DNA from: a virus
Direction: 5' to 3' (one strand)
Virus record (IMG/VR): IMGVR_UViG_3300031857_024895
Coordinates: 1-27,495 of that record
Length of the DNA: 27,495 nucleotides
The notes under the pieces are model-generated. The model made no database searches and was not told where the DNA came from. It was given only the letters and a program-made list of their open reading frames with translations. A program made the position numbers and the translations under genes. Below are positions 1 through 27,495 of this stretch, piece after piece (the stretch's first letter is position 1; each line of letters starts with the position of its first letter).

Positions 1-528
1 TGTGATAAAGAATTAGTACCTGATGCTCGTCTAGTTATACCTTTCTATGACCATTACAATGAATTAATCGCTGTAACTGGTCGATCATTGGAATCTGGAA
101 GTAAAGTGCTTCGTTATGTTACCGTGAGAACAAACGATTCAAAAGATAAGTTATTGTTTGGTATGGATACAGTTGATTTAAATCAACCAGTAAGAATTGT
201 AGAAGGCCAGTTAGATTCCTTGTTTCTAAATAACTGCATCGCTTCAGGTGATGGAAATCTTTCAATCGCAGCTAAGAATGTAGATTGCAAAGAAAAGATT
301 CTCATCTATGATAATGAAAAAAGAAATAAAGAAATTCTAAAGATGATGCACAATTCGATAGAATTAGGTTATAAGGTAGTGATATGGCCAGATTATATTG
401 AAGCCAAAGATATAAATGAAATGGTAATGTCAGGCATTTCACCTGACGCAATTGAAGAAATTATAAGTAATAATACTTTTTCTGGTTTGGAAGCACAAAC
501 TAGATTTACATTTTGGAAAAGAGTTTAA
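1..528 (+). CDS. DNA primase, T4 gp61-like (5' truncated)
   Basis: The reading frame is open from the first base of the window to TAA at 526-528, so this is the C-terminal 175 residues of a longer gene whose start lies outside the window. It carries a TOPRIM-type core: VEGQLDSLF (about nt 199-225) holds the conserved glutamate, and IYDNE (about nt 304-318) is the acidic DxD-like segment that binds metal. Wording and spacing match T4 gp61-family primases, which make the pentaribonucleotide primers for lagging-strand synthesis with the gp41 helicase. An internal TTG at 88 also opens a frame, but conserved sequence continues upstream of it, so it is not the true start. The next gene, thyX, starts one base after the stop codon. 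Confidence 0.8.
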   Translation, partial: CDKELVPDARLVIPFYDHYNELIAVTGRSLESGSKVLRYVTVRTNDSKDKLLFGMDTVDLNQPVRIVEGQLDSLFLNNCIASGDGNLSIAAKNVDCKEKILIYDNEKRNKEILKMMHNSIELGYKVVIWPDYIEAKDINEMVMSGISPDAIEEIISNNTFSGLEAQTRFTFWKRV

Positions 529-529
529 C

Positions 530-1198
530 ATGAAAGTTAATTTGATTAGTTATTCACAAATAGCACGAACATCAGGTGGTGGCATTGAAAAAGATTTACA
601 AGAGTTAGTCGCTTTCTGTGCAAGAGTATCAAATCCCAGTAACCAATCAAATAAAGAAACAAGTGAGAAGTTAATTCGTTATCTCATCAAAAACCAACAC
701 TGGTCACCTTTAGAGATGGTGAGTATGTGTTTAGAAATTGAAACCACAAGAGATATTGCTAGACAGATGCTTCGTCACCGTTCTTTTTCTTTTCAGGAAT
801 TTTCACAGCGTTATGCTAATCCTGTAGAAGATTTGGATTTTGTGTATCGTGAAGCTAGATTACAAGATACAAAGAATCGACAAAATTCTATTGAAACGAA
901 TGATGATTACTTGCAAGAAAGATGGGAATCAGAACAAGCATCAGTAATTCTAAGAGCAAAACAAGCGTATGAGTGGGCTATAGAAAATGGTCTTGCAAAA
1001 GAACAAGCCCGTGTAGTTTTGCCAGAAGGTCTAACAGTATCACGTTTGTATATGAATGGAACCTTGCGTAGTTGGATACACTACATACAGTTACGTTCAG
1101 CAAACGGCACACAAAAAGAGCACATGCTCATCGCACGTAAATGTGCAGAAGTAGTTGCCAAAGTATTTCCGATGGCAAAAGAATTCACAGAAAATTAA
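530..1198 (+). CDS. thyX: Flavin-dependent thymidylate synthase ThyX
   Basis: The 222-residue product matches the usual length of ThyX, which methylates dUMP to dTMP using FAD, NADPH and methylene-tetrahydrofolate. The diagnostic RHR-x7-S motif is present at residues 82-92 (RHRSFSFQEFS), followed by QRY. An upstream HWSPLEM segment (57-63) and a downstream LPEGLTVSRLYMNGTLRSW-type segment also fit the family. The ATG at 530 lies one base after the primase stop, which suggests translational coupling. nrdA follows after 23 bases, so the gene belongs to a phage deoxynucleotide-supply block. ThyX rather than ThyA is common in aquatic phages. The assignment rests on intact motifs and is firm. Confidence 0.95.
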   Translation: MKVNLISYSQIARTSGGGIEKDLQELVAFCARVSNPSNQSNKETSEKLIRYLIKNQHWSPLEMVSMCLEIETTRDIARQMLRHRSFSFQEFSQRYANPVEDLDFVYREARLQDTKNRQNSIETNDDYLQERWESEQASVILRAKQAYEWAIENGLAKEQARVVLPEGLTVSRLYMNGTLRSWIHYIQLRSANGTQKEHMLIARKCAEVVAKVFPMAKEFTEN

Positions 1199-1221
1199 TA
1201 ACAATAAAATTGGAGCAGCGA

Positions 1222-3018
1222 ATGGAAGATATCATCAATGGTATTAAGGTAGACTATTCTCAAGATAGTTTGTTTGATGAGTTGGGTGTAAAAAGATTAA
1301 AAGAATCTTACATGAAAGAGGAAGAAAACTCTCCACAAGAAAGGTTTGCATATGTTTCAAAAGCTTTTAGTTCAAATGAAGAACATGCACAAAGACTTTA
1401 TAATTATAGTAGCAAGCATTGGCTTAGTTATTCTACTCCCATTCTTAGCTTTGGCCGTAGTAAGCGTGGCCTTCCTATCTCTTGTTTCTTACCTTATTTG
1501 GATGATAGTGCTGAGGGCTTGGTCGATACGTTATCGGAAGTCAACTGGCTTTCAATGTTAGGAGGAGGAGTTGGAATTGGTCTTGGTATTCGTTCTGCTG
1601 ATGATAAGTCTGTTGGCATTATGCCTCACTTGCGTACCTATGACGCTTCTTCTTTGGCGTATAGGCAAGGTAGGACCCGCCGCGGTTCTTACGCTGCTTA
1701 TCTTGATATTAGTCATCCAGATATTCTTATTTTCTTAGAGATGCGTAAACCAACGGGTGATCAAAACATGCGTTGTTTGAATTTACATCACGGAATTAAC
1801 ATTACAGATGACTTCATGCATTTAATTGAAAAGTGTATGTTAGACCATGATGCAGATGATACATGGGAACTAAAAGATCCACATAGTGGTGAAGTACGTG
1901 ACAAAGTTTCTGCGAGAGAATTGTGGCAACGTGTACTTGAAATGCGTATGATGACGGGTGAACCATATTTGCATTTTATTGATACAAGTAATCGTGCAAT
2001 GCCAGAATTTCAAAAGAAATTAGGTCTATCAATTAAACAAAGTAATCTATGCAGCGAAATTATTTTACCAACCGACAAAGAAAGAACTGCTGTTTGCTGT
2101 CTTTCGTCATTGAATTTGGAGTATTTTGATGAGTGGAAAAATGATAAACTTTTTTTACGGGACACGGCTGAAATGCTGGATAATGTACTTCAGTACTTTA
2201 TTAGCAATGCTCCTGATCACATTAGCCGAGCCAGGTACTCTGCTATCCAAGAGCGCAGCATTGGTGTGGGGGCTCTTGGTTTTCACGCTTATCTACAGAG
2301 AAATGGCATACCGTTTGAGTCGGCGCTGGCAACATCTTCAAACAATAAAATATTTAAACACATACGAGAAGGATTAAATGAAGCGAATCTTCAATTGGGT
2401 GCTGAACGAGGTGAAGCACCGGATGCTAGAGGCACCGGACTACGTTTCAGTCATCTTATGGCCATTGCTCCTAATGCTTCTAGCTCTATTATCATGGGCA
2501 ATACTAGCCCTTCTGTTGAGCCTTATCGTGCCAATGCCTATAGACAAGATACTCTTTCTGGAGCCTACTTAAATAAAAATAAGTATTTGGATAAGTTAAT
2601 CAAGGAGAAATGTGATGCCGACAGCAAATTGGATTATCAAGAAATCTGGTCATCTATCATTGCAAACGATGGTTCCGTCCAACACTTGGATTTCTTGGAT
2701 GAATGGACCAAAGATGTCTACAAAACTAGTATGGAAATTGACCAAAGATGGATTGTGGACCACGCAGCTAACAGACAAAATTACATTGACCAGGCGCAAT
2801 CCATTAACCTCTTTTTTAGACCTGATGTAAATGTAAAGTATCTACATGCTGTACACTTTCAGGCTTGGAAACAAGGACTCAAAACACTTTATTACTGCCG
2901 TAGTGAGAAATTGGCTAAAGCAGATAAAGTGTCAAAGAGAATCGAAAGAAAAGTGATCGAAGAAATTGATTTGAAGGCTTTAGCAACAGAAGATGTTTGT
3001 TTAGCTTGCGAAGGATGA
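1222..3018 (+). CDS. nrdA: Class Ia ribonucleotide reductase, alpha (large) subunit
   Basis: The gene encodes the catalytic subunit that reduces ribonucleoside diphosphates to deoxy forms. I start it at ATG 1222, which has a GGAG at 1212-1215; the frame is open further upstream but that part overlaps thyX and is not RNR-like. The product has 598 residues. Visible key residues are C88 (ISCFLP), C277 and E279 (SNLCSEI), C292 (TAVCCLSS), the radical-transfer pair Y557-Y558 (TLYYC) and a C-terminal redox pair C593-x2-C596. A GGGVGIGLG loop lies at 114-122. E. coli NrdA has about 760 residues and its first redox Cys is near 225, so this protein lacks the N-terminal ATP-cone, the dATP-sensing domain. 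The partner nrdB (4330-5322) and a thioredoxin (4092-4337) lie downstream on the same strand. Confidence 0.95.
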   Translation: MEDIINGIKVDYSQDSLFDELGVKRLKESYMKEEENSPQERFAYVSKAFSSNEEHAQRLYNYSSKHWLSYSTPILSFGRSKRGLPISCFLPYLDDSAEGLVDTLSEVNWLSMLGGGVGIGLGIRSADDKSVGIMPHLRTYDASSLAYRQGRTRRGSYAAYLDISHPDILIFLEMRKPTGDQNMRCLNLHHGINITDDFMHLIEKCMLDHDADDTWELKDPHSGEVRDKVSARELWQRVLEMRMMTGEPYLHFIDTSNRAMPEFQKKLGLSIKQSNLCSEIILPTDKERTAVCCLSSLNLEYFDEWKNDKLFLRDTAEMLDNVLQYFISNAPDHISRARYSAIQERSIGVGALGFHAYLQRNGIPFESALATSSNNKIFKHIREGLNEANLQLGAERGEAPDARGTGLRFSHLMAIAPNASSSIIMGNTSPSVEPYRANAYRQDTLSGAYLNKNKYLDKLIKEKCDADSKLDYQEIWSSIIANDGSVQHLDFLDEWTKDVYKTSMEIDQRWIVDHAANRQNYIDQAQSINLFFRPDVNVKYLHAVHFQAWKQGLKTLYYCRSEKLAKADKVSKRIERKVIEEIDLKALATEDVCLACEG

Positions 3019-3028
3019 TTGATATAAA

Positions 3029-3667
3029 GTGTCAACAATTGCATTATTTGTGCAACACCCGAAATGTTCGGTTCAATCGTGCAATGGTATAATCAAAGCA
3101 CTAGGACCGAACTATACATATAAATTATTTACTAAACATGAAATCGAAAACGACTTTTTTGATAATGTGGATCTCTTGTGTTTTCCTGGTGGTGTTGGCG
3201 ACAGTGATGCTTTCGATACATATTTTAGGCATCACGGGAGTTTTATCCTTGACTACATCAAATCTGGTGGCAGATATCTTGGGATATGTATGGGTGCCTA
3301 TTGGGCTGATAAACATTATTTTAATATACTGTACGGAGTTGAATCAAAACAATATATTAAAAGACCAAACACCTGTACCAGACGATCATACAGTAAAGCA
3401 ATTGAATGTAACTGGAACGGCACAGATGATAGATTCTTCTTTTACGATGCACCTACATTTATCGGAGAAGAATCGAATTATGAAGTTGTAGCGAGATATA
3501 AAAATGGAGATCCAGCCGCAATTATACAAGGTCGTATAGGTTTGATTGGACCCCATCTCGAAGCAGAAGAATATTGGTATGATAAACCTTATTTGCATCG
3601 TCACTGGAATAATGGTAAACATCATACATTATTAAAACAATTTGTTGACAGATTGATGGAGAAGTAG
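3029..3667 (+). CDS. Glutamine-amidotransferase-like protein (BPL_N / class I GATase-like fold)
   Basis: The 212-residue protein has the layout of a class I glutamine-amidotransferase-like fold of the type found as the N-terminal domain of some biotin-protein ligases. It has an FPGGVGDSDAF loop (52-62), a nucleophile elbow GICMGAYWA with C87, and a later GPHLEAEEYW segment giving H176 and E178 as the likely rest of the triad. There is no ligase domain, so biotin ligation is not implied and the substrate is unknown. The start is a GTG at 3029, ten bases after the nrdA stop, with AAGGA at 3011-3015 as a distant ribosome-binding site. It lies inside the nrd block. A hydrophobic ORF in another frame (3138-3491) is a shadow of this gene. 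Confidence 0.7.
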   Translation: MSTIALFVQHPKCSVQSCNGIIKALGPNYTYKLFTKHEIENDFFDNVDLLCFPGGVGDSDAFDTYFRHHGSFILDYIKSGGRYLGICMGAYWADKHYFNILYGVESKQYIKRPNTCTRRSYSKAIECNWNGTDDRFFFYDAPTFIGEESNYEVVARYKNGDPAAIIQGRIGLIGPHLEAEEYWYDKPYLHRHWNNGKHHTLLKQFVDRLMEK

Positions 3668-3673
3668 TATGAT
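3645..3673 (+). promoter_or_regulatory. Candidate sigma70-like promoter at the end of the amidotransferase-like gene
   Basis: TTGACA (3645-3650), a 17-base spacer and TATGAT (3668-3673) give 11 of 12 matches to the sigma70 consensus. The -35 lies in the last codons of the upstream gene and the -10 overlaps the ATG at 3669. A transcript starting near 3680 would exclude that ATG but include an in-frame ATG at 3687. It could be a secondary promoter for the small genes, thioredoxin and nrdB. It could also be chance, as part of the motif is coding sequence. Confidence 0.4.
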
Positions 3674-3800
3674 AGGTGAAATCATTATGTGGGGTTTCTT
3701 TTCAGCATGGGGTTGGTTTGGTGCTTCATACATTAAAGAAAAAATATGGCCAGAAAAACCAGCAATAGTACAAGAGGAAAAAAAGAATGAGCAAAAGTAA
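3669..3800 (+). CDS. Small tryptophan-rich membrane protein (43 aa)
   Basis: ATG 3669 follows the preceding TAG by one base and GGAG (3658-3661) sits 7 bases upstream. The 43-residue product has one hydrophobic, aromatic-rich segment (about residues 4-22, IIMWGFFSAWGWFGASY) and then a charged tail full of Glu and Lys, as in a single-pass inner-membrane microprotein with a cytoplasmic tail. An in-frame ATG at 3687 (residue 7) is an alternative start. I cannot name a function. Its position between nrdA and thioredoxin, in a run of three tiny genes, is typical of compact T4-like genomes. The end overlaps the next gene by 14 bases. Confidence 0.6.
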   Translation: MIGEIIMWGFFSAWGWFGASYIKEKIWPEKPAIVQEEKKNEQK

Positions 3801-3951
3801 AGATTACAGCAATTTTGAAACACAAAAAGAAATATTATTGGATTATTTACAAGTAATGATTGCGATTGAAGATTGGCATGGCGTATCAGATGTGGCAAAC
3901 GATTTGCGTGAATTGGAAGCAAAACAAAATGTAAATTACAAAAGCAAATAA
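3787..3951 (+). CDS. Hypothetical small protein (54 aa)
   Basis: ATG 3787 overlaps the end of the upstream 43-residue gene by 14 bases and the frame closes with TAA at 3949-3951. The product is mainly helical and charged: a lysine-rich start, an amphipathic stretch (ETQKEILLDYLQVMIAIEDW) and an acidic/basic second helix containing VANDLRELEAK. No catalytic motif or membrane segment is visible. The sequence context (same strand, tight overlap) supports it as a real gene; its function is unknown. A protein-protein interaction role would suit its composition, but that is only a guess. Confidence 0.55.
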   Translation: MSKSKDYSNFETQKEILLDYLQVMIAIEDWHGVSDVANDLRELEAKQNVNYKSK

Positions 3952-3960
3952 GGAGATATT

Positions 3961-4095
3961 ATGGCTAAGCAAACCGGAACAAGTAAACACAAATCAGTAC
4001 ACAAAAGAACTAAACAGGGTGGACAGAAAAAAACCTCCTCCATGAATAAAACAGAAAAAACATCAAATAAAAAATATAGAGGTCAAGGTCGATGA
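3961..4095 (+). CDS. Very basic small protein (44 aa)
   Basis: ATG 3961 has a good ribosome-binding site (AGGAG at 3951-3955). The 44-residue product is almost entirely Lys, Arg, Gln, Gly, Ser and Thr (for example HKRTKQGGQKKTSSMNK) and ends YRGQGR. It is probably disordered and nucleic-acid- or polyanion-binding by charge; nothing more specific can be said. The stop overlaps the thioredoxin start (ATGA at 4092-4095), so the two are probably translationally coupled. Confidence 0.6.
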   Translation: MAKQTGTSKHKSVHKRTKQGGQKKTSSMNKTEKTSNKKYRGQGR

Positions 4096-4337
4096 AAAAA
4101 GTTTTAAGATTTACAGCATCATGGTGTGGACCATGTAAAATGCTAGCTAAAACATTAGAAGAAGTTGAAACTAATGTACCAATTGAAGTGATTGATATTG
4201 ATGTCAATCCAGAAATTGCAACAGAATTTGGCATTCGTAGTGTACCAACATTGGTAATCGTTGAAGATAATATGGCATCAAAAAGACTCATAGGAAATAA
4301 AACAAAACAAGAACTAGAGGCATTCATCAATGATTAA
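4092..4337 (+). CDS. Thioredoxin-like protein
   Basis: The 81-residue protein begins with a short beta strand and the active site WCGPC at residues 11-15 (FTASWCGPCKM), followed by IDIDVNPEIATEFGIRSVPTLVIVED, which includes the conserved cis-proline segment SVPT. At 81 residues it is shorter than E. coli thioredoxin (about 108), lacking the first strand and helix, a common phage form. It probably reduces the C-terminal cysteine pair of NrdA during ribonucleotide reduction. ATGA coupling upstream and an 8-base overlap with nrdB downstream put it in the same operon. Confidence 0.88.
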   Translation: MKKVLRFTASWCGPCKMLAKTLEEVETNVPIEVIDIDVNPEIATEFGIRSVPTLVIVEDNMASKRLIGNKTKQELEAFIND

Positions 4338-5322
4338 AAAGCACGACACAAAACTAACGGACGAAAGAACCGCATTTAAACCATTCGCATATCCTTGGGC
4401 ATATAATGCATGGTTGCAACATGAACAAGCTCATTGGCTTCATTCAGAAGTTCCAATGATCGAAGATGTAAAAGATTGGAAAAACAAATTAACAACAGAA
4501 CAGAAACAATTTCTCACACACATTTTTAGATTCTTCACACAAGGCGACATTGATGTGGCAGGTGGTTATGTAAAGAATTATCTTCCTTATTTTCCTCAAC
4601 CGGAAGTAAGAATGATGTTACTTGGTTTTGCAGCTCGTGAAGCATTACACATTGCAGCATACTCACACTTGATTGAAACATTAGGATTGCCTGATACAAT
4701 GTACAATCAATTTTTAGAATATCAGGCAATGAGAGATAAACATGATTACGTACTTAATCTTAGCTCACAGAATGGCGATGCTGCTTCTACTGCTACTCAC
4801 ATTGCAGTATTCTCTGCTTTCACCGAAGGGATGCAATTATTCAGTTCCTTTATCATGTTACTTAACTTCCCACGCAACGGTACGATGAAGGGTATGGGAC
4901 AAATCGTTACTTGGTCTATTGTTGATGAAACAATGCACGCCGAGAATATGATTAAATTGTTCCGTACATATGTGGAAGAAAACAAAGAAATTTGGAATGA
5001 TGATTTAAAATCGAGAATATATACTATTGCAGAAAAAATGGTGGAACTAGAAGATAAATTTATTGACCTAGCTTTCGAGATGGGTCCAATGGAGAACCTA
5101 GATGCAGAAGATGTTAAGCGCTATATTCGCTATATTGCTGACCGTAGGCTTATTTCTCTTGGTCTTAAAGGGATTTTCAAGGTAAAGAAAAATCCATTGC
5201 CATGGGTTGAAGAAATGATTAATGCTCCTATTCACGGAAACTTTTTCGAAAATCGTGTTACTGATTACGCAAAAGGTGCCTTGTCGGGACAATGGGAAGA
5301 AGTTTGGGGTAAAGCAGCTTAA
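4330..5322 (+). CDS. nrdB: Class Ia ribonucleotide reductase, beta (small) subunit
   Basis: The 330-residue protein is the radical-generating, di-iron partner of NrdA. The ligand set can be read by spacing against E. coli NrdB: D73 (QGDID), E104 and H107 (REALHIAAY), E166 (EGMQLF), and E200 and H203 (VDETMHAE). The tyrosine at residue 111, four after H107, is in the place of the tyrosyl radical, so the enzyme should be a tyrosyl-radical class Ia type and not one of the Tyr-less variants. It starts at ATG 4330 inside the thioredoxin end. AAGGAG at 5323-5328, right after its TAA, serves the next gene. Confidence 0.95.
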   Translation: MIKKHDTKLTDERTAFKPFAYPWAYNAWLQHEQAHWLHSEVPMIEDVKDWKNKLTTEQKQFLTHIFRFFTQGDIDVAGGYVKNYLPYFPQPEVRMMLLGFAAREALHIAAYSHLIETLGLPDTMYNQFLEYQAMRDKHDYVLNLSSQNGDAASTATHIAVFSAFTEGMQLFSSFIMLLNFPRNGTMKGMGQIVTWSIVDETMHAENMIKLFRTYVEENKEIWNDDLKSRIYTIAEKMVELEDKFIDLAFEMGPMENLDAEDVKRYIRYIADRRLISLGLKGIFKVKKNPLPWVEEMINAPIHGNFFENRVTDYAKGALSGQWEEVWGKAA

Positions 5323-5336
5323 AAGGAGAAAAAGTG

Positions 5337-6023
5337 ATGAAATGGAAAAATGATTTAATAAAAGATATTAGATATCTTACACCTTGGGATGATAGTGATG
5401 GAGATCCAAGAATAGAATTTAGGGGTTGGGCTGAGGTAACTGAAGCGAATAGAATGGTCTTAAGAGATAGATTTTTGAGAGTTTCTGAAAATTGTTCCGC
5501 TATACTTGAAATCGGAGTCAATAGAAATGGAGAAAATTCATTTACACAAGTGTTGTTGAAAAATAAGAAAAAAGAAACTATCTATATTGGAATAGATATA
5601 GATGATAGAGAATATCTAAACAATGAAGAAGAAAATATTCATGTTATAAGAGGTGATAGTTCCAACTATGAAGAAAATATGAAAATAATAAATCAAATTT
5701 TTGAAAAATGTGGAGCAACTAGAAAAGAATTTGACTTTATTTTCATCGACGGGTGGCACAGCGTTAATCAATGTTTAAAAGATTGGGAATACACAAACAT
5801 TTTAGGAAAAAATGGAATTGTTGGACTTCATGATACAGCATATCATCCTGGTCCAAAAGTATTCATGAGAAATTTAAATAAAGATGAATGGGCTGTTGAA
5901 GCAAACGTGATTGAAACTTCTAACGATTGGGGTATTGGTTTTGCATGGAAAAAAGATACCAATAATTGGAATCCAGTTCCCGAAGGATATGAATGGAAAG
6001 TAGATCCTCCAAATATGTATTAA
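5337..6023 (+). CDS. Class I SAM-dependent methyltransferase-like protein
   Basis: The 228-residue protein has a Rossmann methyltransferase pattern: motif I at ILEIGVNRNGENSF, an acidic strand end YIGIDIDD for the SAM ribose, HVIRGDSSNY, then DFIFIDGWHS and a GIVGLHDTAYHPGP segment. This order resembles the Methyltransf_24-like group found in phage and polysaccharide-modifying loci; the substrate is unknown. ATG 5337 and GTG 5334 are adjacent candidates served by the same AAGGAG at 5323-5328; I prefer ATG. The gene is visibly more AT-rich, with many AAA, ATA and GAA codons, than the nrd and pstS genes on either side. This could mark a later insertion between two metabolic blocks, but that is inference. 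Confidence 0.7.
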   Translation: MKWKNDLIKDIRYLTPWDDSDGDPRIEFRGWAEVTEANRMVLRDRFLRVSENCSAILEIGVNRNGENSFTQVLLKNKKKETIYIGIDIDDREYLNNEEENIHVIRGDSSNYEENMKIINQIFEKCGATRKEFDFIFIDGWHSVNQCLKDWEYTNILGKNGIVGLHDTAYHPGPKVFMRNLNKDEWAVEANVIETSNDWGIGFAWKKDTNNWNPVPEGYEWKVDPPNMY

Positions 6024-6030
6024 TTGATTT

Positions 6031-6060
6031 ATGACAATCCGATGACGGTTTTGTTACAAT
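6031..6060 (+). promoter_or_regulatory. pstS promoter with candidate Pho box
   Basis: A promoter-like pair, ATGACA (6031-6036), an 18-base spacer and TACAAT (6055-6060), lies in the only sizeable gap before pstS. Overlapping the -35 is ATGACAATCCGATGACGG (6031-6048): two ATGAC-type heptamers exactly 11 bases apart. Read on the other strand these resemble the PhoB box repeat CTGTCAT-N4-CTGTCAT (six of seven matches in each half). The inverted orientation relative to pstS is not the textbook one, and PhoB control is inference. The transcript would start near 6067 and carry a leader of about 65 bases. Confidence 0.5.
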
Positions 6061-6097
6061 CCCGTTTAAGGATCATGATTTCATAGATAAGTGTGAT

Positions 6098-6115
6098 ATT
6101 GTGCAAAGGCACAAT
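6098..6115 (+). promoter_or_regulatory. Stem-loop in the pstS leader
   Basis: ATTGTGC (6098-6104), loop AAAG and GCACAAT (6109-6115) form a perfect 7-bp stem with a four-base loop, ending 6 bases before the ribosome-binding site TAGGAG (6121-6126). No T-run follows, so it is not a standard terminator. It may stabilise the mRNA or tune translation. Confidence 0.45.
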
Positions 6116-6131
6116 TCTTATAGGAGAAATC

Positions 6132-7154
6132 ATGAGAAAGTTACTTTTATCTTTATTGTTATTTACAGGAGTCGCATCCGCAGCAGAATTAACTGGCGCT
6201 GGTGCGACTTTTCCATTTCCAATCTATGCTAAGTGGGCAGAAGCATATAAAGCATCCACTGGCATTGGTCTGAATTATCAATCAATCGGTTCTGGTGGTG
6301 GTATCAAACAAATCAAAGCAAAAACAGTTGACTTTGGTGCAAGTGATATGCCATTGAAGCCTGAAGAATTAGACAAAGAAGGTCTAGTGCAATTTCCAGC
6401 AGTAATTGGCGGTGTAGTACCAGTATTCAATCTTGACGGTGTAGCAGCAGGTCAATTAAAATTAACACCAGAAGTTATTGCAAACATTCATCTTGGTAAA
6501 ATCACAAAGTGGAACGATAAAGCAATTGTTGATTTGAATCCTGGCGTCAATCTACCAGCATTAGCAATCACAGTTGTTCATCGTGCAGATGGTTCAGGCA
6601 CTACATTTATTTGGACAAACTTTTTAGGTAAAGCAAACGCTGATTTTGCAAAAACTGTTGGCGAAGGCACAGCAGTAAAATGGCCAGTTGGTGTAGGTGG
6701 TAAAGGTAATGAAGGTGTTGCTGTTCAAGTACAAAGAATCAAAGGTGCATTTGGCTATGTAGAATATGCATATGCAAAAAGAAATAAAATTGCACACGCA
6801 CAATTAAAAAATCGTGATGGTGTTTTTGTACAACCAAGTGACGATTCATTCAAAGCCGCAGCAGCAAACGCAGATTGGGCTAATGCACCAGGAATGTATT
6901 TGTTGCTCACATGGCAAACAGGTAAAGAAGCATGGCCAGCAACAGGCGCAAGTTTCATTCTCATGCACAAACAACAAGCAGATAGTTTGACAGGTCGTGC
7001 AGTTTTGAAATTCTTTGATTGGAGTTGGAAGAATGGTGCCAAGATGAGTGAAGAACTAGAATATGTTCATTTACCACAATCAGTTATTAAATTAAATCAG
7101 GACAATTGGAAAAAAGACTTAAAAGGTCCTGACAACAACCCAATTTGGAAATAA
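6132..7154 (+). CDS. pstS: Phosphate-binding periplasmic protein PstS
   Basis: The 340-residue preprotein has a signal peptide (about residues 1-17, cut after VASA) and then a mature protein closely following E. coli PstS. Phosphate-contacting segments are all visible: GAGATFP, SIGSGGGIKQI, DFGASDMPL and HRADGSGTTF. PstS binds inorganic phosphate in the periplasm and hands it to the PstCAB permease. No permease gene is visible here, so the phage protein would work with the host transporter. The true start is ATG 6132 behind TAGGAG at 6121-6126; an upstream in-frame TTG would bury the signal peptide. The next gene, a porin, begins 9 bases after its stop. The sequence is of the proteobacterial PstS type. 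Confidence 0.93.
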   Translation: MRKLLLSLLLFTGVASAAELTGAGATFPFPIYAKWAEAYKASTGIGLNYQSIGSGGGIKQIKAKTVDFGASDMPLKPEELDKEGLVQFPAVIGGVVPVFNLDGVAAGQLKLTPEVIANIHLGKITKWNDKAIVDLNPGVNLPALAITVVHRADGSGTTFIWTNFLGKANADFAKTVGEGTAVKWPVGVGGKGNEGVAVQVQRIKGAFGYVEYAYAKRNKIAHAQLKNRDGVFVQPSDDSFKAAAANADWANAPGMYLLLTWQTGKEAWPATGASFILMHKQQADSLTGRAVLKFFDWSWKNGAKMSEELEYVHLPQSVIKLNQDNWKKDLKGPDNNPIWK

Positions 7155-7163
7155 GGATAAATT

Positions 7164-8570
7164 ATGAAACTATTTAAAAAATTATCTATCGTAGTTGCAC
7201 TTGCAGCAGTAATTCCTGCATATGCTGATGAGTATAAAGATACATTGAATATTCTAAGAGAGAAGAATATAATCACTCAAAAAGAATATGAATCAAAACT
7301 CAATGCATATGAAGAAAAAGAAGAAAACAAAAAGTTTGCAGAACAAAGAATCGACAAAGATGTTAGTGATTCGGTCAAATACAGACAAGCAAGAGCAAAC
7401 GATGGTTCAGTCACAGAAAATGGAATCGGACTCAAAAGCAAAGATGGAAACAATACGGCACAGTTTACAGGTCGAATTCATATGGACTATCGCCAATACA
7501 CACCAGATTATGGTGTCGGCCAAACCACGGATTCGTATCAAAACTTAGCCGAAGTTCGCCGTGCAAGATTTGGTGTTCGTGGACAATTTGCAAAAGACTT
7601 CAAATATCAATTGTTAGCAAACTTTGGTGCAAGTGATGGCTTTAGTTCTACATCATCAACAGCAGATGAGATGTGGGTAAACTATGCAGCAAATCCAGAA
7701 ATGCAATTTCAATTTGGCTTATTCAAGATGCCATTTAGTCTTGAACAAATGACAAGTTCAAACAATCTAGATTTTATGGAACGTAGTTTGATTGGTCAGA
7801 ATGATACTGAATTTATTCCTGCAAAAGAAACTGGTTTCATGTTACATGGTGTGCCAAAACCTGGCCTTACATATGCTATAGCAGCAAGTAGAGGCAAATC
7901 CAATAAGAGCGCAGAGTTCGATGGACTTGATTATATTGGTCGTGTAACAACTAATATTGCTGAACTAACAGGCAGCAAAGCATACACTGCACACTTGGGT
8001 GCAGCATACAGCACAGGTGAAATTAAAAGTGGCGTTGCACCAGCCAGTGGTAGAACAGAATCTCGTATGCAGTCTGGTTGGTTTACAGGTTCCGCATTGA
8101 GTGGTGCTACTACAAGAACACGCCAAGGATTAGAAGCAGCGTTTGCATATAACGGTTTCAAAGTTCAAGGCGAACAGTTCAATTTTAAATATGATGCTGC
8201 AACAGGTAGTGACCAAGAAATCAAAGGGTACTATGTACAAGCAGTTTATAATTTAACTGGCGAATCACATGCATACAAAGATGGTGCGTTTGGTTGGATT
8301 AAACCAAATAATCCAATCGACAAAGGTGGTCGTGGTGCGTGGCAGGTTGGTGTACGTATGAGTGAGTTTGATGCAAGTGATGTATCCGTTGCAACAGGCA
8401 AGTCAAATCGTGCTACTGCTATGACATACGGTCTAACTTGGTTTTGCACTGACAATCTACGTTTCATGCTCAACTACGTAGATACAAAGTTTGATGCATT
8501 AGTTGGTAGTTCTGGTAGTCGTGTAAATGGTGAAAAAGCAATTATGTTTAGAAGTCAATTAAGTTTCTAA
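7164..8570 (+). CDS. Phosphate-selective porin O/P family outer-membrane protein
   Basis: The 468-residue protein has a signal peptide (about 1-21, cut after PAYA) and a charged helical N-terminal stretch (22-75) with a periplasmic coiled-coil look. A beta-barrel porin follows, with alternating aromatic strands: TGRIHMDYRQY, RRARFGVRGQF, FQFGLFKMPFSLEQMTSS, FMERSLIG, FGWIKPNNP, WQVGVRMSEFD. The last residue is Phe, as expected for BAM-assembled porins. These landmarks fit the OprP/OprO family and resemble betaproteobacterial members. It is probably co-transcribed with pstS (9-base gap, TAAGGA upstream), and a terminator closes the unit. The likely role is to increase phosphate passage through the outer membrane of the infected cell. 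Anion selectivity is inferred from family and neighbour. Confidence 0.87.
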   Translation: MKLFKKLSIVVALAAVIPAYADEYKDTLNILREKNIITQKEYESKLNAYEEKEENKKFAEQRIDKDVSDSVKYRQARANDGSVTENGIGLKSKDGNNTAQFTGRIHMDYRQYTPDYGVGQTTDSYQNLAEVRRARFGVRGQFAKDFKYQLLANFGASDGFSSTSSTADEMWVNYAANPEMQFQFGLFKMPFSLEQMTSSNNLDFMERSLIGQNDTEFIPAKETGFMLHGVPKPGLTYAIAASRGKSNKSAEFDGLDYIGRVTTNIAELTGSKAYTAHLGAAYSTGEIKSGVAPASGRTESRMQSGWFTGSALSGATTRTRQGLEAAFAYNGFKVQGEQFNFKYDAATGSDQEIKGYYVQAVYNLTGESHAYKDGAFGWIKPNNPIDKGGRGAWQVGVRMSEFDASDVSVATGKSNRATAMTYGLTWFCTDNLRFMLNYVDTKFDALVGSSGSRVNGEKAIMFRSQLSF

Positions 8571-8587
8571 AATTTTTTTGTTATATT

Positions 8588-8613
8588 AAAAGCCTCGTAA
8601 GAGGCTTTTTTTT
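8588..8613 (+). terminator. Rho-independent terminator after pstS-porin
   Basis: AAAAGCCTC (8588-8596), loop GTAA (8597-8600) and GAGGCTTTT (8601-8609) form a perfect 9-bp stem running into an uninterrupted T-tract that ends at 8613. It lies 17 bases after the porin stop and separates the phosphate unit from the Fe-S carrier gene. Confidence 0.92.
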
Positions 8614-8616
8614 CGT

Positions 8617-8623
8617 CTAAATA
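8617..8623 (+). promoter_or_regulatory. Candidate phage late promoter motif CTAAATA
   Basis: CTAAATA directly follows the terminator and lies 19 bases before the start at 8643. It resembles the T4 late promoter element TATAAATA and its variants in related phages. The same CTAAATA occurs on the other strand before the virion genes (19182-19190 region). This is a short motif, so the call is tentative. Confidence 0.35.
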
Positions 8624-8642
8624 AAGATCGAAGGAGAAATCT

Positions 8643-8963
8643 ATGATCACAATGACTGAACTCGCATCTCGCAAAACTTTAAACTCTTTAAACAAAAGAG
8701 GAAAAGGATTAGGTATTAAGGTTGGTGTTAGAACCACAGGTTGCAGTGGTTTGGCCTATACCTTAGAATATGTTGATAGTGTATCGGATACAGATACTAT
8801 ATACGAATCTAACGGTGTTAAAATTTTTGTTGACCCAAAACATATTCCTTATCTGAACGGAATGGAAATAGATTGGAAAAGAAATGGACTCAATGAAGGT
8901 TTTGATTTTATAAATTCTTTAGAAAAGAATCGATGTGGTTGTGGTGAAAGTTTTAATATTTAA
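8643..8963 (+). CDS. A-type iron-sulfur cluster carrier (IscA/ErpA/HesB family)
   Basis: The 106-residue protein has the length and three cysteines of A-type Fe-S carriers: C34 in TTGCSGLAY and C98 and C100 in RCGCGESF near the C-terminus. Such proteins receive or donate [2Fe-2S]/[4Fe-4S] clusters or iron to client proteins in the cytoplasm. The start ATG 8643 follows GAAGGAG (8630-8636). It is the first gene after the pstS-porin terminator and is followed after 9 bases by an exported nuclease. The phage client is not evident; the NrdB di-iron centre or host Fe-S enzymes are possibilities. The family call is firm, but IscA, ErpA and SufA cannot be told apart here. Confidence 0.88.
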   Translation: MITMTELASRKTLNSLNKRGKGLGIKVGVRTTGCSGLAYTLEYVDSVSDTDTIYESNGVKIFVDPKHIPYLNGMEIDWKRNGLNEGFDFINSLEKNRCGCGESFNI

Positions 8964-8972
8964 GGAGAAAGA

Positions 8973-9422
8973 ATGAAATTAACAAAAATACTTTTAATTG
9001 GTCTATTATCTTTCGCTGGTATAGGAAATGTTTATGCTGACAAAACAGCAAAAGGTGTAACGTATGATGCACAAATTGTACGGGTAAATGATGGTGATAC
9101 TGTAGTGATTGCAGCACCCTTTTTACCTTTGCCATTAAAACCTGAATTAGCAGTTCGTATCTATGGTGTAGATACGCCAGAAAAAGGCCATAGAGCTCAA
9201 TGTCCAAGTGAAGATCAACGTGGTCAAGCAGCAACTGTGTTTACTAAAAATCTAGTTGCAAAGTCCATTAAACGACAAGTCACACTCTATGGTTGGGATA
9301 AATTTGGTGGTCGTGTCTTGGGTGATATGATTCTAGATGGTCAAAGTCTCCGTAGTATGTTGATTCAAAACGGTTTCGCTCGGGAATATTTTGGTGAAGC
9401 CAAACAATCTTGGTGTCAATAA
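8973..9422 (+). CDS. Exported thermonuclease-like (SNase) nuclease
   Basis: The 149-residue protein has a signal peptide (about 1-22, cut after VYA) and a staphylococcal-nuclease fold. Active-site residues match S. aureus nuclease by motif: D42 (VNDGDTVVI), R62, D67, T68 and E70 (VRIYGVDTPE), and R114 (DKFGGRV). Two cysteines in the mature part, C77 and C148, could form a disulfide outside the cytoplasm. It should cut DNA or RNA in the periplasm or outside the cell. Possible roles are degrading superinfecting DNA or releasing nucleotides from external DNA; neither is shown. AAGGAG lies 6 bases before the start. Its TAA overlaps the next ATG by one base. Confidence 0.9.
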   Translation: MKLTKILLIGLLSFAGIGNVYADKTAKGVTYDAQIVRVNDGDTVVIAAPFLPLPLKPELAVRIYGVDTPEKGHRAQCPSEDQRGQAATVFTKNLVAKSIKRQVTLYGWDKFGGRVLGDMILDGQSLRSMLIQNGFAREYFGEAKQSWCQ

Positions 9423-9571
9423 TGGCTTCGTTGAAACACACTTGTGGGGCATGTTCCTCAGAGTTTACAATTAAATATGATGAAAGTAAATGTGAAGATG
9501 ATCCACACTACTGTCCATTTTGCGGTGAATATTTAATTGAAACTGAGGATTTTGGTGATGATGACGAATGA
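9422..9571 (+). CDS. Zinc-ribbon small protein (49 aa)
   Basis: The start overlaps the nuclease stop (TAATG) and the end overlaps the next start (ATGA), so it is embedded in the operon. The product has two CxxC knuckles, C8-x2-C11 (TCGACS) and C31-x2-C34 (HYCPFCGEYL), and an acidic tail. This is a zinc-ribbon layout found in many small phage proteins that may bind nucleic acid or polymerase. No specific function can be given. Confidence 0.65.
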   Translation: MASLKHTCGACSSEFTIKYDESKCEDDPHYCPFCGEYLIETEDFGDDDE

Positions 9572-9972
9572 CCTGGTATTTTCATAATACAGGTGAAGAA
9601 TTTACCGAAGAAAATATAGACGGCCATTTTGGGTTTGTATATCTAATCACACATACTCAAAGTGGTCGTAAATATATTGGTAAAAAATTCTTCACCAAAT
9701 CTAAGACTACACAAGTTAAAGGTAAGAAAAAGAAAACCCGAGTATCGTCTGATTGGATGACATACTGGGGTTCTAATTTATTACTACAAGAAGAAGTTAA
9801 AAAAAATGGTGAAGATCAATACGTAAGAGAGATACTTCACCTCTGTAAAACTAAATCAGAATTGTCTTATTACGAAACGTGGGAGATATTCTCTCGCCAC
9901 GCACTATTGAATGAATCTTACTACAATCAATGGGTTTCTTGTAAGATTACAAAAAAACATTTACTTAAGTAA
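9568..9972 (+). CDS. GIY-YIG-like endonuclease
   Basis: The 134-residue protein has the two signature strands of the GIY-YIG fold in a variant form: GFVYLITHT (22-30) and GRKYIGKKFF (33-42). Basic residues follow (KGKKKKTR), then SDWMTYWGS and a late glutamate in SYYETWEIF that could be the metal ligand. Stand-alone proteins of this type are frequent in T4-like phages and may be homing or repair nucleases; no DNA-binding domain or nearby intron was seen. It starts in ATGA overlap with the zinc-ribbon gene. Its 3' end overlaps the convergent gene on the minus strand by 12 bases in a perfect palindrome. Confidence 0.7.
   Translation: MTWYFHNTGEEFTEENIDGHFGFVYLITHTQSGRKYIGKKFFTKSKTTQVKGKKKKTRVSSDWMTYWGSNLLLQEEVKKNGEDQYVREILHLCKTKSELSYYETWEIFSRHALLNESYYNQWVSCKITKKHLLK
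9961..9972. repeat. Palindromic tail-to-tail gene junction TTACTTAAGTAA
   Basis: This 12-base sequence is its own reverse complement. It encodes the last codons and stop (Leu-Leu-Lys-stop) of both convergent genes, one on each strand. It could fold only into a weak 4-bp hairpin, followed by TTTT on the plus side and a T-run beyond an ATG trinucleotide on the minus side. It may act as a weak bidirectional terminator. Confidence 0.7.
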
Positions 9973-10263
9973 TTTTGTATTGTTTTCAGGATTCATTGAC
10001 AACATATTGGAGAATATCTTCTGAGTTTCTTCATTAGATTTCACCATCTCATTCCTAAAACTTTCAACAGCTGCACCAGTTTGACGAGACATTCCTGAAT
10101 TTTCAATCAGTAACATAGGAATAAAAGTCATAGCACAATTCCATTCTTCAACTTGCTTACCTGTATTGATATCATAACCTTCAACTTTAGTAAACCATGC
10201 ACATTTAAACTGTACACATTCTTCTTTCATTATAGGACAAAATGTTCCTGGTTTTAATTGCAT
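9961..10263 (-). CDS. Hypothetical Cys-rich phage protein (100 aa)
   Basis: The start is ATG at 10263, preceded on the minus strand by AAAGGAG with an 8-base spacer; a longer frame upstream has no such site. The product carries a compact cysteine pattern near the N-terminus (FCPIMKEEC, FKCAWF) and EEWNCAM, four cysteines in all, which could hold zinc or an Fe-S cluster. A helical region with SRQTGAAVESFRNEMVK follows. I recognise this as a recurring T4-like/aquatic phage family of unknown function. It is the last gene of the leftward virion-side transcript and ends convergently with the GIY-YIG-like gene. Confidence 0.65.
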   Translation of the reverse strand: MQLKPGTFCPIMKEECVQFKCAWFTKVEGYDINTGKQVEEWNCAMTFIPMLLIENSGMSRQTGAAVESFRNEMVKSNEETQKIFSNMLSMNPENNTKLLK

Positions 10264-10276
10264 AATATAATCTCCT

Positions 10277-11437
10277 TTAAACAAACCAAGTAATAATAGA
10301 ATATCTAGTGCCTTTGATTACAGGCATGATTTCGTGTGGATACATAAAATTTGAAGGGAACATGATTACTGATCCTTTCTTTAAATTATAAATCAACTCT
10401 CTATCAAAGAAAGCAAATTCTCCACCTCCAAAATCATCATTTAGTGCGAAAGAACAAGACACTGCTCTAGGATGTTTTTTGTATGAATCTGTATGTTGCC
10501 GGTAAAATTGCCCTACCTCATACTTTAATAAATCATATCCAGAATCTTCTTCTATTTGACTTAGTGGGAAAATATCATTATATTTTCTAATGACCTCATT
10601 TGCAACTTTATAAAGTCTATCATCTAAAAGTTTTCTTATTTCGGGATTTTTTAAAATTGTATTTTCGTGTGAAATAGGAATTGTATTTACATTTCTAGCA
10701 TTTAAATTCATTTCCTCGTATCCTACTCCAGCAAGACACCAATTATCATCATTCTTATACTCATTTATAATTTCATCACATAGTGAGTAGGGAATAATAT
10801 CTTCATAAATTTGAATGAAATCTGATATTTTATTTTTGGAGTTTATTTTAACTGGTGTTGTTTTTTCTTGTTTCACACTTTCTTCTTTTTTGATTGGAGA
10901 ATCTTTTTTCTTATCAAAATAAGTATAAGCTTTATCACCTCTACTTCTTACATAATGTAAAAATACCTGAACATATTCTTTACCTAAAAATTGATTTCTC
11001 CAATGATCAGCAACACATCCCAAATAAAGCATTGCATCACCTGGTTTTAGAATCAATTCAACTTCATTACCATCAGGAGTTTCAATATAAATTGGCCAAT
11101 CTTCATCACCATCTAAATGTACAGTTAAACTTATTTCGCAAGCATCTCTATCCCTATGTCTTTCCAAAACACTACCATCTTTATACACTCTAGCATAACT
11201 ATATGTTGGTAAAACGGTTTCACCTATAATTGTGCTCACCGTTGGTACTTTATCACATAGCATTTCTAAAAAGTCTATGAAATTATATTCCGCTGAAGAA
11301 TTTGGAGCTTGATTGTCTCCTTGAACCTCATTTTGTTTACAGTGACTTTTGAAGTTGGAAGCCATGACTTTTGCAGCGGCTTCACTAATGAAGTTGGGAA
11401 TATAGATATAATTATTTTCAGTTAATGATTTATTCAT
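10277..11437 (-). CDS. Tandem double-domain 2OG-Fe(II) dioxygenase
   Basis: The protein has 386 residues from ATG 11437 (AAAGTGATTATATT upstream, a degenerate form of the site before the next gene). It contains two double-stranded beta-helix oxygenase domains joined by a charged, lysine-rich linker (about 175-205). Domain 1 (about 10-170) has an HRD triad start at H94/D96 and a distal H145 (VADHWRN). Domain 2 (about 210-386) is prolyl-4-hydroxylase-like with QHTD (H315, D317), MYPHEI (H368) and GTRYS (R378, the 2-oxoglutarate-binding Arg). Both metal triads look complete. Such enzymes hydroxylate proteins, small molecules or DNA bases. The position directly after the tail-fibre genes suggests modification of a virion or host surface protein, but that is inference. 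Confidence 0.8.
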   Translation of the reverse strand: MNKSLTENNYIYIPNFISEAAAKVMASNFKSHCKQNEVQGDNQAPNSSAEYNFIDFLEMLCDKVPTVSTIIGETVLPTYSYARVYKDGSVLERHRDRDACEISLTVHLDGDEDWPIYIETPDGNEVELILKPGDAMLYLGCVADHWRNQFLGKEYVQVFLHYVRSRGDKAYTYFDKKKDSPIKKEESVKQEKTTPVKINSKNKISDFIQIYEDIIPYSLCDEIINEYKNDDNWCLAGVGYEEMNLNARNVNTIPISHENTILKNPEIRKLLDDRLYKVANEVIRKYNDIFPLSQIEEDSGYDLLKYEVGQFYRQHTDSYKKHPRAVSCSFALNDDFGGGEFAFFDRELIYNLKKGSVIMFPSNFMYPHEIMPVIKGTRYSIITWFV

Positions 11438-11456
11438 AATATAATCACTTTTTAAT

Positions 11457-11816
11457 TTAATTGTTTTCTGCTGCAGCTGCGGCTTCATCAGCAGCATCTG
11501 ATGCCGCTAGTGCAGCTTGTTTTATATTATATGCTTGCAACCATACATCATAACAGTTGATAGCCCATTGTGGTAATTCAGTTATATTTTCATTAGGATC
11601 GGTCGATCTAAATTCTAACCAACCAGATCCTTGGCCATATTGCAATCCATTTAGATGGGAATTTTGTTTATCTGGCCAAATGGGATTATTCCATTGTAAT
11701 GCATGTATATTATCTGGTATTCCACATTGAGATAAGTCTAACTCTGATAAACCTTCTTGGTCTGTAACGACAATACCATCAACAGGAATTACTACTAATT
11801 TATGTGTTTGAATCAT
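11457..11816 (-). CDS. Tail-fibre-associated small protein (119 aa)
   Basis: Starts at ATG 11816 with GAAAGG upstream. The N-terminal part resembles phage tail-fibre assembly or structural proteins, with the pattern DNIHALQWN followed by a GxGWLEF segment. The C-terminus is an alanine-rich helix (AALAASDAADEAAAAAENN) likely to form a coiled coil. It lies directly downstream of three tail-collar proteins on the same strand, which fits a chaperone or minor structural role. No enzyme motif is visible. The name is based on context and weak resemblance. Confidence 0.55.
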   Translation of the reverse strand: MIQTHKLVVIPVDGIVVTDQEGLSELDLSQCGIPDNIHALQWNNPIWPDKQNSHLNGLQYGQGSGWLEFRSTDPNENITELPQWAINCYDVWLQAYNIKQAALAASDAADEAAAAAENN

Positions 11817-11861
11817 AAAAATTGCCTTTCGGTTAAAAACGAATATACTATTATATATGAA

Positions 11862-12365
11862 TTAGTTTAAAGAAGCAATAATAACATCAATATAATTTAC
11901 ACCTATTGTAGAATTTGGACCAAAAACATTACCACTAGCGGTAATTGTAATTGAGTGATTGTGCGCTCCTGAACTACCTACTGATGCGCCTATCGGCCCA
12001 CCGGCCGGTACGGCAGTAGTCATAACGGGTACAGCAGGAGTTATTGGAGATGTAGCATTTGTGGGTGTGGTAGCAGTTCCAATAGCAAATCTATTTGTTG
12101 ATGGCGCAACAGCATGAAGGTGATATGGTAACTGAGCTCCAGTTAAGGTATGGTTACCTACTGTATAAGGAACAGCAACCGATGAAAAAATATATGATGT
12201 AGTATTAAAACCTGTTGTGAAATCGACAGTACCTCCAGAACTCAAAGACGATCCATTTACTACTCGAAGTGCGTGATTATTATAATTCACAGTTTCTTTC
12301 GTCCAACCAGTGGGTGCGGATGTTTGATGAAAAATTGTTGTTGTTCCAGAATCAAAAATAGCCAC
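11862..12365 (-). CDS. Tail-collar / short-tail-fibre-like protein, copy C
   Basis: This gene starts at GTG 12365 behind TAGGAG, two bases after its upstream paralogue, and encodes 167 residues. It shares the plan of the next two genes: an APTGWTKET strand near the N-terminus, NHALRVV, a Gly/Ser-rich stretch, a first His pair (YHLHAV), a Pro/Thr-rich variable loop, a second pair (AHNHSI), and a C-terminal NYIDVIIASLN. The HxH motifs recall the metal-binding needle of T4 gp12, and the PTGW strand is typical of collar domains. It is probably part of the baseplate-proximal or receptor-binding fibre tip. The 45-base gap downstream contains an AT-rich stretch before the 119-residue gene. Confidence 0.72.
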   Translation of the reverse strand: MAIFDSGTTTIFHQTSAPTGWTKETVNYNNHALRVVNGSSLSSGGTVDFTTGFNTTSYIFSSVAVPYTVGNHTLTGAQLPYHLHAVAPSTNRFAIGTATTPTNATSPITPAVPVMTTAVPAGGPIGASVGSSGAHNHSITITASGNVFGPNSTIGVNYIDVIIASLN

Positions 12366-12367
12366 GA

Positions 12368-12865
12368 TTAACTCCTAACCGCTATAATAGTGTCAACATA
12401 TTTTATATTCAAATTTATTTCTGAATTAACTCCACTCTGATTAATTGAACCAGTAACGGCTACAGTTCCAATTGGATGAGTATGTGATCCTCCACCACCA
12501 GGGTTATTACTAAAAGTAACTGGTGCTCCCGCTGGGGTACGAGCTACGTTCGTATTACCTGCACCACCTCGTCTAGTTAACAATGCGGATGGGTGTGTTA
12601 TGGTAGTGTGATTATGCGTTGTCATTGCCGCATCGTCTATCACAGTGGCGTTTACAGCAGAATAAGAAAGTCCAGGTGCCGGTACACCAATGCTATTATA
12701 ATTTTTAAAAACTGTAGAAAAAGACTCTCCTGTAGTTCTATTAATAACAGAACCGGTAGTTACTCTTAGTGCATAATTATCATATGTAGTATCTTTTGTC
12801 CATCCCGTTGGTGGAGTGGTCATTTTCATTATTGTTCTTGATCCTGATTCTATAACTAATGCCAT
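12368..12865 (-). CDS. Tail-collar / short-tail-fibre-like protein, copy B
   Basis: 165 residues from ATG 12865, with AAGGA upstream and one base between this start and the stop of the upstream copy. The shared plan is clear: PPTGWTKDT, NYALRVT, first pair THNHTT, a variable Pro/Asn loop, GGGGSHTHPI, and C-terminal IKYVDTIIAVRS. Differences from copies A and C are concentrated in the loop between the His pairs, which is the part expected to face outward. Function is as for the paralogues: a trimeric tip or collar protein bound to the virion tail, inferred from family resemblance and position after the large fibre gene. Confidence 0.72.
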   Translation of the reverse strand: MALVIESGSRTIMKMTTPPTGWTKDTTYDNYALRVTTGSVINRTTGESFSTVFKNYNSIGVPAPGLSYSAVNATVIDDAAMTTHNHTTITHPSALLTRRGGAGNTNVARTPAGAPVTFSNNPGGGGSHTHPIGTVAVTGSINQSGVNSEINLNIKYVDTIIAVRS

Positions 12866-12866
12866 A

Positions 12867-13427
12867 TTAAGTCCTTGTTGCTAAAATTGAATCCACATAT
12901 TTAATAGCTAAATTTACTGTGGTGAAGGTTACAGGACTTGTTGCTGGATTTAACGGATGATCATGAGCAGTTGCTGTAACTCCAGGATTAACACCACCTG
13001 GATTTACCACACCAGGTGTAAAATTGTTAGATACTGTTCTGGCTATTGATGGTCCTGGTATTACAGGAGAAGTTGTGCTGGCAGCAACAGTTGCTGCAGC
13101 AGGATAAGGTCCGTGGTTGTGGGAGGGTATCATACTAGATGTAAGTGATGTTCCTCCTACAGTTCCAGTTACCGATAGACTACCTGTTAAAGATTTAGAT
13201 GACATAACGGAAGAAAATCCTGATGATCCTCCACTTGATACTGATCCTGTAACACATCGTAAAGTATAATCGGTATCTGAAGTGTCTTTAACCCATCCTG
13301 TTGGTGCGGATCCTTGTAAAACAAAGACCATAGTGGCACCTTGATAATTAGCTTGCTCTGGATCAGTTGCTACCGAACCAATTACAGAATTTAAAACGAA
13401 TGTGTTTATCGAAGATAATCTAGGCAT
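12867..13427 (-). CDS. Tail-collar / short-tail-fibre-like protein, copy A
   Basis: The 186-residue product has an N-terminal extension of about 30 residues absent from the other two copies (MPRLSSINTFVLNSVIGSV, then DPEQANY). This could be a docking segment to the large fibre encoded just upstream. The common core follows: APTGWVKDT, YTLRCVTG, SHNHGP, a Pro/Val-rich loop with repeated NPGGV and NPGV, AHDHPL, and C-terminal IKYVDSILATRT. The start ATG 13427 lies two bases from the fibre stop; its ribosome-binding site is weak, so coupling to fibre translation is likely. Confidence 0.72.
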   Translation of the reverse strand: MPRLSSINTFVLNSVIGSVATDPEQANYQGATMVFVLQGSAPTGWVKDTSDTDYTLRCVTGSVSSGGSSGFSSVMSSKSLTGSLSVTGTVGGTSLTSSMIPSHNHGPYPAAATVAASTTSPVIPGPSIARTVSNNFTPGVVNPGGVNPGVTATAHDHPLNPATSPVTFTTVNLAIKYVDSILATRT

Positions 13428-13429
13428 AT

Positions 13430-16400
13430 TTAACCAAATGTAATCTCAGAACCAAATACAGACCATGCAGATCCTATTCTTAATAAATTAAATGAATAAA
13501 ATTCAGTTTTGTTTGCTGTTGGTGTGGGTGCTGCACCGCCAGCCCAATTAATTGTTTGTGCTGCGCCATCTATTTGTACGGCATTTGGTATATATCCTGT
13601 TGCACCTTGTACTATAACAATCGTAACTGTAATAGATCGACTTGTTGTGGTTGGTACATTTGTAAAATTCGCAGTAAAGTTTGCTGCAGCACTTGTGTGA
13701 TAAAAAACAGAACCATCAGTTAAGTTATGAGTTACTGTTCCTGTAGCACCAGTTAATGTACTTAAAACTTCTGTTACTTCTTGTAAAGTGGTGAATCCTG
13801 TTACTGTTAAATCACCAGAAATTGTACCACCAGCTGTAGCTAGTCGAGTGTTTGCAGAAGCAAAAGCACCATTAGCATACAAACTCGCTGATGTTACAGT
13901 GTTAGCGGTAGTGAATGATGAATTAGCATATGATCCAGCTGTTACAGCTTTACTATCTGCGGTATTTGCTACACCAAATGCCGAATTAGCATATGATCCA
14001 GATGTTACTGCTTTACTGTCGGCAGTATTAGCTGAACCAAATGCCGAGTTAGCATAGTTACCAGCTGTTACAGCCTTACCATCAGCGGTAGATGCATTTG
14101 TTGTAGCAGTATTAGCTTGACCATAAGCTGAATTAGCATATGATCCAGCACTTGTGGCCTTTTGATCAGCAGTAGTAGCATTGGTAGTTGCTGTATTAGC
14201 TTGAGTATAAGCTGAATTAGCATAGTTACCAGCTGTTACTGCTTTACTGTCAGCAGTAGCAGCATCGGTAGTTGCTGTATTTGCTTGCGTGTAAGCTGAA
14301 TTAGCATATGATCCAGATGTTACTGCTTTACTGTCTGACGTATTAGCAACACTAAATGCAGAGTTAGCATAGTTACCAGCATCAACAGCTTTAGAATCAG
14401 CTGTAGATGCATTTGTTGTAGCAGTATTCGCAGCAGCAAAAGCACTATTAGCATAGTTACCAGCTGTTACTGCTTTACCATCAGCTGTAGCAGCATTAGT
14501 AGTTGCGGTATTAGCTTGAGTATAAGCTCCATTAGCATAAGATCCTGCTGTTACAGCTTTACCATCAGCAGTTGCAGCATTAGTCGTAGCAGTATTAGCT
14601 TGACCATAAGCACTATTAGCATAGTTACCAGCTGTTACAGCTTTACCATCAGCTGTAGATGCATTTGTTGTAGCAGTATTAGCTTGAGTATAGGATGAGT
14701 TAGCGTAATCACCTGCCGTTAAAGCTTTAGAGTCAGCAGTAGTAGCATTGGTAGTTGCTGTATTAGCTTGACCATAAGCTGAATTAGCATAGTTACCTGC
14801 TGTTACTGCTTTACTATCTGAGGTATTAGCTAAAGCAAAGGCAGCATTAGCATATGATCCAGCTGTTACAGCTTTACCATCAGCTGTAGCAGCATTAGTT
14901 GTGGCTGTGTTTGCTTGACTATAAGATGAATTGGCATAACTAGATGCAGCATTAGCAGTGTCTCTAGCATATTGGTCTGAACTACTGGCGCCTGTATTAG
15001 CGGCTGCAAATGCCGCATTGGCGTATGTTCCAGCCGTTACAGCTTTTTGGTCTGCTGTATTAGCTGCAGCAAAAGCGCCATTTGCATATGAACTAGAACT
15101 TACAGCTGTTTGACTAGTAGTGTTAGCTGTATCATATAAAACTTTAATTACATTTGCGGAAGTTAAATTTGCAAATGTCAGATTACCTGAACCATCGGTT
15201 CTAATATAATCATCATTTGAACCACCTGTAATATGAAGGTTTGCAATTGGTCCCAATAAAACACTCTTTGCGATACTTGAATCTACATTAGAACGAATGT
15301 TAATCGTATTGCTTGAACCAATGATACGCATTTGTTCATTTTCTTCATTCATGCCACCAGCAGTAAATATGACATCATTTTCTAAAAGTGTACCAATTAC
15401 AAGGCCACCACCGCCCGTGACTGTATTGCCAGACACATACAAGTAACCATCATTTGGACCAACTAACGTAAATTCAGGATCGGCATGCAGACTACTAGCA
15501 ATACCCATGTCAATATAAGTATCATTTTCAGTACCGTTATCGGCCGTAGCAACATAATCAGATGATGCGTTATTTCCAGGATTAATGTTTTGAATGTTTA
15601 TTTGAGAGTAATTATCCTCATTTGTTGATGCTTGAAATACTGTATGTGGCTGATAGTCATATCCAACAGGAATACCAGCATATAATGCGTTATGCCCGTT
15701 CGCTTCACCAAAAAATTGACCACTATTACCAGTGACAGTTACAGAAGTAACATTTCCTGTAAAACTAACATTTCCTAAGACACTAAGATCATAGAGGATA
15801 GTAACGTTACCAGAGATTGTGCCGCCCGATGAACTAAATTTGGTGTTGGCATCAGCAAATGCAGCGTTTGCGTAAATTGCTGTTGTGTTTGCTGCACCAA
15901 AAGCTGAGTTAGCATAACTACCAGCACTCACTGCTTTACTGTCAGCAGTATTCGCTGTATTAAAAGAAGAATTGGCATAACTTGATGCCGCATTAGCAGT
16001 ATCTCTAGCTAAAGTATCTGGCACTCCTGTATTTGCGGCCGCAAATGCTGCATTAGCATAAAGACCAGAACTATTAGCAGTATAAAATCCTGAATTGGCA
16101 TAACTAGATGCAGCGTTTGCAGTATCTCTAGCCCAAGAATCGGTAATACCACTATTGGCCACAGCAAAAGCAGCATTAGCATAGTTACCAGCAGAAATAG
16201 AATTGACATCTGCTGTGTTGGCAATACCAAACGCTGCATTAGCATAACTGCCAGCTGTTACTGCTTTACCATCAGCTGTAGCAGCATTTGTAGTTGCAGT
16301 GTTTGCTTGAGTATAAGCAGAGTTAGCATATTGTCCTGCATCAACAGCTTTACCATCAGCTGTAGCAGCATTTGTAGTTGCTGTATTAGCCACACTAAAG

Positions 16401-17665
16401 GACGAATTAGCATATGATCCTGCACTTACAGCTTTACTGTCGGCAGTTGCTGCATTTGTAGTTGCTGTATTTGCTTGTGTGTAAGCTGAGTTAGCATAAC
16501 TACCAGCACTTACCGCTTTACTGTCAGATGTATTTGCTTGAGTATATGCTGAGTTAGCATAGTTACCAGATGTTACTGCTTTACTATCTGCGGTATTTGC
16601 TTGAGTGTATGCTGAGTTAGCATAACCACCAACATCAATAATTTTAGAATCTACTGTGTTAGCAGCACCATAAGCACTGTTAGCATAAACTCCGGATGAT
16701 ACTGCTTTGCTGTCGGCAGTCGCAGCATTTGTAGTTGCAGTGTTCGCAACACCAAATGCCGAGTTGGCATAGTTACCAGCTGTTACTGCTTTAGAATCAA
16801 CAGTGTTGGCCTCACTGAAGGCAGCGTTGGCATAAATGCCAGCTGTTACAGCCTTACCATCAGCGGTAGATGCATTAGTGATTGCGGTATTAGATTGACC
16901 ATAGGCTGAGTTAGCGTATTCTCCAGCACTTGTGGCCTTTTGATCAGCTGTAGTTGAATTTGTTGTTGCTGTATTAGCTTGAGTATATGCTGAATTGGCA
17001 TAAGATGAACCACTATTAGCGGCACCAAATGCTGAATTAGAATATGATGCAGTACTTACAGCTTTATCATCAGCTGTAGCAGCATTGGTTACGGCCGTAT
17101 TGGCTTGACCAAAGGCAGTATTAGCATATTCTCCAGCACTTACTGCTTTACTATCGGCTGTTGCAGCATTAATAGTTGCGGTGTTTGCTTGACTGTATGC
17201 TGTATTCGCATAGTTACCAGCTGTTACTGCTTTACCATCAGCTGTAGATGCATTTGTTGTGGCGGTATTAGCTTGACTATACGCAGAGTTAGCATATGAT
17301 CCCGCATTTACAGCTTTAGTGTCTGCCACTCCAGCATTTGTAGTTGCATTGTTGGCCTGACTGTATGCTGAGTTTGCATAACTACCTGCTATAACAGAAG
17401 TATTGGCTTTATTGAAGGCCGAATTCGCTTCGTTAAATGCACTATTAGCATAAAAAGCGGCACTATTCGCTGTATCTCTAGCGTAACTATCTATGCTACC
17501 CGATGATGCTGTATTCGCCGCAGAAAATGCCTGATTGGCGTAAGATGCTGCGGAGTTAGCCGCAGCAAAAGCAGAAGATATGTTTGCTGCTACTTCTGTA
17601 CTTAAATCGGACTGTTGAATTGATCCTGGTTCAATTAATCCGCCTGTTAGTTGTGTTAATGGCAT
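13430..17665 (-). CDS. Large alanine-repeat tail fibre (1411 aa)
   Basis: This is the largest gene in the window. After a short N-terminal head (MPLTQLTGGLIEPGSIQ), residues about 30-600 and 850-1278 consist of near-identical units of 28 or 21 residues beginning YANSAY or YANSAF and ending KAVTAG. Alanine recurs at unit positions 2, 5, 9, 12, 16, 19 (and 23, 26), a perfect 3-4 heptad spacing, so both blocks should be long alanine-core coiled coils. Between them (about 608-847) lies a beta-rich Gly/Asn region containing YLYVSGNTVTGGGG, and the C-terminus (1280-1411) is another beta domain ending FGSEITFG. It is probably a trimeric long tail fibre. An AG-rich but not canonical ribosome-binding site precedes ATG 17665. 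Confidence 0.85.
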   Translation of the reverse strand: MPLTQLTGGLIEPGSIQQSDLSTEVAANISSAFAAANSAASYANQAFSAANTASSGSIDSYARDTANSAAFYANSAFNEANSAFNKANTSVIAGSYANSAYSQANNATTNAGVADTKAVNAGSYANSAYSQANTATTNASTADGKAVTAGNYANTAYSQANTATINAATADSKAVSAGEYANTAFGQANTAVTNAATADDKAVSTASYSNSAFGAANSGSSYANSAYTQANTATTNSTTADQKATSAGEYANSAYGQSNTAITNASTADGKAVTAGIYANAAFSEANTVDSKAVTAGNYANSAFGVANTATTNAATADSKAVSSGVYANSAYGAANTVDSKIIDVGGYANSAYTQANTADSKAVTSGNYANSAYTQANTSDSKAVSAGSYANSAYTQANTATTNAATADSKAVSAGSYANSSFSVANTATTNAATADGKAVDAGQYANSAYTQANTATTNAATADGKAVTAGSYANAAFGIANTADVNSISAGNYANAAFAVANSGITDSWARDTANAASSYANSGFYTANSSGLYANAAFAAANTGVPDTLARDTANAASSYANSSFNTANTADSKAVSAGSYANSAFGAANTTAIYANAAFADANTKFSSSGGTISGNVTILYDLSVLGNVSFTGNVTSVTVTGNSGQFFGEANGHNALYAGIPVGYDYQPHTVFQASTNEDNYSQINIQNINPGNNASSDYVATADNGTENDTYIDMGIASSLHADPEFTLVGPNDGYLYVSGNTVTGGGGLVIGTLLENDVIFTAGGMNEENEQMRIIGSSNTINIRSNVDSSIAKSVLLGPIANLHITGGSNDDYIRTDGSGNLTFANLTSANVIKVLYDTANTTSQTAVSSSSYANGAFAAANTADQKAVTAGTYANAAFAAANTGASSSDQYARDTANAASSYANSSYSQANTATTNAATADGKAVTAGSYANAAFALANTSDSKAVTAGNYANSAYGQANTATTNATTADSKALTAGDYANSSYTQANTATTNASTADGKAVTAGNYANSAYGQANTATTNAATADGKAVTAGSYANGAYTQANTATTNAATADGKAVTAGNYANSAFAAANTATTNASTADSKAVDAGNYANSAFSVANTSDSKAVTSGSYANSAYTQANTATTDAATADSKAVTAGNYANSAYTQANTATTNATTADQKATSAGSYANSAYGQANTATTNASTADGKAVTAGNYANSAFGSANTADSKAVTSGSYANSAFGVANTADSKAVTAGSYANSSFTTANTVTSASLYANGAFASANTRLATAGGTISGDLTVTGFTTLQEVTEVLSTLTGATGTVTHNLTDGSVFYHTSAAANFTANFTNVPTTTSRSITVTIVIVQGATGYIPNAVQIDGAAQTINWAGGAAPTPTANKTEFYSFNLLRIGSAWSVFGSEITFG
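13840..15115 (-). repeat. Fibre-encoding tandem repeats, C-proximal block
   Basis: DNA repeats of 84 and 63 bases, with slight variation at third positions, encode the second coiled-coil block of the 1411-residue fibre. Unit lengths are multiples of 21 bases, so gain or loss of units or of single heptads keeps both reading frame and helix phase. This is a substrate for recombination and a likely source of assembly error. Confidence 0.85.
15850..17560 (-). repeat. Fibre-encoding tandem repeats, N-proximal block
   Basis: This block is built from the same 84- and 63-base units as the C-proximal block, interspersed with segments encoding ARDTANAASS (11-residue periodicity). It encodes the first coiled-coil block of the fibre. 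Many copies differ only by synonymous changes, which suggests old duplications with ongoing homogenisation. Confidence 0.83.
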
Positions 17666-17690
17666 ATCTTTTTCTTTTTATTTTTCGTGA

Positions 17691-18626
17691 TTAGAAAGTA
17701 ATTGAACCTGAACCTGTGAAAGTATAAATTTTAAATCCACCAGAAATTGTTAGTGTTGGAGATCCTGTGGTCGAAGCAGCATCCAGAAAATTTGAAGTAT
17801 ATCTTATAATTACAATTCCGGAACCTCCTGCGCCTCCATTTCCAGTGCCTCCAGGACTATAAGAACCGCTGGCGCCGCCACCGCCGGTGTTTGTAGATCC
17901 ACTTTGCCCTGCGCTTCCATTAGTACCTCCATCACCCGCTCCTCCTTTTTGAGAAGTTGTAGTAGTTCCTCCTCCGTATCCAGCCCTAGTCAGAGCTGTT
18001 GCTCGAGTGTCTTGTCCTGAGCCACCGCCGCCGGCATAATATGTTAAAGTTCCAGATATTGATGATTGAAGTGCTAATCCTCCATCAGAGGCGACAGTTA
18101 CACCTGTTGTCCATGTTTGTCCGTTACCTCCTGCTCCTCCACCTCCACCGGATGAAAATCTAGTAGAACCATCACCAGTTGCTGCACCGCCGGCATTTCC
18201 TTGGCCGGAACTTTGCACGGTGCCACCTGCGCCTCCGCCAGTAAACGTACTCAATCCACCGCCGCCGCCTGATCCACCGGTACCACCACTAGCACCATTA
18301 TAAGATCCAAAACCTCCTCCTATAGCAGTGACGCTACTAAAAACTGAGTTAGAACCTTTAGATCCACTGGCCGTGGTGCCTCCATTACCACCCGCGCCAA
18401 CAGTAACAGTTAAAGAAGAACCTTTGGTTATAGAAAAATTAGTTGCTGTTAAAAGTCCTCCAGCTCCACCACCTCCAGAGGATGATCCGTATCCACCACC
18501 ACCGCCACCCGCAACTACCAAATACTCGACCGTGGGAGTAGTTACGTTGCGCGAAGGATTCGAGGTGTCTCTTCTATTAAATCTTTGTGATCTAATATTT
18601 TGTTCTACAAATGACTTGATCGCCAT
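17691..18626 (-). CDS. Glycine-rich tail adhesin-like protein (311 aa)
   Basis: A short charged N-terminal part (1-33, with FVEQNIRSQRFNRRD) leads into EYLVVAGGGGGG, the typical start of phage glycine-rich domains. Long runs of GGGG, GGAGG and GSGG then extend to GGSGIVIIRY, followed by a small beta domain (TLTISGGFKIYTF) at the C-terminus. Such sequences can pack as polyglycine-II helices, as known for the gp38 adhesin of phage S16, with variable loops contacting the receptor. It lies just upstream of the large fibre gene in the same transcript and is a good candidate for a receptor-binding tip. The start ATG 18626 overlaps the end of the preceding gene region closely. Confidence 0.75.
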   Translation of the reverse strand: MAIKSFVEQNIRSQRFNRRDTSNPSRNVTTPTVEYLVVAGGGGGGYGSSSGGGGAGGLLTATNFSITKGSSLTVTVGAGGNGGTTASGSKGSNSVFSSVTAIGGGFGSYNGASGGTGGSGGGGGLSTFTGGGAGGTVQSSGQGNAGGAATGDGSTRFSSGGGGGAGGNGQTWTTGVTVASDGGLALQSSISGTLTYYAGGGGSGQDTRATALTRAGYGGGTTTTSQKGGAGDGGTNGSAGQSGSTNTGGGGASGSYSPGGTGNGGAGGSGIVIIRYTSNFLDAASTTGSPTLTISGGFKIYTFTGSGSITF

Positions 18627-18627
18627 A

Positions 18628-18960
18628 TTACGTTATCTCTGATCCAAAAATACCAAATGAAACATTAGATGATGAAGTATAAACAGTAACCACATCAGTA
18701 TTTCCCAAAGTCAATCCCAAAGTCAATGCGATACTATCCACCGATTGAACCACATTGTTGTTTGTAATATAGTGTTTTGCAGCAATAGCTTCTCCGGCTG
18801 GGCGTACCGCAATACTATAATTTGCATTTGCGGAAGTATTGGCATTTGCAATTGTAATTGTTGATATAACCGCTTGAGTCGCTGCTGGTACAGTATACAA
18901 AGTTGTATTTGTAAATGCTGTTGGATTTGATTGTCCTAGTACTTTGAAGGTTTGTGGCAT
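18628..18960 (-). CDS. Small virion structural protein (110 aa)
   Basis: The 110-residue protein is beta-rich and Thr/Asn/Ala-rich with no charged clusters, like phage fibre or baseplate components: TLYTVPAATQAVISTITIANAN followed by a KHYITNNNVV segment and a terminal VSFGIFGSEIT. The last six residues (FGSEIT) recur near the C-terminus of the 1411-residue fibre. The opening, with NxTLYTVPA, resembles small structural proteins found beside fibre genes in marine and freshwater T4-like phages. It starts at ATG 18960 with a CGGGA upstream and is packed between two structural genes. Precise location in the virion is unknown. Confidence 0.6.
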   Translation of the reverse strand: MPQTFKVLGQSNPTAFTNTTLYTVPAATQAVISTITIANANTSANANYSIAVRPAGEAIAAKHYITNNNVVQSVDSIALTLGLTLGNTDVVTVYTSSSNVSFGIFGSEIT

Positions 18961-18961
18961 T

Positions 18962-19159
18962 TTACATTCCCGATAACATTAACATTGTTGGTATTGAAGA
19001 TTCTGCACTACCGCCGCCACTTACCGCAACATTTGATGCTGCTGTGATTCGACCTTGTGCATCGACAGTAATAGCCGCTGCATTTCCATCCCCGCCATAA
19101 GAACCTGCTGTGACTGCGGTGTTTGCAAGATTATGCGATTTTACTTTTGTGTTTGGCAT
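18962..19159 (-). CDS. Short tail-fibre-type protein (65 aa)
   Basis: First gene of the leftward virion transcript, starting at ATG 19159 behind AGAGG. The 65-residue product contains the phage fibre motif AAAITVDAQGRITAASN, found usually inside much longer fibres, preceded by TAVTAGSYGG and followed by a Gly/Ser stretch. It ends with a short hydrophobic MLMLSGM. It may be a small fibre component or the remnant of a longer fibre; no continuation in other frames was noticed. The segment VTAGSY also occurs in the repeats of the 1411-residue fibre. Confidence 0.6.
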   Translation of the reverse strand: MPNTKVKSHNLANTAVTAGSYGGDGNAAAITVDAQGRITAASNVAVSGGGSAESSIPTMLMLSGM

Positions 19160-19171
19160 GGGTACCTCTTG

Positions 19172-19190
19172 AATTTATACACTATTTAGT
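19172..19190 (-). promoter_or_regulatory. Candidate late promoter for the virion gene block
   Basis: In the 100-base divergent gap (19160-19259), the minus strand reads ACTAAATAG (19190-19182) and then TATAAATT (19179-19172), both close to the T4 late element TATAAATA. The first leaves room for the AGAGG ribosome-binding site of the 65-residue gene. On the plus side of the gap, TATACT (19239-19244) is a possible -10 for the rightward genes, but no -35 at good spacing was found. Confidence 0.4.
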
Positions 19191-19259
19191 CAAACTAATT
19201 ACCGTAAAAAATGTGCTCTTGCAACATAGGATTGGATATATACTTGTACAGGAGTTTTT

Positions 19260-19403
19260 ATGAGTTGCTTACAAAAATTAATCGATTTTCTAACACCGGA
19301 TCATAAATCGGAGATAGAAGTATTTATTGAGTCTAAAAATCCAAAATCTACGGCTGACGTAGAACATTGGATCCAATATTATTCAAATTACAGGAGAAAC
19401 TAA
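19260..19403 (+). CDS. Small helical protein (47 aa)
   Basis: First gene of the rightward early-type block, starting at ATG 19260 behind AGGAG (19250-19254). The product is a short charged helical protein (for example LIDFLTPDHKSEIEVFIESKN), tailing off in YYSNYRRN. It resembles small phage proteins with the DHKSEIEVFIESKNPKS pattern and is loosely similar in style to the DUF3563 group; no function is known. The next gene follows one base after its TAA, and GGAG near its end (19393-19396) serves that gene. Confidence 0.65.
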   Translation: MSCLQKLIDFLTPDHKSEIEVFIESKNPKSTADVEHWIQYYSNYRRN

Positions 19404-19404
19404 A

Positions 19405-19653
19405 ATGTTTTATACATTCCCACCAGTACCGACTTTCAATGAAGTTGCAGAGCGTCAAAAAGATTTTATGAAGGCCTTCATTGACCTTAAAGTTGAAGGT
19501 TTCAAGTCATACAATAAAGCTTTTGACCATGCTACATATTCCTTTTTTACTACATATACCAAAGAGTCTGAAAAATTTGTAGTAGGATTAGGAAACTATG
19601 CAAAAGAAGCCATTGACTTTGAACCAGGTAAAGTTCAATCAAGTAAAAAGTGA
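19405..19653 (+). CDS. Hypothetical helical protein (82 aa), phasin-like pattern
   Basis: ATG 19405, ribosome-binding site AGGAG at 19392-19396. The 82-residue product starts with an aromatic/proline segment (FYTFPPVPTF). A single long amphipathic helical region follows (about 12-70) with Phe/Tyr spaced through Lys/Glu-rich sequence, in the manner of small granule- or surface-associated phasin-like proteins. No catalytic residues or membrane segments are visible. The phasin comparison is weak and based on pattern only. The next gene starts inside its 3' end. Confidence 0.6.
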   Translation: MFYTFPPVPTFNEVAERQKDFMKAFIDLKVEGFKSYNKAFDHATYSFFTTYTKESEKFVVGLGNYAKEAIDFEPGKVQSSKK

Positions 19654-19867
19654 TTTAAAATTTTGGTCACCAGTAGAACGAAATGGGTGGTACATTAAAT
19701 TCTCCATCTCTAAAGATGAAAGTGTACTACTCATTTTTATTTCTGCTTACACTTGTCAAACCATCATTCGGTACTTTGAAAACGAAAATGATGCCGTCAA
19801 GTATATAAACTTCCTTTGTGAAAAAGATCCTAGTATATTATTACAAGGTAACGAAAACCCAGCTTAG
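19598..19867 (+). CDS. Hypothetical protein (89 aa)
   Basis: The frame starts at ATG 19598 with AGGA just upstream and overlaps the preceding gene by 56 bases; TTG codons at 19613 and 19619 are alternative later starts. The product looks like a small alpha/beta domain: KFWSPVERNGWYIKFSISKD, then LLIFISAYTCQTIIRYF and a helix ending NFLCEKDP. It is plausibly a real cytoplasmic protein of unknown function. Its TAG stop falls in the loop of a terminator-like hairpin. Confidence 0.55.
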   Translation: MQKKPLTLNQVKFNQVKSDLKFWSPVERNGWYIKFSISKDESVLLIFISAYTCQTIIRYFENENDAVKYINFLCEKDPSILLQGNENPA

Positions 19868-19880
19868 TCTGGGTATTTTT
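19857..19880 (+). terminator. Terminator-like hairpin overlapping a stop codon and abutting the next start
   Basis: ACCCAG (19857-19862), loop CTTAGT and CTGGGT (19869-19874) form a 6-bp stem followed by ATTTTT. The loop contains the stop codon of the upstream gene (TAG 19865-19867), and the next ATG (19881) follows the last T directly. A ribosome reaching the stop would melt the hairpin. Confidence 0.6.
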
Positions 19881-20195
19881 ATGGCAAAAGAAAAAGATTG
19901 TCCTCGCTGCGGCACTACTCATACGAAACGTGGTCCCTTTTGCTCAAGGTCTTGCGGCAATGTTCGTGAGCATACTGAAGAAGATAAAAAAGTTCGCCGC
20001 AAAAAACTCATCGAATATCACCAAACACCAGAAGGTATTGCTACCCAAGAAAAATCTCGCCGCATGGTTACGGCAATGAATAAAGGTGAAGATTGGAGAG
20101 AAATTTCGGTAGATGATTTTGCTGTTGACATTCCTGATGTAACCGATTATAATCTAGATTATGATTCATCGTGGTCTCGGGCAGAAAAGTGGTGA
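19881..20195 (+). CDS. Zinc-finger small basic protein (104 aa)
   Basis: The product begins MAKEKDCPRCG and has four cysteines in a CxxC...CxxxC arrangement (CPRCG and FCSRSCGN) within the first 30 residues. A basic helix (EEDKKVRRKKLIEYHQ), a TPEGIATQEKSRRMVTAMNKG segment and an acidic C-terminal third follow. The zinc knuckle plus basic helix resembles DNA-binding parts of HNH/NUMOD-type phage proteins, but no nuclease motif is seen. ATG 19881 is the first plausible start: it follows a terminator hairpin directly and has no clear ribosome-binding site, which suggests reinitiation by ribosomes ending the upstream gene at 19867. Confidence 0.65.
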   Translation: MAKEKDCPRCGTTHTKRGPFCSRSCGNVREHTEEDKKVRRKKLIEYHQTPEGIATQEKSRRMVTAMNKGEDWREISVDDFAVDIPDVTDYNLDYDSSWSRAEKW

Positions 20196-20197
20196 GC

Positions 20198-20226
20198 TTG
20201 ACAAACACATTTTTCCGTGTTACAAT
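20198..20226 (+). promoter_or_regulatory. Strong sigma70-like promoter for the SprT-like gene (leaderless)
   Basis: TTGACA (20198-20203), a spacer of exactly 17 bases and TACAAT (20221-20226) make a near-consensus promoter. Only GACGT separates the -10 from the ATG at 20232, so the expected transcription start coincides with the start codon. No ribosome-binding site lies before that ATG, so the mRNA is probably leaderless. Confidence 0.8.
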
Positions 20227-20231
20227 GACGT

Positions 20232-20639
20232 ATGATTATCAATGGAAAAGTACCGAAAAAACACCTCTTGGCAATTGATCATTTTGCCGAGTTGCTGTTT
20301 ACGCCTGCGAGAATCGCTCAATTAGAACTTACAATTCGGTACAAAAATCTAGATGTTTTTGGTCTAGTCTATATAGATAATTATAACCTTAAAGGTAAAC
20401 CAGATTCTTTTATCATTGAAGTAAACCGTTGTTTGAGTATAGATGATAAACTAAAAACCTTGGCGCATGAAATGGTTCACGTAAAACAATATTCGTTGGG
20501 ATATTTAAATGAACCGATGACAAGATGGCGAGGCAAAAAAGTTTCTAAAAATATTGTATACGAAAACAAACCTTGGGAAATCGAGGCAGAGCTCTACGGT
20601 TTAAACCTTTATGAATCTTTTGTAGCAAACTACCAATGA
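20232..20639 (+). CDS. SprT-like zinc metallopeptidase-fold protein
   Basis: The 135-residue protein has a classical zinc-protease helix, LAHEMVHVKQY (H79, E80, H83). A later PWEIEAE segment (E117 or E120) could give the third ligand, the same order as in SprT-like proteins. A TRWRGKK motif between them is typical of the phage members. The cellular substrate is unknown; SprT relatives cut DNA-bound or aggregated proteins. The start at ATG 20232 has no ribosome-binding site but lies 5 bases after the -10 of a near-consensus promoter. The next gene starts in ATGA overlap. Confidence 0.8.
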   Translation: MIINGKVPKKHLLAIDHFAELLFTPARIAQLELTIRYKNLDVFGLVYIDNYNLKGKPDSFIIEVNRCLSIDDKLKTLAHEMVHVKQYSLGYLNEPMTRWRGKKVSKNIVYENKPWEIEAELYGLNLYESFVANYQ

Positions 20640-20896
20640 AAGATTTACTTAAATTTCTACCACAAATACTCTCGGCTTTGCCAGAGTTATCAAAATATAT
20701 CAAAATAATTCCTATACTGCTTGTACTAGCAGGCATTGGTTACGGTGCATACTATTATTTTATGAATTACAAAGACCCCTATAAATGTGTAAACAATCAA
20801 GTATTTGAACAAATACGAGTTGATTCAAATGTTTATGTTTTTAAAGGTGAAATTTGCATTGACGGCGAAAGGGTAAATAGTGAGTATAAAGAATGA
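20636..20896 (+). CDS. Single-pass membrane protein (86 aa)
   Basis: Starts in ATGA overlap with the SprT-like gene. An amphipathic start (KDLLKFLPQILSALPELSKYIK) precedes one strong membrane segment (about residues 24-42, IIPILLVLAGIGYGAYYYF). A soluble tail with two cysteines (YKCVNN and EICIDG) follows, which could be paired if the tail is periplasmic. Function unknown. Its 3' end overlaps the following methyltransferase by 17 bases. Confidence 0.6.
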   Translation: MKDLLKFLPQILSALPELSKYIKIIPILLVLAGIGYGAYYYFMNYKDPYKCVNNQVFEQIRVDSNVYVFKGEICIDGERVNSEYKE

Positions 20897-21620
20897 ATCG
20901 TCATGTAATATTTGTGGTGAGAAAAAATTTCAACAAAAAATGTGTGAAAATTGTGGAAGTGAGTCTAGGCATAGATTGCTTTATTCCACATTAGAAAAGT
21001 ATGGATATTTAAACAAAAAAACCACATTCGAAAATATAAGAGTTTTACATATTTCTCCTGATCCAGGAATAGTAAATAATTTATTTTCAATAATTGGATC
21101 AGGATATTACTTATCTGACTATAAATCAAAATACTACGAAAACTATAGTGAAAACTTACCCATACCTTTCCTTAGGTTAAAACTACCGGACGATATTAGA
21201 ATATTTTCCGACAATTACTTCGACCTTATCATACATTCTAGTGTTTTAGAACATATTCCGGGAAAATATGTCGATCATTTAACTGAACTTGTTAGAATCC
21301 TTAAACCTAAGGGACGTATGATATTTCATGTTCCTCTTGCAAAAGATTTTTTATCAACAAAAACAATAGAAGGAGGCGAGTTTTTAACTAGTGATGAAGA
21401 AAGAATTCTTATACATGGAGAAAACGACCATTACAAAACTTTTGGGTATGATTTCTTCGTAGAAATTAAAAAACTAAATGGAAATTTTTGCGTCGAAACA
21501 TTCACAGAAGAATTTAAAAAGAGCATCGAGGCTTTTCATGTTAAAATCACACATTTAAATCAATTAACTACTATTTTTACTTTTACAAAAAATGAAAATA
21601 CACAAGAAAGCAGCAATTAA
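20880..21620 (+). CDS. Zinc-ribbon SAM-dependent methyltransferase
   Basis: The start is GTG 20880 (AAAGGG upstream). The 246-residue protein begins with a four-cysteine ribbon (CNICG and MCENCGSESRHR), a known N-terminal partner of Methyltransf_11-type enzymes. A Rossmann core follows: VLHISPDPG, a YLSDYKSKYY acidic strand end, FDLIIHSSVLEHIP (motif IV/V region with the LEHI signature), then LVRILKPKGRMIFHVP. Enzymes of this build often act in glycan, lipid or small-molecule modification; the substrate is not predictable here. Base composition is AT-rich like the other methyltransferase at 5337-6023. Confidence 0.78.
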   Translation: MSIKNESSCNICGEKKFQQKMCENCGSESRHRLLYSTLEKYGYLNKKTTFENIRVLHISPDPGIVNNLFSIIGSGYYLSDYKSKYYENYSENLPIPFLRLKLPDDIRIFSDNYFDLIIHSSVLEHIPGKYVDHLTELVRILKPKGRMIFHVPLAKDFLSTKTIEGGEFLTSDEERILIHGENDHYKTFGYDFFVEIKKLNGNFCVETFTEEFKKSIEAFHVKITHLNQLTTIFTFTKNENTQESSN

Positions 21621-21870
21621 GACAGCTCTTATCATACTGTCTTTCTTTATGCTAACAACATTTTTAGCATTTGTTATGATAAACATTCCAACAAATTGGA
21701 TTCTACCCATCTTTGGTATCGTTTTACTTGGCATTGTTATACAAGCCATTTATAAAGTAGTTTTAAGTCAAATGAAATGGGACGAAGAAATCTTGGAAAG
21801 AGAACAGGAATGGAAAAGAATTGATTCTGAACGTTATGAAAGAAAGATGAATCATCATGATACTAAATGA
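21592..21870 (+). CDS. Two-pass membrane protein (92 aa)
   Basis: ATG 21592 lies inside the 3' end of the methyltransferase (29-base overlap). A basic N-terminus (MKIHKKAAIK) is followed by two membrane segments (about 10-32 and 37-57), then a long charged, probably coiled-coil tail rich in Glu, Arg and Lys (DEEILEREQEWKRIDSE). The positive-inside rule puts both ends in the cytoplasm. No family was recognised. It overlaps the next gene by 14 bases. Confidence 0.6.
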   Translation: MKIHKKAAIKTALIILSFFMLTTFLAFVMINIPTNWILPIFGIVLLGIVIQAIYKVVLSQMKWDEEILEREQEWKRIDSERYERKMNHHDTK

Positions 21871-22141
21871 TGAATTGTTGAATTCTCTATCGACCATTTC
21901 GGTTCAATTAAATGTCAATCATATCGAATCTCTTTCATACAGAGGATTAGATGGAGATGAATATGAGAAATTACTCAAAGAAAAATTAGTTCGAAAATTG
22001 ATAGACGGATTAATGAATTCGAATCATATCGAATTTACTGCACAAGAAGATACGAATCAAATGAGTCGAATTTATCGTGCCAGAGTTGTCACAGCTAATG
22101 CAAGTGTAATTGGTAAACTAAGAAAAGAATCAATAATATAA
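21857..22141 (+). CDS. Hypothetical protein (94 aa)
   Basis: ATG 21857 overlaps the upstream membrane-protein gene. The product is soluble: two helices with LLNSLSTISVQLNVNHIESL and YEKLLKEKLVRKLIDGLMNS, then a beta-rich end (HIEFTAQEDTNQMSRIYRARVVT). The RIYRARV segment and regular alternation suggest a small alpha/beta fold. No motif points to an enzyme. It is separated by only 15 bases from phoH, which carries its own AGGGAG site. Confidence 0.6.
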   Translation: MILNDELLNSLSTISVQLNVNHIESLSYRGLDGDEYEKLLKEKLVRKLIDGLMNSNHIEFTAQEDTNQMSRIYRARVVTANASVIGKLRKESII

Positions 22142-22156
22142 CAAAAGGGAGAATTA

Positions 22157-22924
22157 ATGGCAAGAAAATCTTCTGTAGACCTGCAAATTGTTGAAAGTGA
22201 ACATTCAACAAAAAACTCAAAAATAAAAACAGGAACACATAATTTGAGAATTAAAATAGATGATTTAAAAACATTTGACCCATTGACAGAAAATCAAAAA
22301 ATATTTTTTGATGCATATAAAAGGCAAGATTATTTTATAGCACTGCATGGTGTAGCAGGAACAGGAAAAACATTTTGTGCATTATATAAAGCCTTAGAAG
22401 AAGTTTTAGATAGAAATAATCCTTTTCAGAAAATCATTGTTGTTCGTTCGGCTGTACAGTCTAGAGAAATTGGCCATTTACCGGGTGATGTACATGAGAA
22501 GATGGAAATCTATCAGCAACCATATAGACAAATTTGTGAAACATTATTCGGACGCAGAGATGCATGGGATAGATTAGAAGAACAGGGGCATATTGAATTT
22601 ATTTCCACCTCATTTATCCGGGGAATGTCCTTCGATGACGCAATCATTATCGTTGATGAATGTCAGAATTTATCATTCGAGGAAATTGATACCGTTATGA
22701 CCCGAGTTGGATATCGTTCAAAAATTATTTGGTGTGGTGATTATCGTCAAACTGATTTGAACAAAAAGAAAAATGATGTTTCTGGTATTTTGAAATTCTT
22801 TGACATTGCATACCATATGGCAGCATTTACAAGAGTTGAATTTACAGTTGAAGATATTGTGAGAAGTAGTTTAGTAAAAGATTACATTATCGCAAAGTTG
22901 AAAGTAGAAGATTTGAATAACTAA
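22157..22924 (+). CDS. phoH: PhoH-like ATPase
   Basis: The 255-residue protein has a P-loop GVAGTGKT (65-72), preceded by the FDPLTENQKIFFDAY helix typical of PhoH. It also has KIIVVRSAV, GHLPGD and EKMEIYQQPY family segments, a Walker B strand IIIVDE (163-168) followed by CQN, and a sensor segment KIIWCGDYRQTD. PhoH proteins are cytoplasmic ATPases or helicases of the phosphate-starvation regulon and are very common in aquatic phages; their phage role is unsettled. With pstS and the porin it is the third phosphate-linked gene in this window, though 15 kb away. No convincing Pho box or promoter was found directly upstream. Confidence 0.92.
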   Translation: MARKSSVDLQIVESEHSTKNSKIKTGTHNLRIKIDDLKTFDPLTENQKIFFDAYKRQDYFIALHGVAGTGKTFCALYKALEEVLDRNNPFQKIIVVRSAVQSREIGHLPGDVHEKMEIYQQPYRQICETLFGRRDAWDRLEEQGHIEFISTSFIRGMSFDDAIIIVDECQNLSFEEIDTVMTRVGYRSKIIWCGDYRQTDLNKKKNDVSGILKFFDIAYHMAAFTRVEFTVEDIVRSSLVKDYIIAKLKVEDLNN

Positions 22925-22938
22925 CACAGGAGTATATT

Positions 22939-23370
22939 ATGATTTATTTTGATGATGAAAGAGATTATAGTAAAATCGTTGAAGAATGGATTCGTGATTT
23001 CATTGCAACAATGGACGAGGGTGTGCTTACAGCAGGCAATGATTCGGGTGAGGCACCTTTTGGTGTAAAAATCATTTTCGATGGCTATGGGTATGATGAA
23101 GAAAATGATTTGGAAAATAATGATACAAACACATTGTCGTTTGCTGTATTCATTCACAAAAATTCATTGAATGAGGAATTTCCACCACATGAACAAACGC
23201 CTTGGGCTTTGATTCATCGACCAAAAGAAGAAGTTTGCATTTGGGCTTGGTATGATGTCAATGCTGATTTAGTTGATATCATACCATTTGAAGATAATAA
23301 TTCTACAGAGTTGGATCCAAAATTTGTCAGCAATTTAATTCATGAAATTTATATGAGGGAGTTACAATGA
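22939..23370 (+). CDS. Hypothetical acidic protein (143 aa)
   Basis: ATG 22939 with AGGAG at 22928-22932. The 143-residue product is acidic and rich in Trp, Asp and Glu, with a likely mixed alpha/beta fold: VEEWIRDFIATMDEGVL, a GVKIIFDGYGYDEEND strand-turn, then WALIHRPKEEVCIWAW. No catalytic signature, signal peptide or membrane segment is visible. It is the first of four adjacent, tightly linked genes (22939-24819) of similar acidic, aromatic-rich character, which may form a functional set. Confidence 0.65.
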   Translation: MIYFDDERDYSKIVEEWIRDFIATMDEGVLTAGNDSGEAPFGVKIIFDGYGYDEENDLENNDTNTLSFAVFIHKNSLNEEFPPHEQTPWALIHRPKEEVCIWAWYDVNADLVDIIPFEDNNSTELDPKFVSNLIHEIYMRELQ

Positions 23371-23870
23371 GTTTAGTACAATATGCAGAAAGTGAATTAG
23401 ACCGTATTGGTATGACCGATGATGATGACATGAATGGAGCAATGCGTAGACATTTGCTACACATGATACATGAATTTTCAGAAGAAGGACATTCTGGATT
23501 CTCTGCGAGTTATGCATTACAGTGTTTAGAAAAATTACTTCGTTTTAAACCACTATCACCATTAACAGGTGAAGATGATGAATGGACTGATGTTGCTGAA
23601 ATCAGTGGAAAACCACACTATCAAAACAAAAGATGTGGTTCTGTATTCAAAGATGGTAAAGACGGTGAAGCATATGATATCGATGGTAAAGTATTTTGGG
23701 AATGGTATAAAGATGATGATGGAAATGTATATAAATCACATTACACCGCTTTCGAAAGTCGTGTACCAGTAAAATTTCCTTATATTGTGCCTGATGAGCC
23801 AATCTATGAGTGGCGTGTTTCATCGCATGATCCACAACAAGCCGAACAAAATGAAGAAGGTTTTGTGTAA
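23367..23870 (+). CDS. Hypothetical phage protein (167 aa)
   Basis: Starts in ATGA overlap with the upstream gene. The N-terminal half is helical (an AMRRHLLHMIHEFSEEGHSG segment, then SYALQCLEKLLRFKPLSPLTG). The second half is beta-rich with EWTDV, HYQNKRCGSVFKDG, AYDIDGKVFWEWY and a SRVPVKFPYIVP motif that I associate with a widespread uncharacterised phage family. No enzyme residues are recognisable. The next gene follows directly, sharing one base. Confidence 0.65.
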   Translation: MSLVQYAESELDRIGMTDDDDMNGAMRRHLLHMIHEFSEEGHSGFSASYALQCLEKLLRFKPLSPLTGEDDEWTDVAEISGKPHYQNKRCGSVFKDGKDGEAYDIDGKVFWEWYKDDDGNVYKSHYTAFESRVPVKFPYIVPDEPIYEWRVSSHDPQQAEQNEEGFV

Positions 23871-24109
23871 TGAAATTTTGGACTATCGTTTATCCCGATG
23901 AGACAGAATCAGGTCAAGAATACACACATTGGGAAACATTATCTGATCAAGATATTTTAGAGCAATACTGGTCTTACTGGTATGTTCGTATGATTGAAAA
24001 TAATCAACCTATTGAGAAACTAACATCCGAACAATGTATTGAAGATTGGTGTGTCATACATTGGGCAGAGCGAAACTATTGGCGTGAGATGAAGGATTGC
24101 ATAACATGA
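23870..24109 (+). CDS. Hypothetical tryptophan-rich protein (79 aa)
   Basis: The ATG at 23870 shares one base with the preceding stop. The product is small, acidic and unusually rich in Trp and Tyr (WTIVYPDETESG, EQYWSYWYVRM, EDWCVIHWAERNYW). The pattern of a WTI start followed by SDQDILEQYW recurs in aquatic T4-like phages as an uncharacterised family. It couples to the next gene by ATGA at 24106-24109. Confidence 0.65.
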   Translation: MKFWTIVYPDETESGQEYTHWETLSDQDILEQYWSYWYVRMIENNQPIEKLTSEQCIEDWCVIHWAERNYWREMKDCIT

Positions 24110-24819
24110 GAAACAATTTTTTTGAAATTACTTGGTCAGACTATAAATTTTGGCACATGTATTTGATATGGCCAACAGAGGGTGATGAAAACAAATATTT
24201 AAAAATTTCATTTGGTTTCTGGAAATTCTTTGCAAGTATAGGATTGTGGCCAACAAAAGGTGTTGGAGATTTTACTTCAATTATGGGACCAAAATATGGT
24301 TTCTCATATAGTGAAGGTGTATTTTTTATCTACAAAGGATTGGACAAATACACTGCAATTGATATGCCATGGCGTTGGCAAATTGTTCGCCATGACCTTT
24401 TATTGCCTGATGGTAGTGTATATCAAACCAATTTGTGGGATTATTCTGGCGAAAAAATTGGTGAACATTACCATTGGCATGAAATGTTAAATGGTTGGAA
24501 GGATGAAAATCTAAAAAGAGGCCTTTTAGAAAAATGTGCTAGAACGGTAGAATTGGATCACTATACAAAAGATGGTCGCCGTCAACAGGCAATAATCACA
24601 TTAACGGGTGAAGAAAGAGAATGGCGTTGGTTGTGGTTTACATGGTTGCCATTATTCAATAAAGTTGAACGAGTTGTTTCTTGTGAATCAAATGTCGAAT
24701 TGGGCAAGAAAGCAGGAACATGGAAAGGCGGCATGATGGGTTGGAGTTGCGATTGGGCAATAAATGAAAGTATGGAAATGGCATTTAGAAGATGGTATGA
24801 TAAGTGGGACGGCAATTAA
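24106..24819 (+). CDS. Hypothetical phage protein (237 aa)
   Basis: I start this at ATG 24106 (ATGA overlap, GAAGGA 9 bases upstream) rather than at the in-frame TTG 24097. The 237-residue product is soluble and aromatic-rich, with repeated Trp: FEITWSDYKFWHMYLIWPTEG, a FGFWKFFASIGLWPTK segment, then KYGFSYSEGVFFIYKG, an IVRHDLLLPDG strand and EREWRWLWFTWLPLF. The C-terminal GWSCDWAINESMEMAFRRWY is strongly conserved in style. I recognise it as a recurrent T4-like phage protein without an assigned role. Its closeness in character to its upstream neighbour suggests they act together. Confidence 0.65.
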   Translation: MRNNFFEITWSDYKFWHMYLIWPTEGDENKYLKISFGFWKFFASIGLWPTKGVGDFTSIMGPKYGFSYSEGVFFIYKGLDKYTAIDMPWRWQIVRHDLLLPDGSVYQTNLWDYSGEKIGEHYHWHEMLNGWKDENLKRGLLEKCARTVELDHYTKDGRRQQAIITLTGEEREWRWLWFTWLPLFNKVERVVSCESNVELGKKAGTWKGGMMGWSCDWAINESMEMAFRRWYDKWDGN

Positions 24820-24852
24820 TCATGAAACTGTGTTACCTATACAACAAACCAC

Positions 24853-24881
24853 TTGATAAAAAAATTTAGATGAAGTATAAT
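24853..24881 (+). promoter_or_regulatory. Sigma70-like promoter TTGATA-N17-TATAAT
   Basis: TTGATA (24853-24858), exactly 17 bases, and TATAAT (24876-24881) give 11 of 12 consensus matches in the 92-base gap between genes. Transcription should begin near 24888, downstream of the ATG at 24870, so the next protein most likely starts at TTG 24912. Confidence 0.75.
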
Positions 24882-24911
24882 ACTTTAAACACATTCATAG
24901 AAGGAGATGTT

Positions 24912-25106
24912 TTGGACAACGGCAATAAAGAAATTCTAATCGATAAGGAAGATTTAGAATCTATTCTACAAAAGGTGAAAGAGATTGGTTGTGATACACC
25001 ATTCTATATTCGCCAACAAAAAGATCAAGAGAGTGATGCCTCTTTTGAAGTTGAAGTGCCTTTTAAATTAAAAGGAATTTTCGGTTTTTTTACGTTTAGG
25101 GTCTAA
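24912..25106 (+). CDS. Hypothetical acidic protein (64 aa), TTG start
   Basis: The frame opens at ATG 24870, but that codon has no ribosome-binding site and lies upstream of the -10 box of a strong promoter. TTG 24912 lies 5 bases after AAGGAG (24901-24906) and within the predicted transcript, so I choose it; the longer form would have 78 residues. A 15-codon frame at 24822-24869 ends directly before ATG 24870 and could alternatively drive reinitiation there. The product is charged and probably helical at first (DKEDLESILQKVKEIG) with a beta-rich end (FEVEVPFKLKGIFGFFTFRV). No function is recognised. Confidence 0.55.
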   Translation: MDNGNKEILIDKEDLESILQKVKEIGCDTPFYIRQQKDQESDASFEVEVPFKLKGIFGFFTFRV

Positions 25107-25110
25107 CATA

Positions 25111-25335
25111 ATGGAAGATACAATTTTCGATGACGAGATCATTGAAGCTGCAGTAAAATTAGATGACTTTTTGCTTGAATTAGTCGAACAAGGTTTTGGT
25201 CCAAATGCAATTAATGGTATTGTGTTAGCCCGTCTAATGATACTAAACAGAGAAACCGATAACGAATCCGATTTTTATTCGTTTTTAACTACAGTGCAAA
25301 ACGATAGAAACTTAACACCTAAAACATTGCAATGA
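25111..25335 (+). CDS. Hypothetical acidic helical protein (74 aa)
   Basis: ATG 25111 follows the preceding TAA by four bases. The 74-residue product is acidic and helical (DEIIEAAVKLDDFLLELVEQGFG, AINGIVLARLMILNRE) with a polar end. The LDDFLLELVEQGFGPNAI pattern looks like a small regulator or inhibitor type but has no diagnostic motif. It couples to the next gene by ATGA (25332-25335). Confidence 0.6.
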   Translation: MEDTIFDDEIIEAAVKLDDFLLELVEQGFGPNAINGIVLARLMILNRETDNESDFYSFLTTVQNDRNLTPKTLQ

Positions 25336-25484
25336 ACGCAAATAATATCGTTTACTTGAAAACTCAGGAAAAACCAGAACCTTTAATTGATTCTGATTAT
25401 TTTGGCTCTGAGAAAATTCCAGTAAACGATTTATTATCTTTAATTGATTTGATAAAGAAAGCAAAAGAAAATGGGAATACTTAG
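25332..25484 (+). CDS. Hypothetical small protein (50 aa)
   Basis: ATG 25332 overlaps the previous stop (ATGA) and the frame ends with TAG at 25482-25484, overlapping the next small gene by 14 bases. The product has an extended polar N-terminal half (YLKTQEKPEPLIDSDYFG) and a C-terminal helix (VNDLLSLIDLIKKAKENG). Function unknown. Support comes mainly from gene packing. Confidence 0.5.
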   Translation: MNANNIVYLKTQEKPEPLIDSDYFGSEKIPVNDLLSLIDLIKKAKENGNT

Positions 25485-25629
25485 TCTTTTCGTTGATACT
25501 TTTTTTGCTTGGTTATTTTGGCAATGGTCGAGTGAGAATTATAATGAAGGCAAAAAAATCTCTGCCTATTTTTATTTGTTTCTGAGTGCCTTGTTCGGTG
25601 CATTTGTTTTTAACACATTATTTAAATAA
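25471..25629 (+). CDS. Two-pass membrane microprotein (52 aa)
   Basis: Starts at ATG 25471 inside the previous gene with only a purine-rich GAAA upstream. The 52-residue product has two hydrophobic aromatic segments (ILSLFVDTFFAWLFWQW and ISAYFYLFLSALFGAFVF) joined by a polar turn with NYNEGKK. It could be an inner-membrane microprotein; a role in lysis or superinfection exclusion is conceivable but unsupported. Confidence 0.5.
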   Translation: MGILSLFVDTFFAWLFWQWSSENYNEGKKISAYFYLFLSALFGAFVFNTLFK

Positions 25630-25648
25630 AAGAATTGAGGAAAATATT

Positions 25649-25828
25649 ATGAAAGTTTTAACCACTACCACAATCGGTCGTTCGGTATCAATTGTGTCTA
25701 ATCAAATTGTTAGAGTTGAAGAACATGGTGATTCGCATCGATCATGGATTTTTACAACAGATGGACAATCAGTTGTTGTTGATATGCCTTATCTTGAAGT
25801 TGTGGGATTTTTAAAAAGTATTGATTGA
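25649..25828 (+). CDS. Hypothetical small beta-rich protein (59 aa)
   Basis: The start is ATG 25649 with TGAGG upstream; a longer in-frame extension to 25586 overlaps the membrane microprotein and has no ribosome-binding site. The product is beta-rich (TTTTIGRSVSIVSNQIVRVEE, WIFTTDGQSVVVDMPYLEVVGFL) and resembles a small SH3-like or barrel domain. Function unknown. Confidence 0.55.
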   Translation: MKVLTTTTIGRSVSIVSNQIVRVEEHGDSHRSWIFTTDGQSVVVDMPYLEVVGFLKSID

Positions 25829-25837
25829 GAGTAAATA

Positions 25838-26020
25838 ATGTGGACTTTAGTTATCATGTTACACGCCATTTCACCGAATGTGCCGCCATCAAAAGGATCA
25901 ATAACTTTACCTACTCAAAATATTGAAGAATGTCAGCAAGTACGAGATTATGTAAAAAAGGCCTGGGAATCCGACAAGTATAGAGTAACAGCAAATTGTG
26001 TACCTAATGGTAGGAGATAA
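25838..26020 (+). CDS. Small exported or anchored protein (60 aa)
   Basis: ATG 25838, with GAG at 25829-25831. The hydrophobic start (MWTLVIMLHAI) is short for a signal peptide but similar small phage proteins with a WTL start and two cysteines are common. Here C32 (EECQQV) and C54 (ANCVPN) could form one disulfide. The middle is a charged helix (VRDYVKKAWESDKY). Function unknown. Confidence 0.5.
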   Translation: MWTLVIMLHAISPNVPPSKGSITLPTQNIEECQQVRDYVKKAWESDKYRVTANCVPNGRR

Positions 26021-26021
26021 T

Positions 26022-26291
26022 ATGCAGCAATTAGAAATAAAATTTTTCTGGCCATTAACGGAACAAATTCCTCTTGACCTTGATTATGCAGATTGCGAGG
26101 CGCCAAAACTTTCCGCAGTAAAATTATATTCGAATTATGCGATACGAAATATAAATGATATTACCACTACCTTTGTTGCTAGCAATTTGTCGATTGATGT
26201 AGATACTACTGTAATCAAAACAAAAGATGAACCACCATTCTATCGTAAAATGCTTTATAAAATGATGGGTATAAAATGGGAGAAAAAATGA
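26022..26291 (+). CDS. Hypothetical protein (89 aa)
   Basis: ATG 26022 follows TAGGAG (26011-26016); an in-frame start at 25998 lies within the upstream gene and is less likely. The product begins with LEIKFFWPLTEQIPLDLDY, continues with KLYSNYAIRNINDITTTFV and ends with a basic segment (YRKMLYKMMGIKWEKK). A WPLTEQIPLDLDY-type opening is frequent among small aquatic-phage proteins. It has no recognised domain. It is ATGA-coupled to the next gene. Confidence 0.6.
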   Translation: MQQLEIKFFWPLTEQIPLDLDYADCEAPKLSAVKLYSNYAIRNINDITTTFVASNLSIDVDTTVIKTKDEPPFYRKMLYKMMGIKWEKK

Positions 26292-26437
26292 GTGATACAA
26301 AATTCATGGAAGAATACACTGAGATGATAATTGAAGAATGTCGTAAGGCTTTGCATCCTGAGCTTCGTGATATGATATCTCGCGGTCAAGCATTTGATTT
26401 AATCAAAAAACATTTTGGTATAAAAGAAGATGAATGA
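26288..26437 (+). CDS. Small helical protein (49 aa), MNEQIK-type family
   Basis: Starts in ATGA overlap at 26288 and ends with TGA at 26435-26437. The product holds the core MIIEECRKAL and a C-terminal LIKKHFGIKEDE, a pattern shared in order with the two genes at 26430 and 26952 (LIIKEC and LIINEC cores, then KRF or KTF ends). It probably belongs to the same paralogous set. No function is known. Confidence 0.55.
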   Translation: MSDTKFMEEYTEMIIEECRKALHPELRDMISRGQAFDLIKKHFGIKEDE

Positions 26438-26684
26438 GCAAATAAAAGACTTGATGCAAAAGCATGGCATACACAAATATATTGATGCTGATTGCCAGTC
26501 GAGGATTGAAATGATATCTGACTTGATTATAAAAGAATGTATTGCTTGCTGCGGTAGTCAGGCCGATAAGAAAAATATTCTTAAACGATTTGGTTATGAA
26601 ATACCTAGCGATATAAAGTATAAGGGACCAGATGCTCATTGGTCGATTACAAGTCAATACAATAGAGATTATAATATACCATGA
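26430..26684 (+). CDS. Small helical protein (84 aa), MNEQIK-type family
   Basis: ATG 26430 overlaps the preceding gene by 8 bases. The 84-residue product opens MNEQIKDLMQKHGI, carries the core MISDLIIKECIACCG and an ILKRFGYE segment. A polar end follows. This opening and LII-x-EC core match the 77-residue gene at 26952. Such proteins are very common and often repeated in aquatic phages; no role is assigned. Three closely placed cysteines (ECIACC) are notable. Confidence 0.65.
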   Translation: MNEQIKDLMQKHGIHKYIDADCQSRIEMISDLIIKECIACCGSQADKKNILKRFGYEIPSDIKYKGPDAHWSITSQYNRDYNIP

Positions 26685-26959
26685 GTCGATTAAATTGTGA
26701 TGAACTGTTAGTGATATTGCAGGAAGAATGTGGTGAAGTAGTGCAGATTATTTCAAAGATTCACCGATTTGGATTATATAATTTTAATCCAATTACCGAG
26801 GAACATAATGATACTCTACTACACAAAGAAGTGGGAGATTTATTGTGTATGATTGAGTTGTGTGTAGAGAAAAAAATTTTGGATGAAAAAGAATTAACCC
26901 ATTACATAGCAGAGAAACGCAAGAAGTTGAAAAAGTGGAGTAATTTGGATCATGAATGA
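26681..26959 (+). CDS. MazG-like nucleotide pyrophosphohydrolase
   Basis: The 92-residue protein has the metal-binding pattern of the all-alpha MazG/dUTPase-like NTP pyrophosphohydrolases: EExxE at 15-19 (LQEECGEVVQII), a loop, then ExxD at 50-53 (LHKEVGDLLCMIELC). It would hydrolyse NTPs or dNTPs, perhaps limiting (p)ppGpp- or dNTP-related signals or clearing unusual nucleotides during infection; the substrate is not predictable. It starts in ATGA overlap and its end overlaps the following gene by 8 bases. It sits between two members of the MNEQIK-type family. Confidence 0.75.
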   Translation: MSRLNCDELLVILQEECGEVVQIISKIHRFGLYNFNPITEEHNDTLLHKEVGDLLCMIELCVEKKILDEKELTHYIAEKRKKLKKWSNLDHE

Positions 26960-27185
26960 AAAGATTAAAGAATTGGCCGAAAAGGCCGGTTTCCTACTAT
27001 GGGAAGATGAGCCATGGAAACCTGAAGGTGCTATCGTTGATTGGGGATCACAATATGATGGTGAGTTGGAAAGATTCGCTGAGTTGATTATCAATGAATG
27101 TTTAGGTATATGTGAAGAACTAGGCGATAAAGGAATGGATGGTCATTATTGTGCTGATAAAATCAGTAAAACATTTAGGAGTTAA
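26952..27185 (+). CDS. Small helical protein (77 aa), MNEQIK-type family
   Basis: ATG 26952 overlaps the MazG-like gene by 8 bases. The product starts MNEKIKELAEKAGFLLWED, followed by an acidic loop (GSQYDGELERF), then AELIINECLGICEELGDKG and an ADKISKTFRS end. It resembles the 84-residue gene at 26430 in opening, LII-x-EC core and C-terminal helix. Function unknown. Confidence 0.65.
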   Translation: MNEKIKELAEKAGFLLWEDEPWKPEGAIVDWGSQYDGELERFAELIINECLGICEELGDKGMDGHYCADKISKTFRS

Positions 27186-27188
27186 AGA

Positions 27189-27389
27189 ATGATATTAAAC
27201 TATTTTAGAGAACAGATTGAGGGCGGTGCCACAGACAACTGGTTCTATGGCACTGAAATGAACGGCGAAGTTCGTGTTGAGCGTCATCGTGGCAGTCTTG
27301 ACGTATTTCCCACCAATCTAAAATTTGTTCGAATGGCAGGAAGTGTTCCATTCTTTACACTGGACACATACGATGAACGAGGCAATTGA
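27189..27389 (+). CDS. Hypothetical protein (66 aa)
   Basis: ATG 27189 follows the previous stop by three bases; TTAGGAG at 27176-27182 is a suitable ribosome-binding site. The product has a mixed fold with ILNYFREQIEGGATDNWFYG, a VRVERHRGSLDVF strand and FVRMAGSVPFFTLD. It ends in DERGN. No motif is recognised; the 3' end overlaps a 40-residue frame by 17 bases. Confidence 0.55.
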   Translation: MILNYFREQIEGGATDNWFYGTEMNGEVRVERHRGSLDVFPTNLKFVRMAGSVPFFTLDTYDERGN

Positions 27390-27495
27390 GTTCGTTATGC
27401 AATTCTATAATATCTCCAGAGATGATGTTATCAGCCTTTATTGGGATGAGGTTGAAGCCTACATGCAATTACTTAATCATGGAGTTGAAAAATGA
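27373..27495 (+). CDS. Hypothetical small helical protein (40 aa)
   Basis: ATG 27373 lies inside the end of the previous gene, and TGA is the last codon of the window. The product is a short acidic helical protein (NEAIEFVMQFYNISRDD, LYWDEVEAYMQLLNHG). It is supported by overlap style and amphipathic pattern only. An internal ATG at 27397 is an alternative start. Confidence 0.45.
   Translation: MNEAIEFVMQFYNISRDDVISLYWDEVEAYMQLLNHGVEK

What the first reader, a model, noticed from the sequence alone, without database searches (positions are those of the whole stretch)
6031..8613. Two-step phosphate-uptake cassette: phage pstS plus an OprP/O-family porin under one promoter and one terminator
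Seen: a PstS with intact ligand segments and signal peptide, then 9 bases later a 468-residue porin with signal peptide and terminal Phe, closed by a 9-bp terminator. Known: pstS occurs in aquatic phages, and the host Pst system uses an outer-membrane porin in many Gram-negatives. Inference: this phage carries both the outer-membrane and periplasmic steps and relies on host PstCAB. A phage rebuilding the host outer membrane during infection is unusual. The porin might also alter phage receptor availability.
Basis: partly seen in the sequence, partly recalled or inferred. Interest (0 to 1): 0.75.

Follow-up and report, generated by a model that had tools for sequence, protein, structure and literature searches.

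The report
Phage phosphate-uptake gene pair with porin
A family of uncultured T4-like viruses carries, as one unit, an outer-membrane pore and a periplasmic phosphate-catching protein, placed next to what look like binding sites for the host's own phosphate-starvation switch, so the virus can probably help a starved bacterium take up phosphate during infection.

Summary
In detail: pstS (6132-7154), 9 bases, a Porin_O_P porin (7164-8570), then a terminator-like hairpin, in a T4-like phage contig. It is not a chimera. The porin lies directly behind pstS in 87 of 87 viral porin loci and is present behind pstS in 78 of 80 viral pstS loci; 42 distinct, uninterrupted porins show purifying selection. 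Carriers include contigs with two classes of T4 capsid protein. Viral porins and viral PstS each form one clade, next to the same few Burkholderiales genomes. There the two genes are separate units: porin beside ppx-phoX-lipid-remodelling genes, pstS between ppk and phoBR. The viral bicistron therefore looks assembled from a host phosphate-starvation region. A matrix from 59 E. coli PhoB sites puts the best site of the whole locus upstream of pstS in 28 of 41 distinct viral loci, the window's included; in the window's group it faces backwards. None of 23 viral contigs has PstC. Best reading: a PhoB-linked outer-membrane-plus-periplasm phosphate module feeding host PstCAB. Selectivity and regulation are inferred: OprP's arginine-ladder stretch is missing and three of eight central residues differ. 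Precedents: cyanophage pstS; marine viral glnK-amtB-ompL.

The parts
6030..6058 (-). two overlapping PhoB-like sites (three half-sites at 11-base spacing), on the strand opposite to pstS
   Evidence: E. coli PhoB matrix scores 18.4 (6041-6058) and 13.9 (6030-6047), the two best of the whole 27,495-base window on both strands; 0 of 12,300 random 110-base segments of the viral loci reached the score of the upper site (identical upstream in L002)
6132..7154 (+). pstS: periplasmic phosphate-binding protein, 340 aa, signal peptide about residues 1-17
   Evidence: ligand residues
7164..8570 (+). Porin_O_P outer-membrane porin, 468 aa, signal peptide about residues 1-21, terminal Phe
   Evidence: Pfam 3e-50; PDB sequence hits OprO/OprP; model with 16 long strands closest to OprO/OprP
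7278..7397 (+). predicted helical stretch of the porin before the barrel (residues 39-78)
   Evidence: AlphaFold2 model, H39-78, pLDDT under 50 from residue 58 on
7728..7823 (+). constriction loop L3 of the porin (residues 189-220), with L8 the most conserved of the extracellular loops
   Evidence: mean column entropy 0.31 against 0.39 for strands and 0.59-0.88 for L1, L2, L4-L7
8588..8613 (+). intrinsic-terminator-like hairpin, 9 pairs, followed by T run

Best explanation
It is a phage auxiliary metabolic cassette that supplies the two envelope steps of high-affinity phosphate uptake that lie outside the inner membrane. The porin (OprP/OprO family) lets phosphate, or small phosphate-containing anions, through the host outer membrane. 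The phage PstS catches phosphate in the periplasm and hands it to the host's PstCAB permease. Sites for the host regulator PhoB upstream of pstS would tie expression to phosphate starvation, so the module is made when phosphate for phage DNA is short. Shown: gene content, intactness, linkage, purifying selection, family and fold, common bacterial source group with a phosphate-starvation neighbourhood, PhoB-like sites, absence of PstC from the contigs searched. Inferred: phosphate passage through the porin, PstS docking on host PstCAB, PhoB binding and its sign, co-transcription, benefit to the phage.
For: Pair in 87 of 87 viral porin loci; porin present in 78 of 80 best viral PstS loci (within 100 bases in 71 of the 74 new ones). 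42 distinct porins without internal stops. Median dN/dS 0.13 for the porin and 0.09 for PstS. Two score classes of T4 major capsid protein among the carriers. PstC in 0 of 23 contigs, one PstS-type match in each of 23. Trees: viral porins one clade (SH-aLRT 99) beside L082-L087; viral PstS one clade (100) within a clade (99) whose only bacteria are L213-L217, drawn from the genomes of L082, L083, L086, L087 and L121. In that bacterial group the porin neighbours ppx, phoX and olsB/plcP/glycosyltransferase-like genes in 5 of 6 informative loci; pstS neighbours ppk in 5 of 5, and phoR-phoB follow in both regions read through. A more distant bacterium has porin-pstS-pstC-pstA-pstB in a row. PhoB-like sites in 36 of 41 distinct upstreams at score 12 or more, against 0.7% of random segments per strand; best of the locus in 28 of 41. 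Fold: OprP/OprO clearly above other porins (E 9e-22 against 2e-13; Z 31 against 25).
Against: Members of Porin_O_P need not carry phosphate: ExtI and FmdC are cited for selenite/tellurite and for amides/urea (PMC5877670, passages). Of the eight central OprP residues named there, Y62, K121 and K126 are replaced (R135, Q195, N200), and the conserved ones are mostly conserved across 60 distant bacterial porins too. The OprP stretch with R218/R220/R222 (numbers recalled) falls in a gap of the phage porin. The mature porin has 52 Arg+Lys and 53 Asp+Glu, so no net positive charge. In the window's group the PhoB site points away from pstS, unlike activating E. coli sites as recalled. PMC10976474 found predicted Pho boxes in a phage unreliable. 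Five of 41 upstreams score under 12 (L020, L024, L038, L057, L072). The upstreams are related within groups, so they are few independent cases. The model has mean pLDDT 63. Two of 80 viral pstS loci lack the porin.
Confidence: 0.72

Rival explanations
1. The porin serves phosphorus supply but for another form: polyphosphate, pyrophosphate or organic phosphates released by host PhoX and Ppx, with PstS collecting the phosphate afterwards (OprO-like rather than OprP-like). This overlaps with the best explanation, which leaves the exact phosphate form open.
For: The bacterial sister porins sit beside ppx and phoX; OprO is as close as OprP in sequence and fold; the two positions changed in the OprO mutant entry 4rjx (62 and 114) are R135 and K188 here, so neither type.
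Against: No substrate can be read from sequence; direct linkage is with PstS, which binds orthophosphate.
Confidence: 0.3
2. The porin mainly changes the host surface, for example to mask or replace a receptor or to exclude other phages, and its place behind pstS is a convenience of expression.
For: Phage-encoded porins with such a role are known from lambdoid phage PA-2 (recalled, not found in the library); loops L1, L2, L4-L7 vary more than strands.
Against: Association with pstS in 87 of 87 and 78 of 80 loci across different gene contexts; L3 and L8 are more conserved than the strands; PhoB-like sites upstream; the bacterial sister genes sit among phosphate genes.
Confidence: 0.07
3. The porin carries some other anion or small solute (as ExtI or FmdC), and the cassette is a general nutrient-uptake aid.
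For: Family membership alone does not fix the substrate (PMC5877670); OprP's ladder stretch is missing.
Against: Tight coupling to a specific phosphate binder in viruses, and to phosphate-starvation genes in the bacterial sister clade but seldom in distant relatives (PhoX near 1 of 68 distant porin loci, many with short flanks).
Confidence: 0.1
4. The cassette is host DNA joined to phage DNA by misassembly or contamination.
For: The gene products resemble bacterial proteins, and the porin has no relative in 50,697 phage records.
Against: Same arrangement in contigs from many different datasets (by the numbers in the contig names), flanked by phage genes on both sides in 10 window-type contigs; viral clades distinct from bacteria; bicistron order not seen in the related bacteria.
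Confidence: 0.01

Closest known systems
PstS auxiliary metabolic gene of T4-like cyanophages (e.g. P-SSM2)
   Same: phage-borne pstS in T4-like phages, expected to work with host PstCAB and to be tied to host PhoBR (pstS of P-SSM2 is under PhoBR, as stated in PMC10976474, passages seen)
   Different: cyanophage PstS is at most about 45% identical in the 60 of 90 rows seen while bacterial PstS reaches 74-76%; no porin relative in the phage collection; PhoB-like sites here fit the E. coli type, while that paper uses a different cyanobacterial consensus
Viral glnK-amtB-ompL cassette of marine oxygen-minimum-zone viruses (PMC8115048, one section read)
   Same: virus contigs carrying a nutrient-uptake gene set with an outer-membrane porin directly behind it and a predicted promoter upstream
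   Different: ammonium channel and its regulator, OmpL-like porin of unknown substrate behind a predicted terminator, association known from Flavobacteriales; here phosphate binder plus Porin_O_P, Burkholderiales-like source, and the bicistron is not seen in the related bacteria
[quoted passage not shown]
   Same: family, 16-strand fold, R34, D94, S124, S125 and R133 equivalents
   Different: about 23-25% identity over the structural alignment; no ladder stretch; Y62, Y114, K121 and K126 equivalents replaced; helical stretch predicted before the barrel
Bacterial porin-pstS-pstC-pstA-pstB gene run (L279)
   Same: Porin_O_P gene directly beside pstS
   Different: porin comes first, permease genes are present, only 32% identity to the phage porin

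Membership tests
Porin_O_P (PF07396, OprP/OprO family) | profile match above the curated cut-off | tested here: met
   171.8 bits against cut-off 20.9
Porin_O_P (PF07396, OprP/OprO family) | 16-stranded beta barrel with constriction loop, signal peptide, terminal Phe | tested here: met
   16 long strands (plus one 4-residue stretch before them) in the model, OprP/OprO best by Foldseek and VIA-align; mean pLDDT only 63
OprP-type phosphate-specific channel | central residues R34, Y62, D94, K121, S124, S125, K126, R133 (list from PMC5877670) | tested here: not met
   5 of 8 identical (R104, D168, S198, S199, R207); Y62, K121, K126 are R135, Q195, N200 (K126 read from the alignment and the invariant list)
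OprP-type phosphate-specific channel | arginine ladder | tested here: not met
   R59/R60 equivalents present, but the stretch with R218/R220/R222 (numbers recalled) aligns to a gap
OprP-type phosphate-specific channel | measured phosphate selectivity | not testable with these tools
   needs bilayer recordings
PstS phosphate-binding protein | equivalog profile above cut-off | tested here: met
   418 bits against 339 (NF008171) and 373 against 205 (TIGR00975)
PstS phosphate-binding protein | phosphate-contact residues | tested here: met
   T26, F27, S54, D72, R151, D153, S155, G156, T157 (E. coli numbering recalled)
Complete Pst transporter | permease and ATPase genes in the same genome | tested here: inconclusive
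   PstC 0 of 23 viral contigs, whose completeness is not reported; PstA and PstB not searched
Pho regulon (host PhoB control) | direct-repeat PhoB site upstream | tested here: met
   36 of 41 distinct upstreams score 12 or more; window site 18.2
Pho regulon (host PhoB control) | site in activating orientation and spacing to the -10 element | tested here: inconclusive
   sense orientation in the second group, antisense in the window's group; spacing only inspected by eye
Pho regulon (host PhoB control) | PhoB binding and phosphate-dependent transcription | not testable with these tools
   needs gel shift and transcript data

The most novel reading that the evidence does not exclude
Several T4-like phage lineages built an envelope-spanning phosphate relay (outer-membrane pore plus periplasmic binder) by joining two host genes that the related bacteria keep as separate units, put it beside sites for the host's PhoB, and thereby rebuild the outer membrane of starved hosts during infection; in one group PhoB acts through a reversed site, a different wiring from the host's.
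Probability: 0.45. Interest if true: 0.75.

Novelty: new variant of a known kind. Interest (0 to 1): 0.62.

Why it matters
Phosphate is a main limit on phage production in fresh and marine water, and pstS has been the standard example of a phage gene for it (recalled). Here the phage also supplies the outer-membrane step, linked to the host's starvation sensor, in contigs with two classes of T4 capsid protein. That makes testable whether outer-membrane permeability, and not only periplasmic capture, limits phage yield, and whether lytic phages remodel the outer membrane of living hosts. It also gives a defined porin clade, linked to phosphate genes in bacteria and in viruses, in which the OprP arginine-ladder rule for phosphate can be tested.

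Tried and rejected
Chimeric assembly: rejected. General porin: rejected; OprP/OprO stand well above other porins. Cyanophage origin of PstS: rejected, identity low against 74-76% to Burkholderiales. A single-protein scan of bacterial genomes found nothing; the profile scan found 50 loci. My first simple Pho-box score could not tell the strands apart because the repeat is partly palindromic, so it was replaced by a matrix from published ChIP-seq sites. Bacterial cassette taken over whole: not supported in the close relatives (pstS and porin about 11 kb apart in L277, on different contigs in G029), though a distant porin-pst gene run exists. Literature: no paper reporting a phosphate-type porin in phages was found with searches of an open-licence library (subscription journals mostly missing); the hits were judged from listings and, for a few, from passages. 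PMC10987575, PMC12195039 and PMC6802176 hold no mention of porin in their main text. VIA-align is a second look at Foldseek's list; families absent from it are not excluded.

Not done: PstA, PstB and PhoU searches in the viral contigs; host assignment by CRISPR spacers; metatranscriptome mapping; a search of the metagenome collection; a test of whether the porin and pstS trees agree inside the viruses; Pho sites upstream of the porins of L085 and L121.

Full report
What is there. The window is a T4-like phage contig: primase, ThyX, NrdA, NrdB, an IscA-like protein, SegE, PhoH and tail fibre genes; its record is a virus record of 27,495 bases. Between a methyltransferase gene and the IscA-like gene lie pstS (6132-7154) and, nine bases later, a 468-residue Porin_O_P gene (7164-8570), then a nine-pair hairpin with a T run. 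PstS meets the equivalog cut-offs and keeps the phosphate-contact residues. The porin matches only Porin_O_P in Pfam and only OprO/OprP in the PDB by sequence; it has no PHROG and no relative in 50,697 phage records.

It recurs. A scan of viral contigs with the porin gave 109 relatives, of which 80 loci were held. A second scan with a 39-sequence profile (39 of the 42 distinct sequences) gave 131, of which 80 were kept and 7 were new. All 87 carry pstS directly upstream on the same strand (recount 92), with a gap of 9 bases in 67 of the 81 loci measured, the window's own copy included. Those 81 loci hold 42 distinct porins, none with an internal stop. A scan with PstS gave 293 relatives. Of the 80 held, 78 have the porin (72 of 74 new loci, 6 of 6 already held); the exceptions are L175 and L212, and in L198 only part of the porin matches, starting 230 bases on. 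Many of these loci are the same contigs or close copies, so the counts are not independent events. Contexts differ: in the window's group the pair follows nrdB, with a methyltransferase gene between in the window; in the second group it lies near other genes, such as a phage GroEL in L064. Among 23 contigs searched, 12 have the T4 capsid protein Gp23, in two score classes (473-501 and 330-332 bits). All 23 have one PstS-type match and none has PstC; completeness of these contigs is not reported, so absence is not proof.

Selection. Among 32 representative loci, median pairwise dN/dS is 0.128 for the porin (474 of 496 pairs, dS between 0.05 and 2) and 0.092 for PstS (469 of 496); synonymous distances are large, so these are rough. 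In 39 porins, the constriction loop L3 and loop L8 (mean entropy 0.31 each) are more conserved than the strands (0.39), and the other extracellular loops are moderately variable (0.59-0.88). That fits a working channel and gives no sign of strong diversifying selection on a receptor.

Fold and pore. The AlphaFold2 model (mean pLDDT 63, pTM 0.61) has 16 long strands and a helical stretch before them. OprP and OprO are the best matches by Foldseek (E 9e-22 and 2e-20; next family 2e-13) and by VIA-align (Z 31.1-31.3, 346-352 residues aligned, rmsd 3.2-4.3; next Z 25.1). PMC5877670 (passages seen) lists the central OprP phosphate residues as D94, Y62, S124, S125, K121, K126, R34 and R133. By the alignment, five of eight are identical in the phage porin. 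Ten mapped columns (R34, R59, R60, Y62, D94, Y114, K121, S124, S125 and R133 equivalents) were counted, and all are invariant in the 39 viral porins, including the replacements R135, K188 and Q195. The same residues occur in the six closest bacterial porins and mostly in 60 distant ones, so they mark the family, not phosphate. The OprP stretch with several ladder arginines is absent (residue numbers recalled). Membership in Porin_O_P is met; membership in the OprP-type phosphate-specific channels is not, on these two tested features. That lowers 'it is an OprP', not 'it works like one'.

Bacterial relatives. A profile scan of genomes gave 50 loci. The closest six (47-54% identity) are MAGs titled Burkholderiaceae, Oxalobacteraceae, Burkholderiales and Polynucleobacter. 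In the tree of 108 porins (42 viral, 66 bacterial) the viral porins form one clade (SH-aLRT 99) beside L082-L087, and the joint clade has 100; L121 was too short for the tree. The PstS tree puts the viral proteins in one clade (100) inside a clade (99) whose only bacteria are L213-L217; L081, labelled bacteria in that run, is the window's own copy. L213-L217 come from the genomes of L121, L087, L083, L082 and L086. In that search 6 of 10 genomes had a PstS match: the genome of L084 and three distant ones had none, that of L085 only a fragment. So both proteins point to the same bacterial group. In it, the porin is divergent from ppx and next to phoX and genes resembling olsB, plcP and a glycolipid glycosyltransferase in 5 of 6 informative loci (L083, L084, L085, L087, L121; not L086; L082 begins near the porin). 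pstS neighbours ppk in 5 of 5 loci, and phoR and phoB follow it in both regions read through, L277 and L278. In L277 the porin and pstS are about 11 kb apart. Among 68 distant porin loci, PhoX is near 1, Ppx near 3 and PhoB near 7 (many of these loci have short flanks). One distant bacterium has porin-pstS-pstC-pstA-pstB in a row beside arsJ, and a second (L280) has a pstS fragment at the contig end beside its porin. In 399 genomes of the order drawn evenly, 60 have a porin match and 265 a PstS match.

Control. From 59 PhoB sites printed in PMC10294691 (passages seen) I built a matrix. In 41 distinct 110-base upstreams the best site on either strand scores at least 8 in 40, and at least 12 in 36, against 3.3% and 0.7% of 12,300 random segments of the same loci on one strand. 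In the window the two best sites of the whole sequence are these two, at 6041-6058 (18.4) and 6030-6047 (13.9). Over the loci, the best site of the entire locus lies in the pstS upstream in 28 of 41 and among the best three in 34 of 41. The weakest is L072 (rank 50). In the window's group the site lies on the opposite strand; in the second group it lies on the pstS strand, with a TAAATA-like element about 9-10 bases further on (inspected by eye in the output). The upstreams are related within each group, so the number of independent cases is small, but two groups carry sites in different sequence and orientation. Of five closest bacterial porin upstreams examined, four have a TGTCA-type repeat on the porin strand (scores 10.4-12.6; the fifth, L082, has only 90 bases before the gene), and both pstS upstreams examined do (15.6 and 18.0). 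PMC10976474 warns that predicted Pho boxes in a phage genome were not reliable without binding tests.

Mechanism and doubts. The most economical account is a phosphate module that adds the outer-membrane and periplasmic steps to host PstCAB and answers to host PhoB. Steps not shown are phosphate flux through the porin, delivery by phage PstS to host PstCAB, PhoB binding, the meaning of the reversed site, co-transcription, and benefit. The main rival is passage of polyphosphate or organic phosphates.

Known or new. Phage pstS is known, and its link to PhoBR in a cyanophage is stated in PMC10976474. A viral porin behind a nutrient transporter is known from marine glnK-amtB-ompL viruses (PMC8115048, one section read). 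I found no report of a phosphate-type porin in phages in the searches listed under Tried and rejected. I call it a new variant of a known kind.

Noticed in passing
window 5334-11497 and L050: L050 is near-identical to the window in some neighbours (NrdB and IscA 100% aa) but the cassette is only 89% (PstS) and 82% (porin), and the methyltransferase gene before pstS is missing; this suggests allele exchange at the cassette.
   Followed up: partly
L279:4980-14016: A bacterial Porin_O_P-pstS-pstC-pstA-pstB gene run lies divergent from arsJ and an arsenic-type GAPDH, hinting at phosphate/arsenate uptake through such a porin.
   Followed up: partly
L277:2152-18346: A Burkholderiaceae phosphate-starvation island: porin, ppx, phoX, olsB-like, plcP-like, glycosyltransferase, ppk, pstS, phoR, phoB in one 16-kb stretch.
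   Followed up: partly
L064:11855-15288: Downstream of the cassette in a second-group phage lie a phage GroEL and an S-adenosylhomocysteine hydrolase.
   Followed up: no
second-group loci (L041, L045, L064, L038, L040, L060, L062, L069, L135, L136, L059, L134): xTAAATA words are commoner on the coding strand than on the other strand in the 80 bases before ORFs (CTAAATA 10 against 1, ATAAATA 19 against 7, TTAAATA 24 against 10 among 256 ORFs), like a T4-type late promoter.
   Followed up: no
L175:3825-4844 and L212:5001-6020: The only two of 80 viral pstS loci without the porin; in L175 the nrd context is kept.
   Followed up: no
window 9568-9972: PHROG 447 calls this family NAD synthetase, but Pfam identifies a SegE GIY-YIG endonuclease.
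   Followed up: no
window 8643-9422: Behind the cassette sit an IscA/HesB-like iron-sulphur protein and a staphylococcal-nuclease-like protein with a signal-peptide-like start, kept together in the closest relatives.
   Followed up: no
phage records MG065691 and MG065686 (hits H1, H2): Two Campylobacter phage records hold a PstS gene 52% identical to the window's, above the cyanophage ones; records without annotation, possibly bacterial DNA.
   Followed up: no
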